DNA of 64,000 nucleotides from Candidatus Zipacnadum vermilionense (lineage in GTDB: Bacteria; Armatimonadota; Zipacnadia; Zipacnadales; Zipacnadaceae): positions 62,001-126,000 of the forward strand of contig JALGSV010000009.1 of assembly GCA_029821755.1 (NCBI GenBank), given 5' to 3'. The notes below the pieces were generated by a model, which had not been told where the DNA came from, did not search any database, and was given only the letters and a program-made list of their open reading frames with translations. The position numbers and the translations under genes were made by a program. Of the stretch, positions 1 through 64,000 are shown in pieces; position 1 is the stretch's first letter; each line of letters begins with the position of its first letter.

Positions 1-14
1 AGCGGCTTCTCTTC

Positions 15-74
15 TCACCTCCCTCCCCTGCCCAGCCCACGAAACGTGCGCTGGGAGGGGGGCAGGGGGGTGGG
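15..74. repeat. C-rich hairpin repeat (family A), copy 1
   Basis: A C-rich arm and a G-rich arm pair around a short centre, and the copy ends in a G-rich tail. It lies just past the stop of the UbiB-like gene and could help end its transcript, but no T-run follows on either strand. Related copies recur in at least six other spacers of this window. Confidence 0.6.
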
Positions 75-77
75 GCG

Positions 78-1793
78 TCACAATCTTCCCGACCGCACAA
101 TCGAGTACAGCAGCCACAGCCCCATGAACCCGCCCACCGCCGCAAAGCCCAGGGCCAGGGGATTCCCGATGGCAGTGGAGGCCTTCTCGCTGCCCAGAAC
201 GGTCGCTGAGCCCACGATGATCGCCGCCACCACCATCGCGAAGGACAGGCGGTTGACCATAATGTCCAGCCGGTGCAGCGAGCGGTCCATGTGTTCCAGT
301 TCCAGCCGCACCCGCGTACCACCGGCCTGCGTGCGCAAGATGAGCTCAGAGAGTTGCCGCGGGATGGTCTTGGCGTAATAACCCCACTCCCGCACCGAGC
401 CCTGTATCAGCGAGAAGATCTCGTGCGGCCGCAGGCGGGAGCGGACCATGGACTTGAGCGCTTCCTCTGCGGCCGCCCATGCGTCGAACTGCGGGTCCAG
501 CATCAAGCATACGCCCTGGGTGATCGTGATCGCGCGCACCAGACTCGCGAAGGTCGCCGGCACCCGCACCTTGTGCTTGACCAACAGGCCGAACAGGAAA
601 TCGAGAGCCTCGGCGAAGGTAAAGCCGCCCGAGCGGGTGAGCGCGAAGCGGGCTACCATCTTGTCTACGTCCAGCCGCAGTGAAGCTAGATCCGTCCGCG
701 CCGATACCACGCCTACCGCGGTCAGCACGTTGACCACCCCGCGGCTGTCGCCCTCCAATAACCTTTGAAGTAGCGACAGGATCTGATCGCGCAGGTCCCG
801 CCCGGCAAAGTCCACATGCCCGGCGTCCAACAGGGCGATACGCCCGTCGGCCATCACCTTCAGATTGCCGGCGTGTGGATCCCCGTGGAAGAAACCATCC
901 TCGGTGACTTGCTTAAACATCGCCGCCGCGAAGCGCTGAGCCAGGCGCGGGCGATCCACCCCCAGCGCGTCCAATCGCTCGTCGTCCTTGGGGGTGACGC
1001 CCTCCACGAAATCCATGACCAGCACCCGGTGGGCCGTCAAGTCCCAGTGGACTCTGGGTGCCATGATGTAGGGAGTCTCCGCCAGGCTCTCGCGCAGGCG
1101 GTCGGTATTACGCGCCTCCTGGGTGAAATCCAGCTCGGTGCGCAGGATATGCGCGAACTCTCCGGCCCAGGAGACCACGTCGTTTTCCCGGCACCACTCG
1201 CTGCGCCGCTGTGCAAAACCGGCTGCGAAGGAGAGAATCTGTAGGTCCTGCTCGACCAACTGGCGGACCTCGGGCCGCTGGACCTTAACCGCCACCTCCC
1301 GCCCGTCATGCCGCCGGGCCCGGTGGACCTGCGAGAGGGAAGCGGCGGCGACCGGGGTAGGGTCAATCTCCGCGAAGTGCTCGTCTATGCCGCAGCCTAG
1401 CTCCTGCTCCAGCACCGCCCGCGCGGCCTCGAAGGGGAAAGACGGCGCCTCGTCCTGTAGCTTGCGCAGTTCGGCGATGTACTCCGGCGGCAGCAAGTCA
1501 GCCCGCGCCGCCAGCGCCTGGCCGATCTTGATTCCCGCCGGCCCCATCTCCTCCAGCGCCAGCCGCACCCGCACCGGAAATCCCAGGATCTGTGCGGACG
1601 CATCTGCCTTGCGTGAGCGCCGCTTCGGTGGACGGTAGCGGTCCAGTCCCGCCAGGTGCAGGAAACTCCCCAGACCGAACCGGACTACAATGCGCGCAAT
1701 ATGCATGGCCCGGCGCACCGGCAGCCCACCGCTGCCGAGGCCGTACGCCGGCTCCGCGGGCGCCTCAGGTCCGGATGTTCGTTTGGGCTCCAC
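78..1793 (-). CDS. ABC1/UbiB-family atypical protein kinase
   Basis: Full-length member (571 aa) of the ABC1/ADCK/UbiB family, membrane-associated kinase-like ATPases linked to quinone or isoprenoid lipid metabolism. Visible family marks are the KxGQ motif at K89-Q92, the alanine-rich nucleotide loop (AAASLSQVH), the lysine in VAVKVQRP, the catalytic loop HGDPHAGN and the DAG metal-binding motif. Two hydrophobic segments close the C-terminus, as in UbiB. The start drawn is a GTG that overlaps the end of the radical SAM gene by 29 bp. An ATG at residue 30 (MHIARIVV) is an alternative, and neither has a strong ribosome-binding site. No ubiquinone genes are nearby, so the exact role is open. Confidence 0.9.
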   Translation of the reverse strand: MEPKRTSGPEAPAEPAYGLGSGGLPVRRAMHIARIVVRFGLGSFLHLAGLDRYRPPKRRSRKADASAQILGFPVRVRLALEEMGPAGIKIGQALAARADLLPPEYIAELRKLQDEAPSFPFEAARAVLEQELGCGIDEHFAEIDPTPVAAASLSQVHRARRHDGREVAVKVQRPEVRQLVEQDLQILSFAAGFAQRRSEWCRENDVVSWAGEFAHILRTELDFTQEARNTDRLRESLAETPYIMAPRVHWDLTAHRVLVMDFVEGVTPKDDERLDALGVDRPRLAQRFAAAMFKQVTEDGFFHGDPHAGNLKVMADGRIALLDAGHVDFAGRDLRDQILSLLQRLLEGDSRGVVNVLTAVGVVSARTDLASLRLDVDKMVARFALTRSGGFTFAEALDFLFGLLVKHKVRVPATFASLVRAITITQGVCLMLDPQFDAWAAAEEALKSMVRSRLRPHEIFSLIQGSVREWGYYAKTIPRQLSELILRTQAGGTRVRLELEHMDRSLHRLDIMVNRLSFAMVVAAIIVGSATVLGSEKASTAIGNPLALGFAAVGGFMGLWLLYSIVRSGRL

Positions 1794-2769
1794 AGGCTCT
1801 ACACCGTCCTTGGTTGTCCAGCCCCGTCGGGGCGGAGGAGAGGCCGCTGCGTTCCACCAGCGTTGCCCCGCAGTCGGCGCATTCCGTGTCCGTCGTGCCG
1901 GGCAGACTGAAGTTACCCACGTACACGTGTTTCATGTGCTCCCGGGCCAGATGGTAGGCGCGCAGCAGCGTCTCCGGGGGCGTGGCTGGCGCGTGTAGCC
2001 GGTAGGCGGGATGGTAGCGGGACAGGTGCACCGGCATCGCCGGGTCCACGCTTGCCGCCCAGGTGAAGATGTTGGTCAGTTCCTCGTCGCTGTCGTTGTA
2101 ACCGGGGATGATCAGCACCGTGATCTCCACGTGGCACGACTCACGGGCCCTCACCACCGTATCCCGCGCCTGCCAGCCCGGCCCCCCGCACAGCTTGCGG
2201 TAGTGCTCCTTGCTCCAGAACTTGATGTCCACGTTCATGGCATCAATCAGCGGCAACAACTCCCGCAGCGGCCCCTCCTCCACCACGCCGTTGGTCACCA
2301 GCACATTCTTCATCCCCGCATCCCGGATCAGTTTGGCCGTATCCTGCACATACTCGTACCAGATGAAGGGCTCGTTGTAGGTGTAGGCCAGGCCCAGGTT
2401 TCCCCGGTCGTGCGCGTACTGCCCGGCCACCCGCGCCGCCTCGCCGGGCGCCATGTACCGCGTAGGCGGCTGCTCCTTGGATATTTGCCAGTTCTGGCAG
2501 AAGCTGCAGTTCAGATTGCAACCGAAGGTCCCCAGCGAGAGGATGTTGCTGCCCGGATGAAAGTGGTAGAGCGGCTTCTTCTCAATGGGATCGAGCGACA
2601 TGGAGGTGATGCGCCCATAGTTGAGCGAGTGCAGCACCCCCTCGTCATTGCGCCGGACCTTGCAGACCCCCACCTCTCCCGGCTTGATCCGGCACTGCCA
2701 CGGGCACAGATGACAGGCCGCCACTCCCTCCCCCGGTTCCCACCAGCGGCATTCCACCGTGTTGGACAT
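1765..2769 (-). CDS. amrS: AmmeMemoRadiSam-type radical SAM enzyme (AmrS-like)
   Basis: A 334-aa radical SAM protein. The cluster-binding cysteines are C84, C88 and C91 in GCNLNCSFCQNWQ, the CxxxCxxC signature. An N-terminal cysteine group (CHLCPWQC...GVCKVRR) and a C-terminal pair of CxxC motifs (CADC, CRAC) form the zinc-like ends typical of AmrS and pyruvate-formate-lyase-activase-like proteins. The family often travels with an AMMECR1 protein and a MEMO protein, but neither is in this window. It is transcribed ahead of the UbiB-like gene, whose start lies inside its 3' end, so the two are probably translationally coupled. The substrate is not established. Confidence 0.88.
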   Translation of the reverse strand: MSNTVECRWWEPGEGVAACHLCPWQCRIKPGEVGVCKVRRNDEGVLHSLNYGRITSMSLDPIEKKPLYHFHPGSNILSLGTFGCNLNCSFCQNWQISKEQPPTRYMAPGEAARVAGQYAHDRGNLGLAYTYNEPFIWYEYVQDTAKLIRDAGMKNVLVTNGVVEEGPLRELLPLIDAMNVDIKFWSKEHYRKLCGGPGWQARDTVVRARESCHVEITVLIIPGYNDSDEELTNIFTWAASVDPAMPVHLSRYHPAYRLHAPATPPETLLRAYHLAREHMKHVYVGNFSLPGTTDTECADCGATLVERSGLSSAPTGLDNQGRCRACGAQTNIRT

Positions 2770-2854
2770 GGACGATCACACCCCACTTCCTTACGCAACG
2801 CGGCAGGAGCCCCTGAATGTCCGCCCGCTCCAACCTTGCTCCCCCGCCCGTCAT

Positions 2855-2924
2855 TTGCGACTCTCGACCTCCGACTTCGGCCCTCCCCCTCCCCACTGAC
2901 ACTGTCGACTGCGGACTGACACTC
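2855..2924. repeat. Short heptad-period tandem repeats (family H), copy 1
   Basis: Read on the minus strand, this spacer contains GAAGTCG-GAGGTCG-AGAGTCG, three 7-bp units in a row. A second block follows whose core CAGTCGACAGTGT is repeated exactly near position 7350. It lies between the NagA gene and the radical SAM gene. No open frame or hairpin explains it. Confidence 0.5.
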
Positions 2925-2941
2925 ACCCTCCTCACTCCCCC

Positions 2942-4132
2942 CTACTCCACCTTCCTCCTCAATTCCCCCTCCTTAGCATAAACGAATCTCCCGCCCACCA
3001 GGGTCGCCCAGACCGACTCGTCGTGGTCTAGAATCACCAGGTCTGCGTCACGCCCCGCCGAGATCCGCCCGGTCCGACCCAGCTCCCCCAAGATCTTCGC
3101 CGGCGTTGCTGAGGCCATGGCCGAGGCCTGACTCAGGGTCACGTCGGCATACTCCATCATGTTGCGCAGGGCCACCTCCATCGTCAACACCGTTCCCGCC
3201 AGCGTCCCTCCCGGACCGCCCTGCCGCACCTCCCCCCGGGAGAGCACCGTTAGGTACCCCTCCCGCTCGTAGACCCCGTCCGGCAGGCCGGAGACGAAGG
3301 AAGCGTTGGTGATGATAGCCGTGTTGGCGGTGCGCTTGACCTGGTAGACCAGCCGGACCATGCTGGGCGCCAGATGCAGGCCATCACAGACTACCTCGGC
3401 GGTGACCCGCCCGTCGGTGAGCAGCGCGGAGGTCACGTTCAGGTGCCGGTGGTGCATGGCGGGGGAGGAGTTGAAGATATGGGTCGCCACGCGCGCCCCC
3501 CAGGCAATGGCCTTGCGCGTCTCCTCGAAGTTGGCCCCGCTATGGCCGATGGCCACGGCGATCCCCTGCTCGTGCAGCCAATGAATGGCATGCATCGCCC
3601 CAGGCACTTCCGGCGCCAGGGTGACGATACGCAGGGAGTGCTCGGAGGCCTCCCACAGCTTGTTGAGTTCCTCCAGTCCCGGCTCCCGGATGTGCTCCGG
3701 CCGCACCGCCCCGGCGAACTGGGGGCTGAGGTACGGCCCCTCCAGGTGAATCCCCGCAATCCGCGCCCCCACCGGCTGCTCCCGCCGCACCTCGGCGATG
3801 GTGTGCACGGCCTCCAGCAACTCCCCCTCCGACCGGCCCCACATGGTGGGCGCCAGGCAAGTGGTGCCATGCTCGGCCCGCTGCCGGCAGATCTCCCGGA
3901 CAGCCTCGGCCGTGCCCTCGGCGAAAGAATGCCCCACCGCCCCGTGGACGTGGCACTCGACGAACCCCGGCAGCACCACCCGTCCACCGACGTCGATCTC
4001 CTCGGCCCCCGAGGGCGCCGGCACCGTCTCTGGCGAGCCGATGGCCTCGATATGGGTCTCATGGATCAGCAATTGCGTAGGCAGCGGCGGCGCCGCCCCA
4101 CAGAGGATCTGGGCGTTGTGTATTAGTAGCAT
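2942..4132 (-). CDS. nagA: N-acetylglucosamine-6-phosphate deacetylase (NagA)
   Basis: Amidohydrolase of 396 aa that removes the acetyl group from GlcNAc-6-phosphate, the committed step of amino-sugar catabolism. Marks seen in order are GFVECHVHG (HxH metal site), HLEGPYLSPQFAG (substrate loop with the metal-binding Glu), GHSGANFEE, THIFNSSPAMHHR, CDGLHLAP and the C-terminal GRISAGRDADLVILD typical of amidohydrolases. The ATG chosen begins MLLIHNAQ, where homology starts; an in-frame GTG/ATG 15 codons upstream is not needed. The matching deaminase and a sugar kinase lie about 23 kb away (27.1-29.1 kb), so the pathway is split over two loci. Confidence 0.93.
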   Translation of the reverse strand: MLLIHNAQILCGAAPPLPTQLLIHETHIEAIGSPETVPAPSGAEEIDVGGRVVLPGFVECHVHGAVGHSFAEGTAEAVREICRQRAEHGTTCLAPTMWGRSEGELLEAVHTIAEVRREQPVGARIAGIHLEGPYLSPQFAGAVRPEHIREPGLEELNKLWEASEHSLRIVTLAPEVPGAMHAIHWLHEQGIAVAIGHSGANFEETRKAIAWGARVATHIFNSSPAMHHRHLNVTSALLTDGRVTAEVVCDGLHLAPSMVRLVYQVKRTANTAIITNASFVSGLPDGVYEREGYLTVLSRGEVRQGGPGGTLAGTVLTMEVALRNMMEYADVTLSQASAMASATPAKILGELGRTGRISAGRDADLVILDHDESVWATLVGGRFVYAKEGELRRKVE

Positions 4133-4247
4133 GGTGGCTCGATCATTCCGCGTGGGGCAAAGTGCATTCCGACGCACAGGACTTCCCCGCCAGTGCGAGG
4201 TGGAAGCGCGGTGTCCCTTCCCGCCGTTACTCGCGAGTCCCTCCCCC

Positions 4248-5030
4248 CTAGCTCCTTACGATCGCCTCCAACTGCGCCGCCGTATCCCGCACGAACTGCT
4301 CCGGGTACTGCTTGTAGGCGCTCAACTCGGCGGTGATGTAGCCACCGTAGCCGACCCCCCGCAAGGCGGCCATCACCCTCGGATAATCCACGTTCCCCTG
4401 CAGCAGGCCCACGAACTGCTGCGAATTGTTGTCGAAATCCTTCACGTGCACGCGCTTGATGCGCGTCCCCAACGCCTCCACCCAGTGGTGCGGGAAGCCG
4501 TAGAGCAAGATGTTGCCCACATCGAAGTAGGCCTGCACCAATGGCGAGCCGAACGAATCGATGAAATCACGCATCTCCAGCGGGCTAAGCAGGAAGCGAT
4601 TCCAGACGTTTTCCAGCGCCATGATTACGCCCGTCTCCTCCGCCACCGGCAGCAGCTCCTGCAAGCTGCGGCGGGAGATCTCGTACGCCGCCTTGTAGGA
4701 GACGTCCTCGGTCACTACCCCCGGCACCACCAGCACCACGTCCGTCCCCACCGCTTTCGCCTGGCGCAGCGCCTCCGCCACCCCGGCCACGCCCTTGGTG
4801 CGCACCTCCTCATCGGTGGACGACAGCGGCGAGCCCCAATGGGTCATGCACATGATACTGGCGATCTCCAGCCCCGCCTCGCGGACGATCTCCGCCACCT
4901 TCTCCGCCTCGGCCAGGGTCGGATACTGGTGCAATTCCACGGCGTCCAGGCCGGCCTCCGCGGCCAGCGCCACCTTCTCCCGGTCCAGCAGCTTGCCCGG
5001 CAGGCTGCCGTAGCAGATAGCTTTCTTCAT
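4248..5030 (-). CDS. Sugar phosphate isomerase/epimerase (xylose isomerase-like TIM barrel)
   Basis: A 260-aa protein of the AP-endonuclease-2/xylose-isomerase-like TIM-barrel superfamily, which includes hydroxypyruvate isomerases and ketose 3-epimerases. The putative metal ligands sit at the expected strand ends: Glu in ALENVWNR, Asp in YFDVGN, His in RVHVKDF and Glu in ITAELSAY. The start is set by a strong GGAGGAGG nine bases before the ATG of MKKAICYG. Upstream is NagA on the same strand, in reverse reading order, separated by about 115 bp. The true substrate cannot be told from sequence alone. Confidence 0.82.
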   Translation of the reverse strand: MKKAICYGSLPGKLLDREKVALAAEAGLDAVELHQYPTLAEAEKVAEIVREAGLEIASIMCMTHWGSPLSSTDEEVRTKGVAGVAEALRQAKAVGTDVVLVVPGVVTEDVSYKAAYEISRRSLQELLPVAEETGVIMALENVWNRFLLSPLEMRDFIDSFGSPLVQAYFDVGNILLYGFPHHWVEALGTRIKRVHVKDFDNNSQQFVGLLQGNVDYPRVMAALRGVGYGGYITAELSAYKQYPEQFVRDTAAQLEAIVRS

Positions 5031-5232
5031 AACGCATGCCTCCTCCACGAGGTTCTCGGCGCCCCACGGCGCCTAGGAGGTGGTTCGCTCTGGAGGGAGG
5101 GGAATCCTTCTGGGGGAAGTGGGGAGGGGGGAGGGGGCACGGGCCGAGCACAGAGGCGACCCGGCCCCCCGGCTTCCATCGGCCTGCCGTTGAGCTTCCT
5201 CTGAGCGGTCGCTCCGCGGCCGTCCCTCCGCT

Positions 5233-5288
5233 CTCACCCCCTCTCCTGCCACGGGCGTCTGCGCCCAGAGAGGGGGCAGGGGATGAGG
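5233..5288. repeat. C-rich hairpin repeat (family A), copy 2
   Basis: CCCCCTCTCCTGCC and AGAGAGGGGGCAGGGG arms pair around a short GGGCGTCTGCGCCC inner hairpin. The copy sits between the sugar isomerase start and the stop of the TPR-membrane gene. Confidence 0.6.
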
Positions 5289-5296
5289 TGCTCCCG

Positions 5297-6412
5297 TCAC
5301 CTTAGCCTATCGGTCGGAATCGCCGGGTTCCACCAGGCGAAGGCGAGTATCTGCTCGCGCAACTGCTGGGGGGTGGGATTGGGGATGGTCTTGTGCCAGT
5401 TCTCCGCCGCTTCGCGGCTCAGGTTGGCCCGGAAAGCCTGCAGCGCGGTGCGCTCGCGGTGGGCCGTGGTTATGCTAGCGATGGCCCGCACGGTTACGGC
5501 CGAGATAGCCGCGTCGGATTCCAGCGCCGCCAGGATCACCTTGTAGGCCTGGGCCACCACTATATCCCGCAGGTTCCCGCCCCCCACAGTCTCCGGGATG
5601 CGGAAGCTGACGACGCAGTACGCCTGGTAGGGGTCCATCATCACCGACACGTCGCCGGACATGCTAGTGCCCTCCGGCCAGGTGAGGGTGCTGACCGCCT
5701 TGGCGATGATGTAGTCCTCATCAGTCGCCGGCACGTCCATGTGCCGGCTGATGACCACGGGGGGCCGGGCAGAGGGAGGTGCCGTCCGCGCCGGAGTGGC
5801 GGCGCGGCCACCCGGGGCCGGCGGTTTCGGGGCGGTGGCGACCGGCGGAGCAGTGGCCGGGGGCAGGACGGCTAGCCCCCCACCGGCGCTGCGAGCCGGC
5901 GCCCGCTGCGGCGTAGGCAGGCCCGCACCGGGGGCAGACGGCTTAGGCGCCCGCGCGGTGCGTCCCGTGGCGCCCGGACCGCGGCCCGGCCAGGCCAGGA
6001 GAGCGATGACGACAGCGAGGAGGGCGATCGCCACCGCCGCCCCGAAGATAGCGAGAATACGGGTGCGCTGACGGTGCAAGTCGGGCAGGCCCGAGGGTGC
6101 CTCCGGAGCTGCGGCAGACCGGGGTGCCATCGCCGCGGCGGCTGCCCGCCGCCGCGCAACCTCCGGCCCGCCCCCCGCATCCTCCGCCTGCGTGTACCAC
6201 TGCACCGCCTCCGGCCAGAGCTGGCGCGCGGCGAAGATGTCGCCCATCAGCGCATGGGCCGTGGGCTCGTCGGGGTAGTCCTGCAGCAGCCGCCCGCAAC
6301 GATCCGCCGCCAGGGTCAGATTGCGCTGCTCCATCAGCCCCCGTATCTCCGTATAGGCCGCCTCGAGTTCCGGCCCTCCTCCGGGCGTTGCCACCAGATC
6401 GTCGTTACTCAC
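5297..6412 (-). CDS. TPR-containing single-pass membrane protein, unknown function
   Basis: A 371-aa protein not assigned to a named family. Residues about 15-85 look like two tetratricopeptide-type helix pairs (ALMGDIFAARQLWPEAVQWYTQAE). They are followed by an alanine-rich linker, one strong transmembrane helix at about 118-142 (AIFGAAVAIALLAVVIALLAW), a Pro/Ala-rich linker, and a C-terminal domain of about 140 aa that should be outside the membrane. The GTG start overlaps the stop of the acetyltransferase gene (GTGA), which argues for translational coupling. The layout suggests a cytoplasmic scaffold tied to an extracytoplasmic sensing or assembly domain. Confidence 0.75.
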   Translation of the reverse strand: MSNDDLVATPGGGPELEAAYTEIRGLMEQRNLTLAADRCGRLLQDYPDEPTAHALMGDIFAARQLWPEAVQWYTQAEDAGGGPEVARRRAAAAAMAPRSAAAPEAPSGLPDLHRQRTRILAIFGAAVAIALLAVVIALLAWPGRGPGATGRTARAPKPSAPGAGLPTPQRAPARSAGGGLAVLPPATAPPVATAPKPPAPGGRAATPARTAPPSARPPVVISRHMDVPATDEDYIIAKAVSTLTWPEGTSMSGDVSVMMDPYQAYCVVSFRIPETVGGGNLRDIVVAQAYKVILAALESDAAISAVTVRAIASITTAHRERTALQAFRANLSREAAENWHKTIPNPTPQQLREQILAFAWWNPAIPTDRLR

Positions 6413-6906
6413 AGCAGGCCGTCCTCCTCAACCCCGGTCAGCTCTTTCTCCATGCGATAGCGCTTGATGCGGTAGCCGGAGCGCCGGTACAGAGCCATCG
6501 CCGTCTCGTTTTCGGCCGTCACGTCCAGCGCCGCCCGCGGACAACCCAGCGAACGCATCCAATCCTCCGCGACCGCCAGCAGCCGCGCCCCGTAGCCCTT
6601 CCCTCGCGCCACCGGCGCGGTGTAGACGTTCTTGACGTAGCCCAGCCGCTCGTCCACCAGGGTAGCCATGATCGCCGCCCAGACGAAACCGACCAGCGCG
6701 CCCTCCTCCTCCAGCACCCACAATCCTTCGAAGGGATTGCGTATTGCCTGGCGGAGTTGCCGCTCGTAGTCGGCCAGGAAGGCCTGCGTGACCCGGAAAC
6801 CCGGGAAGTTGCGCTCGTAGACTTCGTACTGGAACTGCAAGACCCGCGAGCCGTGGTCACGCCAGTTGAAGGGCTTGATCTTGGGCAGGCGCTCGACTAC
6901 CGCCAC
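6409..6906 (-). CDS. GNAT-family N-acetyltransferase
   Basis: A 165-aa GNAT protein. The acetyl-CoA binding motif A is clear in VYTAPVARGKGYGARLLAVA (RGKGYG, the R/QxxGxG/A loop), and motif B follows in ALDVTAENETAMALYRRSGY. The start is GTG, three bases after the stop of the YkvA-like gene, and the stop overlaps the start of the next gene. The three genes therefore look like one transcript. The acceptor substrate (protein terminus, polyamine or small molecule) cannot be predicted. Confidence 0.85.
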   Translation of the reverse strand: MAVVERLPKIKPFNWRDHGSRVLQFQYEVYERNFPGFRVTQAFLADYERQLRQAIRNPFEGLWVLEEEGALVGFVWAAIMATLVDERLGYVKNVYTAPVARGKGYGARLLAVAEDWMRSLGCPRAALDVTAENETAMALYRRSGYRIKRYRMEKELTGVEEDGLL

Positions 6907-6909
6907 CGG

Positions 6910-7230
6910 CTACCCTCCCTCGTCAATCAAACGGACATGTTCCTGCACCACCCGGGGCGGGCACAGCCGCATGAACATCTGCGCCGCCAGCGTCAGGACC
7001 GCGATGTCGTCCAGCCATCCTATCCCTACCAGTGGGAAGTCCGGGATCAGGTCCACGGGCATCACGAAGTATGCTACGCCTGCCACCAGCACTGCCTTAG
7101 CGAACACGCTTACCCGCGGATCCCGCAGCAGCCGCCAATGCAGCCGCACCAAGCCCGGCAAATGCGCCACAAACCGCGCCACCGAACGCGGATCCCGCGC
7201 CGCCAAGTCTCGCACGAATCGCATGTTCAT
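6910..7230 (-). CDS. YkvA/DUF1232-family small membrane protein
   Basis: A 106-aa protein with the family hallmark AYFVMPVDLIPDFPLVGIG followed by WLDDIAVL, which matches the conserved PxDLIPD...G..DD core of YkvA/DUF1232 proteins. The central hydrophobic stretch (VLVAGVAYFVM) is the likely membrane segment. Molecular function is unknown for the family. It heads a tight run with the acetyltransferase and TPR-membrane genes. Confidence 0.85.
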   Translation of the reverse strand: MNMRFVRDLAARDPRSVARFVAHLPGLVRLHWRLLRDPRVSVFAKAVLVAGVAYFVMPVDLIPDFPLVGIGWLDDIAVLTLAAQMFMRLCPPRVVQEHVRLIDEGG

Positions 7231-7336
7231 CTGCGTTCTCTCTCAGTCTACCCCAACAGGTCCCAGCTCAACGGCAGCTTGACGGAAGTCGCATAGCCCC
7301 TGTCCTCCCTCCCCACTCGTCCCCTGCTCCCGCCCC

Positions 7337-7370
7337 TCTCACACTGTCGACTGACACTTCCGACTCCCCT
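7337..7370. repeat. Short heptad-period tandem repeats (family H), copy 2
   Basis: On the minus strand the spacer reads as AGTCGGAAGTGTCAGTCGAC followed by AGTGT. It shares the 13-mer CAGTCGACAGTGT with the repeat near 2900. It lies between the YkvA-like gene and the dehydrogenase gene. Confidence 0.45.
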
Positions 7371-7380
7371 ACGCGTCCCC

Positions 7381-8421
7381 TTACTCCCGATCCACCTCCG
7401 AGCACCGCACCACGGCCTTGAGCATCTCCCTCCGCCAGGCTGCCGCGAAGGCGTCGTTGATCTCCTCCAGCGGGAAGATGCGCTGCGGGTCGTAGAAGTT
7501 GCTCGCCACCAGCCGCCCCTGTCGGATCAGGCGGATCACCGGGTCGGTCACCTCCCCCTCTGCATACCCCTCGTTCAGGTAGCGGAAGCTCTTGCCTGCC
7601 AGCTGCGGCTTGATCGTCACGCTGAAGTAGTCATCCACCCCGTACACCGTTACCGCCCCACCGGCCTTCACCAGCGGCAGCACCCGGTCGAGTTGCCCCA
7701 CCTTGCCCACCGCGTCGATGATGTAATCGAACCCCTCACTATGGTTAACGCCTATCGTCTCGGCGAGGTTCTCGACATGGTAGTCGTAGCAGTCGGTCGC
7801 CCCGATCTTCCGGGACAGGTCGAACACCTTCGGATTGCCGACCACCACTACCTCCTTGGCCAGCAAGTTCGAGGCGTGGTTGACGAACGACAGTCCCACC
7901 CCGCCCGTCCCCAGCACCAGCACCCGCGCGCCATACCCCGCGCCCATCCGCGTCAGGTAGCTGAAGGTCTCCCGCCAGTTGATGATGATGGTGGCGTCGG
8001 CCGGGGAGATGTCCGGCGGGATAACCTGGTTTATCTTGTAGAAAACGTAGCCGTCGTTCTCCACGCCGTCCTCCTCCATGGCCTGCCAATCGCGCACGAT
8101 CCCGCGCTCGGCGAAGGCACCCCAGCCCACGTGCAGGCCGGCCTCCGGGCTCGGCGTAGCCCCCGCGCGGGTGACGTGATCCCCCATCTTGAAATTGCGC
8201 ACCCGCGGCCCCACCTCTCGCACCCGTCCGATGGACTCATGCCCCAGGATGGCCGGGTACTCCATCCCGAAGGGGAAGGTCCCGGAGATGATGTGCCTAT
8301 CGGTAGCGGTGCAGGTGGCGCAATACAGGATATCGCAGAACGCATCATACGGCCCCATGATCGGCTCGGGGACCTCACGAACGACCAACTGACCGGGCTT
8401 CTCGACAACGGCTGCTTTCAT
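7381..8421 (-). CDS. Zinc-type medium-chain alcohol dehydrogenase (MDR family)
   Basis: A 346-aa GroES-like plus Rossmann-fold dehydrogenase. The catalytic zinc region is seen in LYCATCTATDRHI and GHESIGRV, and the dinucleotide-binding turn in VLGTGGVGLSFV. The four-cysteine structural zinc lobe of classic alcohol dehydrogenases is missing, since the stretch after GHE-R has no cysteines. This fits a sugar- or polyol-type MDR enzyme. The start is fixed by AGGAGG seven bases before the ATG of MKAAVVEKPG. Two aldo/keto reductase genes precede it on the same strand, suggesting an oxidoreductive sugar-conversion set. Confidence 0.88.
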   Translation of the reverse strand: MKAAVVEKPGQLVVREVPEPIMGPYDAFCDILYCATCTATDRHIISGTFPFGMEYPAILGHESIGRVREVGPRVRNFKMGDHVTRAGATPSPEAGLHVGWGAFAERGIVRDWQAMEEDGVENDGYVFYKINQVIPPDISPADATIIINWRETFSYLTRMGAGYGARVLVLGTGGVGLSFVNHASNLLAKEVVVVGNPKVFDLSRKIGATDCYDYHVENLAETIGVNHSEGFDYIIDAVGKVGQLDRVLPLVKAGGAVTVYGVDDYFSVTIKPQLAGKSFRYLNEGYAEGEVTDPVIRLIRQGRLVASNFYDPQRIFPLEEINDAFAAAWRREMLKAVVRCSEVDRE

Positions 8422-8440
8422 GGTATTCCTCCTGATCATC

Positions 8441-8560
8441 TGTAGGGCGGGGGCTCGTGCCGCGCCCTGCCCTGGCTTCTCTGCCACCCCCTCCCCTGCA
8501 AGGGGAGGGGGCAGGGGGTGAGGCTCCGCGGCCGGGCGCGGTGCGAGCCCGCGCCCTACA
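8441..8560. repeat. 120-bp composite element with 27-bp inverted ends
   Basis: The outer arms (8441-8467 and 8534-8560) are inverted copies matching at 24 of 27 positions; each starts TGTAGGGCG when read inward. Between them lies a C-rich hairpin repeat of family A (about 8484-8524). The arrangement resembles a small non-autonomous element, but I see no flanking target duplication and no transposase. A single arm-like copy occurs at 15230-15256. Confidence 0.55.
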
Positions 8561-8576
8561 GCCCGCTCCCCCCTCC

Positions 8577-9548
8577 CTACTTTCCTTCCTCTCCAAACGG
8601 CATTCCGTACGGCTCTTCATACGGCCGGAAAGGAACCATATCCGCAATCTCCTTCAGCGCGGCCAGAATCTCCGGGCTCAAGGGCCCCTTCTCCACTGCC
8701 GCTACATTCTGCTCCACCTGTTCCGGCGAGCGTGCCCCCATCAGGACGCAGGAGATGTTCGGGTTCGAGATGACGAATCGCAGCCCCACCTCGGTGATGG
8801 GCAGGTTGATCTCGTCCAGGTAGCTGTACAGCGCCTGGAACTGCCGGCGCCGCGGCAGGTTCAGCCAGGGAGCGTGGTTCACTTCGTCGTCAAACCGCGC
8901 CGACAGCCATCCCTGCTGCAGCGGCGAGCCGATGATAATACCCATCCCCAGCCCCATCGCCGCCGGCAGCACCTCCCACTCCGCCTCCCGCCACAGCAGG
9001 CTATACTGAAAGGCCGTCAACAGCACGTCAAAGTGTCCCGTCTTCAATACCCGGGCCATGGGGTAGGGGGTGGTTCCGGCCGCCCCGATGAACCGCGTCA
9101 GCCCCTGGGCCTTCGCCTCCTGCTGCACCTCCAGCACCGGCCCGGTGAAGTGCACCTTGTCGGTCCACCAGTCGAAGAAGTTGGGCGACTCCCGGTCGGG
9201 CTCGTGGATCATGAGCATGTCTATCTGCTCACGCCCCAGCAGGCGCAGGCTGTTCTCCAGTGACCGCCACAGGAAGTCCTTGTTCTGCGGCTCAAAGGGC
9301 TGCGGCTCGTACCCGAACTTGGTCGACACGATCACCGGCTGCGTGACGCCCCGCAGCGCCTCGCCGATGACCGCCTGGCTGTCCCCATAGCCCGGCGCCG
9401 TGTCAATGTAGTTGACGCCCAGTTCCAGCGCGCGGTGGATGGCGGCGATCCCCTGCTCCCGCTCCACCACAGAACTCACCACAAACCCTCCCCCCATCGC
9501 CAGTTCGCTAACCTGCATACCGGTCTTACCCAGCGTGCGATAGTTCAT
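8577..9548 (-). CDS. Aldo/keto reductase, paralogue 1
   Basis: A 323-aa NAD(P)-dependent aldo/keto reductase. The catalytic tetrad is visible: Asp and Tyr in NYIDTAPGYGDS, Lys in VIVSTKFG and His in MLMIHEPD. The C-terminal cofactor region (VLMGARSPEQVEQNV) is also intact. The start is set by AAGGAG seven bases upstream of the ATG. It is clearly homologous, at about half of positions by eye, to the next gene on the same strand, and both keep the unusual block YSLLWREAEWEVLP. This is a tandem duplication. Such enzymes in sugar loci often act on keto-sugars or inositols, but the substrate here is unknown. Confidence 0.9.
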   Translation of the reverse strand: MNYRTLGKTGMQVSELAMGGGFVVSSVVEREQGIAAIHRALELGVNYIDTAPGYGDSQAVIGEALRGVTQPVIVSTKFGYEPQPFEPQNKDFLWRSLENSLRLLGREQIDMLMIHEPDRESPNFFDWWTDKVHFTGPVLEVQQEAKAQGLTRFIGAAGTTPYPMARVLKTGHFDVLLTAFQYSLLWREAEWEVLPAAMGLGMGIIIGSPLQQGWLSARFDDEVNHAPWLNLPRRRQFQALYSYLDEINLPITEVGLRFVISNPNISCVLMGARSPEQVEQNVAAVEKGPLSPEILAALKEIADMVPFRPYEEPYGMPFGEEGK

Positions 9549-9634
9549 TGTTGAACTCCTTAGGATCAAACTTCAGACCTGAGGCCCGCAGGGGCAGCCC
9601 CGCCCCTCGCGCTCTCTCTTTTCCGTCCGTGTCT

Positions 9635-9675
9635 CCCCACTTCCGACTTTCGACTTCCCACTTCCGACTCTCCCC
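9635..9675. repeat. Short heptad-period tandem repeats (family H), copy 3
   Basis: The clearest copy. On the minus strand five 7-bp units run in series: AGAGTCG, GAAGTGG, GAAGTCG, AAAGTCG, GAAGTGG. It sits directly after the stop of aldo/keto reductase paralogue 2. Confidence 0.6.
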
Positions 9676-10658
9676 TAATGCGCCAGCATCGGCCCCTGAT
9701 ACGGCCTCCCAAAGGGCAACCCCATCGGCTCCTCCCACGGCCTGAACGGGCACAGGTCATAGATCTCCTGCAAGCGCCCCAGGACCTCTGGCAGCAGGGG
9801 CCCCTTCCCCACCGCGACCATATTCTCCTCGACCTCTTCCGCAGTCCGCGCACCGGTCAGGACCGTGTGGATATCGGGCTGCGAGATGCAGAAGCGCATG
9901 GCGCACTCGGTAATCGGCATCTCGATCTCATCCAGATAGGCATACAGCGCCTGGTACTGCTTCCGCCGGGGCAAGCTCATCCACGGTGCGCCGTGGTTAA
10001 CCTCCTCGTCAAACCGCCGGACCAGCGCCCCCTGCTGTAGTGGTGACCCCGCGACGACCCCGCAGTTATGCTTCTTCGCAGTGGGCAACACCTCCCACTC
10101 CGCCTCGCGCCAGAGCAGGCTGTAGTTAAACGCAGTCAGCACCACGTCATACTCCCCGGTGTCGATGATCCGCGCCAGCTCGTGGCAGGTCGTCCCCCCT
10201 AGGCCGGTGAAGCGAATCAGCCCCTCGGTCTTGAACTCCGCCAGCGCCTCCGTCACCGGCCCGTAGAACCGCTCGGGATCGCTCCACCAGTCATACTGTA
10301 GAGGCCGGTCGGGCTCGTGGATCATCAGGATATCCACCGCGTCGCGCTTGAGCAGCCGCAGACTCTCCTCCAGCGACCAGCGCAGGCCGTCTTTGTCCTG
10401 CGGGTTGAAGGGCTGCGGCTTGCCGCCCAGCTTGGTGCAGAGGTAGTAGGGGACGGTCACGTCCTCCAGCACTTGCCCCAGGATGGCCTCACTCTCGTTA
10501 TACCCCGCCGCGGTGTCCACGAGATTCATCCCCAGCTCCAGCGCCCGGTGCACCGCCCCGCGCGCCTGCTCCAGCGGCGGCCGCACCCAAAACTGCCCCC
10601 CGCCCATCGCCAGGTGACTGACTTCCAACCCCGTTCGTCCTAGCACGCGTTTCTCCAT
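9675..10658 (-). CDS. Aldo/keto reductase, paralogue 2
   Basis: A 327-aa aldo/keto reductase, the first gene of the same-strand set with paralogue 1 and the dehydrogenase. The tetrad is kept: Asp/Tyr in NLVDTAAGYNES, Lys in YLCTKLGG and His in ILMIHEPD. The start is set by GGGAGG about eight bases before the ATG of MEKRVLGRTG; an in-frame extension of 28 codons upstream has no homology. The C-terminal tail (PFRPWEEPMGLPFG) parallels paralogue 1, so the two copies diverged without domain loss. A divergent lipoprotein gene lies upstream. Confidence 0.9.
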   Translation of the reverse strand: MEKRVLGRTGLEVSHLAMGGGQFWVRPPLEQARGAVHRALELGMNLVDTAAGYNESEAILGQVLEDVTVPYYLCTKLGGKPQPFNPQDKDGLRWSLEESLRLLKRDAVDILMIHEPDRPLQYDWWSDPERFYGPVTEALAEFKTEGLIRFTGLGGTTCHELARIIDTGEYDVVLTAFNYSLLWREAEWEVLPTAKKHNCGVVAGSPLQQGALVRRFDEEVNHGAPWMSLPRRKQYQALYAYLDEIEMPITECAMRFCISQPDIHTVLTGARTAEEVEENMVAVGKGPLLPEVLGRLQEIYDLCPFRPWEEPMGLPFGRPYQGPMLAH

Positions 10659-10779
10659 ATGGATTCCTCCCTGAGTGACGGAACCGATTCTCCTTGCCGG
10701 GCGCGGTCTCGCCCCGGCCTCCCGGTGGCACCGGCACCCCATCGCCCGGCGTGTTTCCCCGAGCCACCACTGCTACCTC

Positions 10780-10808
10780 TTGCCTTTTTGCCTCTCATCT
10801 ACTATACT
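10780..10808 (+). promoter_or_regulatory. Sigma-70-like promoter of the lipoprotein gene
   Basis: TTGCCT and TATACT are separated by exactly 17 bp and lie about 30 bp upstream of the lipoprotein start. The -10 overlaps a perfect dyad (separate entry). Confidence 0.55.
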
Positions 10809-10819
10809 CCATAGTAGAT
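10797..10819. promoter_or_regulatory. Perfect 9-bp dyad over the -10 element (possible operator)
   Basis: ATCTACTAT, a 5-bp centre, then ATAGTAGAT: an uninterrupted inverted repeat that covers the -10 element and the likely transcription start. The position suits a repressor site. The TACTAT/ATAGTA half-sites loosely recall BlaI/MecI-type operators, which is only a resemblance. An RNA hairpin at the transcript 5' end is another reading. Confidence 0.5.
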
Positions 10820-10838
10820 AACGGAGGAGGTGCTCGCC

Positions 10839-11369
10839 ATGAACCGCTTGTACGTCTTTCTCGCCGCTGTTGTCCTGCTCCTGCTGCCGGCCCTCATTCT
10901 GTCGGGCTGCGCGAGCGACGACTGGTACTACGACGACTGCTGCGACGGCTCCCCCTCGGTGCACTACGTCACCTTGCTCCTGAACGTCTCCGACCAGAAC
11001 GGCGATCCTCTCCCCGGCTGCACCGTCTGGCTGGACGGCGAGGCGCAACCCGACAAGACCCTCCGGAGCTTCCGCACCCTCTCCGACTGCGACTGCGATT
11101 GGGACGGCTACCGGTACAACTGGCGCGTCAATGACTACCGGGTAGAGATCCCGAGCTGGACCGACCAGGAGCGAGTGGCGGTCTGGGTCACTAAGCCCGG
11201 CTGGGAGAACGAGTGCACTCGCTTCACCTTCTACACCTGGGATGACCGCTACATCCTGGCCCGGGCCACCTTCGTCATGCAGCCCGCCCTGGGGGTGACG
11301 CAAGTCGACCCCGCCCAGGGCCGCGAGGTCCCTTCCGACCGCTGCCCGGCGGCAGGTCCCGCGCCCTAA
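10839..11369 (+). CDS. Putative lipoprotein, unknown function
   Basis: A 176-aa protein with a clear lipoprotein signal: MNR, a long hydrophobic stretch (LYVFLAAVVLLLLPALI) and the lipobox LSGC with the lipidated Cys at 24. The mature part starts with many Asp, Tyr and Cys residues (SDDWYYDDCC) and contains a segment reading as a carboxypeptidase-regulatory-like beta sandwich (LLLNVSDQNGDPLPGCTVWLDG). The start is set by GGAGGAGG eight bases before the ATG. It stands alone on the plus strand between minus-strand genes, with its own promoter. Confidence 0.75.
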   Translation: MNRLYVFLAAVVLLLLPALILSGCASDDWYYDDCCDGSPSVHYVTLLLNVSDQNGDPLPGCTVWLDGEAQPDKTLRSFRTLSDCDCDWDGYRYNWRVNDYRVEIPSWTDQERVAVWVTKPGWENECTRFTFYTWDDRYILARATFVMQPALGVTQVDPAQGREVPSDRCPAAGPAP

Positions 11370-11400
11370 CCCCCTCCCCTTTGCGGGGGGAGAAGGGATA
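11370..11400. repeat. C-rich hairpin repeat (family A), short copy
   Basis: AACCCCCTCCCC, a TTGC turn and GGGGGGAGAAGGG follow the lipoprotein stop directly, between convergent genes. It could act as a terminator hairpin, though no T-run follows. Confidence 0.45.
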
Positions 11401-11434
11401 GCTGCCCGCGACCTGCCTCCTGCCCTGCTCGCGA

Positions 11435-12490
11435 CTAGTACTCCCCGTACTCCTCCACCGCCTCAAAGAAGGCGAGTATGTTCTCCGTCGGCACGTCCGG
11501 CTCCAGCACGTGCGTCGGGGCCAGGAACAGCCCCCCGCCCCGGCCCACCGTCTCGATCAGGTGCTTGATGGCCGCCTTCACCTCCGCCGCCGTGCCGAAG
11601 GGCATGGTCGTCTGCGTCCCCACGCAGCCCCAGAAGGCCAGCCGGTCGCCGTACTGCTCTTTGATCTTCCCCTGATCCATGCACTCCGGTTGCACCGGGT
11701 TGAGGATATCCAGGCCCATCTCGATCAGCTCCGCAATGATCGGCTCGATCATCCCGTCGCTGTGGTACCAGATCTGGATCTCCGGGTTGATCTCCTTCAC
11801 CGCCGCGTAGATCTTCCCCCAGCGCGGCCTAAACCACTGCCGCCAGGTGGCCGGGCTCATCATCAGCCGGTCTTGCATCCCCACATCGTCCCCGGTCATC
11901 ACGCAGTCCACGCCCGCCTCGGCGAAGCGCTTGGCGACGAACAGGTTATTCGCGGTGATCCGGTCCAGCAGGTACTCCGCTTGGTCGGGCTCCTCCAGGA
12001 ACTGCAGCATCAGCTTGGGCATGGAGGTAACCTGCCAGGCGTTCTCCCAGATATGCCCCACGAAGCCGGTCACGTACTTGCCCTGCTCGTGTAGCTCCGC
12101 CACCGCCGCCTCCAGGTGCTCATGGCGATAGGCGGGCATCGGGTCGGGCCAGGGGTAGCTTTCCAGGTCCTCCAGCGTGGTCGGCTGGTCTAGGGGGTAC
12201 TGCTTCTTGGTGAAGTGGTAGAAGTCCCCTTTCAGCTCCACCGTGCCATAGTCCCCCACCCCGGCGTCGTCGGGGATGCCTTCCGGGTGGTACTCGGTGA
12301 AGTCCCGCTTGTCCCGCGAGGGCTTGAACCCCACGTTCGCGGTGTCGTAGTGCCAGTGCTCGGCTGGGTCCATGATCCCCGTCTCGGCCGTGAACCGCTC
12401 CCACAGCGAGGGGGTGAACCCCACCTCAGCCGGCACCCGATCCGGCACCTGTCGCGACATAGCAGTGTACACGCGTTCTCTTCCGGTCAT
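11435..12490 (-). CDS. Uroporphyrinogen-decarboxylase-like (URO-D/MtaA-type) protein
   Basis: A 351-aa TIM-barrel protein of the URO-D superfamily, which includes heme-pathway decarboxylases and cobalamin-dependent methyltransferase subunits such as MtaA. The DILNPVQPECMDQGKIKEQY and FLAPTHVLEPDVPTENILAF stretches are typical of the large non-heme branch common in sugar-degrading bacteria. I see no other heme genes nearby, so a heme role is unlikely. Two starts are possible, the ATG chosen (MTGRERVYTAM) or a GTG two codons upstream, both behind GAGAGGAG. The beta-helix gene lies upstream on the same strand, 74 bp away. Confidence 0.82.
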   Translation of the reverse strand: MTGRERVYTAMSRQVPDRVPAEVGFTPSLWERFTAETGIMDPAEHWHYDTANVGFKPSRDKRDFTEYHPEGIPDDAGVGDYGTVELKGDFYHFTKKQYPLDQPTTLEDLESYPWPDPMPAYRHEHLEAAVAELHEQGKYVTGFVGHIWENAWQVTSMPKLMLQFLEEPDQAEYLLDRITANNLFVAKRFAEAGVDCVMTGDDVGMQDRLMMSPATWRQWFRPRWGKIYAAVKEINPEIQIWYHSDGMIEPIIAELIEMGLDILNPVQPECMDQGKIKEQYGDRLAFWGCVGTQTTMPFGTAAEVKAAIKHLIETVGRGGGLFLAPTHVLEPDVPTENILAFFEAVEEYGEY

Positions 12491-12500
12491 ATGCACAGTG

Positions 12501-12524
12501 ACTCCTCTCAACTCTCGACTCCCC
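12501..12524. repeat. Short heptad-period tandem repeats (family H), copy 4
   Basis: On the minus strand GGAGTCG-AGAGTTG-AGAGGAG gives three 7-bp units just upstream of the URO-D-like start. The last unit overlaps that gene's ribosome-binding site. Confidence 0.4.
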
Positions 12525-12560
12525 CTCTCCTGCAAGGACAGGGGGGCAGGGGGGTGAGGC
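12521..12560. repeat. C-rich hairpin repeat (family A), copy 5
   Basis: CCCCCTCTCCTGCAAGGA pairs imperfectly with the following G-rich arm. The copy fills the spacer between the beta-helix stop and the URO-D-like start. Confidence 0.6.
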
Positions 12561-12564
12561 CTCC

Positions 12565-13770
12565 CTACCCCCTCTCATCTACCACCGCCAGCTTCTTCCC
12601 TCCGAGTATCTTGTTCTTGCCCACCTCCACCGACCTCACCCCCGCCGCTATCCTTATCCCCGCCTTCCCCTTGGTCGGCCGGATGGTATTCCCCTCGATG
12701 ACTATCCCCTCCAGCTCCGCCGCCAGGTCCACCTCCGCCACCCCTTGCGTCCGGCAGTTGTCCTCGATCACGTTATCCCGCACCTGCACCCGGTGCCCCG
12801 CGGCCGCCACGTCCAGCTCCCGGAAGATAATCCCTGCCCCGCCGTTGCCGTGGATATGGCAGCGCCGTATGAGGTGGTCGGTATCTCGGTTCCCGCAGTT
12901 CAGCCCATTCCCCGCGTTCCCGACAAACTCGCTATCCTCCACGATCCCCTCCGTTGTCCGCACGCAGTAGAACAGCCCCTCGTTACTGTTATTCTCCGAC
13001 CGGCAATCCTTGACCAGCCAGCGCGTCGAGCCCGACCCCGGATGCAGCCCGCACCGGCAGCCGGTCACCGTAATCCGCTGGAAGAGCAGATCATAGTTCT
13101 GCTGCCACGACACCCCGTCCCCGTTGTAGTCGTTGATGACGAGGTCACTGAAGCTCAGGTTCTTGCACCCCAGCACGAAGATCGCCCCGCCCCGGCAACC
13201 GTCAATCGCCGCATTCTTGGCCGAATTCCCCTCGAGCCGCAATGACGCCACCGACGCTTCCTCCACGTCATACCCGCTGATTATCGGGTACACGCTCACC
13301 ACCACCGCGTTGCGGGAGCGGCCGTAGTCGTACATCAGCGGCTTGGTGATCCCGAAGCGGTCCCCGTCGCGGTACAGCAGCGTAGCCACTGTCCGGATGA
13401 ACCCGCCCGAGGCGTCGTCATACACATACACGCCCATCCCCGGCCGGAACTTGTCCGGCTCGGCTAGCGAGACATCCGAGTGCCCGAAGGCAATGTCGTT
13501 AGACAGCGCCGACTGCACCGAGGGCGGCTTGAGCAGCACGGTATCCTCGCCGCTCCCCACGATGCTCACCCGTGAGCGCAGGTGCAGCGAGTCGTGCATG
13601 GTGTACTTCCCCGCCTGCACCCGCACCGTCCCCCCCCCCACTCCCGCGATATAGTCCACCGCCGCCTGCAGAGCGACGTTGTCCTTCCCCTTGATGTCCG
13701 CCCCTGCCTTCGGCCCCACGGTAACCGTCAGCGCATTCGGGTGGCCCTCCACCCAGCGTCCCATGCTCAT
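12565..13770 (-). CDS. Right-handed parallel beta-helix (pectate-lyase-like) protein
   Basis: A 401-aa protein. The N-terminus ALQAAVDYIAGVGGGTVRVQ and AGKYTMHDSLHLRSRVSIVG are the classic opening of pectate-lyase/pectinesterase-like beta helices. About ten rungs follow, with repeated small-residue and Asn turns (GNAGNGLNCGN, IHGNGGAGI, VRDNVIEDN, VIEGNTI). No signal peptide is visible, so it may be cytoplasmic or exported by another route. The start is set by AAAGGAG seven bases before the ATG. A polysaccharide-binding or lyase/epimerase role is likely, but no catalytic set can be named by eye. Confidence 0.82.
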   Translation of the reverse strand: MSMGRWVEGHPNALTVTVGPKAGADIKGKDNVALQAAVDYIAGVGGGTVRVQAGKYTMHDSLHLRSRVSIVGSGEDTVLLKPPSVQSALSNDIAFGHSDVSLAEPDKFRPGMGVYVYDDASGGFIRTVATLLYRDGDRFGITKPLMYDYGRSRNAVVVSVYPIISGYDVEEASVASLRLEGNSAKNAAIDGCRGGAIFVLGCKNLSFSDLVINDYNGDGVSWQQNYDLLFQRITVTGCRCGLHPGSGSTRWLVKDCRSENNSNEGLFYCVRTTEGIVEDSEFVGNAGNGLNCGNRDTDHLIRRCHIHGNGGAGIIFRELDVAAAGHRVQVRDNVIEDNCRTQGVAEVDLAAELEGIVIEGNTIRPTKGKAGIRIAAGVRSVEVGKNKILGGKKLAVVDERG

Positions 13771-13795
13771 GGTGATGCTCCTTTGGGGGATTGGT

Positions 13796-13824
13796 GGTCG
13801 ATGACCGATGACTGATGAGTGCGG
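13796..13824. repeat. Short heptad-period tandem repeats (family H), copy 5
   Basis: Three adjacent 7-bp units, GATGACC, GATGACT and GATGAGT, lie just upstream of the beta-helix gene. The unit differs from the GAAGTCG-type copies but keeps the 7-bp period. Confidence 0.5.
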
Positions 13825-14087
13825 AATCGGCCGAAGCGCCTACGAGCCTCACCTCTGCAATTCATCATTCATCAATTGCGGATACGATTCTCCTCCCTTT
13901 CTCTAACTCCTCCCCTGAACGTCCTCCTCCGCGGTTTCGTCAGCACCTCCGGCCCCACGGAACGCTCCCGGAGAGAAACTACCCATTAACAAGTCCGCCC
14001 AGGTCATCCTGGTCACCGGCACCAGCGGGCGAAGTGTCCGGCCCCCGGCTGCCACTGACCACTCCTTCCCGAGAGGGTCGTTTTTCT

Positions 14088-14144
14088 TCCCCCTCCCCTG
14101 CCGGGCGCAGGGAACGTGCGCAGAGAAGGGGCAGGGGGTGAGGC
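14088..14144. repeat. C-rich hairpin repeat (family A), copy 6
   Basis: CCCCCTCCCCTGC is followed by a GGGCGCAG...GTGCGC inner part and a GAAGGGGCAGGGGGTGAGGC tail, as in the copies near 28.0 and 31.7 kb. It lies upstream of the msr gene. Confidence 0.6.
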
Positions 14145-14188
14145 CTGCCCGGAACGCCTGCCATCCGCTGTGCGTCTAATCTTGCAGT

Positions 14189-15214
14189 ATGGACCTTAGC
14201 AGCAACCGTTGCCTCAAGTGGGGTCTGATCGGCAGTCTCGTGGTCGCCCTGGCCTTGTGCCTGGCCCTGTTCCTCCTGGCCACCCGCGCTGGCGGCGAGA
14301 CCACGGACACGGCCCCGCCTGTCCCCGGAGACAACCAACCCATCATGACCACCCCACCCGCCGAAGAGACCTACCGCCAGCTCACCCCCGAGGAGGAGAA
14401 CGTCATCCTCCGCCAGGGCACCGAACGCCCCTTCACCGGGGAATACACCGACCACTTCGCCGCCGGCCTTTACACCTGCAAGCGCTGCGGCGCGATGCTC
14501 TACCACTGGCAAGACAAGTTCCCCTCCCACTACGGCTGGCCGTCCTTCGACCACTCGATCCCCGGCGCGGTCAAGCGCACTCCCGACGCCGACGGCATAA
14601 GGACCGAGATCACCTGTGCCCACTGCGGCGGACACCTCGGCCACGTCTTCGAGGGCGAGGGCCTCACCGACAAGGACACCCGCTACTGCGTCAACTCGAT
14701 TTCCATGCTGTTCTTGCCGGAGGAGCAGGTCAAGTACGGCCAGGCCTACTTCGCCGCCGGTTGTTTCTGGGGAATACAGCACCTGCTGGACCAGCAGCCC
14801 GGCGTGCTCCAGACCACGGTAGGCTACACCGGCGGTCACACCGAGACCCCCACCTACCAGCAGGTCTGCAGTCACACCACCGGCCACGCCGAGGCGGTGG
14901 CGGTGCTCTACGATCCGGTGCGGGTCTCCTTCGAGACGCTGGCGAAGCTCTTCTTCGAGATCCACGACCCCACTCAGCTCAACCGCCAGGGCCCCGACCG
15001 GGGCGACCAGTACCGCTCAGCAATTTTCTACACCACCGACGAGCAACAGCAGGTAGCGGAGAAGCTGATCGCGGAGCTGAAGGGACGGGGAATGAACGTG
15101 GTAACCGAGGTAACCCCCGCCGGGCCCTTCTGGCCCGGGGAGGACTACCACCAGGAGTACTACCAAAAGCAGGGCGGACAACCGTACTGCCACGCGAGGA
15201 AGCAACTCTGGTAG
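14189..15214 (+). CDS. msrBA: Membrane-anchored MsrB-MsrA fusion methionine sulfoxide reductase
   Basis: A 341-aa fusion that repairs both methionine-sulfoxide epimers in exported proteins. Residues 9-30 form a signal anchor (LKWGLIGSLVVALALCLALF). The MsrB domain (about 65-180) has two zinc CxxC pairs (CKRC, CAHC) and the catalytic Cys in RYCVNSISM. The MsrA domain (about 184-341) has the GCFWG catalytic motif, TVGYTGGHTETPTY and EDYHQEYY. The order B then A is the reverse of the Neisseria-type fusion. No ribosome-binding site precedes the ATG. A TCTAAT hexamer ends eight bases upstream, so a leaderless transcript is possible. Extracytoplasmic oxidative repair is the likely role. Confidence 0.93.
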   Translation: MDLSSNRCLKWGLIGSLVVALALCLALFLLATRAGGETTDTAPPVPGDNQPIMTTPPAEETYRQLTPEEENVILRQGTERPFTGEYTDHFAAGLYTCKRCGAMLYHWQDKFPSHYGWPSFDHSIPGAVKRTPDADGIRTEITCAHCGGHLGHVFEGEGLTDKDTRYCVNSISMLFLPEEQVKYGQAYFAAGCFWGIQHLLDQQPGVLQTTVGYTGGHTETPTYQQVCSHTTGHAEAVAVLYDPVRVSFETLAKLFFEIHDPTQLNRQGPDRGDQYRSAIFYTTDEQQQVAEKLIAELKGRGMNVVTEVTPAGPFWPGEDYHQEYYQKQGGQPYCHARKQLW

Positions 15215-15229
15215 CCCCTCCCGCCCCCT

Positions 15230-15256
15230 TGTAGGGCGCGGGCTACCTACCGCGCC
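15230..15256. repeat. Single arm of the TGTAGGGCG-type inverted element
   Basis: TGTAGGGCGCGGGCTACC is followed by a CGCGCC-rich tail. This matches the outer arms of the 120-bp composite element near 8.5 kb. Here it is alone, after the msr stop. Confidence 0.4.
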
Positions 15257-15372
15257 GCGCCGTAACGCCCGGCACGCTCCTCCCGGACAACCTCCCCCCA
15301 ACGGAACCCTTCCCCTCCCCCCAGCGTCTACCCTCTCAGAACCACCCACCGCACCTCCGGAGGCGACCCATC

Positions 15373-16113
15373 GTGCGCACCGCCGTGCAGGTTGTGCTTG
15401 CCCTCTCCCTCCTCTGCAACTGCAGGCTGGCCGCCCCCCAGCCACCCGCCGCCCCGGTTGCCGCGCCGACGCCCCAGCTCGACGTCAAGGCCGCCTTCGA
15501 CCAGGCCTATGCCGATTGGCTGGCCTACCTGCCCTCGGTATCCTTCCACTCCGACTCCGGGCCCTATGTGAACAACGAGCCCTTCAACCGCATGGTCGCG
15601 CTCGGCCCCGCCGCTCTCCCCTGCTTCTTCGCCAAGCTGACCCCCACCGCAGGCACCGCCGAACCCGCCCCATCCCTCTTGTGGGCAGGGGTGTGGCGCC
15701 TTACCAAGCGAAACTTCTCCAAGGAGGAACTGGAAGCCGCTCCCCGTCAGGGACAGACCGGGGACATCTGGTTCAACTGGTGGCGCGCGGGAGAGGCCGG
15801 CGCTCGCCGCGATTTCGACACCCGCCTCGCCGCCTGGCACCAGGTCAAAGGGAACGCAAAGACCGTCTCTCTGTGGACCCAGGAGACGGTCTACCTCACC
15901 GACTACAACTACCTTAGCACGCCGCGCCGACAGATGACCCCCGCCGGCGACGCTTACCAGGCCCTCCAGGACCTCGGCCTCGCCATCCTCCCCTTCCTCG
16001 CGGAGCAGTTCCAGCAGGGGAACTACGAGTTCGTGGACATGGCCTACGCCCTCACCGACAACAAGCCACCGCCGCCTAGCGAGGTCGCCCTGTCGGCGAA
16101 AGGCAGGGCTTAG
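15373..16113 (+). CDS. Secreted protein of unknown function, likely cut short by an amber codon
   Basis: A 246-aa product with an N-terminal signal (MRTAVQVVLALSLLCNC), possibly a lipoprotein since a Cys follows the hydrophobic stretch. The body is rich in Trp and Ala (GDIWFNWWRAGEAGARRDF, LGLAILPFLAEQF), compatible with a HEAT-like helical protein, but I do not recognise a family. The frame stops at TAG (16111-16113) and then stays open for 26 more codons reading SFLTWWEQNQAQWTIPWPE before a second TAG at 16192-16194. That tail resembles the WFNWWR segment inside the protein. The first TAG is therefore probably a nonsense change or sequence error, and the full gene would end at 16194. Confidence 0.65.
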   Translation: MRTAVQVVLALSLLCNCRLAAPQPPAAPVAAPTPQLDVKAAFDQAYADWLAYLPSVSFHSDSGPYVNNEPFNRMVALGPAALPCFFAKLTPTAGTAEPAPSLLWAGVWRLTKRNFSKEELEAAPRQGQTGDIWFNWWRAGEAGARRDFDTRLAAWHQVKGNAKTVSLWTQETVYLTDYNYLSTPRRQMTPAGDAYQALQDLGLAILPFLAEQFQQGNYEFVDMAYALTDNKPPPPSEVALSAKGRA

Positions 16114-16194
16114 AGCTTCCTCACCTGGTGGGAGCAGAACCAGGCGCAGTGGACGATCCCCTGGCCGGAGGCGACGGCTACGGCGGGACAGTAG
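16114..16194 (+). pseudogene. In-frame 3' remainder of the preceding secreted-protein gene
   Basis: The same frame continues for 26 codons past the amber codon, with Trp-rich protein-like content (FLTWWEQNQAQWTIPWP), before TAG. It has no start of its own. A single base change (for example GAG to TAG) would explain the split. Confidence 0.55.
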
Positions 16195-16203
16195 GCTCCC
16201 TTC

Positions 16204-19170
16204 CTACCCTCCCACCACCTGCATCTCCATCCGGTCCAGCCACGCTTCCCCCGTAATCCCCGCCACTGGCGAGGCCCCCGTCTGCAAGGGCGAATCAATG
16301 AGCCAGTCTATCGTGTAGGTCTTCCACTCGTCGCTCAGGTCGTAGATCACGACCGGAGTCACATTGTTCCTTGTGCCCCAGAAGTTGATAGACAGGCTGG
16401 CCTTACCCTTCGCCGTCACGCTGACCCGGTAGAGCGTGCCTCGCTGCAGCGGGGCCTCCGGCTTCGTGGACAGCGCCGCATACTCCCCCGGACCCGACAC
16501 TACATGCAGCGCCGGGCGGCCCTCGTTACCCGCCGCCACCACGTCGAACTTGGCATGGGGGCCATAGCCCAGCATCCATTTGGCCGACTCTCCCCATTTC
16601 GCGGGCGTGAAGGGCCCCACCGCCTGGCCCGTGAAGTCATTCAGCGACAGCACCTCCGTCCCCTCCGCTGGTGGCGCGGGCAGCTGCCCCATCTCCACCA
16701 CTCGCACCGCGTCCAACGCTGTCTCGCGGGCCGCTTGGACGTTGGCCGCCGCAAAGCCGATCCTCACGCTGGTCTCGCCTGCCCGTCCCGCGAAGTCGTA
16801 GACGCACTCTTCCCACCCCGCCCGGTCGGTGTAGTCGCGTGCCAGGTAGTCGCGCTGGTCACCTCGCTGCAGGAAGACCCGCGTGTCTGCCGGGCCCTTG
16901 CGCACCTCCGCGTACAGCCGGTAGGCAAACCCCGGCTTGACGGTCACCGCCTCGCTGAGCACCGTCTGCCCCGGCAGCAGGTGCAGGTAGGACTTCCCCT
17001 GGAGGGGTGTCGCGCTCTCCACCGTCACTGTCGGCGGCCCCTCCGCCACCGTCCACCCCTGGCTGCCTTCCTCAAAGCTCCCGTTGGCCGGTCCCAGCGT
17101 CTCCTCGGGCTTCACGTTCAGGTCCTTTTCCTTCTTGAGCAGCGCATAGGCCGCTCGGGCCGTCGCCATCGCGGTGCGACTGTTCACGTTGGTCAACACC
17201 AGCGCCCGTGGGGCGACACAGGCCGCGATCTCGCCCGCATCTCCGTACCGTAACACCTTCGGCAGCAGCGGCGCCGGCGTCGGATCCGGTCCGGGCGGGC
17301 CCTGGGCAAAGTCCCCGTGGTTCAGATCGCACTGGGCCGTCGCGATCCGGTCGTCCAGCGCGGCTGCCAACAGCGCCACGTAGCCCGCCGTGTCGCCCTT
17401 GCCCACCACGGCGAAGCCCTTACCCGTACAATCCGGCCGCCCGCTCAGGTAGTCCAGCGCGCGACGCACGTCGCAGACGGCCATCCCCAGTTCCGGACGG
17501 CCCCAGACCAGCCCGTTACCGACCCAGGTGATCTCCGGCCGCTTGCCCGGCGGCGCCAGCTTCCACGCCCATTCCCCCCGTAGCCGCCAGTCAATCGCCA
17601 GCACCGCCCCTCCCGCCTTGAGCGATTCGTCGCACACCTTCCTGTACTCATCCGTGAGCAGATCGGCCTTGCCATTGGGCAGGAGCAGCACCATGGGGTC
17701 CCGCTTGGCCTGCTGGTCGTCGGCCTTCCTGATCAGCCACGCCGGGATCTTCACGTCCGGCTCCGAGGCGTACCACAGCCGCTCCACCGACCAGTCCCCC
17801 ACCGTCTCCGTCCCTAGCGAGACGCTGTCCGGCTTCTTCCCGTACGTCCGCCCCGTCTCGCCCAGCAGGTCCGTCAGGCGCGCCCGGAACGACTTCTGGA
17901 AGGCAGCCACCTGCGCCGCAGTCCTCAGCGTCGGCAGCGTGTATAACCGCTCCGCGCGCATACCGGCGGACAGATTCCGGTCGGTCCAGTCATGTGCCTG
18001 GGGACAGTCCACCTTCAGGGCCAGCAGATCATCTGCGGGCTCCAGCTTCAGTTCCTTTTCCGCCGGCGGTGTGGCCTCGTGCTTGCCCTGCAGCCACCAG
18101 TCCATCCACCAGTACATCCGCTCCCGCATCGCCTGGGTATAGTCATGCGGCCCCGGCCAGCGCTCCACCATGAACCGCCCCGTCGCGTTGGTCAGAATCC
18201 GGTGCTCGCCCTCGGTGAGGTCCGCGACTTGCGGTCCGGCCTGGCCGGGGAAGAGGTCGAAGACGCCGACCACTTCCGGCAACTCGTCGTCAATGCTCTG
18301 CGCGGTCCAGTCACCGGTCACCGTGAACATCAGAGTCGGCCGCGGCGCGATCTCCGCTACATACTGCTGCTGGTCAGTGTAGGTCAGCGCGCCCAGCGGG
18401 CCAAAGTTGCAGAAGCAGGCCCTCGCGTGCTTGTACAGAATGCGCTCGTAGTAGGTCGGATACACCGCAATCACCGCGCACTTGATCCGCTCGTCGGCCG
18501 CCGCGATATCCATCGACTGCAAGCCCCCGCCGGAAGCGCCCGTCACCCCGATCCGGGTCTTGTCCACTTGCGGCAGCGACTGCAGCACGTCAATCCCGCG
18601 CATGTTGTTGTACATCCACACCCCGCGCATGGTCACACCCAGGTTGAGGTCGTGAAAATGCTCATACTGCACGGCCAGCGACACGTACCCCCGGTGGGCC
18701 AAGCCTAGGCAGCGCGCCTGGACGATATCGTCCGCCGACCCCTTGGCCCAGTGCCCGTGCGGGTTAAGCACCGCCGGCGCCGGAAAGGTGGCTTGCTTCG
18801 GCATGTACAGGAACCCGGTAGCATACAGCCCCGGGAAGGTCTGCCACCGCACCCGCGTGATGGTGCAGTCCTCCCGCTCAATCTGGTCGCCATAGGTGAG
18901 GTCCAGGGGCACGAGGGGCGGCAGGGGGTCGAGGCCGTTGTCAGCCAGAATACGCTGGCGCAGCTCGGTCTTCCGCGCTTCCCAGGCCTTCAGGTCCATC
19001 GTCGGCAGATGCTGCGGAGCGTTCATCCGCCCATGGTAAGCCGTCAGCATATCCACGCGTTCCTTCTCCGGAAACACGCGCAGAGCCAAGGAGGGATCGT
19101 CCTCAGCGAGGGCGGCAGAGAAGCAGGAGAGGAACCAGAGGGCCACAGCCAACAGCGCGCGAGTGTTCAT
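16204..19170 (-). CDS. Large secreted alpha/beta hydrolase (acetyl-xylan-esterase-like) with C-terminal carbohydrate-binding-like modules
   Basis: A 988-aa protein. A signal peptide (MNTRALLAVALWFLSCFSAALA) is followed by a first alpha/beta-hydrolase domain (about 60-370) with nucleophile elbow GASGGG and a His in PGPHDYTQ, as in AXE1/prolyl-oligopeptidase-like esterases. A second hydrolase-like domain (about 400-690) has GKGDTAG at the elbow, so the Ser is missing and it is probably inactive. Two beta-sandwich modules follow (about 700-850, starting NGSFEEGSQGWTV, and about 860-988), which resemble CBM4/9-type modules. The product probably deacylates plant polysaccharide outside the cell. 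It is transcribed toward the split gene on the opposite strand. Confidence 0.82.
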   Translation of the reverse strand: MNTRALLAVALWFLSCFSAALAEDDPSLALRVFPEKERVDMLTAYHGRMNAPQHLPTMDLKAWEARKTELRQRILADNGLDPLPPLVPLDLTYGDQIEREDCTITRVRWQTFPGLYATGFLYMPKQATFPAPAVLNPHGHWAKGSADDIVQARCLGLAHRGYVSLAVQYEHFHDLNLGVTMRGVWMYNNMRGIDVLQSLPQVDKTRIGVTGASGGGLQSMDIAAADERIKCAVIAVYPTYYERILYKHARACFCNFGPLGALTYTDQQQYVAEIAPRPTLMFTVTGDWTAQSIDDELPEVVGVFDLFPGQAGPQVADLTEGEHRILTNATGRFMVERWPGPHDYTQAMRERMYWWMDWWLQGKHEATPPAEKELKLEPADDLLALKVDCPQAHDWTDRNLSAGMRAERLYTLPTLRTAAQVAAFQKSFRARLTDLLGETGRTYGKKPDSVSLGTETVGDWSVERLWYASEPDVKIPAWLIRKADDQQAKRDPMVLLLPNGKADLLTDEYRKVCDESLKAGGAVLAIDWRLRGEWAWKLAPPGKRPEITWVGNGLVWGRPELGMAVCDVRRALDYLSGRPDCTGKGFAVVGKGDTAGYVALLAAALDDRIATAQCDLNHGDFAQGPPGPDPTPAPLLPKVLRYGDAGEIAACVAPRALVLTNVNSRTAMATARAAYALLKKEKDLNVKPEETLGPANGSFEEGSQGWTVAEGPPTVTVESATPLQGKSYLHLLPGQTVLSEAVTVKPGFAYRLYAEVRKGPADTRVFLQRGDQRDYLARDYTDRAGWEECVYDFAGRAGETSVRIGFAAANVQAARETALDAVRVVEMGQLPAPPAEGTEVLSLNDFTGQAVGPFTPAKWGESAKWMLGYGPHAKFDVVAAGNEGRPALHVVSGPGEYAALSTKPEAPLQRGTLYRVSVTAKGKASLSINFWGTRNNVTPVVIYDLSDEWKTYTIDWLIDSPLQTGASPVAGITGEAWLDRMEMQVVGG

Positions 19171-19406
19171 TAGCAGAGGATTCGGCAGACCCAGGGGCGA
19201 GTCCTGCCAGCGAGACGAATACGGCGTCTCCCGAGCGATGTACTACTTCCAGGCTCTCCCAGCAGGAAAGCCTCCCCCGCCGGCGAAAGGGGACTACAGC
19301 AACCGCAAGAAGGTGGGGGCATTGATTATGGTGTCCCGGAATTCGGGATTCCACAAGTATAAGGGCAGTATCCTCTGATTTGACATGCTACAGGGAGGTC
19401 AACGCC

Positions 19407-21377
19407 ATGGTGATCAGGACCATCGAGGTCAGGAACTTTCGTTCTCTGCGTGATGCCAGCTTGGAATGCAACGGGCTAACGGCAATTGTGGGGAAGAACG
19501 GCGCCGGAAAGTCCTGTTTTCTGGCAGCTGTCGGAGACTTCTACAATACAGCCGCCGCGCTGCTCGCGGAGGATTTCTACGGCAGGGACACAAATCAGCC
19601 CATTGAGATTCGGGTCACGTACGGCCACCTGAGTGAAGAGGAACTCTCCGAATTCGAGACGTACGTGAGAAGGGGTGAACTGACTGTCACGAAGCGGATT
19701 TCGGTGCAGAACGGACGGATCGAGCAGAAGTACTATGCGGCAGATAAGCAGATACCGGCATTCGCGGCCATAAGGGCTGAGACCAAGGGGCACCGGGACA
19801 ACTTCAATGCGCTCGTTCGCGAGGAACGATTTGAGGGCCTGAGTAAGCGGGCGACGAACGCACCGGATGCGTACGCAATGATGGCCGAGTATGAGCAGGA
19901 TCACTCCGATCTCCTGGAGCTTGTAGAGCGAGAAGAGCAGTTTTTTGGCCCCCCGAACGTTGGAGGCGGTAAGCTCGACAAATACACGCGCTTCGTGCTG
20001 GTGCCCGCCGTGCGGGACGCCTCCGATGAGACCCAGCAGAAAAGGGGTGCGGTGCTGCAGCTGCTGGATACCATCGTCGCAAGAAAGGTCAATGCTCGAG
20101 AGGACATTCAGAAGTTCAAGACCGACTTCGAGGAGCGAGCGAGGCAGCTCTATAGCTGCGACAACCTCACGGAGCTCCCGGAGCTCGGGGTCGCAATATC
20201 CGAAATCCTAAGCCAGTTCTGGCCTGGCGCGAGACTTAACCTGAAGTGGGGTGAACCGGCAGTCCCCACCATCCCCTTGCCTGGTGCGCTGGTGACTCTT
20301 GTAGAGGACGATTTCGAGGGTGATGTTGCACGAAAGGGGCATGGACTGCAACGTGCGCTGATTCTGACGCTCCTGCAATATCTGGGGGCGATTCCTGAGC
20401 AGCGGCAGACGGCGGGCCAGTCGGAGGATGACGCGGCCGCGGGTCCGGCGGACCCCGAACGTGTGCCGGTCGGACCGGACCTCATTATTGGCATAGAGGA
20501 GCCGGAGTTGTACTTGCACCCGTCAAGGTGCAGATTCCTGGCCCAACTGTTGCTCGAACTCGCGAGCGATCCCGGATTGGGGGCCGGAGAGAAGAACCAG
20601 GTAATCTACACAACGCACTCTCCGCATTTCGTTGCGCTTGATCGGTTCGAGCAGGTACGAATCGCAAGCAAGGTCCGCTCTGGGGGGCCTTTCCCGTCCA
20701 CCAGAATAACCTCATACTCACGGGACCAGGCCAGCGCCAGACTCGCTGAAATATGCGGACGAAACGCAGCCGATTTCACGCGGCAGAGCTTTCGTGCTCA
20801 TGCTGCTTCCACGATGAACGCCATTGTCAATGAGGGGTTTTTCGGTAGTGCTGTGTTAGTGGTGGAGGGCCCCTCGGATGCTGCCGCGTTCTGGACGCTG
20901 CAAGAGTTGATGGGGAAGGCCTGGACAGAGCGGGGCATCGTGGTAGTACCGGCGTTCGGGAAGAACAACCTGGACCGCCCTGTAGTGATCTTCGAGGGCT
21001 TCGGGATCCCGACGTACTTCATATTCGACGCGGACGGCAGCCAGAAAGGCCACAATAAGCAGGACACCGCGATTAGACGAAATCGCATCTACCTGCGACT
21101 CGCTAGAGCCGCCATCGAGGATTTCCCGAGGACCGACGTGAAAGACAAGTGGGCGGTTTTCGGAGACAACATCGAGGCGTTGCTCCGGGAAGAGCTCGGA
21201 CAGGAAGCGTACGAGAACACAGGTAGGGCCGTTTGCTCAGACCTCGGATACGAGGAGGTTCGGCGTGCGCTCAAGAGCCCCGTCGGTATGGAAGAGATGA
21301 TCAGGGGGGCCTATCGCCCCGGGGGCATTCCGACTTTGGAGAAGATCGTCGGAAGAGTGTCGGCCCTCGCGGGGTAG
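19407..21377 (+). CDS. OLD-family ATP-dependent endonuclease (AAA ATPase plus TOPRIM)
   Basis: A 656-aa OLD-type protein (COG3593-like). Walker A is GKNGAGKS at 29-36, with Walker B and signature region IGIEEPELYLHPSRCRF. The C-terminal TOPRIM nuclease domain has its Glu in LVVEGPSDAAAFW and the DxD-like FIFDADGS. The start is set by GGGAGG nine bases before the ATG; an upstream in-frame ATG lacks this. No UvrD-like helicase (GajB) follows, so it is a lone, class-1-like OLD rather than Gabija. G+C is about 55-58% in sampled lines against about two-thirds around it, suggesting transfer. Anti-phage or DNA-processing roles are known for the family; this copy's role is inferred. Confidence 0.88.
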   Translation: MVIRTIEVRNFRSLRDASLECNGLTAIVGKNGAGKSCFLAAVGDFYNTAAALLAEDFYGRDTNQPIEIRVTYGHLSEEELSEFETYVRRGELTVTKRISVQNGRIEQKYYAADKQIPAFAAIRAETKGHRDNFNALVREERFEGLSKRATNAPDAYAMMAEYEQDHSDLLELVEREEQFFGPPNVGGGKLDKYTRFVLVPAVRDASDETQQKRGAVLQLLDTIVARKVNAREDIQKFKTDFEERARQLYSCDNLTELPELGVAISEILSQFWPGARLNLKWGEPAVPTIPLPGALVTLVEDDFEGDVARKGHGLQRALILTLLQYLGAIPEQRQTAGQSEDDAAAGPADPERVPVGPDLIIGIEEPELYLHPSRCRFLAQLLLELASDPGLGAGEKNQVIYTTHSPHFVALDRFEQVRIASKVRSGGPFPSTRITSYSRDQASARLAEICGRNAADFTRQSFRAHAASTMNAIVNEGFFGSAVLVVEGPSDAAAFWTLQELMGKAWTERGIVVVPAFGKNNLDRPVVIFEGFGIPTYFIFDADGSQKGHNKQDTAIRRNRIYLRLARAAIEDFPRTDVKDKWAVFGDNIEALLREELGQEAYENTGRAVCSDLGYEEVRRALKSPVGMEEMIRGAYRPGGIPTLEKIVGRVSALAG

Positions 21378-21515
21378 TCCTTGGGCGGGCGCACACCCCG
21401 AGACACCATACCTGATTCCCCCTCGCCGACCCAGCGGCAATTCGGCCTCGCGATTCTGGTGATTCCGAACTCGGGGGCCACCGTACCCAATCCCTTTCTT
21501 TCCCTGCCGCCGTCC

Positions 21516-21593
21516 TCCCCCCCCCGCCAACCCGTGCGCCTCGATCATCTCCTCCATCAGCGCCTGGACGGCTACCGCCCGGTCCCGCGCCAC
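21516..21593 (-). pseudogene. Remnant of a GH4 glycosidase 3' end
   Basis: The minus strand encodes RDRAVAVQALM joined directly to EEMIEAHGL. The intact GH4 gene at 25.8 kb has the same two blocks separated by 16-17 residues (NHPLVGEVGTAKALVD). DNA identity is high, including a 16-bp exact stretch GCGCCTCGATCATCTC. Nothing upstream belongs to a GH4 gene; the frame runs straight back into the permease gene's stop. This is therefore a decayed, internally deleted duplicate. Confidence 0.7.
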
Positions 21594-21602
21594 CCCCCGC
21601 CG

Positions 21603-24026
21603 CTACTCCGCCGCTTTGGCGGCTTGTGCCAGGTCCATGTTGCGCAGCCGCCGGGCTCCCAGCGAGGCCGACAGCCCCACCAGCACCAGAACTATAAGGA
21701 TGGTGACCACGTAGACCCAGGCGGGAAGCAAGACGCGGAAGGACATGGTCTCGGTCTGGTAGGCGCTAAGGAACCAGTGGTTCAGCCCCGCGCCGAGAGG
21801 CAACCCCACTAGCAGGCCGACGGCGGCCAGCAGCAGGAGTTCCACGCCGATCAGCACGCTTGCGGCCCGCACGGAGAACCCCAGCGTGCGCAGGCTTGCC
21901 AGTTCCCGGGTACGCTCCAGCAGCGTGACCGACGCCACCGTGTGGATGGCGAAGCCGGCCAGCACACTGCCGAAGCTGAGCAGGACCCCGATGAACACAA
22001 AGAGCGTCCCCATGGCCTCCTCAATCTGTCGGGCCACGTCCGTGGTGGTCGCCACCACCAGCACGCCGGGGGAACGCTCAAATCGGTTGCGGAAGGCCTC
22101 CACCATTGTGGGGTCGCACTGGAAGTTGGCTCCGTAGGCGCTCTGCGGCCCCACCCGGTCCGCGAGGGAGCGGCGCACGTCGGCGTATTCCCCATAGGCA
22201 GTATTGCCCATGGCCACGTCCAGCGCGCCCGCCACCCGGAACACGGTCCGCACGCGCTGGCGCCGACTCGACTGCACCCACTCGACCAGCACCGGATCAC
22301 CCCGGTCCACCCGCAGGCGCCGCACCAGTTGCTTGGGCAACCAGACCATTCCCCGCTCCGCCACCATCGGCTCCCCCGACACCGTCTTGACCCGCACCAG
22401 CCGCTGGCCGGTTTGCAGGCCGGTCAGGATCGTCTCCCCCGAAGCCCAGCTACTGCTGAGACGCACCGGCAGGCTTACCGTCAGGCTCGCCTGCCTGCCG
22501 CCGGGCAGCCGGGTGGCGGCTTGGGCTACGGCGGCCCCCGCCGGGCGCGAGAACTGCAGGTCAATCTGGTAGTTGCGGGAGCCGGCCAAGATCTCGTCGA
22601 TGGCATCGATCGTGGAGACGTGCATCCCGAGCGTGGTGATGATCACGGCGGCTCCCCCAGCGATCCCGGCCACCGCCAGCAGCGCTCGGGAGACCTGCCG
22701 GAAGACGCCCCGGGCCGGGATGCGGTAGGCCACCGGCAGGAAGCGGGTCCAGGCCACCATGGACCGCTGCATTCGTACCCGTTGGCGACTCTCTACCTCG
22801 CCGCGTAGCGCCTGGGCCGGCGGCAGGTCCGCGGCTAGGCGAGCCGGCCAGTAGGAGGCCACCGCTCCCGTCAGCGCGGCCACTACTACGCCCAGGCAGA
22901 TCGTGTCCCAGTGAATGACCGCAGAGGTAACCGGCAGGTGCAGGCTTTCCGCGTACAACCGGTTCAGGGCAATTGCCAGCAGGTGTCCCAGGGCGGCACC
23001 GGGCAGGCCACCGGCCAACGCCAGCAGCACGCCCTGCAGCATGTACTGCAGGAGTATCTCGCGCCGACTGAAGCCGCTGGCGCGCAGCGTGCCGATTACG
23101 CTCATCTGCATCCGCGTGATGCGTGTGAGCGCGCTGTACAGGGACACCGCAGACACCGCCAGGAACAGCAGGGGGAAAAGCAGGCTGAGCTGCGCAAAGC
23201 CCTGCTGATCCATGTCCAGCAGGCGCTTACTGGGCTGCTCATCCTGTACGTAGGCAAAGTCCAGGCCGTACGAGCGAACCAGCCCCCGGAGCTTCTCCAG
23301 CACCTCGGCTTCGTACCCGGGGTCGGTGCGGCAGTGGATCTCCGTAATCTGGGCGCCCCTGCCCAACCATTCGCGCGCCCGTTCCTCCAGTACGAACACC
23401 ACGCCGAAGGTGCCGGGGGAGACAAAGGTCTCGTACTTGGAGGGAACGGGGTAGATATACTCCGGGCTGGAGGCCAGCCCCGCGATGGTGAACTCCCGTT
23501 CTCGCCCTTCGTAAACGCACTTGAGGTGCCCGCCCAGCGCCAGCCCGTTCTCATGTGCGAACTGCTGCTCCACCACCGCCTCGTCCCCGTTGACCGGGTA
23601 GTGCCCCTCCAGCAGCAGCAGGTCGTTGATCTCGGGCCGCCGCCCCCGGGGCACGCCGATGAACCGCCCCAGTGCCCGCTCCCGGCGCGCGCCGCGCTGG
23701 ATGATCGCCCCGTCCCCCACTAAGCGCCCCATCGCCGCCTGCACATGGGGAATAGTGCGTGCCACGTACACCAGACTGGCCGGTCCGGTCCGGAAGTGCA
23801 CTGAGGCGTCGGCCAAACGCCCCCTCTGGTAGATTTGCCCGTAGATCACCGTGAGGTTCTGGTAGGCCTCCTGCAGGCTGACAAACAGCGCTATCCCCAG
23901 GCCCACCAGCACTACCAGCCCCACGGCCTGGCGCGACAGCGCCCGCGTGTCGGCCCACAGCTTGCGCCACAGCACGCGCGGCCTCCGGCGGCGATCAGGT
24001 GAGCGCGCGGGGATGAATCGCCTCAC
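21603..24026 (-). CDS. ABC transporter permease with two FtsX domains
   Basis: An 807-aa membrane protein. One N-terminal helix (AVGLVVLVGLGIALFVSLQEA) precedes a large extracytoplasmic region. A first FtsX helix bundle follows (about 255-390, VIGTLRASGFSRREILLQYM), then a second periplasmic part and a second FtsX bundle at the C-terminus (LASLRTLGFSVRAASVLIGVELLLL). This duplicated layout is typical of LolCDE/MacB-like exporters and lipoprotein or peptide efflux permeases. Its start overlaps the ATPase gene by 32 bp. It forms a three-gene operon with ATPase and adaptor, and a remnant of a GH4 gene lies directly after its stop. Confidence 0.9.
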   Translation of the reverse strand: MRRFIPARSPDRRRRPRVLWRKLWADTRALSRQAVGLVVLVGLGIALFVSLQEAYQNLTVIYGQIYQRGRLADASVHFRTGPASLVYVARTIPHVQAAMGRLVGDGAIIQRGARRERALGRFIGVPRGRRPEINDLLLLEGHYPVNGDEAVVEQQFAHENGLALGGHLKCVYEGREREFTIAGLASSPEYIYPVPSKYETFVSPGTFGVVFVLEERAREWLGRGAQITEIHCRTDPGYEAEVLEKLRGLVRSYGLDFAYVQDEQPSKRLLDMDQQGFAQLSLLFPLLFLAVSAVSLYSALTRITRMQMSVIGTLRASGFSRREILLQYMLQGVLLALAGGLPGAALGHLLAIALNRLYAESLHLPVTSAVIHWDTICLGVVVAALTGAVASYWPARLAADLPPAQALRGEVESRQRVRMQRSMVAWTRFLPVAYRIPARGVFRQVSRALLAVAGIAGGAAVIITTLGMHVSTIDAIDEILAGSRNYQIDLQFSRPAGAAVAQAATRLPGGRQASLTVSLPVRLSSSWASGETILTGLQTGQRLVRVKTVSGEPMVAERGMVWLPKQLVRRLRVDRGDPVLVEWVQSSRRQRVRTVFRVAGALDVAMGNTAYGEYADVRRSLADRVGPQSAYGANFQCDPTMVEAFRNRFERSPGVLVVATTTDVARQIEEAMGTLFVFIGVLLSFGSVLAGFAIHTVASVTLLERTRELASLRTLGFSVRAASVLIGVELLLLAAVGLLVGLPLGAGLNHWFLSAYQTETMSFRVLLPAWVYVVTILIVLVLVGLSASLGARRLRNMDLAQAAKAAE

Positions 24027-24714
24027 CTTCTTCCACGGCGATCACCTCGCCGCTGCGCAGGCGCACCACCACATCTCCGATGCGAGCGAAGGAGGGGTTG
24101 TGCGTCACCATCAGCACCGTCATCCCTCGCCGACGCGTCTCTTGCCACAGCAGCGACAAGACCTCCACGCCCGTCTCAAAGTCCAGCGCGCCGGTCGGCT
24201 CATCGGCCAGAAGCAGGCGGGGCTCCTTCACCAATGCCCGGGCGATGGAGACTCGCTGCTGCTCGCCGCCGCTTAACTGCGCCGGCAGCTGCTCTGCCTG
24301 CCGCTCGAGGCCCACCTCGGCCAGGAGTGGCTCGACCAAGTCACCGTGGTCCACCAACTCGGCCACCAGTAGCACATTCTCGAGCGCCGTCAACGTCGGC
24401 ACCAAGTTGAACATCTGGAAGACGAAGCCGATGGTCTCCCGTCGAGTCCGGGTCAGTTCCTCCTCCGTCATCCCCGACAGCCGCTGCCCGAAGACCGCTA
24501 GTTCTCCTCGCGTGGGCAAATCCAGCCCGCCGGCCAGGTTCAGCAGCGTAGTCTTCCCCGAGCCGCTGGGACCCACCATTATCACGAAACGCCCCGCCGC
24601 CACCTCCAGGTTGACTCCGCGCAGCGCCGCCACCGTGACGTCACCCATCTGGTACTCCCGCCATACCTCCTGCGCGCACAGGGCCACAGTTGACTTGGGG
24701 TCGTTCGCGCCCAT
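23995..24714 (-). CDS. ABC transporter ATP-binding protein (LolD/MacB type)
   Basis: A 239-aa ATPase subunit with complete motifs: Walker A GPSGSGKTT, Q-loop in FVFQMFNL, signature LSGGEQQRVSIARAL, Walker B LLLADEPTGALD and H-loop VTHN. The sequence EPTGALD is typical of the MacB/LolD/FtsE branch that powers FtsX-type permeases. The gene begins three bases after the adaptor stop and runs into the permease gene. The complex should sit on the inner face of the cytoplasmic membrane and drive export or lipoprotein release rather than import. Confidence 0.93.
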   Translation of the reverse strand: MGANDPKSTVALCAQEVWREYQMGDVTVAALRGVNLEVAAGRFVIMVGPSGSGKTTLLNLAGGLDLPTRGELAVFGQRLSGMTEEELTRTRRETIGFVFQMFNLVPTLTALENVLLVAELVDHGDLVEPLLAEVGLERQAEQLPAQLSGGEQQRVSIARALVKEPRLLLADEPTGALDFETGVEVLSLLWQETRRRGMTVLMVTHNPSFARIGDVVVRLRSGEVIAVEEGEAIHPRALT

Positions 24715-24717
24715 CGC

Positions 24718-25644
24718 TCAGAGCCCCCCGCGCGCCGCCGGCGTCATAGGCGGCATCAGTCTAGTTCTCACCCGCTGCCCCTCGGTAAGATCATCCTTTC
24801 CATGAACCACCACCACCTCACCCGCCGCCAGTCCTCGCCGCACCTGGACCAGGTCAAAGTTGTTGGGGCCCACCTCGATCTCGCGCCGGCGTACCCTTCC
24901 CTCCTCCGCCACCCACACCCGGTCGCGGGCATCCTCGTGGGTCACCGCCGCGGCCGGTATCAAGAGCACATCGTCCAGAAGGGGGATCTCCGCGTCCACG
25001 TCCACCGTGGCGCCCGGAGCGAGGGGGAAGGCTGGGGACATCACTCTACATCTGACACGGACTTGGGAGGAAGAGCCGGGCAGGTCGGGCCGGGGCACCG
25101 CTTCCTTGCCCACCTCCTCCACTTGCAGCTCCCACGCCTGGCTCAGGTACCCCCCCGCCCCGCACTGGAGCCGATGCCCCCGGTGCAGGTACGCCGCCTC
25201 CTCGGCTTCCACGAACGCCGTCACCCAGGGCGCACCGGCTGCCGTCACGCGCAGCACCGGCTGCCCTGGACTGACCGCCGCCCCCTGGCGCTCGTAGATG
25301 GTCACCACGTTGCCGTGGTAGGGTGCCTGGATCACGTCACCGACACCCGACCCCTCCCCCGGCGTCGCGACCGGCATCAGGCGCGCCAGGAGCTGCGACT
25401 GGGTAACCGCCTCGCCCTCCCGCACGTAGATCTCCGCAATCCGGCCGGCGCTGAGGAATCCCAGGTCCGCGCTCTTGCCTTCCACTAGGCCGGAGGCAGC
25501 CAGCGGCAGCGTCAAAGCCCCGGTGGCTGCCGATGTCACTTCCACCTCCGGATGCCGCCCCCGCAGCGCTCCCCCGACCCCCAGCGCCAGGAGGACTAGA
25601 ACCGCTCCCATGAGGTACTTGTGGCGCCTAATCCACTTGTTCAT
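24718..25644 (-). CDS. Periplasmic adaptor (MacA/HlyD-like membrane fusion protein)
   Basis: A 308-aa adaptor with an N-terminal anchor (YLMGAVLVLLALGVGGAL), two biotinyl-lipoyl-like halves (SAGRIAEIYVREGEAVTQSQ and APYHGNVVTIYERQGAAVSP) and a beta-barrel/membrane-proximal C-terminus (VWVAEEGRVRRREIEVG). The alpha-hairpin seen in TolC-linked adaptors is nearly absent, because the two lipoyl halves almost adjoin; this matches adaptors that do not reach a TolC partner. The ATG chosen gives a normal anchor; a GTG 25 codons upstream (25719) is possible. A good promoter lies upstream in the short gap after the GH4 gene. Confidence 0.85.
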   Translation of the reverse strand: MNKWIRRHKYLMGAVLVLLALGVGGALRGRHPEVEVTSAATGALTLPLAASGLVEGKSADLGFLSAGRIAEIYVREGEAVTQSQLLARLMPVATPGEGSGVGDVIQAPYHGNVVTIYERQGAAVSPGQPVLRVTAAGAPWVTAFVEAEEAAYLHRGHRLQCGAGGYLSQAWELQVEEVGKEAVPRPDLPGSSSQVRVRCRVMSPAFPLAPGATVDVDAEIPLLDDVLLIPAAAVTHEDARDRVWVAEEGRVRRREIEVGPNNFDLVQVRRGLAAGEVVVVHGKDDLTEGQRVRTRLMPPMTPAARGGL

Positions 25645-25742
25645 GGCCCAGACCGATTCGCGTTCCGCCGGGCTCACGCCTTGCCCCACGGAGGGCTGCT
25701 GACAGATGCCTCTCGTCACCGGGGCAGCGCCCGACCTCCGCG

Positions 25743-25772
25743 AGAATAGTCTTTAGCTGCCAGCCTTGTCAA
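25743..25772 (-). promoter_or_regulatory. Sigma-70-like promoter of the exporter operon
   Basis: On the minus strand TTGACA is followed after 18 bp by TATTCT. It lies between the GH4 stop and the adaptor gene, so the exporter can be transcribed separately from the amino-sugar genes. Confidence 0.6.
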
Positions 25773-25835
25773 GGCGTCCCCCCATTCCGGAGACGCCATG
25801 TCCAGCTCCCCGCATTTCTTGCCGAGTGTCCCTCC

Positions 25836-27116
25836 CTACCCCCACCCCAACCCATGCGCCTCGATCATCTCGTCCACCAGCGCCTTGGCTGTGCCTACCT
25901 CCCCCACCAGCGGGTGGTTCATCAGCGCCTGCACCGCTACCGCCCGGTCCCGCTGCACCGCCGCCTGGACCGTTAGCGTTTCGTAGGCTTTGACCGCTTG
26001 CACCAGGCCCCGGATTTGCAGCGGAATCGGTCCCACTGGCAGCGGCTGGGCGCCGTTCCGGTCCACCCGGCAGACTACCTCCACCCCCGCCTCCGGCTCG
26101 ATACCCTCCACCACGCCCCGGTTGGGAACGGTGCAGACCAGCTCTTCCCCCCGGTCGAAGGCAATCGCCCGCACGAATCGCAGGGTCACCCCGGCGTACC
26201 CCCCGCCGCCCCGCCGCGACAGCGCCTCCGGCTTGGTATCGATGGCCGGGTCCGCCGCCGCCACGAAGATCTCCTTCTCGATCTCCATGATCTCCTCCGC
26301 CCGCGTCTTCTCCCGCTCCCGCGCGTGCCGGAGGGCTTCCTGCCGCTGGTAGTAGTAGTTTACGTACCCCAGCGCCACCGCCCGCGTGTAGCGGATGATG
26401 TCCGGCTCCCCCAGCCCCGCGTGGTCCTCGGCCCCCTCCGCTATCGCCAGCAGTGCCTCGATGGCCTCCTCGCTCACGTCCTGCCCCTCCGCCACGAACT
26501 TGTGGATGAACCCCAGGTGATTGAGCCCCACGCAGTACGTCCGCAGCGTCGGCCACCGCTCCCCCAGCAGCTCCCCTATCTTCGTCTGCAGGCCGGAAAT
26601 TCCCGAGCACAGCCCCAGCAGCTTCGCCCCGGTGTGCCGGCGGACGGCCTCGGCGATGATCCCGCTGGGGTTGGTATAGTTCAGGATGAACGCCTCCGGC
26701 GCCACCCGCTCCACCGTCCGGGCAATCTCCAGCATTACCGGAATCGTCCGCAGCGCCTTGAACATCCCCCCCGGCCCGGTAGTCTCCTGCCCCACGATGC
26801 CATGCCGCACCGGGATGGTCTCGTCGATGTGTCGCGCCGCCATCCCCCCCACGCGGACCTGGCTCACCACGAAGTCCACACCCTCCAGCAACGGCGCCAG
26901 CTCCGTCCCTTGCCGCACCGTTACCTCCCGCCCCGCCCGCCTGATCATCCGCTGGGTCAGCCCGGCCATAGTCTCCAGCCGCTCCATGTTGAGGTCCTGC
27001 ATCCGGATATCGGTAACCGGCAGATCCGCCTCCGCATACCCCAGAATCCCCTCGATCAACTCCGGCGTATAAGAACTCCCCGCCCCGACTACGCAGATAG
27101 CAAGGTCCTTGTTCAT
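25836..27116 (-). CDS. Glycoside hydrolase family 4 (NAD- and metal-dependent glycosidase)
   Basis: A 426-aa GH4 enzyme. These use NAD+ and Mn2+ to cleave alpha- or beta-glycosides, often phosphorylated, by an oxidation-elimination route. Seen are the Rossmann motif VVGAGSSYTPELIEG, the substrate region NYTNPSG, the metal-binding Cys in GLCSGISG and His in GLNHLGFIH. The start is set by AGGAGC a few bases before the ATG of MNKDLAICVVG. It begins eight bases after the NagB-like gene, pointing to one operon for amino-sugar or glucoside use. A second, broken copy of its 3' end lies beyond the exporter operon at 21.5 kb. Exact linkage specificity is not predictable. Confidence 0.9.
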   Translation of the reverse strand: MNKDLAICVVGAGSSYTPELIEGILGYAEADLPVTDIRMQDLNMERLETMAGLTQRMIRRAGREVTVRQGTELAPLLEGVDFVVSQVRVGGMAARHIDETIPVRHGIVGQETTGPGGMFKALRTIPVMLEIARTVERVAPEAFILNYTNPSGIIAEAVRRHTGAKLLGLCSGISGLQTKIGELLGERWPTLRTYCVGLNHLGFIHKFVAEGQDVSEEAIEALLAIAEGAEDHAGLGEPDIIRYTRAVALGYVNYYYQRQEALRHAREREKTRAEEIMEIEKEIFVAAADPAIDTKPEALSRRGGGGYAGVTLRFVRAIAFDRGEELVCTVPNRGVVEGIEPEAGVEVVCRVDRNGAQPLPVGPIPLQIRGLVQAVKAYETLTVQAAVQRDRAVAVQALMNHPLVGEVGTAKALVDEMIEAHGLGWG

Positions 27117-27124
27117 GATAGCTC

Positions 27125-27952
27125 CTACTGTAGCCCTCCCGCCGCCGCTTCGTCCCCCATCACCCGCGCCCCTCGACACCGGTAGAGAATACTCGCCGGC
27201 CACTGCGGGTCGAAATCCTCATACCCCGCCAGCCGCCGCAGCGCCTGCTGCTTACCCTCGCCCCAGGCGATCAGCACCACCTCTCGCGACAGGCCCGCGA
27301 TCGTCCCCAGCCCCACCGACACCCCATACTTCGGCACCGCGGCTATGTCACCGAACTCCGGGAAGGTGAGCAGGTTATCCCGCCGAGTGGTCTCCGCTAT
27401 CTTAATCAGCCGACTCCCCGCCTCCGCCGGTGTCCCCGGCGGATTAAAGGCCACATGCCCATCCCCCGCCCCGGTCGCCACGATGAACAGGTCCACCCCG
27501 CCCGCCGCCCGGACCCTTTCGTCATACGCCTCCGGATCATTCGGCTCCGGGAACCACACCTGTCCCTCCGGAATCCGCTTCCCCTCCTCCAGCCCCGCGT
27601 TGATCACCCCCGCGATCTCCTCCCGCGCCGCCCGGTGACAGCTATAGTGCGCATCGCCCGGGCAGTTGACGAACCCGGCCTCCGGCGACCCCAGCAGGTA
27701 CTCATCCATCATCACCAGCGTGACTTGCGACAGGTCCTCCGGGCTGCCCGCGACCCGCCGCCCCAGCGCCTGGTACGTGGGCATCGGGCTCCTCCCGCCC
27801 GGGCACCCCAGCACATACCTGCGCCCCTCCCGCGCCGCCTGCTGAATCCCCTCCAGGATCACTTCCGCCAACCCCTCCCCAAGCGCCACCGGATCGGTGA
27901 AGACCGCCACCGGTATGGGAGGAATATGGTTACCTAGCACTGTATTTCGCAT
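27125..27952 (-). CDS. nagB: Glucosamine-6-phosphate deaminase-like protein (NagB family)
   Basis: A 275-aa protein of the NagB/6-phosphogluconolactonase fold. The family marks are kept: GCPGGRSPMPTYQAL (phosphate loop), VMMDEYLLG (catalytic Asp-Glu region) and GAGDGHVAFNPPG (the GIGxDGHIAFNEP motif, shortened by one residue). The product would turn glucosamine-6-P into fructose-6-P plus ammonia, downstream of NagA. The start is set by GAAGGA eight bases before the ATG of MRNTVLG; the frame extends upstream only through a dispersed repeat. The shortened active-site motif leaves some doubt about activity. Confidence 0.85.
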   Translation of the reverse strand: MRNTVLGNHIPPIPVAVFTDPVALGEGLAEVILEGIQQAAREGRRYVLGCPGGRSPMPTYQALGRRVAGSPEDLSQVTLVMMDEYLLGSPEAGFVNCPGDAHYSCHRAAREEIAGVINAGLEEGKRIPEGQVWFPEPNDPEAYDERVRAAGGVDLFIVATGAGDGHVAFNPPGTPAEAGSRLIKIAETTRRDNLLTFPEFGDIAAVPKYGVSVGLGTIAGLSREVVLIAWGEGKQQALRRLAGYEDFDPQWPASILYRCRGARVMGDEAAAGGLQ

Positions 27953-28040
27953 GGACCCATCCTTCCGAATGTTACCGGCCTTCGCGTGTCGCGCAGTGGG
28001 TGCTGCTTGAGGCCAGTTCTGACCCCCCTGGCCGCTCTGC

Positions 28041-28082
28041 GACCCCCTCTCCTGCAAGGAGAGGGGGCAGGGGGTGAGGCTC
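28041..28082. repeat. C-rich hairpin repeat (family A), copy 7
   Basis: CCCCCTCTCCTGCAAGGAGA plus GGGGGCAGGGGGTGAGGC: a near-perfect hairpin with a GCAA turn. It is preceded by CTGGCCGCTCTGC, exactly as in the copy at 31.7 kb. It lies between the kinase and NagB-like genes. Confidence 0.7.
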
Positions 28083-28116
28083 CGCACCCGGTGCTGCCCA
28101 TACAACCAGGCCATGA

Positions 28117-29073
28117 TTACTGAGCCTCCCGCACCATCCGCGCAAACAGCGGCCGTGTATCCACCCCCGCCTGGAACGCCGCCATCAACGCCGCCCCATG
28201 CCCCGGCGACAGCCTGGGCCGGATCACCGCCGCCTCCGGCAGTTCCGCCTGGACGCCCGCCACCAGCAGCGCCATGAACTCCTCCGGCGCGTGGTTTATC
28301 ACCCCACCGCCGAAGGCTACCTCACACCTCGGGTCCCCCGTCCGCCGCGCCATGGCCAACGCGGTCAGCACATAGTCGGCCGCTGCCTGCTCCACCAGTC
28401 CCGTCGCCGCCGGGTCCCCCTCCCCCCACGCTGTCCAGGCATGCATCTGCGCCGTCCGGAACCTCTCGCGCGGAATCAGATTCCGAAACAGGTTGTCCGC
28501 GTAGTTGCTCTCCTCCAGCCCATAGTGCCGCAGCACGGCCTCCTTCAGCGGCGTCGGCGGTACTCGCCCGTCTAGCATCCGCGCCACCACCGCCGCCAAC
28601 CCCTGCCGAATGTCGAACATCTTCCCCACGTCCAGGTGGTCGTACGCCTGCTCCTGCCCATACCCAGTGCGGTAGGCGTGGGTGATGCCCGACCCGTGGT
28701 GGACGATCACCGCGTTCTCCGCCGGCGACGCCCCCCACAGCGCCACAACCCCATCGTTAACCAGCGCCAACCGCTCCCGTTCCACCCCCAGCCACTTGCT
28801 CAGCACCGTATACTGATGCTCGAACTCATCCGCGAAGTCAATTCCGCTCAGCCCCAACCCTACCCCGGCAATCTCCCCCGGCTCCACTCCCGCCTCCTCG
28901 CACAGCCGCACCTTGAGGCCGCTCAGCACCGCGCACCGCTCCGGCGCGGGCTCCGGCCCGATGGACGACCCCTCCCCCTGCACGCAAGCCAACACCTCGC
29001 CCTCTTGATCTATCAGGACGCCGAGCGTCTTGTGCGAACCACCATCCAGGCCCAGGAAACAGTGATGTGGCAT
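28117..29073 (-). CDS. BadF/BadG/BcrA/BcrD-type sugar kinase (N-acetylglucosamine kinase-like)
   Basis: A 318-aa protein of the ASKHA kinase superfamily. The phosphate-1 motif is FLGLDGGSHKTLGVL, the phosphate-2 region is VNDGVVALWGASP with VIVHHGSGITHAY, and an adenosine-type motif is VAFGGGVINHAPEEF. In this family the same fold also gives (R)-2-hydroxyacyl-CoA dehydratase activators, but the cysteines of those iron-sulfur proteins are absent, so GlcNAc or glucosamine kinase is the better reading. The start is set by GGGAG seven bases before the ATG. It leads the kinase, NagB-like and GH4 run. Confidence 0.85.
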   Translation of the reverse strand: MPHHCFLGLDGGSHKTLGVLIDQEGEVLACVQGEGSSIGPEPAPERCAVLSGLKVRLCEEAGVEPGEIAGVGLGLSGIDFADEFEHQYTVLSKWLGVERERLALVNDGVVALWGASPAENAVIVHHGSGITHAYRTGYGQEQAYDHLDVGKMFDIRQGLAAVVARMLDGRVPPTPLKEAVLRHYGLEESNYADNLFRNLIPRERFRTAQMHAWTAWGEGDPAATGLVEQAAADYVLTALAMARRTGDPRCEVAFGGGVINHAPEEFMALLVAGVQAELPEAAVIRPRLSPGHGAALMAAFQAGVDTRPLFARMVREAQ

Positions 29074-29138
29074 AGGCAACTCCCGTGTCGGGCGAGTCTC
29101 GGGGGCACGGCGGTCCTGGCGAGGAGTTCGGGCGAGGC

Positions 29139-29183
29139 CTTGCCGGCAATTCCCCGTGCACCGACGCTTTCCCTGCCGGCAAG
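29139..29183. promoter_or_regulatory. Paired palindromic boxes between divergent genes (possible operator)
   Basis: TTGCCGGCAA, a perfect 10-bp palindrome, occurs at 29140-29149, and CTGCCGGCAAG covers 29173-29183. The centres are 33 bp apart, about three helical turns. They lie between the sugar-kinase operon and the creatininase-like gene. A dimeric repressor acting on the amino-sugar operon is a natural guess; no regulator gene is adjacent. Confidence 0.5.
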
Positions 29184-29247
29184 GAGACCCGGCCCCCGAC
29201 GGGGAAGTTCCCGCCACGCGCGACATCCCCCGAGGAGGCACCAGCCC

Positions 29248-30000
29248 ATGAAACTCGAACTCCTGCTCCCTCACCAACTCCGCCAGGCCCTCCGCGACCG
29301 TACTCCGCTGGTGATCCCTGCCGGCACCATCGAGTACCACGGCGAGCACCTCGGCCTGGGCACCGACACCTTAGTCGTCCAGCGCGCCCTGGAGCGCCTG
29401 GAGCGCGAGATACCCCTGATCATTGCTCCCGCCTTCTATTACGGCCCGGCCAGCTACTCTGTCGCCGGCCCTGAGGACGGCACCCTCGACGTGAACGTCG
29501 ACCGCTTCCAGGCCCACCTCAGGGATGTCCTCCGCGGGTTCCTGGCCACCGGCTTCCGCAACCTCCATGTGATCATCCACCACCAGTACGAGCAGGGGAT
29601 CGAGCTTCCCGAGGCCCTGGCCTTCAAGCAGGCAGCGGCGACCCTCATCTTCGAATTCATGGAGGCCGAGCACGGTCGGGGCTGGTGGGGCCGAGAGGAC
29701 AACGCGGACTTCTACGACACCTTGGCGGAGGACGATAACCCCTGGAACTGGATCCAAGTGCACCCGCTCATGCACCCGCGCGTCCAGGCCCAGACCGGCT
29801 ACGACCACGCGGGCCTGCACGAGACCTCCCTCCTGATGGCCCTGTGCCCCGAAGCCACCGACCTGGCCTGCCTGGAACCCGGCCAACACTGGTACACCGA
29901 TAGCGCAGTGGGAGCCTCGCGGGAGTACGGGGAGAAAATGGTAGTGCTGATCCTGGAGCAACTGCGGGAGGAACTAAGCGGGGGCACCGAGCCTCGGTAG
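29248..30000 (+). CDS. Creatininase-family amidohydrolase
   Basis: A 250-aa protein with the creatininase metal-site motifs: GTIEYHGEHLGLGTD (Glu, His and Asp ligands) and HAGLHETS (Glu ligand). The usual NGHGGN motif is replaced by VIIHHQYEQG, so substrate choice probably differs from creatininase or mycofactocin MftE-type members. The start is set by GAGGAGG eight bases before the ATG; a longer upstream frame is the antisense of the kinase gene. It stands alone and is divergent from the kinase operon, with paired palindromes between. The stop is followed by a large inverted repeat. Confidence 0.85.
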   Translation: MKLELLLPHQLRQALRDRTPLVIPAGTIEYHGEHLGLGTDTLVVQRALERLEREIPLIIAPAFYYGPASYSVAGPEDGTLDVNVDRFQAHLRDVLRGFLATGFRNLHVIIHHQYEQGIELPEALAFKQAAATLIFEFMEAEHGRGWWGREDNADFYDTLAEDDNPWNWIQVHPLMHPRVQAQTGYDHAGLHETSLLMALCPEATDLACLEPGQHWYTDSAVGASREYGEKMVVLILEQLREELSGGTEPR

Positions 30001-30033
30001 GGGCGGCAACTGGTTGTTCTCAAGAAGGCCGTT

Positions 30034-30113
30034 TCCGCGTGGGGCGGGCTTCCAGCCCGCCACGGGAGCCGCATGTCCATGGGATGGCGGGCTGGAAGCC
30101 CGCCCCACGCGGA
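30034..30113. repeat. Paired palindromic element (family B) between convergent genes
   Basis: Perfect 29-bp inverted arms (outer sequence TCCGCGTGGGGCGGGCTTCC) flank a 22-bp centre. The element lies between the plus-strand creatininase-like stop and the minus-strand HEAT-repeat stop. Each arm also contains its own small GCGGGCT/AGCCCGC dyad. The very stable stem would suit bidirectional transcription termination, or a REP/BIME-like element. Confidence 0.75.
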
Positions 30114-30203
30114 GGGGAAAAGGGAGTTCCTGAAGACAACCATTCATTGCCGCCTGGAGGTGGCTGGCGCCGTGGAACGCCGCGTGGGCTGACGCTGCCT
30201 TCC

Positions 30204-31529
30204 CTACGTCCCCTCCAACTCCTTCAGCGCCGCCTGCGCTGCCGCTTTCACCCCGTCATCCGGGTCCTGCAACAGCAACTGGAGGTCAGGGATCACGCTC
30301 TTATCGCCCAGCAGCGCCAGCGCCCGCGCAGCGGTCCCCCGCACCTGCCCCACCGGGTCCTTCAGCATCCCCAGCACGGGCTTGAGCGCCCGGGGGTCGC
30401 CCAGGCAGCCCAGCGCCAGCGTGACCTGGGAACGCACGTCCGCGTCCGGGTCGGCCAGCGTAGCCAGCAGCGGCTCCACCGCTCGCTTGTCCCCCAGCTC
30501 CCGCAGCGCATACGCCGCAGCGTAGCGCGCCACCGGCCGGGGATCGCGCAGCATCTCGATCAGCGGCTCCACCGCCCGCGGGTCCTGCAACTTCGCCAAC
30601 GAACCTGCTGCCATCCGGGCGACGTTCTCGTCGGGGTCCTGCAGCGCCGCGATCAGCGGCTCTACCGCCCGCGCCTCGCCCAGGTCCCCCAGAGCCCAGG
30701 CCGCCCCCATCCTCGCGTACGGCGCGGGGTCCTTCAATTGCGCCAGCAGCGGCGCCAGCGCGCGGGGCTCCTGCCCACGGCCCAGCACCAGCGCCGCCTG
30801 CTGCCGCACCCGGTCGTCCGGGTCCCGCAACGCCTGCAGCAGCGGCTCGACGGCCTCCGGGGCGCGGAGCGCCCCCAGGCACCATGCCGCCCATTTGCGC
30901 ACCGGCGCGTCGCCGTCCCGCAGGCGCTTGAGCAAGACCGGTACCGCGGCCTGCAGATCATCGCGCGTCGGGGCCAACACGTACCACTTGGCGGGGTCCT
31001 GCTTGGTCTCCTCAGCGCTACGAATCATCCCTGCCCAGCCGCCGATTATCTGCGCGGCGTGGCCCACCACCGCAGGGCGGTCGCCGTCGAGGGCGCCGAT
31101 CACCGCGGGAAGGGCAAGCTGCCCGAGGTACCCCAGCGACCTGGCCGCTCCTTCCGCGGGTGAGGTCGGGTTGGGATTCGAGCTGATCAGCGGCCGCGGC
31201 ACTGGTGACTCATCCGCCAGCGTCTCAATCAGAAAGGGAATGGCGGGGACCGCCGCCGCGTTGTCCGCGGAGAGCCCTCGGGCGGCCCCTTCGCGGGCAA
31301 CCGGGGAGAGCGAGTAGAGGGCCTCGATCTTCTCCCGCACCGGCTGAGGCAAGTCGGCGGGAATCTGCTCCCGGGGGATGCGGACCATGCAGGGTGATGT
31401 CTCCGGCATAGGTCCCTGGGGCGCGGGTGGGGGGAGGGTCGTCTGGGCCGCCGGCCCCGTGTGCGTAGACCCTACGGCTAACAGGCAGATACCGACAAAG
31501 ACGCCGAGCGGGGCTTTCCTCGCGGTCAT
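30204..31529 (-). CDS. Secreted HEAT-repeat (PBS-lyase-like) protein
   Basis: A 441-aa exported protein. A signal sequence (APLGVFVGICLLAVGSTHTG) and a linker region are followed by about eight 31-residue HEAT repeats of PBS-lyase type in the C-terminal 250 aa, with a core such as DPRAVEPLIEMLRDP followed by VARYAAAYALRELG. The regular repeats form a curved protein-binding solenoid. No lyase partner is present, so a scaffold role is likelier than bilin chemistry. The start is set by AGGTGA seven bases before the ATG (MTARKAP); homology does not extend upstream. Large repeat-rich spacers flank it on both sides. Confidence 0.85.
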   Translation of the reverse strand: MTARKAPLGVFVGICLLAVGSTHTGPAAQTTLPPPAPQGPMPETSPCMVRIPREQIPADLPQPVREKIEALYSLSPVAREGAARGLSADNAAAVPAIPFLIETLADESPVPRPLISSNPNPTSPAEGAARSLGYLGQLALPAVIGALDGDRPAVVGHAAQIIGGWAGMIRSAEETKQDPAKWYVLAPTRDDLQAAVPVLLKRLRDGDAPVRKWAAWCLGALRAPEAVEPLLQALRDPDDRVRQQAALVLGRGQEPRALAPLLAQLKDPAPYARMGAAWALGDLGEARAVEPLIAALQDPDENVARMAAGSLAKLQDPRAVEPLIEMLRDPRPVARYAAAYALRELGDKRAVEPLLATLADPDADVRSQVTLALGCLGDPRALKPVLGMLKDPVGQVRGTAARALALLGDKSVIPDLQLLLQDPDDGVKAAAQAALKELEGT

Positions 31530-31699
31530 CTGACTCACCTCACTGCCGGGATCAGGCTTCCGCTGCCTTCGGAGACACAAACGCTCGTCAGTCTCCGCCG
31601 GTTCCCGCCTCCTCCGACCCTCCCTCTCCACCCTCTCCCTCGCCCGCCCGCCCGCCCCCACGGGACGTTCCCGGATCGGCCCCCCTCTGGCCGCTCTGC

Positions 31700-31742
31700 C
31701 ACCCCCTCTCCTGCAAGGAGAGGGGGAAGGGGGTGAGGCTCC
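31700..31742. repeat. C-rich hairpin repeat (family A), copy 8
   Basis: Almost identical to the copy at 28.0 kb, including the CTGGCCGCTCTGC lead-in. It lies directly after the stop of the aspartoacylase-like gene. Confidence 0.7.
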
Positions 31743-32567
31743 CTACCCCTCCCCCGGCGTGAGCTGCGCCCCCGCCGTGGACAGGCGGGGCAGGTCTCCA
31801 GCCGGCTCGTACCCCATCCCCAGGTCGTCCATGCACGCCATCAGCACCATCAACTGGTGCCGAATCCGCGTCTCCAGGGGCAGCTTCCGGCACGTCTCAA
31901 TGCTGGTCGCCGGCACCTTCAGCCACCGGTACGCCTCGTAGGTGGGGCAGTGCTCGAAGGGCTTCACCTTCACCAGGAACCGATCGTGCTCCGGGGTGAT
32001 ATCCGGGTTGACCCGGTCGAGAATCGCCTGCATGTGCGGGGTCAGGGCGTCAAAGTCGTAAGTGAGGGTCTGGCCGTAGCGGTCGGGCTCCTCGCGGTAG
32101 AAGCCCACTGACTCGTGCAGCGTGACGATCAGGTCGGGCTTGCTGTCGCGCATCAGCGCCCAGATCGCCGCCGCCAGGCGGTGCATCAAGTCGCCCTGGG
32201 CGTCGCCGGGGAACAGGGCGTTCATATTGCCCGGATAGGCCCGCTCGCCCCGCGCGATCGCCATCTTATGCGCCCGCGGCACCAGGATCAGCGTGCCCTT
32301 GGTGATTCTCCAGTCCACCAGCCGGTCAGCGGCCAGGTACCCCGCGACCTCATCCCCATGCATCCCCCCGGCCACGAACAACCGCGGCCCCTCAACCTCG
32401 CCGGACTTGATCCAGTACTTGGTGGCACAAGGTGTCCCCTCCATCAGCATACCAGTCTGCACCTCCTCGGCGCGAGCGGGAAGGGCGGCCGCAGCCAGCG
32501 CACTAGACAGCACGGCGACGCGGACAGCCGTCGCAGCGAGAGCGATCATGGTAGCTGTGCGGCTCAT
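31743..32567 (-). CDS. Secreted succinylglutamate desuccinylase/aspartoacylase-like (M14) protein
   Basis: A 274-aa protein with a signal peptide (TAVRVAVLSSALAAAALPARA) and an M14-type zinc-peptidase core. Features are GGMHGDEVAGYLAADRL (HxxE zinc ligands), NMNALFPG and TLHESVGFY (third ligand His and a nearby Glu). The family hydrolyses amide bonds in small molecules or peptidoglycan-like substrates. The ATG overlaps the stop of the upstream DNA methyltransferase (ATGA), so it is translated in step with that gene, an unexpected pairing. An outer-surface peptidase or amidase role is my inference. Confidence 0.82.
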   Translation of the reverse strand: MSRTATMIALAATAVRVAVLSSALAAAALPARAEEVQTGMLMEGTPCATKYWIKSGEVEGPRLFVAGGMHGDEVAGYLAADRLVDWRITKGTLILVPRAHKMAIARGERAYPGNMNALFPGDAQGDLMHRLAAAIWALMRDSKPDLIVTLHESVGFYREEPDRYGQTLTYDFDALTPHMQAILDRVNPDITPEHDRFLVKVKPFEHCPTYEAYRWLKVPATSIETCRKLPLETRIRHQLMVLMACMDDLGMGYEPAGDLPRLSTAGAQLTPGEG

Positions 32568-33490
32568 TCCGGCGACCTGCTGTTCCGGAAGATCAGGCAG
32601 TAGTGATGGTGGTAGTTGGGCACGAATACCTTGGGGTAGCCCCAGATGCCTAGGCGCTTGCTGTTCTGGCACCAGATTCTCTCGCCCTGGAAAAGCCAGG
32701 TCTGGCTGATCCTCCGGGCCAGGTCCCAGGCTAGCGGGAGCACCTCGCCGCCGGGGGCGCGCAGGTTTTGGACTACCACTACCATGTACTTGCCCGGCTT
32801 GATCACCGCCCGGCAGCGGTCGAAGACCTCCCCCAGCGACTCGATGAACTCGTCGTAGTCGCCGACGTTGCCCAGGTCCTGCGCGTGGGGGGAGTAGACC
32901 TGGTCCAGGCCCTGCTCGATGCGCTTCTGGTGCTTGGACTCCACCCCGCCGCGCGGGTGGTGGAGCATGTCGAAGTACGGGGGGGAGGTGAGGAGGAAGT
33001 CAAAGAGGGGGAGGTCGCTAGTGGCGGCGGAGTCGTTTCCCGGTACGACGGGCGTCTCGCCCGTCGTACCGGGGAGAGAGGTCCACAACTCCGGGCTGTC
33101 CACCTCCCGCGCATCGCCCTGGATCACCCAGGCGTCCGTCTCCCGGCTCTGTGGCTCCAAGCGCTTCCGGGCGACCTCCACGTACTTCTCCGACAGCTCA
33201 ATCCCGACGCCGTTGCGGCCCTGTTCGAGGCAGGAGACCAGGGTGGCGCCGCTGCCGCAGAAGGGGTCCAGGACCCAGCCGCCCGCTTTGGTGAAGAACT
33301 GGAGAAACTCGACGACCATCTCCTCCGGGAAGCGGGCCGGGTGGAGTTCCGTGGCTTTGTTCTTACGATAGCGCCGGGAGTCGCAGATGAACCAGGACTT
33401 GGTGAGCTTGATCCACTCGGTGCCGGTGAGGTCGTTGAGGAGGTTGACGATGCGTTTCTTGGGGCGTTTGGGGGAAGGGGAAGTGGGCAT
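32564..33490 (-). CDS. DNA methyltransferase (N4-cytosine/N6-adenine type), orphan
   Basis: A 308-aa amino-methyltransferase. Motif I DPFCGSG is at 75-81 with the SAM acid region GVGIELSEKYVEVARKRL, and the catalytic TSPPY is at 168-172; the S-P-P-Y form favours N4-cytosine. No restriction endonuclease gene is adjacent, so it is an orphan. Residues about 139-151 (LPGTTGETPVVPG) are encoded by a perfect DNA palindrome of a dispersed repeat family and look like an in-frame insertion between motifs. The start is an ATG (MPTSPSP) with no clear ribosome-binding site; a TTG five codons upstream is possible. The stop overlaps the next gene's ATG. Confidence 0.87.
   Translation of the reverse strand: MPTSPSPKRPKKRIVNLLNDLTGTEWIKLTKSWFICDSRRYRKNKATELHPARFPEEMVVEFLQFFTKAGGWVLDPFCGSGATLVSCLEQGRNGVGIELSEKYVEVARKRLEPQSRETDAWVIQGDAREVDSPELWTSLPGTTGETPVVPGNDSAATSDLPLFDFLLTSPPYFDMLHHPRGGVESKHQKRIEQGLDQVYSPHAQDLGNVGDYDEFIESLGEVFDRCRAVIKPGKYMVVVVQNLRAPGGEVLPLAWDLARRISQTWLFQGERIWCQNSKRLGIWGYPKVFVPNYHHHYCLIFRNSRSPE
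33039..33073. repeat. Palindromic element (family C) inside the methyltransferase gene
   Basis: CCCGGTACGACGGGCG, a 3-bp loop, then its exact reverse complement: 16-bp arms. The same GACGGGCG/CGCCCGTCGTACCGGG sequence occurs after gatC at 48.7 kb. Here it is read in frame. Confidence 0.75.
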
Positions 33491-33507
33491 GGGGATTGGG
33501 GGCAAAC

Positions 33508-33540
33508 GATAATCGACAGTCGGTAAGCGGCAGATGGGGA
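33508..33540. repeat. Short heptad-period tandem repeats (family H), copy 6
   Basis: Degenerate 7-bp units (ATCGACA-GTCGGTA-AGCGGCA-GATGGGG) lie in the spacer upstream of the methyltransferase gene. This is the weakest copy of the family. Confidence 0.3.
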
Positions 33541-33619
33541 GGGGGAGGGTGGGTGGCCGATACGCCGGTGACTAGCGCGGAGGGCGCGGTACGTAGCCTC
33601 AGCGCATTCATGCGCATCC

Positions 33620-36001
33620 CTACAGGGCGGGGTCCTCCTCCTCACCGTAGTCTACCAGGACATCCTCGGCGTCCACGGACCCTTCCTCTTCCCCAGGATC
33701 ACCACCGAGGCCGGCGCCGTTCAGGTAACTGTGGACGAAGCCGGGGGCGATCAACACCTGCCGCGGCTTGCTGCCCTCGTGGGGGCCGATGACACCGCGG
33801 CGCTCCATCTCGTCGATGAGGCGGCCGGCCCGTGCGTAGCCCACCTTGAAGCGCCGCTGAATCATGCTCACCGAGGCCATCTGCTCGCCTGTGACGTACT
33901 CTACGGTCGCGGCGAACAGCTCGTCGCCCACCTCCATCTCCTCGCCGAAGTCGTCCTCACCCTCGGGTAGCTCGGGGACGATCTGGTACTCCGGCTCGCC
34001 CTGGTCGCGCAGGTACTCGGCGACCTTGCTGATGTCCTCGCGGGGGACGAAGCTGCCCTGGATGCGCTTGGGCTTGGGGGCCTCCAGCGGGGCGTAGAGC
34101 ATGTCGCCGTGGCCGATGAGGCGCTCGGCGCCCTGGCCGTCGAGGATGGTGCGGGAGTCGTGGATGCTGGCGACGGCGAACGAGATGCGGGAGGGCATGT
34201 TGGCCTTGATGTTGCCGGTGATGATCTTGACCGAGGGGCGCTGGGTGGCGACGACCAGGTGGATGCCGGTGGCGCGGGCGAGCTGGGCCAACCGGCAGAT
34301 GGAGTACTCGAACTCCGCCTTGGCCTGCATCATCAGGTCGGCCAACTCGTCGATGATGATGACCACGCGGGGCAGGGGGTCGAAGTGCTCGATCTCGTCG
34401 CCCTGGGAGAGCCGGGCCCGATCGTTGTACTCGTTGATGTTGGTCACGCCTTGGACTGCAAAGCGGTCATAGCGCTTCTCCATCTCCTTGATGGCCTTGC
34501 GCATGACGTCCGCCGCCTGCTTGACGCTGTGCACCACCGGGGAGAGCAGGTGGGGAATGCCGTCGTAGACGGCCATCTCCACCCGCTTCGGGTCAATGAT
34601 GATGAGGCGGACCTCCTGGGGACTGTGCATCATCACCAGGCTGAGAATGACCGAGTGGAGGCAGACGGACTTGCCCGAGCCGGTCGCTCCAGCGACGAGC
34701 AGGTGAGGCATGGAGACCAGATCGGCGACCACTGGGCCCCCGGCGATGTCTCGCCCCAAAGCCAGAGGTAGCTTGCCGCGGGGGGCTTCCCGGAACTCCG
34801 GCGACTCCAGTACTCCTCGCAGACTGACCATGGAACGGTGCTCGTTGGGGACCTCGATGCCGATGGCGGACTTGCCCGGGATCGGTGCTTCCACGCGCAC
34901 GTCTATCGCCGCCAGGGCCATCGCCAGGTCGTCGGCGAGGCTAGTGATCTTGGCGACGCGAATGCCGCGGTCGGGCTCCACCTCGTAGCGAGTGAGCACA
35001 GGACCGCGCTCATAGTGGGTGACCTTGGCGGAAATGCCGAAGCTATCGAGGGTGTCCTCCAGGGTGATGATGCGCTCGGCGGTCTCCTCCCGCATCTCCT
35101 GGCGGTTGGAGTCCTCCTCAAATTCCTGGAGCATGGAGAGCGACGGATGCTGGTAGGGGCCAGCCTCGGGGCGCGGATAGTCCACGGGGGCGGCGAGGAG
35201 CGGGTCCAGTTCCAATTGCTCAGCCGGCGGAGTCTCGGTGGGAATCTCCGGGGCAGGGCGCGCAGGCGACGAAGCCTTGCGTTTGCGGGGAGCGGGCGTC
35301 TCGGCCGGGGGGGGCTCGCCCTCGCGGAGGTCGACGCGAGGCTCGCCGGGGGGTTGCGTGACCGTGGCGGCAGGGCGCTTGCTACGCTTGGTCTTCTCGG
35401 CGGCCTCGCGCAGGCCGCGGCGCCGGCGCGCCGGGGTGTTCTCCAGGGCGGGTGCCGGCAGGCAGGAACGGACGCGGCGGGCGGCCAGCGCCAGCAGGCG
35501 GGCTAGCTCGCGGGCGGTGACCTGAGTAATGAGCAGCACAGCCGCAATGACCACCCCGGCCAAGACCACGTAAGCCCCGGCATGGCCCAAGACGCGGTAC
35601 AGGCTATAGGCGATTCCGGCTCCCAGGTAGCCGCCGGAATGGGTGACGAAGTAGTGGCTGAAGAGGTAGGGCGTGGGGATGGTCGGCAGCGGCAAGAGGG
35701 TGATGATGACCAGGAAAAGCAAGGCGATGCCAGGGAGGACGCGGCGGTCGCCCCAAGGATGGCGCTCCAGGAAGTAGTAGGCAGCCACGGCGAGGCAGGC
35801 GATGGCGATGAGGTAGGCGCCATAGCCGAAGGCGAGCAGCAGGCCCTCGGAGACGTAGTGAATGAAGTAGGCCTGGGCGCCGCGACTAAGCAGGAGACTG
35901 ACCAGCACCAGCGCCCCGAGGGTGGCCAGGGCGACGGCGAGGAGGTCGCGGTGGAGATGGTCCGGCGGCGGCGCCGGAGGGCGGGAACGAGATCGGGCCA
36001 C
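33620..36001 (-). CDS. ftsK: FtsK/SpoIIIE-family DNA translocase
   Basis: A 793-aa protein. Four to five transmembrane helices occupy about residues 20-175, and a Pro/Arg-rich linker (about 180-270) is shorter than in E. coli FtsK. The RecA-like motor follows, with Walker A GATGSGKSVCLHS and Walker B RVVIIIDELADLM, then a C-terminal winged-helix gamma domain (MASVSMIQRRFKVGYARAGR, with LIDEMERRGVIGPHEG) that reads KOPS-type polar sequences. It pumps chromosome DNA through the closing septum. The start is GTG behind AAGGGTGA, and an extended -10 promoter lies about 60 bp upstream. Confidence 0.95.
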   Translation of the reverse strand: MARSRSRPPAPPPDHLHRDLLAVALATLGALVLVSLLLSRGAQAYFIHYVSEGLLLAFGYGAYLIAIACLAVAAYYFLERHPWGDRRVLPGIALLFLVIITLLPLPTIPTPYLFSHYFVTHSGGYLGAGIAYSLYRVLGHAGAYVVLAGVVIAAVLLITQVTARELARLLALAARRVRSCLPAPALENTPARRRRGLREAAEKTKRSKRPAATVTQPPGEPRVDLREGEPPPAETPAPRKRKASSPARPAPEIPTETPPAEQLELDPLLAAPVDYPRPEAGPYQHPSLSMLQEFEEDSNRQEMREETAERIITLEDTLDSFGISAKVTHYERGPVLTRYEVEPDRGIRVAKITSLADDLAMALAAIDVRVEAPIPGKSAIGIEVPNEHRSMVSLRGVLESPEFREAPRGKLPLALGRDIAGGPVVADLVSMPHLLVAGATGSGKSVCLHSVILSLVMMHSPQEVRLIIIDPKRVEMAVYDGIPHLLSPVVHSVKQAADVMRKAIKEMEKRYDRFAVQGVTNINEYNDRARLSQGDEIEHFDPLPRVVIIIDELADLMMQAKAEFEYSICRLAQLARATGIHLVVATQRPSVKIITGNIKANMPSRISFAVASIHDSRTILDGQGAERLIGHGDMLYAPLEAPKPKRIQGSFVPREDISKVAEYLRDQGEPEYQIVPELPEGEDDFGEEMEVGDELFAATVEYVTGEQMASVSMIQRRFKVGYARAGRLIDEMERRGVIGPHEGSKPRQVLIAPGFVHSYLNGAGLGGDPGEEEGSVDAEDVLVDYGEEEDPAL

Positions 36002-36060
36002 GGAGTCACCCTTATTCTGTGATGTAGTCTGTGAGCGGCAAGGGGTGAAGCGCTGGGGGG

Positions 36061-36069
36061 ATTATAGCA
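36061..36069 (-). promoter_or_regulatory. Extended -10 promoter of ftsK
   Basis: The minus strand reads TGCTATAAT, a full TGn extended -10 with a perfect TATAAT. There is no good -35, which extended -10 promoters can do without. The leader to the GTG would be about 50 nt. Confidence 0.55.
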
Positions 36070-36167
36070 CACGGGAGAGGGAGGGGAAAGCGGGGGCCGC
36101 GGAAGGCAATGGACTGGTGAACGGCGAGGAGAGACCTTCTCGCGCGGACGCGAAAGCGTCAGTCCCC

Positions 36168-36569
36168 TCACGCCCATTGGAGCAGGGGGCCGCTGGGGGT
36201 GATGGTTTCCTGGATGGCTAGGGTTAGCTCCTGGAGGGAGATGGGCTTGAGCAGGACGCGGTCGGCAAGGGTGGCGGCCTCTTGCAGGAGCGCGGACTCC
36301 CGCGGAAGGCCGGTGAGTATCCAGATGCTGATCTTGCCCATGGCCTCCTGCTGGCGCAAGTCCCGGCAAACGTCGCGGCCGTCTACGCCGGGCATGTCCA
36401 GGTCCAAGAGGATTAGATCGGGATGGTGCAGGGCCGCCAGCCGCGTCCCCTCCTCCCCGCTGCCCGCCGCCCATACCTGGGCCTCGCAGGTCTCGGCAAG
36501 AGCGGCGGCCAGCGTGCGGGTGACCAGCGCGTCGTCGTCCACCACCAGGAGGCGCAGCACGGGTCTCAT
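36168..36569 (-). CDS. Single-domain response regulator
   Basis: A 133-aa receiver domain only. The acidic pocket is LLVVDDDALV, the phospho-acceptor Asp lies in DLILLDLDMPGVDG, Thr in IWILTGLP and Lys in DRVLLKPIS. There is no output domain, so it must act through protein contact, like CheY or Spo0F. The ATG overlaps the stop of the histidine-kinase-like gene (ATGA), coupling their translation. The coding frame extends upstream inside the kinase gene but without homology. Confidence 0.9.
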   Translation of the reverse strand: MRPVLRLLVVDDDALVTRTLAAALAETCEAQVWAAGSGEEGTRLAALHHPDLILLDLDMPGVDGRDVCRDLRQQEAMGKISIWILTGLPRESALLQEAATLADRVLLKPISLQELTLAIQETITPSGPLLQWA

Positions 36570-37354
36570 AGTTGCACCGCCATTCCTGGTTGGGCCGCGT
36601 AGTCGGCCTCGGCCATGGTCGGCGCGGACAGGGAGCTGACGCCGGCAGCACGAGCGCGGGGGAAGCTGACTACCAGGTGGGGGTCGTCCTCGCCCTCGGC
36701 TGTCTCCAGCCATCCGCCGTGCTGCTCAACAATCCGACGCGCCGCGGCGGGGCTGATGCGCGACCAGTCGAGGACCTGCTCGGCGGCGCCGCTCCCCGGG
36801 GGCGAGTGGCGGGAGAGGGAGACGGTGATGGCCTCGGCCTCGCTGTTGGTGACTTCGATGGCGGCCTCCACTCGGGTGCCGCAGGGCGAGGCGACCAGGA
36901 AGTACTCCAGCAGGCCGCGCAGGGCCTGGGTGACGCGGCCCTGGTGGCCACCGATGAGTGCCGCCGCCGGGGAGGGGGAAAGGTCCATCTCTTGCTCCAG
37001 ATGGGACGCCAGGCCGGATAGTTCGCGGCCGGCGGCGTCCAGGGCTACGTTGAGGTCGGCAATTTCCTCCCCGGGCGGCGTCTCCGGCGGGATAGGGCGG
37101 GCGAGTTCGGAGAAGTCCTCGAGCAGGCGGACCACCCGGCCGGTCTGCTCAGCGATCATCTCGGCATAGCCGCGGCGGTAGGCGGCGTCATCGGCGCGAG
37201 GGCCGATGAGCACCTCCGCGCCAATCTTGGCCGAGGTGAGGACCGACCGCATTTCGTGCACTAGGGAGCGGACCATCGTCCAACGTTCCAGGTCTTCCGC
37301 GGTGGCCTGCGGTAGCTCGTGATGTTCTTCGAGAGTTGCTGTGACCGCCTGCAT
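36566..37354 (-). CDS. Histidine-kinase-like protein with degenerate ATPase domain
   Basis: A 262-aa soluble protein. The dimerisation H-box is MVRSLVHEMRSVLTSAKIGA, with the candidate phospho-His around residue 33. The following region has the length of a HATPase domain, but the N-box (LLEYFLVASPCG) lacks the key Asn and no DxGxG G1 box is visible, so ATP binding is doubtful. No transmembrane or PAS segment is present. It is coupled to a receiver-only regulator. It may serve as a histidine phosphotransfer or anti-kinase protein, as with Spo0B-like folds; that is inference. A minus-strand TATACT lies about 70 bp upstream. Confidence 0.7.
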   Translation of the reverse strand: MQAVTATLEEHHELPQATAEDLERWTMVRSLVHEMRSVLTSAKIGAEVLIGPRADDAAYRRGYAEMIAEQTGRVVRLLEDFSELARPIPPETPPGEEIADLNVALDAAGRELSGLASHLEQEMDLSPSPAAALIGGHQGRVTQALRGLLEYFLVASPCGTRVEAAIEVTNSEAEAITVSLSRHSPPGSGAAEQVLDWSRISPAAARRIVEQHGGWLETAEGEDDPHLVVSFPRARAAGVSSLSAPTMAEADYAAQPGMAVQL

Positions 37355-37421
37355 TTTTCCCCCAGGTGGGCTTTCGCGATCTCGCCTGCGCCCGCCGAAC
37401 GCGGCTAATGGCTGAGTGGCG

Positions 37422-37427
37422 AGTATA
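37422..37427 (-). promoter_or_regulatory. Probable -10 element upstream of the kinase-like gene
   Basis: TATACT on the minus strand, in the most A+T-rich part of the spacer. The -35 (TTTAAG at 19 bp or TAAGAT at 17 bp) is poor. Confidence 0.35.
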
Positions 37428-37606
37428 TCGGCGATTGTGACTAAATCTTAAACGATTAGCCACGGATTGGCCCTGCGTGGTGCAATCTCACCGCCTGTCC
37501 CCTCCCTGCGCGTAGAGGCGCAAGGCGGAGGAGCGGGCGTTGAGGGGGGCTCGCAGGGGGGCACTCGGGGAGGTGGACTGTTCTCGAGGGGCGGGGGCGT
37601 CGCAGG

Positions 37607-38356
37607 CTAGGCGACCAGCTTCTCCAGGGCCTCGTCGCTGATCTCGAAGTTGGCGAAGACCTGCTGGACGTCGTCGTGGTCGTTGAGGTCGTCCAGGAGG
37701 CGCAAGAGCTTGGGGGTGTCCTCGTCGGACACCGGCGTGGTGGTGTTGGGGAGCATGGTCAGCTCGGCGCGCTCGGGGGCGAGGCCGGCCGCACGGACGG
37801 CCGCGGATACCGCAGAAAAGTCCTCCGGTGCGGTGCGAATCTCCCAGGTGTCGCCGCCGTCGGCGACCTCCTCGGCGCCGGCCTCCACCGCGAGGTCGAA
37901 GATGGTCTCTTCATCCGTCGCGTCCCGGGGAACGACGATCTCGCCCTTCTGCTGGAACATGTAGGTAACACTGCCCGGCGCGCCTAGGCTGCCACCGTGC
38001 TTCTTTATGATGGAGCGGACATCGGAGACGCTCCGCTTTTCGTTGTCGGTGAGGCAACTGATGATCATCGCCACGCCGCCGGGGCCATAGCCCTCGTAGA
38101 TAGCGCTCTCGTAGCTCTCGCCCTCGATCTCGCCGGTGCCGCGCTTGATGGCGTGTTCGATCTTGTCCTTGGGCATCTCGGCTTCTTTGGCCTCGTCCAC
38201 GACGGTGCGGAGCTTGGCGTTGAGCCCAGGATCGCCGCCGCCCTCGCGAGCCGCCACGATCAGGCGCTTGGAGAGCTTGGCGAAGATCTTGCCTCGCTTC
38301 TCATCCTGGCGCCCCTTGCGGTGCTGGATATTGGCCCATTTTGAGTGTCCGGACAT
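37607..38356 (-). CDS. yebC: YebC/PmpR-family protein (transcription/translation factor)
   Basis: A 249-aa protein with the standard YebC opening MSGHSKWANIQHRKGRQDEK and the conserved blocks AAREGGGDPGLN, YEGYGPGGVAMII and LTDNEKRSVSDVR. Length and all three domains look normal. YebC proteins have been described as DNA-binding regulators and, more recently, as factors that ease translation of proline-rich stretches. That second role could matter here, where several Pro/Ala-rich proteins are encoded. The start is set by GGAGGT eight bases upstream, and the promoter is excellent. Confidence 0.95.
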   Translation of the reverse strand: MSGHSKWANIQHRKGRQDEKRGKIFAKLSKRLIVAAREGGGDPGLNAKLRTVVDEAKEAEMPKDKIEHAIKRGTGEIEGESYESAIYEGYGPGGVAMIISCLTDNEKRSVSDVRSIIKKHGGSLGAPGSVTYMFQQKGEIVVPRDATDEETIFDLAVEAGAEEVADGGDTWEIRTAPEDFSAVSAAVRAAGLAPERAELTMLPNTTTPVSDEDTPKLLRLLDDLNDHDDVQQVFANFEISDEALEKLVA

Positions 38357-38398
38357 ATATGTAACCTCCGTCAGAAAGCCGTGTGCCAGTACGGAGGC

Positions 38399-38427
38399 AT
38401 TATACCAGCGACGGCAAACACGCTCAA
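38399..38427 (-). promoter_or_regulatory. Sigma-70-like promoter of yebC
   Basis: The minus strand carries TTGAGC, a 17-bp spacer and a perfect TATAAT, about 43 bp before the yebC ATG. It is the best housekeeping promoter in the window. Confidence 0.7.
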
Positions 38428-38632
38428 GGCGTTGGTCGGATAGGAGGTGCGGCCTCAGATTAGGAGGGTCCCTGGCCAGAGTCTCAGACCGCGGGCGTCG
38501 CATGGTTCCGCCCGGGCGCCTCCGTGCTGGGCAAGCGTCATAAAGAAAACCCTAGAGAAGGGGCCCAGGAAGAAGGACTAATGGCATGGCTGGCGAAGAG
38601 AAAAGGAGGGAATATAGACGGAGGTGTCTGAA

Positions 38633-39847
38633 ATGAAAAGAAGTCTTGGGTGGTTGAAGGTTATGGGTGTGGCGGTGATCATGACCGCCGTCCTGTTGGC
38701 GGTGGCGGGGCCAGCTGCCGCACAGGCGCCGGGACTGCAGCGGAAGATAGTGGTCTTCCAGGAGCAGGCAGTAGACCAACCCTCCCAAGCGGCGCTGTTG
38801 CGCGGGGCGGGTGGGCTGATTGACAAGCCGGTGCCGTCGCTCAACGCTTGGGCGGTAGCTCTCCCGGCGCAGGCGGTCCGCGCCCTGCTGGCGCGCGCCG
38901 AAGTGGCGAGGATCGATGACGACCTGGAGATCCATGCGCTGGGTGTGGGGGCATCTGCGCGTGGCGGTAAGCCCGGGAAGCCTAAGCCCCCCCCCTCCCC
39001 GCAACCGGCGCAGATCATTCCTTGGGGGATAGAGCGAGTTGGCGCGCCCGCCGTCTGGGCCTACAGCGGGGGGACGGGCGTCAAGGTGGCAATACTGGAC
39101 ACGGGGATTGACTTGGACCATCCCGACCTAGCAGCCAATATCGCCGGGGGCTATAACGCTATCCGGGCCCGGTCCACCTACGACGATGACAACGGACACG
39201 GGACCCATATCGCCGGCAGCGTAGCGGCGCTGGACAACAGCATCGGCGTAGTGGGCGTGGCGCCGCAGGCCTCGCTCTATGCCGTCAAGGCCCTCGACCG
39301 CAAGGGCGTCGGGCGCCTGTCTAGCCTGATCAACGGGCTAGCCTGGTGCATCAGCCAGGACATACAAATAGTGAACATGTCGCTGGGAAGCAGCGGTGAC
39401 AACCTCTCCTTCCACCAGAGCATCCAGGCGGCCTACGATGCCGGTATCGTGCTGGTGGCGGCGGCGGGGAACTCCGGGGGGACGCCGGTCGATTATCCGG
39501 CCGCCTACCCGGAGTGCATCTCCGTCTCGGCCACCGACAGCACCGACCAACTCGCCGGGTTCAGCAGTTGGGGCAAGGTGGATCTGGCGGCACCGGGCGA
39601 CATCGTCTACTCCACCTACAACACGGGCTACTACGCAACCGGGAGCGGCACCTCGATGGCCGCGCCGCATGTGTCCGGAGTGGCCGCCTTGTACTTGGCT
39701 CTGCACGGCGGGTCCGATCCAGAGGGGGTCAAGGCCGCTCTGCAGGCCACGGCCGACACCACCGTCGGGGCTGCCGGTGATCCCCTGTGGAGTCTGTACT
39801 TTGGGGCGGGGCTGGTCAACGCTGTCGGAGCCGTGATGGTGCCGTAG
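38633..39847 (+). CDS. Secreted subtilisin-like serine protease (peptidase S8)
   Basis: A 404-aa preproenzyme. A signal peptide (VMGVAVIMTAVLLAVAGPAAA) is followed by an I9-like propeptide of about 90 aa and a Pro/Lys linker (GKPGKPKPPPSPQP), then the S8 domain. The catalytic residues are Asp in VAILDTGIDLDHP, His in NGHGTHIAGS and Ser in GTSMAAPHVSG, with the oxyanion Asn in AAAGNSGG. No cell-surface anchor is seen, so it is probably released. The start is set by GGAGGTG nine bases before the ATG; a GTG three codons upstream overlaps that site. Confidence 0.94.
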   Translation: MKRSLGWLKVMGVAVIMTAVLLAVAGPAAAQAPGLQRKIVVFQEQAVDQPSQAALLRGAGGLIDKPVPSLNAWAVALPAQAVRALLARAEVARIDDDLEIHALGVGASARGGKPGKPKPPPSPQPAQIIPWGIERVGAPAVWAYSGGTGVKVAILDTGIDLDHPDLAANIAGGYNAIRARSTYDDDNGHGTHIAGSVAALDNSIGVVGVAPQASLYAVKALDRKGVGRLSSLINGLAWCISQDIQIVNMSLGSSGDNLSFHQSIQAAYDAGIVLVAAAGNSGGTPVDYPAAYPECISVSATDSTDQLAGFSSWGKVDLAAPGDIVYSTYNTGYYATGSGTSMAAPHVSGVAALYLALHGGSDPEGVKAALQATADTTVGAAGDPLWSLYFGAGLVNAVGAVMVP

Positions 39848-39991
39848 CAGCGCTGTGTGGCCCGCAAGCACGACGCCAGGGCGGAGCCAGGTGGCTCCGT
39901 CCTGTCTCTTTCCTCGTATGCAGGACTTCCCCGCCCACCGCCGAATATGCCTCTGTATTCTTCCCTTCAGTCTCTCCCGGAGGTCAGACCC

Positions 39992-40948
39992 ATGAAAATC
40001 GCCATGGTCGGCTGTGGCGGGATCGCACAGCGGCACCTGATCACGATCAGCGAGGCCGGGGACGAGCTGGTGGCGGCGGTGGATCCGGTTATCGAGAACG
40101 CGCACCGCGCAGCGGACCAGTACGGGGGGCAGGTCTTGGCCGGCGTGGAAGGGATGCTGGCGGTGCTCAAGCCGGAGGCAGCGGTGATTGCCTCGCCGCC
40201 GAATGTGCACCTGGCGAACGTCGTCCCTCTCCTGCGGGCGGGAGTGCCGGTGCTGCTGGAGAAGCCGATCGCGCACAACGCAGAGGACGCGGAAGCGCTG
40301 GTGGCGGTGCAAGCGGAAACGGGGACGCCGGCTTTCGTGGCATATTGCCACCGGTATAACCCGGCGGTGCAGTTCGTGCGGGAGGCCTACCGGGAAGGGC
40401 GGCTGGGGCATGTGAACTACTGGCTGAACCAGTTCACCGGCTGGGCGCCGCAGTTCATGGAGGCCTGGCGCACCGACCCGGCGGTGGCCGGGAGCGGGGT
40501 GGTCGGGGACAACGGGAGCCATGCGGTGGATATCTTCCAGTTCATCTTCGGGCCGCTGCGGGAGGTGCATGCGACGCTGCACTACCCGCAGGAGGGGCGG
40601 GCCGACGGGGAGGCGACGATCATGGGGGTGAGCGAGGGCGGGGTGCCCTGCCACCTCATGGTGGGATTCCTGGACGCCAAGGGGGAGGCATTCTTCGAGG
40701 CAGTGGGGACCGGAGGGGCGCTGAAGTATGACTACGGGACCTCGGGGGCGACCATCGAGTCCTGGCGGCCGGGCGAGCCGTCGGAGGCGGTGCCGCTGGT
40801 GGCGGATGCGGAAGTGAGGTTCGCGGCGCAGTTTGAGGCGTTCAAGGCAGCCCTCGGCGGAGAGCACACGGAGCTGTGCACCTTCGAGGAAGGGCTGGGA
40901 GTGCAGCGGGTGATTGACAGGTGTGTGGAGAAGGGGACGGTGGTGTAG
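39992..40948 (+). CDS. Gfo/Idh/MocA-family oxidoreductase
   Basis: A 318-aa NAD(P)-dependent sugar oxidoreductase. The Rossmann motif is IAMVGCGGIAQRHL, the conserved EKP motif is VLLEKPIAHN, and the catalytic region is GSGVVGDNGSHAVDIFQFIF with the family's D-x-x-x-H-x-x-D pattern varied to DNGSHAVD. It ends with a Rossmann-adjacent beta sheet as in glucose-fructose oxidoreductase relatives. The start is set by GGAGGT eight bases before the ATG. The next gene, 63 bp on, is a divergent member of the same fold class, so they probably act in one pathway, perhaps inositol or amino-sugar conversion. Confidence 0.9.
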   Translation: MKIAMVGCGGIAQRHLITISEAGDELVAAVDPVIENAHRAADQYGGQVLAGVEGMLAVLKPEAAVIASPPNVHLANVVPLLRAGVPVLLEKPIAHNAEDAEALVAVQAETGTPAFVAYCHRYNPAVQFVREAYREGRLGHVNYWLNQFTGWAPQFMEAWRTDPAVAGSGVVGDNGSHAVDIFQFIFGPLREVHATLHYPQEGRADGEATIMGVSEGGVPCHLMVGFLDAKGEAFFEAVGTGGALKYDYGTSGATIESWRPGEPSEAVPLVADAEVRFAAQFEAFKAALGGEHTELCTFEEGLGVQRVIDRCVEKGTVV

Positions 40949-41011
40949 GGGGAGGGGCCGTGCTCGTATGCGGCCCCTTCGGGAAATGACCGGTGCCACA
41001 GGAGGGTTCTC

Positions 41012-41899
41012 ATGAAATCCATCGGCTTTATTGACCACTACCTCAACAACTTCCATGCCAACCTGTATGTGCGGTTGATTCGGGAGGGTGCGTATAAGGA
41101 CGACTTTGAGGTTACCTGCGCGTATGGGGAGGCGGAGTGGCAGGGGGTGGATACGGAGGAATGGTGTGCGAAGAATGAGGTGCAGCGGCTGGCGACGCCC
41201 GCGGAGGTGGTGGAGGCGTCCGACTGCGTGATTGTGCTGTCGCCCAACAACCCGGAACGGCATCTGGAGCTGTCGAGGGACGCGCTGGTCTCCGGGAAGC
41301 CCTGTTACATTGACAAGACCTTCGCGCCAGACTATGCGACGGCGAAGGAGATGGCGGACCTGGCCGCCGCACACGGGACGCGCATGTTCTCGACCTCGGC
41401 CCTGCGCTATGCACCAGAGATTCAGGAGTTCCTGGGCGGCGTCGGGGTAGAGCATCCGGCGCGGGCGGTGGCGATGCGGGGGCCGAATGAGTATGAAGTC
41501 TACTCGGTACATGTGTATGAGCCTCTGACCATGCTGCTGGGGCCGGGGGCCGAAGCGATGCAGTACTTCGGGGACGGCAACTTCATGCTGTTCTCGCTGC
41601 GCTACCCGGACGGGCGGCTGGCGGCGGTGAACATGTTCCGGCCCTGGGGGTCCCTCGGGGAAAAGTCCTACGGGCACGCCTTCGAGGCCAGCGTGATGTT
41701 CGACTGCGGCGCGACCTCGTTCCCGCTGTCCATGGGTGAGGTGTTCAAGGACCTGGTGGACTCGATCTGCGGGTTCTTCCAGGGCGGAGAGGCGCCTGCT
41801 CCGGTGGAGGATACGCTGGAGGTCATGGCGCTGATCGAGGCCGGGCGGAAGGCGATGGCGAGGCCAGGGGAGTGGGTGGAGGTTGGGGCGGGCACCTAA
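41012..41899 (+). CDS. Gfo/Idh/MocA-like oxidoreductase, divergent
   Basis: A 295-aa protein. The N-terminus (MKSIGFIDHYLNNFHANLYV) lacks the usual GxGxxG turn, while the second half of the nucleotide fold is recognisable (DCVIVLSPNNPERHLELSRD, and GKPCYIDKTFAPDYATAKEM in place of EKP). The substrate His/Asp set is not obvious. Cofactor binding may therefore be altered; a dehydrogenase-like or sugar-binding role remains possible. The start is set by AGGAGG six bases before the ATG. It follows the canonical Gfo/Idh/MocA gene and precedes the sulfate-activation promoter. Confidence 0.75.
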   Translation: MKSIGFIDHYLNNFHANLYVRLIREGAYKDDFEVTCAYGEAEWQGVDTEEWCAKNEVQRLATPAEVVEASDCVIVLSPNNPERHLELSRDALVSGKPCYIDKTFAPDYATAKEMADLAAAHGTRMFSTSALRYAPEIQEFLGGVGVEHPARAVAMRGPNEYEVYSVHVYEPLTMLLGPGAEAMQYFGDGNFMLFSLRYPDGRLAAVNMFRPWGSLGEKSYGHAFEASVMFDCGATSFPLSMGEVFKDLVDSICGFFQGGEAPAPVEDTLEVMALIEAGRKAMARPGEWVEVGAGT

Positions 41900-41964
41900 A
41901 TCGGGGAGGGAGTCGGGCACTCCCGCTGTAGTCAGGCCGGAGTGTCAGGAGAGCGCTCGCAACC

Positions 41965-41993
41965 TTGACAGGGGACCGCGGGGGAGTTACCCT
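41965..41993 (+). promoter_or_regulatory. Sigma-70-like promoter of the sulfate-activation operon
   Basis: Perfect TTGACA, 17-bp spacer, then TACCCT, which keeps the key first, second and last bases of the -10. Transcription from here would give a leader of about 190 nt before sat. Confidence 0.6.
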
Positions 41994-42127
41994 GGGCGCT
42001 GTCAGCATATTGTCTCGGCGCGTGGAGTCGGGTCGCCGCCTGACGCTTCCTGTCTTCGCCCGGGCCCCGTGGCTCGGGCGCACCTGTGTCTGCTCGCCGA
42101 GGGGTAATTCAGCCCCGCCCCACCGAA

Positions 42128-42170
42128 AGGCCGGATTCGCTTCGCTCATCACGGCCCCTCCAGAGGGGCT
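42128..42170. repeat. GGCCGGATTCGCT-type dispersed repeat (family D), copy 1
   Basis: GGCCGGATTCGCTTCGCTCA followed by a CGGCCCCTCC core and a CAGAGGGG arm. The same sequence occurs at 60.5 kb. Shorter forms with only CGGCCCCTYCGGGA are at about 40960, 44855 and 63530. Confidence 0.55.
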
Positions 42171-42187
42171 TACAGGAGGTTGGTTTC

Positions 42188-43336
42188 ATGATCGCTCCCC
42201 ATGGAGGAACGCTCGTTAACCGGGTTGTCCCGGAAGCCAAATTGGCCGCGGCGGTGGAGAAGGCCAAGTCCCTGCCCCGTCTCGTTATCAACCACGATCT
42301 GGCTCGCGACGCCCAGAATATCGCGCGCGGCGTTTTCAGTCCCCTGACCGGTTTCATCGGGAAAGCCGACTTTGAATCGATCATGGACAGCGACCGGCTG
42401 ATCTCCGGAGTGGCCTTTACTATCCCCATCATGCTAGATGTGCCGGCCGCCGATACGGTGGCCGCGGGCGAGATCGCCCTATATGACGAGGCCAACCCCG
42501 AGACGCCGCTGGCCATCATGGAGGTCCAGGACATCTTCGCCTGGGACAAAGACGCGGCGGCGCAACAGGTTTTTGGCACCACCGATACCGCGCATCCGGG
42601 CGTGGCGGGGTATGGCGAGCGCGGCGATTTCCTGGTGGGCGGGCCGCTGAGCCTGCTGGACAACGACCGCGGGCCGCATGCGGCGTCGAACCTGTTCCCG
42701 GCTGAGACGCGTAAGGTGTTCGAGGACCGAGGCTGGAAGACCGTGGTGGCCTTCCAGACTCGCAACGTCCCTCACGCCGGGCATGAGGGCCTGCAGAAGA
42801 CAGTGCTGGGGCTGTGCGATGGGCTGCTGATTCACCCGATCATCGGGAAGAAGAAGGCGGGGGACTTCCGCGACGAGGTCATCCTCGAGGCGTACAAGGT
42901 CCTAATCCAGAACTACTTCAACCCGGAACGGGTGTTTCTTAACATCCTGCCGACCGAAATGCGCTACGCGGGGCCGAAAGAGGCCATCATGCACGCCATC
43001 ATGCGCAAGAACTATGGCTGCACGCACATCATCATCGGCCGGGACCATGCGGGGGTAGGCAAGTTCTACGGGGAGGAAGACGCCATTGAGATCTTCGCGC
43101 GCTTCCCGGACCTGGAGATCCAGCCCATCATGATCCGGGGGGACTTCTGGTACTGCAAGCGCTGCGCGCAGGTGGCCAGCGACCGGACCTGCCCGCATGG
43201 CGAAGAGGAGCAGATCCCCTTCAGCGGGACGATCATACGCAAGGGCATCACCGAGGGTGCCGCCGTGCCGCCGGAGGTCATGCGGCCGGAGGTCCTGGAA
43301 GTCATCAAGGGCTTCGCGAAGCCGTTTGTAGAGTAG
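42188..43336 (+). CDS. sat: Sulfate adenylyltransferase (ATP sulfurylase)
   Basis: A 382-aa homo-oligomer-type ATP sulfurylase that forms adenylyl sulfate (APS) from ATP and sulfate. The HxGH-type active-site motif is QTRNVPHAGHE at 190-200, and the second nucleotide motif is GRDHAG at 284-289. A CKRC...CPHG cysteine cluster near the C-terminus (EEEQIPFSGT follows) is usual in this branch. There is no fused APS kinase domain; that is a separate gene two positions on. The start is set by AGGAGG eight bases before the ATG. With cysC it makes PAPS, for assimilation or for sulfation. Confidence 0.95.
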   Translation: MIAPHGGTLVNRVVPEAKLAAAVEKAKSLPRLVINHDLARDAQNIARGVFSPLTGFIGKADFESIMDSDRLISGVAFTIPIMLDVPAADTVAAGEIALYDEANPETPLAIMEVQDIFAWDKDAAAQQVFGTTDTAHPGVAGYGERGDFLVGGPLSLLDNDRGPHAASNLFPAETRKVFEDRGWKTVVAFQTRNVPHAGHEGLQKTVLGLCDGLLIHPIIGKKKAGDFRDEVILEAYKVLIQNYFNPERVFLNILPTEMRYAGPKEAIMHAIMRKNYGCTHIIIGRDHAGVGKFYGEEDAIEIFARFPDLEIQPIMIRGDFWYCKRCAQVASDRTCPHGEEEQIPFSGTIIRKGITEGAAVPPEVMRPEVLEVIKGFAKPFVE

Positions 43337-43363
43337 GGGCCCGCCCGGGGGCAAGGGGCTGCT

Positions 43364-43394
43364 GGGCGGGCTAGAAAGCCCGCCCCACGCGGAG
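43364..43394. repeat. Palindromic element (family B) overlapping a ribosome-binding site
   Basis: GGGCGGGCT, a short loop, AAGCCCGCCCCACGCGGAGG. The stem is a single-arm copy of the paired element near 30.1 kb. Its terminal GGAGG lies in position to serve as the ribosome-binding site of the phosphodiesterase gene. Confidence 0.65.
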
Positions 43395-43407
43395 GAATCG
43401 GACCGTC

Positions 43408-44814
43408 ATGCCTGACAAACCTTCACGAGTCGTTATCATTGGCTGGGACAGTGCGCCGCCGGGCCTGGTGTTCGGGGCGTGGGCTGACCGGCTGCCGAAT
43501 CTGAATCGCCTGCGAGAGCGGGGAGGCTGGGGGCGATTGCGGTCGAGTGATCCGCCGATAACGGTGCCAGCCTGGACCTCCATGTTGACCTCCAAGAATT
43601 CGGGGGCGCTGGGGTTCTACGGATTCCGGAATCGCCGGCCAGGCGGGTATGACACGGACTGGATCGCCACCAATGCCGCCGTGAAGTCGCCGCGGGTGTG
43701 GGACTATCTCTCGGCGGCCGGGCTGACCTGCTGCGCCCATGCCGTGCCGCAGACCTATCCGGTCAAGCCGCTCAACGGGATGCTGGTGGCGGACTTTCTC
43801 AGCCCTAGCGCCGATAGCGATTTCACCTACCCGGTGTCGCTGCGGGAGGAGTTGCACCGCGTTTGCGGCCGCTACCAGATCGATGTGGAGGGGTTCCGGA
43901 CTGAGGACAAGGCGGCGCTGCTCGAGCAGATACACCAGGTCACCGACAAGCACCACCTGGCGGTGAAGTACCTGCTGGAGCAGAAGCCTGCGGGCGGACG
44001 CGCTTGGGACTTCTTCATGAGCGTGGAGATGGGGCCGGATCGGATTCAGCACGGGTTCTGGAAGTATGTGGACCCCGCGCACCCCAAGTACGAGCCGGGC
44101 AATCCCTTCGAGACATGCATCCCCGACTACTACGCGCGCCTGGATGAGCAACTGGGCGAGGTGCTGGAGCTGGTGGGGGAGGACGCCCTGGTGATGGTGG
44201 TGTCGGACCACGGGGCCAAGGCGATGCAGGGGTCGCTGAACTTGAACGACTTCTTCATCCGGGAGGGCCTGCTGGTGCTGAACCAGGAGGTGCCGCCGGG
44301 GAGCCGACTGAAGCCGGAGGTCATTGACTGGTCGCGGACGCGGGTGTGGGGATGGGGCGGGTACTATGCGCGAATCTTTCTGAACGTGGCGGGGCGGGAG
44401 CCGCAGGGGACGATTCCGGCGAGCGACTACGAGCGGGTGCGGGACGAGGTGGCGGAGCTGATCGAGTCAATTCCCGACGACCAGGGGCGGGCGATGCAGA
44501 CCCGGGCCTACCGGCCGGCGGAGCTGTTCACCGGCGCGTACGTGGACCAGGCACCGGACCTGATGGTGTACTTCGACGATCTCAACTGGCGCGCAGGTCA
44601 AGACCTTAACAACTCGGAGCTGTACAGCTTCGATACGGAGATAGGGCCGGATGATGCGGTGCATGACTACGACGGCATCTTCGTCATGGCCGGGCCGGGG
44701 GTGGAACAAGTCGGGGAGTTGAGCGGATTGCAGTTGATGGAGGTGGCGCCGACCGTGTTGCATCATCTGGGGCAGCCGATTCCGCAGGACATGGAGGGGA
44801 AGGTTGTGCGGTGA
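43408..44814 (+). CDS. Alkaline-phosphatase-superfamily phosphodiesterase/nucleotide pyrophosphatase-like protein
   Basis: A 468-aa cytoplasmic-looking protein (no signal peptide) of the type I phosphodiesterase/nucleotide-pyrophosphatase group. Metal and nucleophile motifs are VIIGWDSAPPG (Asp14), DPPITVPAWTSMLT (Thr52 candidate nucleophile), MVVSDHGAKAMQG and the late HDYDGIFVMAG. It sits between sat and cysC and shares their promoter, so its substrate is likely a phospho- or sulfo-nucleotide or a related ester. Hydrolysis of PAP or of excess APS/PAPS is a reasonable guess but is not shown. Its ribosome-binding site is part of a dispersed repeat. Confidence 0.85.
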   Translation: MPDKPSRVVIIGWDSAPPGLVFGAWADRLPNLNRLRERGGWGRLRSSDPPITVPAWTSMLTSKNSGALGFYGFRNRRPGGYDTDWIATNAAVKSPRVWDYLSAAGLTCCAHAVPQTYPVKPLNGMLVADFLSPSADSDFTYPVSLREELHRVCGRYQIDVEGFRTEDKAALLEQIHQVTDKHHLAVKYLLEQKPAGGRAWDFFMSVEMGPDRIQHGFWKYVDPAHPKYEPGNPFETCIPDYYARLDEQLGEVLELVGEDALVMVVSDHGAKAMQGSLNLNDFFIREGLLVLNQEVPPGSRLKPEVIDWSRTRVWGWGGYYARIFLNVAGREPQGTIPASDYERVRDEVAELIESIPDDQGRAMQTRAYRPAELFTGAYVDQAPDLMVYFDDLNWRAGQDLNNSELYSFDTEIGPDDAVHDYDGIFVMAGPGVEQVGELSGLQLMEVAPTVLHHLGQPIPQDMEGKVVR

Positions 44815-44910
44815 CGTAGGGGCGGGAGGGGCGGGTACTTGGCGGGGAGCGCGTTCGTATGCGGCCCCTCCGGGAGCGCATACTCAAACATACAGCAAGG
44901 AGTGTCGCAA

Positions 44911-45441
44911 GTGGCCAACGGATGTGTGATGTGGATTACGGGTATCTCCTCTTCGGGGAAGTCGACCATTGCCGGGGAGGTAGAGCAGAAGCTGCGGGAG
45001 CTGGGGGTGCCGGTGGAGAATCTGGATGCGGATGAGGTGCGGGCTAACCTGAGCCCGAACCTGGGCTTCACCGAGGAAGCCATCGACGAGAACACCAAGC
45101 GGCTAGCGTGGATGGGCAAGATGCTGAGCAAGCACGGCGTGAACGTGCTAGTCGCGGCCGTCTCGCCGCGGCAGCGGCACCGGGATCGGGCGCGGGAGTG
45201 GTGCCCGAATTTCATGGAAGTGCAGTTGGTCTGCCCGCTGGAGACGTGCCAGGAGCGGGACCCGAAGGGCCTGTACGCGCGGGCTGCACGGGGCGAGATC
45301 AACGACATCGCCGGGATGCATACGCCGTATGAGCAAGCGGAAAACGCGGAGGTCGTCGTGCGGACGCACGAGACCACCCCGGAGGAAGCCACGCAGGCCG
45401 TGCTGGATAAGGCCAAGGAGATGGGGTTCATCCCCGCTTAG
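44911..45441 (+). CDS. cysC: Adenylylsulfate kinase (APS kinase)
   Basis: A 176-aa kinase that phosphorylates APS to PAPS. The P-loop is ITGISSSGKST, the substrate motif LDADEVRANLSPNLGFTEE (usually LDGD, here LDAD), and the lid DPKGLYARAARGEINDIAGM. The GTG start is set by AAGGAG eight bases upstream; an in-frame ATG at WITG is two codons before the P-loop strand and less likely. It ends the sat operon, and a strong bidirectional terminator follows its stop. No PAPS reductase or sulfotransferase is in the window. Confidence 0.93.
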   Translation: MANGCVMWITGISSSGKSTIAGEVEQKLRELGVPVENLDADEVRANLSPNLGFTEEAIDENTKRLAWMGKMLSKHGVNVLVAAVSPRQRHRDRAREWCPNFMEVQLVCPLETCQERDPKGLYARAARGEINDIAGMHTPYEQAENAEVVVRTHETTPEEATQAVLDKAKEMGFIPA

Positions 45442-45469
45442 GAACCAGCATAGCATAGAGATAGAAAAC

Positions 45470-45501
45470 GGAGAGAGGCCGCGAGGTCTCTCTCCCTTTT
45501 T
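45470..45501. terminator. Bidirectional intrinsic terminator
   Basis: GGAGAGAGGCC, a GCGA tetraloop, GGTCTCTCTCC form an 11-bp stem with one G-T wobble. CTTTTTG follows on the plus strand, and on the minus strand GTTTTCTAT follows the same stem. It lies between cysC and the convergent 613-aa gene and can serve both. Confidence 0.85.
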
Positions 45502-45525
45502 GTTGGGGGGAGGGGAGGCGAGGCG

Positions 45526-47367
45526 CTATTCCACCGACTTGCCGTTTACGGTCGCGAACTGGACAGATTCGGTGGCGTGGTTGAGGCGCATCTTCAGATG
45601 CGCTCCCTCGTACTCTACCTCAATCTCGCGCGTCTCGCCACCGGCGTACATGGTGCGATCGTGGGGGCTGATCTGGGCCAGTTGGCGGCGCCAGGTGGCG
45701 AAATCGCGGCCAGCAGCCTCCTCGGCAATCGCTACGAAACCGCTGCGCAGGGGCAGTAGCTCCGGCTGGGTGAACTGGCGCTCCTCGCCCTCGTAGTTGA
45801 GGTACTCCACCACTAGGTACTTCCCCCGGTGCTCGGCGCGGACGGCGGCAGTGCGGCCAGCATCGTCTAGCGCCAGCGGGAGCAAGGCCAGGAAGGCCTG
45901 GCCCTCGCGGACAAAGAGCGGCTCAGGGTGAGACATCTCCGTCGTGGCCTCGCCGATCCGGGTCTCTCCCAGCCAGACCTCGTCGGGGAGGGAGAAGTGG
46001 CAGGGAATCAAGACCTCCAGGCCGAGCTTGCGGGTGGGGGCCTGGTCCAGGCGGCGCTTGGGCCAGTAGGCGACTACGGCGAGGTTGTCGGCCTGCAGGC
46101 AGTGGCGGCGGCCCTCCTCGTGGAGCAGATCCCGGGTGGAGTTCTTCTGCAGGTCCGGGTAGTAGTTGTCCTCGCCCGGAGTCTTGTCGCCGGAGACGTA
46201 GCGAGTGAAGAGGCTGCGGGCGGGCTGAGGGCCGCCGAGCGGGCGAGCGGTGCTCGCCTTGAAGATGAAGGCGTCGTGCTGGTCGCCGTTGAGCCAGTCG
46301 CGACCGGCGGTACCGAGGGTGAAGCTGGGGGAGAGATGGGTAACCACACGGTTGGCGGCCATGGGGTAGGGCACGCCGTGCCAGGGGGCGTCGAAGCCGG
46401 CCTCGGGAGAGACAATGTCGCGGAAGAGGCCGCCCTCCGCCCAGCCAATCTCGGTGCGGGGGAGTTGCGGGTCGAGCAGGAGCGGCGCGAGGTCGTCGGG
46501 CACGTGGAACTCGGTGGCAGTATGCCAGAGGCCGTGGGCACGCATGAAGTCGACATCGCCTTCGTGGTGGATGACCAGCTCCGGACGGGGCGGGTAGAGC
46601 CAATCGAAGGAGTTGAGCGGGATGAACTCAGAGCCGAAGCAGCCCCAGAAGAGCATGTTCAGGAGAGTGACGTGGCAGACGGAGTCGGTCTCGTAGGAGC
46701 GCGAATGGGGGCCGGCGAGGCTACAGGAGGGAGCGTGCCAGTGCGGGAGTAGCTCGGCCCAGGAGCGGCGCTCGATCTCGGCGGCGGCCTCGCGGACCGT
46801 CGGGTCGGGGCTGTAGTTGACCATCTCGGCGGACATGGCCAGGGTGAGGGTGCTGTACGTAGTGCTGAGGTACTCCGAGAAGTAGTCGCGCCGCGCCAAC
46901 AGCGCCAGAGCGGAGGCGAGGACGGGCTCGGCCCCGCGGCTCCATTGCTCGTCGTTGAAGTACAGGCCGGCCAAGGCCAGGCAGGTCGCGGACATGGCCG
47001 GGAAGTTGTCGTTGAAACCGGCGAAGCGGGCGCCGCGCTCCTTGTCGAGGTATTGCTGGACGTACTGCTCCAGATGGGTGCGCAAGGCGGAGGGCATGGT
47101 CTCGCCGAAACGGACCAGGACCTGCATGCTCATGCAGGGGCAGAAGGCGCAGGGGCCCCAGGGGTCGGAGCCAAGGAGGTACTGCGCGACGGCGTCCTGG
47201 TCTACCCCCGGCACGCCCAGCCAAGCCATCGATTCCCACATGCGGGAGCGAGGGCTGTTTTCCTTCATGCTGACGCTGCGGACGTCACCAACAGTTTCAC
47301 GGTGGCGGCGGCGAAGCTGCTCACGGCGAGCGATCTGGGCGGAGACGGAGTAGTCGAGGGTGGGCAT
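45526..47367 (-). CDS. Unknown 613-aa protein, possible (alpha/alpha)-toroid enzyme
   Basis: I do not recognise a named family. The first 270 residues read as helix pairs with aromatic turns (LALAGLYFNDEQWSRG, TTYSTLTLAMSAEM), compatible with an (alpha/alpha)-toroid as in heparinase-like polysaccharide lyases or glycosidases. The second half is beta-rich, with W/H/D-rich segments (FDAPWHGVPYPMAANRVVTH, LNGDQHDAFIF). No signal peptide is seen. A Cys group CAFCPCM lies near residue 75. It follows the TauE gene by 57 bp on the same strand and faces the sulfate-activation operon. A role with sulfated glycans would fit but is only context. Confidence 0.7.
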   Translation of the reverse strand: MPTLDYSVSAQIARREQLRRRHRETVGDVRSVSMKENSPRSRMWESMAWLGVPGVDQDAVAQYLLGSDPWGPCAFCPCMSMQVLVRFGETMPSALRTHLEQYVQQYLDKERGARFAGFNDNFPAMSATCLALAGLYFNDEQWSRGAEPVLASALALLARRDYFSEYLSTTYSTLTLAMSAEMVNYSPDPTVREAAAEIERRSWAELLPHWHAPSCSLAGPHSRSYETDSVCHVTLLNMLFWGCFGSEFIPLNSFDWLYPPRPELVIHHEGDVDFMRAHGLWHTATEFHVPDDLAPLLLDPQLPRTEIGWAEGGLFRDIVSPEAGFDAPWHGVPYPMAANRVVTHLSPSFTLGTAGRDWLNGDQHDAFIFKASTARPLGGPQPARSLFTRYVSGDKTPGEDNYYPDLQKNSTRDLLHEEGRRHCLQADNLAVVAYWPKRRLDQAPTRKLGLEVLIPCHFSLPDEVWLGETRIGEATTEMSHPEPLFVREGQAFLALLPLALDDAGRTAAVRAEHRGKYLVVEYLNYEGEERQFTQPELLPLRSGFVAIAEEAAGRDFATWRRQLAQISPHDRTMYAGGETREIEVEYEGAHLKMRLNHATESVQFATVNGKSVE

Positions 47368-47424
47368 GAGGGGAGTTTCGGCGGGGAGGGGGAGGATTCC
47401 TTTGGGGAGGGGCGAGGTGGCGCA

Positions 47425-48300
47425 CTAACCGAGGAGGTTGAGCAGCGTCAGCGTGCCCAGGACTACGCAGCCCAGGCTGATGGCGCGCTGGATCCAGTGG
47501 TGGGGAAGGTGCTTAACTACGGTGACGGCCACGGGGACGGAGGCGAAAGCGCCCAGACACAGAGGAAGGGCCAGATTCCAGTTGATCGCTCCCCCGCTCT
47601 GGTAGAGAGTGACCAGGGCGGCCACGCAGGTGACGGCCTCGGCAGCCGCGGTGATGCCGACGGCAGCCTTGGAGTCGACGCCGGACAAGACCTGCCCACC
47701 GGTGACGACCGGGCCGTAGCCGCCGGCGCTCATCCCCTTGTTGAAGGCAGCCAACAGGCCGAGGCCGATGATGCGGCGGTAGGACAAACGGTTAGACAAG
47801 CGGGGGGAGATCCAGACGAAGATGCCCAGGGACAGGACGAGCACGCCCACGTAGAGCTTGACGTAGAAGGGCGGTAGATGCAGCACCAGGCGTGTGGCCA
47901 GCACAGCGCCCACAATGCCACAGGCGGCGAGCAGGTACATGACGCGGGAATGCGGGGTGTTGTGGCGGAGATCGACGTTACCGTAGTTGTGGTGCAGCAG
48001 CCCGGCGAAGACGCCGCCGACGAGTTGGGAGAACAGGGCGGCGGGGATGACCGAATGGGGGACGAAGCCGGCGGCGAGCAGCACCGGAGTGAGAGTGGTG
48101 CCGTAGCCCATGCCCATGGAAGAATCGACGGCCTCACACATGAAGGCGAACAAGGCCAGCAGGAGGAAGACGAGGGAGGTGACGGTGGGTTCGGGGCCGC
48201 CGTTGCGGCTGGCGGGCTCGTGCAGACGGAAGTAGAGCATCAAGGCCGTCACTACGACCAGGCCGAGCGCCCAGACCGCGATGCAAACCCGATGACGCAT
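47425..48300 (-). CDS. TauE/SafE-family anion exporter
   Basis: A 291-aa membrane protein with about eight helices. The family duplication is visible as SSMGMGYGTTLTPVLLAAGF near residue 62 and FNKGMSAGGYGPVVTGGQVL near residue 188, each with a GMG/SAGG loop. Members export sulfite, sulfoacetate or related organosulfur anions. Its start codon shares one base with the stop of the small RHH gene, so the pair is coupled. The sulfate-activation operon lies on the opposite strand 2 kb away, supporting a sulfur-related cargo. Confidence 0.9.
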   Translation of the reverse strand: MRHRVCIAVWALGLVVVTALMLYFRLHEPASRNGGPEPTVTSLVFLLLALFAFMCEAVDSSMGMGYGTTLTPVLLAAGFVPHSVIPAALFSQLVGGVFAGLLHHNYGNVDLRHNTPHSRVMYLLAACGIVGAVLATRLVLHLPPFYVKLYVGVLVLSLGIFVWISPRLSNRLSYRRIIGLGLLAAFNKGMSAGGYGPVVTGGQVLSGVDSKAAVGITAAAEAVTCVAALVTLYQSGGAINWNLALPLCLGAFASVPVAVTVVKHLPHHWIQRAISLGCVVLGTLTLLNLLG

Positions 48301-48524
48301 CAGAGATAGCCGAGGCTACGCAGCCTCGCTTTGACCCTCTCCAGTTCCTCGGAGCTGTAAGGCCTCGCTTCGGGCAGTTCGTGGGTAGCAGCCAGATCGC
48401 GGAGCACCGAGACGGCGAAGTCCGTAACCGAGTTGTAGCCGGTGCCCTCGATGACCTGCTGCAGCATCTCGTACAGGGGTCGTGGGATCTTGAGGGTTAC
48501 CTTGCTGTGCGGATCGCGGCTCAT
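48300..48524 (-). CDS. Small ribbon-helix-helix-like protein
   Basis: A 74-aa protein. The beta strand KVTLKIP is followed by two helices (RPLYEMLQQVIEGTG and SVTDFAVSVLRDLA), the layout of MetJ/Arc-type DNA-binding folds, with a charged tail (YSSEELERVKARLRSLGYL). The start is set by GGAGAG before the ATG. It overlaps the TauE start by one base. It may regulate the TauE run or the facing sulfate operon; a small accessory rather than DNA-binding role cannot be excluded. Confidence 0.75.
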   Translation of the reverse strand: MSRDPHSKVTLKIPRPLYEMLQQVIEGTGYNSVTDFAVSVLRDLAATHELPEARPYSSEELERVKARLRSLGYL

Positions 48525-48674
48525 GAGCGCACTCTCCAGGCACTCCTAAGGGGTGCGAGAGAGAGTGTACACTGAAACCGGAGAGGGGGTCAACCGGGGA
48601 GGGGGAGGAAGCGGGCGGGAAGGCGGGAAGCGTTAGGGTGCATGGGGCAGGGCTACCGGGAACGCGTCGCAGAG

Positions 48675-48712
48675 GGCGCGACGGGCGAGGACGCCCGTCG
48701 TACCGGGGATGA
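48675..48712. repeat. Palindromic element (family C) after gatC
   Basis: GACGGGCG-AGGA-CGCCCGTC with the tail GTACCGGGGA. This is the intergenic counterpart of the in-frame palindrome in the DNA methyltransferase gene at 33.0 kb. Confidence 0.65.
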
Positions 48713-49003
48713 CTACTCCACGATTCTGGGCACACGGAAGTACCCATCCACGCCGTCGGGGGCGTTCTGGGTGGCCTCGTCGGGGGAGAGGCTCTCCCCC
48801 ACCGCGTCCTCGCGATAGACGTTGACCAGGGGAAGGGCGTGGGAGGTGATGGGCACCTCGCTGGTGTTAAGCTGCTGCAGCTCGGCGAAGTAGTCGAGGA
48901 TGCGATTGAGCTCGCGGCCTACACGGGCCAGCTCCTCCTCGGATAGGGCCAGCTTGGCGAGGGACGCCACGTGGCGCACCTCGGCCTCGGTTATCTCAGG
49001 CAC
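48713..49003 (-). CDS. gatC: Aspartyl/glutamyl-tRNA amidotransferase subunit C
   Basis: A 96-aa GatC with the usual pattern: EAEVRHVASLAKLALSEEEL, NRILDYFAELQQLNTSEVPI and a Pro-rich end DGYFRVPRIVE. The protein stabilises the GatCAB complex that amidates mischarged Glu-tRNA(Gln) or Asp-tRNA(Asn). gatA and gatB are not next to it in the window. The start is GTG nine bases after AAGGAG. It is the last gene of a run that starts with the LapA-like protein. Confidence 0.95.
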   Translation of the reverse strand: MPEITEAEVRHVASLAKLALSEEELARVGRELNRILDYFAELQQLNTSEVPITSHALPLVNVYREDAVGESLSPDEATQNAPDGVDGYFRVPRIVE

Positions 49004-49038
49004 GGTCAGATGCTCCTTCTGGGGAGAGGGTCAGTGGG

Positions 49039-49069
49039 GAGCGTGGGCTGGAAAGCCCGCGCCACGCGG
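49039..49069. repeat. Palindromic element (family B), single-arm copy
   Basis: GCGTGGGCTGGAAAGCCCGC followed by GCCACGCGG. It lies in the gap between gatC and the upstream Pro/Ala-rich gene on the same strand. Confidence 0.6.
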
Positions 49070-49072
49070 TCA

Positions 49073-50182
49073 TCAGATTCTCTGCGGCCGTATCTTCGCT
49101 CGGTGGAGGGCGAAAGCGGTGATCCGGTAGGCCAGGAAGGCCAGGATGTAGAGGATCGCCACCAGGTAGCCCCAGCGGACGCGGCGGGAGGTGACGGTGA
49201 TCTCATAGGCCTCGCTGGCGCCGGAAAGGGTGAAAGTAGCGGTGTCCCCCTGCTTCTCCGGCGCGAGACTGGGGCCGGAGCTCATTCTGGCCGGGGCCGG
49301 CGCTTCCGAGGCAGGCATTGCAGCCGGAGCGGGCGCCCTCGACGGCGCGGGAGAAGGCGGGAGGGGCGCTGGAGCCGGCGCGGCAGCGGGAGCGGGGGCC
49401 GTCGGAGCAGGGCCCGGAGTCGCCACGCGTGGGGCAGGTGCGGTGGGAGCCGGTCTCGAGGTAGGAGCCGGAGCAGGCGCGGCGGGCGCAGCTGGAGCCG
49501 GTCTCGAGGTGGCGGCCGGAGCAGGCGCGGTGGGCGCAGCTGGAGCTGGCCTCGAGGTGGCGGCCGGAGCAGACGCGGTGGGCGCAGCTGGAGCTGGCCT
49601 CGAGGTGGCGGCCGGAGCAGGCGCGGTGGGCGCAGCTGGAGCCGGTCTCGGGGTGGGGGCCGGAGCCGGCGCGAGGCTGGGCGCGGCCGCCTGGGGCGCG
49701 GGCTTCTCCACCTTAGTCGGCTTGGCGTTGGCCTCCGTCACCGTGCCCGGCATGACGACGACATATTTAAGGATCGCCTTCCCCGGTTCCGCCTTCTCCA
49801 CTGCCGTCGCCGTCTCACTGGGCACCTGCATGGTCTCGGTCCAGGTGTAATAGGTGAAGAGGCTGAGCGGGTGGGCAACGGTGTCCTCGTACTGCAGGTT
49901 CGCGCCTTCAATCTGGGAAGCGGAGGACAGGATTACGTTCCACACCGCCTTTAGCCCCTCCCCGACCGGGGTCACCAGCCGACGGTCGGCCTCCGGCAGG
50001 GCGCGCTTGACCTGCGCCAGCACGTTGGCCCGACGCGCCTGCAGGAACTCCGCCGTCACCTCACGCTGAATCGAGCCGTCCAGATAGACGGTCGTGCGCA
50101 CCGTCGTGGACTGGGCCGACGACAGCAGCAGGAAGGGGATGATGGCCAAAGTGACCAGATGGGCGCGGGGGCACTGGCTCAC
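49073..50182 (-). CDS. Secreted Pro/Ala-rich repeat protein with C-terminal membrane anchor
   Basis: A 369-aa protein of unknown function. A signal peptide (HLVTLAIIPFLLLSSAQS) is followed by a folded domain of about 125 aa (VYLDGSIQREVTAEFLQARR...). A low-complexity Pro/Ala stalk of about 160 aa built partly from a 16-residue unit (RPAPAAPTAPAPAATS) comes next, then a short beta segment (TATFTLSGASEAYEITVTS), one transmembrane helix (GYLVAILYILAFLAYRITAF) and a basic tail. The topology is outside-facing with a stalk, like a surface-anchored adhesin or sensor. The start is GTG. It lies between the LapA-like gene and gatC. Confidence 0.78.
   Translation of the reverse strand: MSQCPRAHLVTLAIIPFLLLSSAQSTTVRTTVYLDGSIQREVTAEFLQARRANVLAQVKRALPEADRRLVTPVGEGLKAVWNVILSSASQIEGANLQYEDTVAHPLSLFTYYTWTETMQVPSETATAVEKAEPGKAILKYVVVMPGTVTEANAKPTKVEKPAPQAAAPSLAPAPAPTPRPAPAAPTAPAPAATSRPAPAAPTASAPAATSRPAPAAPTAPAPAATSRPAPAAPAAPAPAPTSRPAPTAPAPRVATPGPAPTAPAPAAAPAPAPLPPSPAPSRAPAPAAMPASEAPAPARMSSGPSLAPEKQGDTATFTLSGASEAYEITVTSRRVRWGYLVAILYILAFLAYRITAFALHRAKIRPQRI
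49453..49692 (-). repeat. Five tandem 48-bp coding repeats
   Basis: Near-identical 48-bp units recur at 49453, 49501, 49549, 49597 and 49645, encoding the 16-residue Pro/Ala unit. The outer units are more diverged than the middle ones, as expected from slippage or unequal exchange. Confidence 0.85.
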
Positions 50183-50200
50183 AGCGTTGACTCTCCCTTG

Positions 50201-50237
50201 GCGGAAGTCAGAAGTCTAGAGTTGAAGGTCGGAAGCC
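50201..50237. repeat. Short heptad-period tandem repeats (family H), copy 7
   Basis: GAAGTCA-GAAGTCT-AGAGTTG-AAGGTCG-GAAGCC on the plus strand: four and a half 7-bp units in the spacer after the LapA-like gene. Confidence 0.55.
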
Positions 50238-50262
50238 TTAGGGCGCGAGTGGGACGGCCGGG

Positions 50263-50718
50263 CTACTTCTCTCCGGCGGCGGCCGCGGCGGCCACGGCGG
50301 CCGCCTCCTGAGCCGCCTCCTTGCGAGCCTGGCGCCCAGCCATGCCGATCTGCCACCAGCGCAGCAAGCCCGCGCCGAGGAGCAGGTTGAATAGGAAGAG
50401 CACCGTCTTGGGGGCCTCGCCGTTCCAGACCAGGAGCCGGACGCGGCAAGGCGGCCAGTTCTCCAGCAGGAACCAGAGAATGAGGAGGACAAGGAACAGG
50501 TAGGCGAAGGTTCGCAGGTTCCACTCGGGCAGGCGCACGCGCTGGAAGGGCGCGGCCACCTTGTCGCCTAGTTGGTGCCAGGGGCCGGGTCGGCGAGCGG
50601 ACATGGCGCGCACCTCCGCCTCCGTGGGCGTCGCGGGCGCGGCGGGGGCCGGCTCCGGCTCAGCGTCGTCTCCAGCCAGGGCGTCTACGTCTATGTCGAA
50701 ACCATCATCGGGAACCAT
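50263..50718 (-). CDS. LapA-domain-like small membrane protein
   Basis: A 151-aa protein. An acidic, Pro/Ala-rich N-terminus (DIDVDALAGDDAEPEPAPA) is followed by two helices, RTFAYLFLVLLILWFLLENW and TVLFLFNLLLGAGLLRWW, joined by CRVRLLVWNGEAP. This NW..V/VRLLVW hairpin matches the LapA/DUF1049 fold. An Ala-rich tail ends the protein. The family includes LPS-assembly-associated LapA, but the acidic N-terminus is not typical of it. The start is set by GGAGG six bases before the ATG. It leads the run with the Pro/Ala-rich protein and gatC behind a strong promoter. Confidence 0.7.
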   Translation of the reverse strand: MVPDDGFDIDVDALAGDDAEPEPAPAAPATPTEAEVRAMSARRPGPWHQLGDKVAAPFQRVRLPEWNLRTFAYLFLVLLILWFLLENWPPCRVRLLVWNGEAPKTVLFLFNLLLGAGLLRWWQIGMAGRQARKEAAQEAAAVAAAAAAGEK

Positions 50719-50766
50719 AGCACCCTCCCGGCAACGGCAGTATGCTACGCGCCGCTGCACGTGGTG

Positions 50767-50796
50767 ATTATAAGCAAGCGGGTTCGCCGGAGTCAA
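50767..50796 (-). promoter_or_regulatory. Sigma-70-like promoter of the LapA-like/gatC run
   Basis: Minus strand TTGACT, 18-bp spacer, perfect TATAAT, giving a leader of about 40 nt. It sits in the divergent gap to the DUF6785-like gene. Confidence 0.7.
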
Positions 50797-50893
50797 GGTC
50801 GGGAGGACGCAAGTGAGAAGGATTCCGGTTCTCTCGCAGCGAAATCACGACGTTGTTGTCTCGCTACTCGTCCCTTCCAGGAACCCACCGTCC

Positions 50894-52846
50894 ATGACCA
50901 AGAGCGGGCTTAGCGTGCGAGCCCTGATCATCGGTTGCCTGCTGGCCGCGGCCGCCACGGCCGCAGTCGCTTTTGGCGAGTGGGTGCGCAGCACCCAGAT
51001 GGGGATCATCCAGTTCGCCCCGGCCGCCGTCGGGTTGCTGCTGGTCGTGGCCCTCGCCAACCTGGCGCTACGCAACCTCGGCCCCCGCCTGGCACTCAAG
51101 CCGGGGGAGATCGTCATCGTTTACGCGATGGCCCTGGTGGCGGCCCTGGTGGCCTCCCGCGCCGTGTTGGAGAAGTTGATCCCCACGCTGGTACTCTCCA
51201 ACTACTTCGCCACCCCGGCTAATCATTGGGCCGAAGTGCTGTTCCCCCACATGAAGCAGTGGGCGGTGCCGTGGGACATCGGCGGCGGGGCCGTGCAGAC
51301 GGTGTCGCGCACCTTCTACGAGGGCGTCGCCCCCGGGGCGCCGATCCCCTGGGCGGCGTGGATCGGGCCCCTGGGCGCCTGGGCGATCTGCATCAGCCTG
51401 TTCATCTTTGCCTACCTGTGCCAGGCGGCCATTCTCCGCCGCCAGTGGGTGGACAATGAGAAGCTGGCCTTCCCCCTCACCATCCTGCCGCTGGAGATCG
51501 CCACCGACCAGGCGGGACCGCAGTCGTTCTTCCGTAACAAGGTGATGTGGCTGGGCCTGCTCATCCCCGTGGCCATCCACACGCTCAACGGGCTGCACGC
51601 CAACTACCCGGCCTTGCCCAAGATCACGCTGAACTACGACATGGGTAACGCCTTGCGCGCGGCCGGGCGGCCCTGGGACTCGGCCGCCGGCTGGACCTAC
51701 ATCCAGCTCTCCCTGGGCGCCCTGGGCTTCTTCTACTTCCTGCCCGCCGAGCTGCTGCTGACGATGTGGATCTTCTTCTGGTTCGGGCGGGCGGAGAACA
51801 TCGTCTTCGGCGCCTTTGGGGCCCCCTTTGAGGGCATGCCGATGTACCCCACCTCGCTGTGGAACGGCTACCAGAGCGCGGGGGCCTTCCTGGTACTGGC
51901 GGGGTACATGACCAAATCGGCCTGGCCCTACCTGCGGCAGGTGTGGCAGACGGTAGTGGACCCCTCACGCCAGGAGGAGCGGGAGTTGCTGCCGCTGCGC
52001 CTGGCGGTGGTGGGCCTGGCGGGGGCCGCGCTCGGGGCGGCGGTCTTCTTCTGGAAGCTGGGCATGACCCCCGGCATCGCCCTGTTGCAGGTCACGGGCT
52101 TGCTGTTCGTGACCATTCCGGTGATGGCGCGGTCGGTGAACGAGGTGGGGCTGCTGGAGACGGAGACCTCGTGGCGGCCGATTGACTTCGTCACCATGTT
52201 CACGCCCATCCAGAGGGTGGGCACGCAGACAATGACGGCCTTGTCGCTGACCGACGCCGTGTTCATGCGCGACCAGCGCGGCAACTTGCTCAGCTCGTTC
52301 CTCGACTGCCTACGGCTGGCGGACCGGGTGAAGCTGGACCGTCGCGCCTTGCTCTGGGCCCTGGTGGGAGGGCTGGTAATCTCCCTGGTCCTGGGCGGCT
52401 TCCTGGGGGTCGCGCTGCCCTACCGGCTGGGCGCCATCCAGATGGATAACTACATCTACCAGGGCACGCCGCTGTGGATGGCCAGCGACACGGCGGCCAA
52501 CATGCAGGCCACGCCCCAGGCAGACCACCGCCTGCCGCTGTTTTTCGGCTCGGGAGTGCTGATTACGCTGGCGCTGACCTTCCTGCGGACGCGCTACCTG
52601 TGGTGGCCACTGGCGCCCATCGGCCTGGCGCTGTCGGGGACGTGGGGGATCATCACCTTCTGGTTCACGATATTCATCGCCTGGCTGATCAAGACGATGA
52701 TCATGCGCTACGGAGGGATGCGGGTCTTTATGGCTCTGCGGCCCTTCTTCCTGGGGTTGATCCTGGGGGAGTTCCTGTCGGCAGTCGTGTGGGCAGCGCT
52801 AGCAGCGATTTGGCGGCTCTATCCGCCGCCGTTCTTCCTGGGATAG
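50894..52846 (+). CDS. DUF6785/DUF6784-like multi-pass membrane protein
   Basis: A 650-aa integral membrane protein with about twelve helices (for example IIGCLLAAAATAAVAFGEWV, IVIVYAMALVAALVASRAVL and LITLALTFLRTRYLWWPLAP). Soluble loops carry conserved-looking patches NEKLAFPLTILPLEIA and RSVNEVGLLETETSWRPIDF. Proteins of this layout, distantly like OPT transporters and common in Armatimonadota and Planctomycetes, are annotated DUF6785/DUF6784. Function is unknown; solute transport is plausible. The ATG chosen has only a weak AGGA upstream. It converges on the GH51 gene with a paired palindromic element between the stops. Confidence 0.75.
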   Translation: MTKSGLSVRALIIGCLLAAAATAAVAFGEWVRSTQMGIIQFAPAAVGLLLVVALANLALRNLGPRLALKPGEIVIVYAMALVAALVASRAVLEKLIPTLVLSNYFATPANHWAEVLFPHMKQWAVPWDIGGGAVQTVSRTFYEGVAPGAPIPWAAWIGPLGAWAICISLFIFAYLCQAAILRRQWVDNEKLAFPLTILPLEIATDQAGPQSFFRNKVMWLGLLIPVAIHTLNGLHANYPALPKITLNYDMGNALRAAGRPWDSAAGWTYIQLSLGALGFFYFLPAELLLTMWIFFWFGRAENIVFGAFGAPFEGMPMYPTSLWNGYQSAGAFLVLAGYMTKSAWPYLRQVWQTVVDPSRQEERELLPLRLAVVGLAGAALGAAVFFWKLGMTPGIALLQVTGLLFVTIPVMARSVNEVGLLETETSWRPIDFVTMFTPIQRVGTQTMTALSLTDAVFMRDQRGNLLSSFLDCLRLADRVKLDRRALLWALVGGLVISLVLGGFLGVALPYRLGAIQMDNYIYQGTPLWMASDTAANMQATPQADHRLPLFFGSGVLITLALTFLRTRYLWWPLAPIGLALSGTWGIITFWFTIFIAWLIKTMIMRYGGMRVFMALRPFFLGLILGEFLSAVVWAALAAIWRLYPPPFFLG

Positions 52847-52853
52847 GGCAGGT

Positions 52854-52952
52854 CCGCGTGGCGCGGGCTTTCCAGCCCGCGCAGCAGACTGCTTGCCTAA
52901 GGGGAGGGCGGGCTGCGAATCGGAATTCGCTTAAAGCCCGCCCCACGCGGAG
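52854..52952. repeat. Paired palindromic elements (family B) between convergent genes
   Basis: The left unit CCGCGTGGCGCGGGCTTTCC... faces a right unit GGGCGGGCT...AAAGCCCGCCCCACGCGG. The right unit also holds a GCGAATC/GATTCGC-type dyad. It lies exactly between the stops of the DUF6785-like and GH51 genes, the same setting as the element at 30.1 kb. Confidence 0.7.
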
Positions 52953-54770
52953 TCACCCCACCCTCACCCTCGCCACCGTCATCGGCGGCAGTTCCAGGCG
53001 TCCGGCTCTGGCCTCCAGCGTCTCGGTACACGCCTGTAACTCCAGCGGCCCGGCCCCGACCAGGGCCACCTCCTCCCCCACCTCGCCGAAGCCCTCGAGG
53101 CTCACGGTCACCGTCTCCTCCAGGCTGCGGTTGACCAGAAAGGCCTGCGTTCCCGCCTCGCCGCGCACCGCCACGGCCTCCAGCGCCGGCAGGCCCTCGG
53201 CCATCTCCGGGGACTCCACCTCCAGAGGGAGCACCTGCCCCGGTAGAGCCTCTCGGTAGAGGCTGAAAACCTCCGCCACGTGGGTCTTGTGAACCTCCTC
53301 CCGGTCTACCTGGAAGAGGCCCATGCCGGCGATCAGCTGGTAGAAGTTGCCGAACTCCATGCGTGGGACCAGGCGCAAGAAGTGGTGGAACATGGTGGCG
53401 GTGAACAGGCCGTGCTGGACGTCGTAAGGCTCGTAGAAGCCGCGCGGGGAGAAGTGGGAGGCGTGCAGCCAGAGGTTCCACTCGCTCATGCCGATGCCGA
53501 TATCCAGCCCGCGCGCGGCCACGTCGTCGGCCGCCTGGCGCAGGACCCGGCCCGACCAGTCGGCGTTCTCCATCACGCTACGGTGTTGGGCGGCGGGGTC
53601 AGGGTTGAGGGGTAGCGTGCTGTAGACCTGCAGCGCCAGCGCATCGATATGCTGCGCCGCGCGGTCCAGCAAGGGGGTGCGCCAAGGAGTCTTCTTGCCG
53701 CCCTGGTATACGTCGTCGGTGGATTCCTGCCCCAAGGCCACGATCCGCGCCCGCGGGTACGCCGCCCTAATCCCCGGCGCGAGGGCCGCCACCGTCTCGG
53801 CATACATCTCCCCGGTCATGTGCGCGCGTTCCCAGTAGCCGTAGTGCTCGTTGCCGAGCTGCCAGTACATCAGCGGGGGCTCGAGGCCACGCTGGTGGTA
53901 CCACGCCGCGCAGTAGGCCGCCCACTGGGCCGCCTCGTCAGGGGTGCCAGTGCCGACGTTGACCGTCAGGTGCGGCATGATGCCGTACTGGCGGCAGAAC
54001 TCCAGGTAGTCGTCGGTGCCGAATTCGTAGGGTATGTCCCGCTTGAAGACGGGGTCGGGGAGTACCGGGCGGAGGTAGTGGGGGCCGGTGCCGAACTGCC
54101 AGTGGTAAGCGGTGCTCACGCAACCGCCGGGGAAGCGCAACACGGGGAGGCCGAACTCGCCGAGCGCGGTCAGTACCTCAGACCGGAACCACCCCTCGCC
54201 GGCGGGGCGCATATGGACCTGATCGAGATGGACCTGCCCCGGCTCCTCCAGAAAGCAGAAGAACACGGCGGAGTCGTCGTCCACCGGGATCTCGATCTCG
54301 GCCCGGTACTCCTGCCAGCAGACCGAGGTCACGGGGAGATCAGCGGAGGCGTAGTCGTGACTCCAGACGCCGGCCGGGCGCACACCGACACGGAGGGTCA
54401 CCGGGTGGTGATTGACGCGCGCCCACAGGCTGATCTCCAGCTTCTCTCCCTGGCGCACCCAGCGGGAGGGCTGGACTATCCCCGTCCCTTGCCGGTGAGC
54501 GACGGACTCAAGGAGCTGCGCGTTGCTGCCCATGATCCCCTCACCGGCGACCAGCTCGAAGTGGAGGCCCTGGAAGTTGTAGGAGGGGGAGTGCCAGTCA
54601 CGCGCCAAACCGGTGTTCTGCGCCTCCGGTCCGGCGAACTTGGCGTTCTCCAGGCGGTCACTGCACAGGTCGCGGGTGCTGGCGCCGTACATCTCCAGGT
54701 TGGCGCCCAGCAGCGTGGCCGGGGCGAGGGGACCCGTGGAATCGAGCAGGCGGACGGTGGCGGTAGACAT
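52953..54770 (-). CDS. Alpha-L-arabinofuranosidase (GH51)
   Basis: A 605-aa GH51 enzyme that removes arabinofuranose from arabinoxylan or arabinan. The N-terminal beta region contains ANLEMYGASTRDL. The TIM barrel carries the acid/base Glu308 in YWQLGNEHYGYWE and the nucleophile Glu430 in IGIGMSEWNLWLHA. The C-terminal beta sandwich ends VARVRVG. No signal peptide is present, so arabino-oligosaccharides are probably cut in the cytoplasm. The start is set by GGAGG six bases before the ATG. It lies 29 bp after the acetyl-xylan-esterase-like gene, so the two form a hemicellulose debranching operon. Confidence 0.92.
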   Translation of the reverse strand: MSTATVRLLDSTGPLAPATLLGANLEMYGASTRDLCSDRLENAKFAGPEAQNTGLARDWHSPSYNFQGLHFELVAGEGIMGSNAQLLESVAHRQGTGIVQPSRWVRQGEKLEISLWARVNHHPVTLRVGVRPAGVWSHDYASADLPVTSVCWQEYRAEIEIPVDDDSAVFFCFLEEPGQVHLDQVHMRPAGEGWFRSEVLTALGEFGLPVLRFPGGCVSTAYHWQFGTGPHYLRPVLPDPVFKRDIPYEFGTDDYLEFCRQYGIMPHLTVNVGTGTPDEAAQWAAYCAAWYHQRGLEPPLMYWQLGNEHYGYWERAHMTGEMYAETVAALAPGIRAAYPRARIVALGQESTDDVYQGGKKTPWRTPLLDRAAQHIDALALQVYSTLPLNPDPAAQHRSVMENADWSGRVLRQAADDVAARGLDIGIGMSEWNLWLHASHFSPRGFYEPYDVQHGLFTATMFHHFLRLVPRMEFGNFYQLIAGMGLFQVDREEVHKTHVAEVFSLYREALPGQVLPLEVESPEMAEGLPALEAVAVRGEAGTQAFLVNRSLEETVTVSLEGFGEVGEEVALVGAGPLELQACTETLEARAGRLELPPMTVARVRVG

Positions 54771-54799
54771 CGGGGGCCTCCGGGTGTCTGTTAGGTTCG

Positions 54800-56803
54800 C
54801 TATTTCTTCTCTACCACTACAGGGAGCACGTCGGCCTGGGTGTACTCCAACACGCCATCCATCTTCCCGCTCCAGAACGCCTGCGTCCACGCGCTGCCCA
54901 GCCATTGACCGCCGCGGGGGCCGTTGTGACCACCCCAGGGGTCAGCGAGCAGGCCGCGATACGAGGCGTTGCTGAGCTGCGACCAGGCGGCCAGCGCTCC
55001 CGCCGGGCTGGTGACGTGATCCTGCAGGCCCAGGTTGAGCAGCACTGCGCCCTTAATGCGCGGCGCGAAGTTGCCCGCGTCGCCATACCGTACTACCGCG
55101 ATGCGCTGCTCGAGCAATGCGTCGTCCTGGACGGCGGCGTTGTTCTCGTCGACCAGGTCAATCGGCGGCCAGTAGGCGGGTCCCAGGTGACGTAGCTTCC
55201 ACTCCAGCCCGAACAGTCCGGGGCTGCCGCAGATGGCTACGCCGACCTTGGGGTTGAGGCCGGCGACGATGAAGGACAGCCCGCCGCCTTGGGAGCCGCC
55301 ACCGACCCCGACTTTGGCCACGTCGGTCTCCGGGCGGGAGGCCAGCAGGTCAACGGCCCGGCTGCACGCGGCATACACGGCGCGGTAGTACCAGGTCTCC
55401 CGGGAGTCAATCCCGGTGCGCCAGTAGTCCCAGCCGAGGCGGAAGTAGGGGTTGAGCGGGAAGCCACCGCCGGCCGGGGGGGTCAGCTCTTGCCCGGCGA
55501 TGGCCAGGCTCATCCCCACCACGCCCGGCCCCGACGCCGGCAGGTAGGCGACGTTGATGCCGCTGGGCGGCAAGGTCAGGCTCGCCGGGTACTGGCCCGG
55601 CTTGGTCGGCACCGAGAGCCAGGCGTGGAACTGGCGCCCCAGCAAGCCGTTGAAGGTGGTGCGGTAGAGTTTGTAGTCAGGCGTCGCCTTCTCCAGCACG
55701 AGTTGCCAATCCGGCGGAATCTTCTCCTGCTCGGCGAGGGTGTCATCCCAGAACTTGTCGAAGTCAGCGGGGCGCTCCGCCGGGGTCATGTGCGCAATAT
55801 CGTAGGCGAAGGGGAAGCTGCGCGTCGCCAGCGTCTCCTGGCCCTGCTGCGCGCCCGCGCGCTTAACGGTGATGACGCCTTCGTAGAAGCCGGGCTGCGG
55901 GGTGACGTCGAATTCCACCTCGCCCTGGCCCAGCGCCGCCAGCTGGAAGGGTTGCTGCAATTGCGCGATCTCCTGCTTGGTCAGGAACTCCTGGGCGGTG
56001 AACTGGACCACGCAGTCCAGCGGAAGGTCGGGGAAGCGCATCTGCATCTTCAGCCCCAGTCGGGCGCGGTCGCCGCCGGAGAAGACGAAGTTCCCCGGCG
56101 TCACGTTGAGGCTGGCCTGCAGCGCATCGGCGACCGTGGGCTGGGCGTGGATGGTCATCTTCTGGGTGATCACCTGATCCCCCCACGACCGGGGCATCCA
56201 CATCTGCAGGACCATGGGATCGGTATCCGGCTTCTCGGCGGAGTTCTTGGCGATGTAGTACAGCGCCCCCGGTGGCAAGGTGACGTTGGAGCCTTTTTCG
56301 TTGTACAGGGCGATGGTTCCGTCCCGCCAGGTGGTCTTGTGAGGCACCGTCTCCCCGGAGCTGCGCTCCTGCATGTCCTTGATCGCCGGGTTGATGATGA
56401 AGTGGTAGATGGTCGGCTCGGCGGTATGCTGGAAGCCGAACTCGAGGCCATCGTCGAGAAACTTGTACGTCAGCTTGTGCTTATCGGCGGTGGCGGTGAC
56501 CACGTCCGGCGCGGTCTGCTCCACCTGGTCGAACTCGTACGCTTCGACCTTCCAGGGCGTGCCTTCGGTAATGGTGAGGTAGCCCGCGCCGACCAAGCCC
56601 CGGTAGCCGTCCAGCAGAAACTCCGTGCCACCGGAGACCAGGGAGTGCAGGTTGCCGTCCGGACCGAGCCTAGCGGTGTAGTTGTTTGCCGTGGCAGTGA
56701 ACGATCCGTCGGCGTTCTTCGTCACAGTCACCGCCCCCGCGGCAAATCCGGCAGCCAGAGCGATGATCAGCAAGGTGCAGAGCAGTGCGCGCATGTTGGC
56801 CAT
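54800..56803 (-). CDS. Secreted acetyl-xylan-esterase-like (AXE1) hydrolase
   Basis: A 667-aa protein. A signal peptide (LLCTLLIIALAAGFAAGAV) is followed by a beta-rich N-terminal half (about 25-370) of unknown type and a C-terminal AXE1/alpha-beta-hydrolase domain (about 380-650). The nucleophile elbow is VGVGGGSQGGGLSF, the Asp is in NLGLQDHVTSP and the His in WGGHNGPRGG, a complete triad. It should remove acetyl groups from hemicellulose outside the cell before the GH51 enzyme acts inside. An ATG three codons downstream (MRALLC) is an alternative start. It is divergent from the peptidase-like gene. Confidence 0.88.
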   Translation of the reverse strand: MANMRALLCTLLIIALAAGFAAGAVTVTKNADGSFTATANNYTARLGPDGNLHSLVSGGTEFLLDGYRGLVGAGYLTITEGTPWKVEAYEFDQVEQTAPDVVTATADKHKLTYKFLDDGLEFGFQHTAEPTIYHFIINPAIKDMQERSSGETVPHKTTWRDGTIALYNEKGSNVTLPPGALYYIAKNSAEKPDTDPMVLQMWMPRSWGDQVITQKMTIHAQPTVADALQASLNVTPGNFVFSGGDRARLGLKMQMRFPDLPLDCVVQFTAQEFLTKQEIAQLQQPFQLAALGQGEVEFDVTPQPGFYEGVITVKRAGAQQGQETLATRSFPFAYDIAHMTPAERPADFDKFWDDTLAEQEKIPPDWQLVLEKATPDYKLYRTTFNGLLGRQFHAWLSVPTKPGQYPASLTLPPSGINVAYLPASGPGVVGMSLAIAGQELTPPAGGGFPLNPYFRLGWDYWRTGIDSRETWYYRAVYAACSRAVDLLASRPETDVAKVGVGGGSQGGGLSFIVAGLNPKVGVAICGSPGLFGLEWKLRHLGPAYWPPIDLVDENNAAVQDDALLEQRIAVVRYGDAGNFAPRIKGAVLLNLGLQDHVTSPAGALAAWSQLSNASYRGLLADPWGGHNGPRGGQWLGSAWTQAFWSGKMDGVLEYTQADVLPVVVEKK

Positions 56804-57001
56804 TCCTATCCCGGAGGACTCGCAACGCCTGTTTGAGGCAGTTCTCCGCGCGTCATTCGTTTCCCTGTGTCTCGGCTTGACGTGCTTGAGTTCAATTATT
56901 CGCACCTCTTCGGCAGGAGTATTGCCCTGCGGCGACGAAAGAGCAGAAACATCGAGGCTATCATTATGATTTCGACCATACGAAAGAGGAGGAATGTCGC
57001 T

Positions 57002-59137
57002 ATGCGCCCCGTCTTCCGATGTGTGCTGGTCCCTATGTTGCTGACTGCTTTCCTGGTCCTGGTGAGTGTCGCCCTGGCCGCCGAGGGCCTCCGGGTACAA
57101 CCCGCGTCGGCCCGTCTCCTGCAGGTCAAGGTAGTCAACCCCTCCCAACTCAACCTGCAGTCGCGGACGAAAGCTCTGACGGAGATCCTGTCCGCGCAGA
57201 AACTGGCGCCGGACGCTAGAAAGCGAATCCTATCGCTTTACAACAACCTCCCCGGGGACCTGCAGGCCGACCTGCTCACTTTGATGGACTGGCGCTACGC
57301 TGAGGCCGCTCTTACCCCGGACCGCTACATTCTTGACGCCAGTCTGGTCAGGTGGCGCGAGCGCCTGCTTCTGTACAACATCACCCACCTCTGGCCCGAT
57401 CAGGGGAGCCCCAACAACTGGGCTTACATTTTCGGCAACGGCTTCAACAGCGACTGCGTAGCCTACTTTGACGGTGCCGCCGTCGAGTCCTACTACCTCG
57501 GCATCAACACGGAGTTCTTCCCCAACAGCATCGCCTTCCGCGTCCCGGTGGGCGCAACGCGAGGCGTCGATCATCAGGTCAAGGTGCACAACAACGTCAC
57601 CGCCAAGGAGACGACAACGGTAGACTACCGTATCGTCGCCCCTCGCAGCTACCGCGGCTACCGGGGCTGGCAATTCAGTAACTTCGGCAACCCCACCATC
57701 CCCTGGGCGGCCTACCGCCACTACTTCGGCGCCTCCACCGTGGAGTACGCCAACGGCACGCACCGTCCGGCGGCGCAGGCCTACTACGACACCGCCTACA
57801 AGGGCGCGGGCGCGGGCGGGAACTGTTTTGGCATGTCCGTGAGCAGCTTGCGCGAGAAGAACTACGAGCGGTATACCTTCCAGGAACCTTGGTTTGTCGC
57901 CAACCCGCAGACGTACCTGTGGTGGTACCCCTGGCAGACCGAGACCAGGCAGACGGTGCAGGAGAGCCAGGGCGGATGGTATACGAACGAGACGCTGGCG
58001 GCCTACGTCAACGCCCGCGATAACCAGACCCCGCGGGACGCTTTCAACCGCGTGGTCAGTCTACTCTCCCACCCCACCAACAAGCCGGTCCTGATCTTCT
58101 GGTGGCCGGGGGCGGGGCATGCCGTGGTGCCTTATGCCACCAACATCGTGGGCGACGACCGCCAGATCATGGTCTGGGACAACAACAACCCCTACCGCGA
58201 GAATGAGACCGGGTCGGTAGACCCCAACGTTTTCCACGTAGCCTGGGCCGCCAACACCGCCAATTACGGCGGGCCCAAGACGGTCCAGTGCCTCTCCTAT
58301 GACGAGTGCACGCCCCCGGTGCCTCACCTGCCCGGCGCGCAGTTTGGCGGCCCCGGCTCCAACCTGGTCATAGCGGTGCTCGACGAGGGCACGCGCAGCT
58401 CGCAGATCACCGACGAGGACGGCCGCTTCTTCTACAACCCGGACGGCAGCATCAACGAGGACCCCAACACCCGGATACCCTTCTCCGCGAAGCTCGACCC
58501 GCTGGTGGCCGAACTGCCGACCATCCGGGAGCTGCTCCTCAAGCCTGCCGAGTTCCTGGAGGCGCTGGTTCCCAAGAGCTCCCCGGACATGTACGTCTTC
58601 GGCAGCGCCGGGGGCAAGACGCTGACCTTCGATCTGCTGGCCCCGCAGGATGACCTGGGATTCCGCTTCTTCCAGAACGGTCTGGTCACCACGCTCCAAG
58701 GCACCGGAGCGGGGAAGGTGCGGATGAACAACCTCCTGCGACCCAATCGCAGCCTGGAGGTACTCAACACGACCCAATTGCAGCCGATCTCCTCCCAGAT
58801 CATCCGATCGTTCCCGAACTTCGACCGGTCCTTCCTGCTCCACAACCTGAGGAACGTCGGCGGCGCGACGCTGCGCTTGGCCCCCGCGCAGAACGGTGAC
58901 TCCTTGCAGGTGCTCGGGTCGCCAGCCCTGCTATTCAACCTGGACGTCTCCGGGCCCCTCGGCCAGGGGATGCAGGAGGTGGGGTTCACCAACATCGGCC
59001 TGGCCGCCAACGCCCTGGCCGTCGTGGCCCCCACCAACTGGGGTGCCCTAGGGACCAGCAACCTGCGCCTGCAGCTACGCAACAAGCAGACCAACCAGGT
59101 GCTGCAGACCCGAAACATCGGGAGGATCATCCGGTAA
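57002..59137 (+). CDS. Secreted IPT/TIG plus papain-like cysteine-peptidase-like protein
   Basis: A 711-aa exported protein. A signal peptide (VFRCVLVPMLLTAFLVLVSV) and a helical segment precede an IPT/TIG-like beta sandwich (NNWAYIFGNGFNSDCVAYFD). A cysteine-peptidase-like domain follows, with Cys275 in GAGGNCFGMSVSSL, His373 in WPGAGHAVVPYA and Asp393/Asn394 in IMVWDNNNPY, the order of a C39/papain-type triad. The C-terminal third is beta-rich and unassigned. The start is set by GAGGAGG nine bases before the ATG. I cannot name the family; peptidase activity is inferred from the triad only. It is transcribed divergently from the esterase operon. Confidence 0.72.
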   Translation: MRPVFRCVLVPMLLTAFLVLVSVALAAEGLRVQPASARLLQVKVVNPSQLNLQSRTKALTEILSAQKLAPDARKRILSLYNNLPGDLQADLLTLMDWRYAEAALTPDRYILDASLVRWRERLLLYNITHLWPDQGSPNNWAYIFGNGFNSDCVAYFDGAAVESYYLGINTEFFPNSIAFRVPVGATRGVDHQVKVHNNVTAKETTTVDYRIVAPRSYRGYRGWQFSNFGNPTIPWAAYRHYFGASTVEYANGTHRPAAQAYYDTAYKGAGAGGNCFGMSVSSLREKNYERYTFQEPWFVANPQTYLWWYPWQTETRQTVQESQGGWYTNETLAAYVNARDNQTPRDAFNRVVSLLSHPTNKPVLIFWWPGAGHAVVPYATNIVGDDRQIMVWDNNNPYRENETGSVDPNVFHVAWAANTANYGGPKTVQCLSYDECTPPVPHLPGAQFGGPGSNLVIAVLDEGTRSSQITDEDGRFFYNPDGSINEDPNTRIPFSAKLDPLVAELPTIRELLLKPAEFLEALVPKSSPDMYVFGSAGGKTLTFDLLAPQDDLGFRFFQNGLVTTLQGTGAGKVRMNNLLRPNRSLEVLNTTQLQPISSQIIRSFPNFDRSFLLHNLRNVGGATLRLAPAQNGDSLQVLGSPALLFNLDVSGPLGQGMQEVGFTNIGLAANALAVVAPTNWGALGTSNLRLQLRNKQTNQVLQTRNIGRIIR

Positions 59138-59178
59138 CGGAGGGGAACACAGGCTTCCCAGCCGATAACGGAGAGTAG

Positions 59179-59214
59179 AAGAGGGGGGCGGAGACTCAGG
59201 TCTTCGCCCCTCTT
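59179..59214. terminator. Hairpin after the peptidase-like gene
   Basis: AAGAGGGGGGCGGAGA pairs with TCTTCGCCCCTCTT with a two-base bulge and a CTCAGG loop. It lies between convergent genes. No T-run follows, so intrinsic termination is uncertain. Confidence 0.4.
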
Positions 59215-59314
59215 GCTGTGGAGGGAGGGGACGCCAGCGCGCCCGGTCTTCTGCCACTGGGTATAGGTCAGCGAACGGGAGGCTGTCGCGGCGCGGACGC
59301 CACGAAAGCCCCCC

Positions 59315-60418
59315 CTACGCGGGGGGGAGTACCACCTGATGGGCTACCTCCACCCCCGCGGGCACTTCCCCCGCCGTCGTCAGTAGCAGTTGGTCGAACT
59401 GGCCGACCAGCTCCAGGACGTGGCGCTGGCGGGACCCGTCCAGCTCGGAGAGGCAATCATCCAGGAGCACGAGCGGGGGCTCGCCGCGGCTGGCGGTGAG
59501 GACCTGGGCCTGGGCTAGTTTGAGCGCCAGGGCGGCGGTACGCTGCTGGCCCTGGGAGCCGAAGTCGCGGGCGGGCTTGCCACCGATAAGCACCAGCAGC
59601 TCGTCCCGGTGCGGGCCGACCTGGGTCGAGCCCCGGCGCAGCTCCCAGGTGGCCGCGGCCTCCAGCGCCTCGTAGAAAGCCTGCATCCGTTCCGGCAGGC
59701 CCTCCTCCTCAGCCTGAACATTGGGCCGGTAGCGTAGCTCCAGGGCTTCAGTGCCGCCCGACAGGTCGGCGTACAGCGCCGCCGCCCGCGGGCCCAGATG
59801 CTCCACCAGCCACTCGCGATCAGCCATAAGCTGCGCGCCCGCCCGCACCATCTGCGCGGTCCAGGGGGCGAGGTCCTCGCCACTGGCCCGGCCCCGCGCC
59901 GCTTGTTTGAGCAGTTCGTTGCGGTGCTGCACCGCGCGGCGGTAACGGAGGAGATCGTCCAGATACAGGGGCCGCAGCCCGGCCAGTGCCATGTTGATGA
60001 AGCGGCGGCGGCCCTTGGCCCCGGCCTTGACCAGTTGCAGGTCGTCCGGCTCGAACAGCACCACCGGCAGGCGCTGCAGCCACGCCCCCACCGAGGCGGG
60101 CGGCGCGCCGTTGAGGCACAGGTCGCGCTGGGCCTCGCCCGAGCCGGACCGGGTGAGGGTGACCGTCACCTCGTCTGGTGAGCCGGTAGCGCCGGCGAAG
60201 ACGCCCTCCACGCGGGCCTGGTCGGCACCCCAACGGATCATCTCGCGCAGCCAGTTGGTGCGTGGAGACCGACCGCTGACCAGGAGCGTGACGGCCTCCA
60301 GCAAGCTGGTCTTGCCGGAGGCGTTGGGCCCCACGAAGACATTCAGCCCCGGGGGGAGCGCCAGCTCCAACCGGTCATGACAGCGGAATTGGGAGAGGGA
60401 AAGGCGGGTGACGTGCAC
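59315..60418 (-). CDS. recF: DNA replication and repair protein RecF
   Basis: A 367-aa SMC/ABC-like ATPase that loads RecA at gaps in duplex DNA. Walker A is GPNASGKTSLLEA, the family motif FEPDDLQLV follows, the signature SQGQQRTAALALKLAQ and Walker B LVLLDDCLSELD are intact, and length is normal. The start is GTG without a clear ribosome-binding site. It is not beside dnaA, dnaN or gyrB in this window, unlike the common origin-linked order. It is divergent from the P-type ATPase gene. Confidence 0.95.
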   Translation of the reverse strand: MHVTRLSLSQFRCHDRLELALPPGLNVFVGPNASGKTSLLEAVTLLVSGRSPRTNWLREMIRWGADQARVEGVFAGATGSPDEVTVTLTRSGSGEAQRDLCLNGAPPASVGAWLQRLPVVLFEPDDLQLVKAGAKGRRRFINMALAGLRPLYLDDLLRYRRAVQHRNELLKQAARGRASGEDLAPWTAQMVRAGAQLMADREWLVEHLGPRAAALYADLSGGTEALELRYRPNVQAEEEGLPERMQAFYEALEAAATWELRRGSTQVGPHRDELLVLIGGKPARDFGSQGQQRTAALALKLAQAQVLTASRGEPPLVLLDDCLSELDGSRQRHVLELVGQFDQLLLTTAGEVPAGVEVAHQVVLPPA

Positions 60419-60512
60419 GGGGGGAGGTTCGACGGAGGGGAGGGGAGGTCCTGCCGGGAGCGGCGCGCCCCGCAGCAGTCCTGCGTCGGGCGAGATGTGG
60501 CCGCACCGGGCG

Positions 60513-60550
60513 GGCCGGATTCGCTGCGCTCATCCCGGCCCCTCCGGGAG
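60513..60550. repeat. GGCCGGATTCGCT-type dispersed repeat (family D), copy 2
   Basis: GGCCGGATTCGCTGCGCTCA followed by CGGCCCCTCCGGGAG, nearly the same as the copy in the sat leader. It lies in the divergent gap between recF and the P-type ATPase gene. Confidence 0.55.
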
Positions 60551-60603
60551 CCGCCTGGCGCATCATCGACAAAGGGAGGGCACACTCCCTCCCGGCAACC
60601 CAG

Positions 60604-60632
60604 TTGCAGTGGTTGGCGTTTGCGTGTAGCAT
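60604..60632 (+). promoter_or_regulatory. Weak promoter candidate for the P-type ATPase gene
   Basis: TTGCAG, 17-bp spacer, TAGCAT. Only half of the -35 consensus is matched. Confidence 0.3.
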
Positions 60633-60670
60633 GATCCACCGAGAGACTTGACTAGGAGCGATCAGTTGAA

Positions 60671-63415
60671 TTGAATAAAGACACCTCTTCTTCCCCTATC
60701 CCCCCTCAGGAAGCTACTGCCTGGCATACGCTGGAGGTGGCCGAGGTCGCACAGCGGCTGAACAGCGACCCGCAAGGCGGGCTAACCGGTGCCGAGGCCG
60801 GAACACGTCTGGCCGAGTATGGGCCAAACCAACTGGAGCGCAGCCGCGGCACCAGCGCTGTAGTGATGTTCTTGCGGCAACTGGTGGAACCGCTGATGTT
60901 GCTGCTGATCGCGGCAGCGATCGTCTCGGCGCTGGTGACCCACGAACTGACGGACAGCGCCGTCATCGCTGTTATCGTGATTCTCAGCGCCCTGCTGGGG
61001 TTCAGCCAGGAGCGCCGCGCGCACAAGGCGCTGGAGGCGCTGCGGGCGCTGTCGGAGCCCTCGGCGCGGGTGATCCGCGACGGTCAGCCGCGCGAAATCC
61101 CCGCCGCGGAGGTCGTACCCGGCGACGTGCTGCTGGTGGACGCGGGGATGCGGATGGTGGCCGATGCGCGGGTGGTGGAGGAGGCCAGCCTGGAGGTGGA
61201 CGAGGCGTCGCTGACCGGAGAAGCCTACCCGGTCGGCAAGCAGGTGGCGTCGATTGCCGACGCGCAGGCTCCGCTGGGCGACCGCGCTAATCTGCTGTAC
61301 ACGGGTACGGTGGTTACCCGGGGGCGGGGGCGGCTGCTGGTGGTTGGGACCGGGATGAACACGGAGCTGGGCAAGATCGCCACGCTCCTGGAGGAGACCG
61401 GGGAGACCACCACACCGCTGCAGCGGCGACTGCACAAGGTGGGGCAGATACTGATCGTGGTGGCGGTGGTGATCTGTGCCGTGGTGATGGTGGCGGGGCT
61501 GCTGCGGCAGCACTCCCTGGAGGAGATGTTCCTCACCGCGGTGTCACTGGCGGTGGCGGCGGTGCCGGAGGGACTGCCGGCGGTGATCACCATCGCCCTG
61601 GCCCTGGGGGCGCAGCGAATGGTGCAACGGCAGGCGCTGATCCGGAGACTGCCGGCCGTGGAGACGCTGGGGTCGGTTACCGTCATCTGCACCGACAAGA
61701 CGGGGACACTAACCGAGGGAGCGATGCGGCCGGCGAAGGCGTGGACGGCGGAGGGGGAGGGCAGGACGCGAATCGGGGATTCGCGAGAAGGCGCGCCCCA
61801 CGCGGACAGCGCGGCCTATGCACTGCTAGAGGTGGCGGTACTGTGCAATGACGCGCATCTGCCGGTAACTGAGGCCGGGGAGCCAGACTGGGCGCAAGCA
61901 ACCGGGGATCCGACGGAGATCGCCTTGCTGGGCGCGGGGCTGGGAGCGGGGCTGCGGCGGAAGGAACTAGCCGCATTGTACCCCCGCGCAGATGAGATTC
62001 CCTTCGACTCAGATCGCAAGCGGATGACCACGATTCACCCGCAGCCGGAGGGCTCGCCCACGCCATACTTCGCGGCGGTCAAGGGTGCGCCGGATGTGGT
62101 GCTGGCGCGGAGCGAGCGGGTGCGAGTGGATGGCGAAGACCGACCGCTGGACGAGGTGACCCGCGAGCGGATCGCGGCGGAGATTCGGGAGCTGTCGGAG
62201 GAGGGCCTACGGGTACTGGCAGCGGCCCGTGCGCCGCTGAGCGAGATTCCGGATGACTCCTCGGCCGACCTCGCCGAGCGGGATCTCGTCTTCCTGGGGT
62301 TAGTGGCACTGCAAGACCCGCCGCGCGCGGAGGCGGCCTCCGCGGTGGCCCGGGCGCGGGAGGCGGGCGTCCGCACGGTAATGATCACCGGCGACTATGC
62401 CGCCACGGGGGCAGCGATCGCCGAGGAGGTGGGCCTGCGCCGGCCCGGGGGCCGGGTGATGGAGGGGCGGGAACTAGCGGAGCTGAGCGAGGAGGAGCTG
62501 GCGGAGCTGGTGCCGGAGGTCGACGTCTACGCCCGCGTCTCTCCCGCGGACAAGGTCAAGGTGGTGGAGGCGTGGCAGCGGCGCGGGGACATCGTGGCGG
62601 TCACTGGTGACGGCGTCAATGACGCGGCGGCGCTGCAGCGGGCGGAGATCGGGACGGCCATGGGCCAGACGGGGACGCAGGTGGCCAGAGATGCGGCGGA
62701 CATGGTCTTGCTGGACGACAACTTCGCCACCATAGTGGCGGCTATTGAGCAGGGGCGGATGATCTACGACAACATCCGTAAGTTCATCCGCTACCTGCTG
62801 GGCACCAACACCGGGGAGATCTGGACGATCCTGGGCAGCATTATCTTCGGCTGGCCGTTGCCGCTGCTTCCGGTGCAGATCCTATTCGTCAACCTGGTCA
62901 CCGACGGCCTGCCGGCGCTGGCCCTGGGCTTTGAGGCGGCGGAGGGCGATGTGATGCGCCGCCCGCCCCGGCCGCCGCGGGAGAGTCTGTTCGCGCGGGG
63001 GATGGGCCTCAATATTCTGTGGACGGGGCTGGTGATGGCGGTGCTGACGCTGGGCCTGTTCTGGTGGGACTGGTCGCGCGCCGCCGATCTGGTCCACGCG
63101 CAAACCCTGGCCTTCTTCACGCTGGCCGGGCTGCAGATGGCTAATGTGCTGTCGGTGCGGATGGAGCGGGAGCTGGTCTTCGGTCGCAATTTCTTCACCA
63201 ACCCGCGCCTGCTGGGGGCGGTGGCGATAACGGCATCGCTGCAAGTAGCGGTGACCTACGTGCCGATGCTCCAGCGGATATTCAAGACCACAGCACTGAG
63301 CTGGATCGAGATGGGGCTGGGCCTGGCGGCGTGCGTGGGGTTCTTCCTGCTGTCGGAGGGAGTTAACTGGGTGCAGATTGTGGCGGAGAGGAAGAGGGCA
63401 CACCAGGAGGCGTGA
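60671..63415 (+). CDS. Calcium-type P-type ATPase (PMCA/SERCA-like)
   Basis: A 914-aa P2-type ATPase. The actuator domain has LTGEAYPVG, the phosphorylation site is [10 protein letters not shown] with Asp341, the nucleotide domain has KGAPD, and the hinge is [12 protein letters not shown]. Transport-site motifs VPEGLPAV (TM4), NTGEIWTI (TM5) and [13 protein letters not shown] (TM6) match the SERCA Ca2+ ligands. The TTG start lies 12 bases after AGGAG. Residues about 365-379 (within [18 protein letters not shown]) are encoded by a dispersed palindromic repeat inserted in frame between the phosphorylation site and the nucleotide-binding core. It should expel Ca2+ across the cytoplasmic membrane. 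Confidence 0.93.
61764..61806. repeat. Palindromic element (family B) inside the P-type ATPase gene
   Basis: GCGAATCGGGGATTCGC followed by GAGAAGGCGCGCC and the CCACGCGGA tail matches the right-hand unit at 52.9 kb (GCGAATCGGAATTCGC...CCCCACGCGGA). Here it is read as protein without breaking the frame. Confidence 0.7.
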
Positions 63416-63559
63416 GGCCGCCGCGGGGCGCGGAGAAACACCGCCAGGTCCGCCGCGTAGGCTGGGCTAGGCCGCGATGGAGGTGGGGCCGGCCTCCCCG
63501 CGATTGCTGCGCAACCGCGGCTCGACACGGCCCCTCCGGGGGGAGGCGAGGCCTCCCGT

Positions 63560-64000
63560 CTACTCGTCCTGGCCCTCCTCACACTGGTACAGGCAGGTAC
63601 AGGCTCCGGCGCGGCCCTGACACTGCGGGCAGTAATCGACATTGCTGCCGGCGGCACAGCCACGGGCCTCGTCCGGGCCGAGCATGGTGAAGGTCAACTC
63701 GCGGGGGCCGGCGGGCAGAGCTACCGTGGCGATGACCGCGTTGCGCGAGGCAACGCGGTGGGCGAGCAAGCGAAACCGCTGCTGGCCGAAGGCGGACTCC
63801 GCGGGCTGCACCTCCCAGCCCTCGGGGGCGGCCAAGGCAACCTCGGCCTCCAGCAGCCGGTCGGGCCGGTCCCCGGCGCGCACCGATACCCCCACGTGCT
63901 TAGCGATCCCCGGACGCAACACCGGCTCGCCCCCGTAATGCAGCGCCACCTCGTAGCCGTGGTCTGCTTCGCAGCCCTTGACGGTCTCGATGGTGGACTG
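63560..64000 (-). CDS. Unknown protein, 5' end beyond the window
   Basis: The frame is open to the right edge; at least 146 codons are seen and the start is missing. The visible part begins TIETVKGCEADHGYEVALHY, continues as a beta-rich domain (LLEAEVALAAPEGWEV, RELTFTMLGPDEARG), and ends in a cysteine cluster CPQCQGRAGACTCLYQCEEG that could bind a metal. The first visible helix and domain resemble the end of a larger enzyme with an accessory C-terminal domain. I cannot assign a family. Confidence 0.6.
   Translation of the reverse strand, partial: QSTIETVKGCEADHGYEVALHYGGEPVLRPGIAKHVGVSVRAGDRPDRLLEAEVALAAPEGWEVQPAESAFGQQRFRLLAHRVASRNAVIATVALPAGPRELTFTMLGPDEARGCAAGSNVDYCPQCQGRAGACTCLYQCEEGQDE

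Follow-up and report, generated by a model that had tools for sequence, protein, structure and literature searches.

A REP-family palindrome read in frame within a methyltransferase loop of an Armatimonadota genome

The window analysed here is a 64-kb stretch of DNA (C114:62001-126000) from a 4.39 Mb draft MAG in 115 contigs, referred to below as the own genome (G000). It contains a methyltransferase gene whose reading frame passes through a palindromic repeat, and a related copy of this repeat in a spacer. The features concerned are as follows.

32564-33505, reverse strand: host gene, encoding a SAM-dependent N6/N4-type methyltransferase (Pfam N6_N4_Mtase, E 2.1e-27), with starts at ATG 33490 and TTG 33505
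33248-33268, reverse strand: motif I, DPFCGSG, in columns that are invariant or near-invariant in alignment A2
33039-33073, no strand assigned: REP palindrome with 16-bp arms and a 3-nt loop, read directly, of the GGTA[C/G]-GACGGGCG-TC(C)T-CGCCCGTC family
33038-33073, reverse strand: captured codons PGTTGETPVVPG in the phase TG[E][T]PV, by translation residues 140-151 from the ATG at 33490
32975-32989, reverse strand: catalytic motif TSPPY downstream of the loop, with the SPPY columns invariant in alignment A2
48675-48712, no strand assigned: second window copy of the REP family, with a 4-nt loop, intergenic (covariance model match, 57.2 bits)

The Pfam N6_N4_Mtase domain, motif I and the (S/T)PPY motif together place the product of 32564-33505 among the N6/N4 methyltransferases, and its orthologues, at approximately 55-72% identity, are widespread in Armatimonadota (records under Candidatus Zipacnadia, WS1 and Armatimonadetes). 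In the predicted structure of the protein (pLDDT 81, pTM 0.84), the insert falls in a coil at residues 142-157, where pLDDT is below 50 and secondary structure is lacking. The methyltransferase with its insert presumably still works. The best PDB folds for this product were the tRNA m2G10 methyltransferases Trm11/TrmN (TM approximately 0.45), and the substrate may be DNA or RNA.

The palindrome reads cccggtacgacgggcg-tct-cgcccgtcgtaccggg, with perfectly paired 16-bp arms around a TCT loop, exactly as the sequence-only reading had described it. That reading had also placed the repeat in frame inside the methyltransferase ORF, encoding PGTTGETPVVPG between DPFCGSG and TSPPY, which was borne out. 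No other palindrome in the window has arms of at least 12 bp with loops of 3-5 nt. Base composition predicts approximately 0.0002 palindromes with 16-bp arms, compared with the one present in 64 kb, and a pattern built from the inner 12-bp arms gave 0 matches in 100 shuffles. On the basis of these shuffle and composition controls, a chance origin was rejected.

Genome-wide searches demonstrated that the palindrome is not unique, with 18 exact core palindromes in the whole own genome and 0 in a reversed control. A degenerate pattern allowing 3 mismatches proved uninformative in this GC-rich genome (135 matches compared with 195 in the control), and a covariance model was adopted for this reason. 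With E<=1 as the cutoff it gave 97 matches, of which 50 stayed at E<=0.01, distributed over many contigs; it scored the methyltransferase copy (G000:C114:95034) at 56.7 bits. The consensus of the aligned copies carries its GGTA foot on a single side, and the next base, the fourth of the foot, is usually C and sometimes G, giving GTAC or GTAG and not a strict GTAG. Most copies have a 4-nt loop and a long arm on one side only; GGTGGCACCGGCGTCTCGCCGGTGC is the second common variant in the own genome, and CCTCCCGGTAC is found upstream in many copies. The spacer copy at 48675-48712, already picked out by the sequence-only reading, is of this one-sided form and sits directly downstream of an ORF on the reverse strand (48713-49003), 1 nt from its stop end. 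Inverted dimers occur at C58:25125/25161 and C21:62357/62390. The repeat is a REP family, that is, a dispersed palindrome of 20-40 bp, mostly intergenic and present also as inverted dimers. Covariance model matches were found in other members of the same GTDB family, with 49 in G002, 49 in G003, 70 in G011 and 33 in G008, and the same search returned none in G004 and G006.

The position of the insert was then compared across 49 aligned methyltransferase homologues. Between GDAR and the TSPPY strand, the segment measures 13-28 aa in most of them (median loop length 24 aa), 34 aa in the window protein, 47 aa in L037 and L038, and 31 aa in L039. Only the window protein and L037/L038 have the TTGxxPV insert of this REP, and the L039 loop carries other repeats. 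The peptide is absent from most orthologues and is not conserved across the family. Conservation of the peptide, or a palindrome unique in the genome, would have undone the sequence-only reading, and neither was observed. Since the nearest orthologue (L036/L185) is just 72% identical and its loop merely 7 aa shorter, an empty site and a target duplication are not readable for the window copy.

The same loop has received repeats in several relatives. In L186 (G003) and L188 (G011) it contains GGTACGACAGGCGTCTCGCCTGTCG, which is the same REP inverted relative to the window copy, with a compensatory change in the stem, and is read in the window copy's phase as GTTGVSPVGR; L042 and L044, congeneric with these two, are without GGTACGACAGGCGTCTCGCCTGTCG and have a loop 26 aa shorter. 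The loop of L187 (G002) contains CCCCCTCCCCTGCCAGGGGAGGGGG plus a CACCGGCGAGACGCCGGCG stretch, and that of L213 (G026) an inverted pair of GCGGGCTTCCAGCCCGC. Both repeats are abundant in the genomes of their hosts, CCCCCTCCCCTGCCAGGGGAGGGGG at approximately 45 places in G002 and GCGGGCTTCCAGCCCGC with approximately 90 exact matches in G026. Taken together, the window copy and the three captures in relatives, namely the REP in the opposite orientation, a CCCCTCCCC palindrome and the GCGGGCTTCCAGCCCGC pair, amount to at least four independent events in one loop.

The methyltransferase is not the only host. Copies were counted as intragenic when both flanks were coding in a single frame, according to a hexamer coding score and not a gene caller. 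By this definition, 14 units were found in the own genome (window copy included) in nine or ten genes. The other hosts include genes for DnaE, RecQ, a PFL-like glycyl-radical enzyme, GH127, a PMT-type glycosyltransferase, a ketoacyl synthase, a GDSL lipase and a lectin-domain protein. The proposal of the sequence-only reading that in-frame capture is frequent in this genome holds in that capture is recurrent, but per copy it is rare, with approximately 14 of 72 copies intragenic in the regions examined around the repeats. With the window approximately 93% coding, the surviving copies are mostly intergenic, and a proportion of about one-fifth within genes is as expected if most insertions into genes were lost.

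An empty site is preserved in DnaE, where the congener G002 reads DYTVETGQIRCGLRF and the own genome has a REP dimer at that very site, a net gain of 22 aa (66 nt); in DnaE of G001 (L343), other repeats make up an insert of approximately 70 aa at this position. Both this empty site and the methyltransferase orthologues without the peptide mark the copies as in-frame intragenic REPs. In RecQ, the copy occupies the linker that joins HRDC to DUF559. For the glycyl-radical enzyme (L134), the alignment pairs REP-coded residues with host residues, and no clean 12-aa extra segment stands out. Elsewhere, a GH38-type mannosidase (L162:1640-4450) includes three repeat-derived stretches, TTGVKRIPDSQPV, GATGVSSV and TGETPVPP. 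Two neighbouring ORFs (L172:1079 and L172:3054) have EPSTGETPVPPG at similar places, perhaps from a capture that preceded duplication.

All three phases of the REP are open. Nevertheless, 12 of the 14 own-genome units are in the phase TG[V/E][S/T]PV (binomial p 8e-5), a bias measured on few genes with flank gene calls made by a simple coding score. Each of the two off-phase units forms the second half of an inverted dimer, and the first half of that dimer keeps to the TG[V/E][S/T]PV phase. Units that share a gene are non-independent, and counted by gene the first unit is always in this phase, in all nine or ten hosts. Across six genomes, 19 of 25 units as scored are in the same phase (p 1.6e-5), a figure that understates the bias in that the G011 methyltransferase copy (L278) was scored on the wrong strand, its correct reading being GTTGVSPVGR. 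Coding-score thresholds from 0.2 to 0.5 gave the same picture. The other two phases encode arginine-rich peptides (DGRxARRT and RRASRPS).

RAYTs mobilise REPs and REPINs, and the own genome gave five Y1_Tnp (RAYT) matches. One RAYT gene (C22:1992-2537; L181:1925-2558) is flanked by perfect inverted copies of CCGGTAGCACAGGCTTCCAAGCCTGTG, a sister REP that shares the CCGGTA foot and, with up to 3 mismatches allowed, occurs at 55 places genome-wide. This RAYT gene with its inverted CCGGTAGCACAGGCTTCCAAGCCTGTG copies appears to be a complete REPtron. Among the 20 Y1_Tnp loci examined, no RAYT was flanked by the exact REP of 33039-33073, and the REP copy near L333 is more than 1 kb away from its Y1_Tnp gene. 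G004 and G006 lack matches to both the REP and Y1_Tnp. Co-occurrence is weak evidence, since G005 (assembly 84% complete) has 18 REP matches with no Y1_Tnp detected, and many relatives have Y1_Tnp without this type of REP. RAYT-type Y1 transposases most likely mobilise this REP family.

We consider it very probable that the REP inserted into a variable surface loop of the methyltransferase and was kept since it preserved the frame and encoded a small, neutral, turn-rich peptide. The basis for this reading is the repeat family, the absence of the insert from orthologues, the independent captures, the phase bias and the DnaE empty site. Such REPs would have spread across the genome, most likely via RAYT-type Y1 transposases, and landings inside genes would mostly have been lost by selection. 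The survivors would be those in permissive loops, with lengths in multiples of three bases and in the phase T-G-(V/E)-(S/T)-P-V in place of the arginine-rich phases. Under this proposal, several unrelated palindromic repeat families would have entered the methyltransferase loop, and likewise the DnaE loop, independently in related species.

The phase bias might instead stem from the insertion mechanism, if a transposase preferred a short target with a biased codon phase and always inserted in the same register. The CCTCCCGGTAC stretch upstream of many copies might reflect a preferred C-rich target, and GC-rich coding DNA has a strong phase periodicity. However, the two orientations, TGVSPV and TGETPV, show one phase, which is unexpected for a fixed distance from one end of an asymmetric element; moreover, second dimer units fall in another phase, and the flanks of single intragenic copies, inspected by eye, are without a clear common target. 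We therefore regard this mechanism as unlikely. Because both orientations obey the same phase, selection on the peptide is favoured over a target-site effect, on a small sample. Improbable, too, is that the captured repeat was kept for a positive function, for example as an mRNA hairpin acting on the pace of translation or the level of expression, or as a loop that alters substrate recognition. The coding-strand RNA hairpin of the insert is indeed strong (-38 kcal/mol, z -5.25), and the REP core is the same in L037 and L038 despite different flanking loop sequences. Yet most orthologues do without the insert, and the low synonymous divergence of the REP between L037 and L038 (1 of 11 four-fold sites, compared with 33% outside it) is suggestive only, resting on too few sites. 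We give a similarly low probability to the broader proposal that a few protein loops in this order are recurrent landing pads for unrelated palindromic repeat families, taken up in one phase, with inserts kept as helpful, through an mRNA hairpin or a loop function, and not merely tolerated.

Two further readings concern whether there is an insertion at all. A misassembled intergenic repeat or a mis-called frame might be suspected in a draft genome of 115 contigs, as inverted repeats are error-prone, but the coding score is strong in the same frame on both sides of the insert (0.66 and 0.90), DPFCGSG and TSPPY flank it, and two independent assemblies (L037 and L038) have a like arrangement at the same loop; an artefact is accordingly very improbable. 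Scarcely credible is an ordinary lineage-specific loop that is palindromic by accident. Loop length and sequence do vary across the methyltransferase family, but this reading is contradicted by the repeat family itself, with the same DNA dispersed in approximately 50 mostly intergenic copies, by the small chance expectation for 16-bp arms given above, and by the independent repeats that occupy the same loop in relatives.

In-frame capture of a REP in a permissive loop, the preferred reading, has precedents, and the element described here is a further case of a known kind, since REPs in frame within genes have been published before. Intragenic REPs were described from many species by Di Nocera et al. 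(2013), among others in replication and repair genes and, in two Xanthomonas species, at about the same site of recB; tolerance by loops was proposed there (PMC3733652). Those GTAG-tagged and intragenic REPs resemble the present family in being short dispersed palindromes with a one-sided tetranucleotide foot, found as singles and inverted dimers, mostly intergenic and sometimes in frame, including in DNA replication and repair genes (PMC3733652). Unlike them, the present family belongs to another phylum, has another sequence and carries a foot that is mostly GTAC, with GTAG in the minority; here, moreover, one loop has received several unrelated repeat types, DnaE shows an empty site and the phase bias is strong (compared with PMC3733652). 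The Rickettsia palindromic elements RPE-1 to RPE-7 are read in frame within ORFs that predate them, DNA polymerase III alpha among these, and map to solvent-exposed regions; orthologues bear different inserts at one locus (PMC3767692). The likeness extends to palindromic repeats translated in frame, a DnaE-type host and different inserts at the same locus. Identity with these elements was nevertheless rejected: they are 100-150 bp long and of unrelated sequence (PMC3767692), whereas the element here is 35 nt with a REP-type hairpin, and the relatives of this genome are Armatimonadota. REPINs with RAYTs likewise combine inverted REP dimers and Y1 transposases in one genome (PMC3116915, PMC2817692), and a further likeness is the one RAYT here that is flanked by inverted sister REPs; in contrast to such systems, no RAYT was seen flanked by the exact REP. 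A paper on Zipacnadia (PMC10290634) makes no mention of such repeats, and a literature search for TTGVSPV and TGETPV peptides gave OmpA and other unrelated proteins only.

What is added here is the phylum, with in-frame REP capture extended to Armatimonadota, and a single loop that unrelated repeats have entered again and again; the measured phase bias may be a further addition. The case fits a known but little-studied route by which selfish DNA lengthens proteins, here by approximately 12 aa in a floppy loop. The process is traceable in this group, with empty and filled sites in congeners and several unrelated repeats in one loop, and the phase bias reports which repeat-encoded peptides proteins tolerate. 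The contribution of selfish palindromes to protein sequence thereby becomes a testable question.

The sequence-only reading had counted another repeat family invading a reading frame in the window, taken here to be LTPCPLSLQERG (28023-28089) in ORF 27125-28114 on the reverse strand, and this part probably does not hold. The Pfam domain of that ORF begins at residue 74, and GGAAGG followed by an ATG at approximately 27952 lies downstream of the repeat. With a better start and the domain both downstream, LTPCPLSLQERG probably precedes the true start codon of this glucosamine-6-phosphate isomerase-like gene and goes untranslated there. Repeats of the LTPCPLSLQERG class are, for their part, in frame in L187 and L343. 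The window also contains an array of 48-bp tandem repeats at 49389-49724, inside ORF 49073-50182 on the reverse strand.

Follow-up and report, generated by a model that had tools for sequence, protein, structure and literature searches.

The Ca2+-transporting P-type ATPase of Candidatus Zipacnadum vermilionense carries, within its reading frame, a segment that is a member of the genome's own REP family. Having analysed the window (the whole stretch of DNA under study, 64,000 nucleotides long), we put a probability of roughly 80% on the reading that this segment goes back to a REP expanded in this species, has decayed, and has been retained because it is open in frame and lies in a variable surface loop. 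The initial annotation had described a dispersed palindromic repeat translated in frame inside the pump, and the sequence bears this out: the dyad GCGAATCGGGGATTCGC precedes the tail GCGCCCCACGCGGA, whose last base is 61806, and both are read in the frame of the ATPase (Table 1). A resemblance to an intergenic repeat of the window had also been claimed, and the match proves to be longer than described, covering the whole hairpin unit at 52903-52951 with agreement at 41 of 51 aligned positions. The remaining 10 positions differ or are gapped, marking the ATPase segment as a diverged copy in which the outer stem pairs poorly and the inner hairpin is intact.

Table 1. Positions of the host gene and of the repeat units in the window
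Feature	Coordinates	Strand	Evidence
Ca2+-transporting P-type ATPase (type II), 914 aa	60671..63415	+	Pfam E1-E2_ATPase, Cation_ATPase_N/C
Degenerate class-B REP unit, in frame in the ATPase, residues 364-379	61760..61806	+	nhmmer 21.1 bits and breakpoint against the orthologue L032
Inner dyad GCGAATC-GGG-GATTCGC (GCGAATCGGGGATTCGC) of the class-B unit	61768..61784	.	exact palindrome; as a single strand the unit folds at -15 kcal/mol, z -2.85
BIME-like inverted REP pair, intergenic: unit 52853-52880 (-) on the left, class-B unit 52903-52951 (+) on the right	52853..52951	+	HMM matches
Class-A inverted REP pair, 80 bp, ends TCCGCGTGG...CCACGCGGA	30034..30113	.	HMM matches 30034-30062 (-), 30083-30113 (+)
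Single class-A REP unit	43363..43393	+	HMM match, E=1.7e-8
Degenerate class-A REP unit	49045..49069	+	HMM match, E=0.017
Class-C variant, CCCCACGCGGA tail after a different hairpin CCTGTGCGTCGGAATGCAC	4147..4191	-	sequence

The best NCBIfam match of the host protein is TIGR01522, with a score under the cut-off of that family, and the protein aligns with the solved Listeria Ca2+-ATPase lmo0841 at 603 bits. The closest relative compared is a same-genus orthologue (L032, genome G001) with 73-74% protein identity. DNA homology to this orthologue reaches 61759 and ends where the REP unit begins, at 61760. The bases GGAG (61756-61759) are common to both genes and represent ancestral gene sequence, so the element-specific DNA is 61760-61806. 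In an AlphaFold2 model of the ATPase (mean pLDDT 77.7, from a 23-sequence alignment), a short predicted strand at residues 365-367 leads into coil at 368-380 with a pLDDT of ~58-63, and this modest-confidence coil is consistent with a tolerant loop.

The repeat family to which the segment belongs was counted through its tails. In the 4.39 Mb genome, the tail GCCCCACGCGGA has 113 copies compared with 3 for the reversed control, and CCCCACGCGGA has 121 genome copies compared with 7. Our census found 134 repeat clusters in 2.77 Mb of stretches out of the 4.39 Mb, many of them picked for holding the tail, so that cluster density is biased and the in-gene fraction less so. Several forms of the family can be told apart: class A reads GGAGGGCGGGCTAGAAAGCCCGCCCCACGCGGA, class B carries an additional hairpin within the loop (GGGCGGGCT-GCGAATCnnnGATTCGC-TTAAAGCCCGCCCCACGCGGA), and class C attaches the family tail CCCCACGCGGA to another hairpin. 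Units are single or form inverted pairs of ~80-100 bp with outer ends TCCGCGTGG and CCACGCGGA, and the fold energy of a family unit is -12.9 kcal/mol (z -4.94). The unit ends are TCCGCGTGG and GGAG, CGTC is absent from them, and the conserved TCCGCGTGG located 5′ of the hairpin gives GTGG rather than GTAG at the place of the tag. The BIME-like pair of the window lies between convergent ORFs ending at 52846 (+) and 52953 (-), and copies akin to the class-C variant are present at L117:3763, L105:4820, L154:7690 and L160:10480. The inner GCGAATC hairpin is also found within unrelated stems (L089:9696-9724, L160:1768-1804). Exact 11-mers number only 6 and 14 in the two same-genus genomes and are at about the control level in most other genomes; given so few tails in the same genus, despite Y1_Tnp genes in several relatives, the expansion looks recent or species-specific. 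Separately, a second dispersed palindrome with the end CCGGTGCCACC (59 exact copies compared with 15 reversed in 2.77 Mb) is located at L119:13642 (upstream), at L089:9696-9724, and in L154 and L128, and it too is read in frame within GH2 and within a ketoacyl-synthase-like gene.

Membership of the ATPase segment in this family was assessed with a class-B profile HMM made from five other genomic copies, with the ATPase copy left out. Searched with nhmmer against 2.77 Mb, the model finds 61756-61806 at full length (21.1 bits, E=6.6e-4). Among the nulls, reversed sequence scores no higher than 11.8 bits and 11 Mb of block-shuffled sequence (four shuffles) no higher than 12.1 bits, and ATPase homologue loci (1.1 Mb) score at most 8.1 bits. 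These values bear on the alternative that native loop codons form a palindrome and an 11-base tail match by chance, with no historical tie to the REP family. Such a coincidence would accord with the loops of relatives, which are equally long or longer here, and the reversed control predicts about 7 chance occurrences among the 121 exact 11-mers. However, it is the whole 51-base unit that matches, at 9 bits over the best of the 11 Mb of shuffled sequence, and the frame of the ATPase copy is that of the other in-gene units. A chance match was rejected on the HMM nulls; because the whole-length match exceeds them and the gene departs from its orthologue at the unit start, we consider a chance origin very unlikely.

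The wider anatomy of the family indicates what kind of element it is. On contig C71 (L094), inverted REP pairs at 2594-2672 and 3210-3285 flank a gene at 2686-3180 that is a REP-associated tyrosine transposase (RAYT), matching NCBIfam NF047646 REP_Tyr_transpos at 93.2 bits (cut-off 80), with a Pfam Y1_Tnp score of 22.4 that is slightly below the cut-off of 23. L094:2594-3285, with the RAYT between two REP pairs, shows REPtron anatomy, and its position suggests that the RAYT, an HuH single-strand transposase, may have spread the REP units. The initial annotation had likened the repeat to the Rickettsia RPEs. Because the units pair in inverted orientation and two pairs flank the RAYT, we instead assign the element to the REP/BIME/RAYT family; membership among the RPEs was rejected on the tag, which lacks CGTC, and on the RAYT linkage.

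In-gene copies, which the initial annotation had proposed to count throughout the genome, do recur. When the 134 repeat clusters were scored with a fifth-order coding model that had been trained on long ORFs, 8-10 of them, depending on the threshold, had coding signal on both sides. All of these keep the same frame and are open throughout, with no frameshifts and no stops; were frame irrelevant, nine of nine in-frame cases would have a probability of ~5e-5. Besides the ATPase, at least seven genes of the genome carry in-frame copies. Family searches identify the hosts as ObgE (L118), RimO (L152), Mfd (L154), a PcrA/UvrD-like helicase (L120), GH2 and an unassigned protein (L119), GH95 (L259) and a PMT_2 glycosyltransferase (L098), while a ketoacyl-synthase-like host (L089) was judged from sequence only and L085 is one weaker first-pass case. 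The host proteins are unrelated, as are the insert sites. In the majority of these genes the sense units use one frame, EGGLESPPHA(E/D) or near, and the ATPase copy does likewise (EG...PHAD). The C-terminal part of the L120 helicase has, in addition, a near-tandem peptide repeat of its own, SAGVSPVWGGSAVSPPGNAGVSPVRGGSAVSPPG, which may be a further translated repeat.

For four of these hosts, tblastn breakpoints allowed insertion to be deduced, and in 4 of 4 genes tested there is a net insertion of 22-32 residues that is absent from relatives. In RimO, a complete inverted REP pair (L152:8559-8635, +) is translated in the radical SAM domain, adding ~25 residues that relatives are without. The pair encodes residues 194-219, and the alignments of relatives end at query ~190-193 and restart at 219-220 with 3-12 bases between (e.g. 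G003, G004, G006, G008, G009, G016), giving 27 aa compared with 1-4 aa in relatives. The corresponding spans are 29 query residues versus 7 in G002 for ObgE (L118:10912-10935), 37 versus 5 in G002 for Mfd (L154:6165-6196, -), and 28 versus 2 in G002 for the PcrA-like helicase (L120:12937-12957). Two of these last three are DNA-repair-type genes.

It had been expected that the insert would be missing from relatives of the ATPase while its flanks aligned without a gap. This clean-insertion signature is present in RimO, ObgE, Mfd and the PcrA-like helicase and is absent from the ATPase itself. The flanks of the ATPase segment do align colinearly with the orthologue, but the loops of most homologues are equal or longer: DKTGT and CND are separated by 45 residues in the ATPase, by 56 in the same-genus orthologue and by a median of 55 among homologues. 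A clean insertion in the ATPase was rejected on these lengths. The loop is variable across the family, and in the solved Listeria Ca2+-ATPase, which has a naturally short loop, DKTGT-to-CND spans a few residues fewer. Because the ATPase loop is shorter than those of its relatives, not longer, insertion as such is not demonstrated there, and the REP element sits where relatives have ordinary, unconserved residues. The ATPase case is accordingly a replacement, or an insertion with deletion, since homologues carry as many or more residues at this place. After DKTGT, the loop of the G001 orthologue holds a purine tandem repeat, GGAGGCGGGAGGCGGGAGGCGAGAGGCGGGAG, which suggests that the loop tolerates low-complexity DNA. 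The idea that the purine repeat GGCGGGAGGCGGGAGGCG of this loop is a dispersed one was dropped, as the 2.77 Mb sampled from G000 hold no exact copy of it.

The simplest history for the segment is that an insertion cost the gene some of its native loop codons. A REP copy would have landed in the loop with which the nucleotide-binding domain begins, and the native loop DNA may have been lost with the insertion or later. The alternative of a clean insertion into a loop that had become shorter in the lineage beforehand, the event itself removing no DNA, draws on the rule seen in the four other genes and on the naturally short loop of the Listeria pump. However, the only same-genus orthologue has a full-length loop, so that a prior extra deletion must be assumed, and we regard this history as rather unlikely. 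A misassembly that put intergenic repeat DNA into the gene is scarcely credible. The genome is fragmented into 115 contigs and repeats favour such errors, but no other copy found has the sequence of the ATPase unit, the frame stays open to either side of it, the flanks are colinear with the orthologue, and the same pattern is repeated in many genes.

The exact preservation of the inner hairpin beside a decayed outer stem could also be taken as a sign that the repeat peptide was recruited for pump function, or that the hairpin has a role in the gene as RNA or DNA. We find this highly improbable, as neither the host proteins nor the insert positions are related to one another, which is the pattern of tolerated insertions, and the ATPase loop is variable in the family and is modelled as low-confidence coil. 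Most likely, the REP-encoded peptide is without a function of its own, and the predicted effect of the segment on the pump is probably near neutral. The reading that we favour, a decayed REP copy retained in a variable loop, would follow from a general course of events in which single-stranded REP hairpins mobilised by the RAYT insert at many sites, and in-gene copies last only when they are in frame, open and in tolerant loops, purifying selection presumably having removed the out-of-frame insertions.

Intragenic GTAG and CGTC REPs have been described in many bacteria, often in repair genes and with most copies in Opitutus terrae and Rickettsia conorii (PMC3733652). The initial annotation had viewed the ATPase as an independent case of in-gene palindromes in a high-GC bacterium, but in-frame REPs of free-living bacteria, repair genes included, were already published in 2013 (PMC3733652), so it is not the first. 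The system is similar to the REP/BIME and RAYT (REPtron) systems of the GTAG superfamily (PMC3733652, PMC8266576), sharing a short hairpin with a conserved sequence on one side, copies dispersed in large number, an arrangement in inverted pairs, some of which flank a RAYT, and in-frame copies in genes that include repair genes. The role of the tag in such systems has been described (PMC8266576). Most REPs carry GTAG, whereas the putative tag here reads GTGG and lies inside the longer conserved arm TCCGCGTGG; a GTGG variant is reported for most Opitutus terrae GTAG-20 elements (PMC3733652). Class B, with a second hairpin in the loop, is a further difference from REP/BIME and RAYT systems. As with Rickettsia RPE-1, RPE-4 and RPE-6, the palindromic repeat is both intergenic and in frame in unrelated proteins. 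R. conorii RPE-4 and RPE-6 are tied to CGTC REPs, and CGTC repeats seem to be without a dedicated transposase (PMC3733652), whereas the units described here have no CGTC ends and flank a RAYT; the two are set apart by tag and RAYT linkage. The units are also like bacterial MITEs and enterobacterial RU repeats (PMC2759123, PMC2229807) in being small, non-autonomous and sometimes translated, but here there are single ~33 bp units that lack terminal inverted repeats, and the enzyme to which the units are linked is an HuH tyrosine transposase.

The phenomenon is known in other bacteria, and the novelty lies in the REP family, in its class with nested hairpins, and in the list of host genes whose sites are empty in relatives. 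The presence of copies in Mfd and the UvrD-like helicase echoes the earlier remark on repair genes (PMC3733652). It is tempting to speculate, though we consider it doubtful, that RAYT-driven REPs repeatedly add peptides of ~20-30 residues to core proteins, with the EGGLESPPHA frame giving a soluble, turn-rich product, the repeat being shaped for tolerated translation, and the nested-hairpin class B being a second-generation form. Our analysis adds a RAYT-linked REP family that is translated in core genes (rimO, obgE, mfd), for which relatives show the empty state, and these natural examples can be used to ask how mobile hairpins turn into protein segments and what decides which frames and loops survive.
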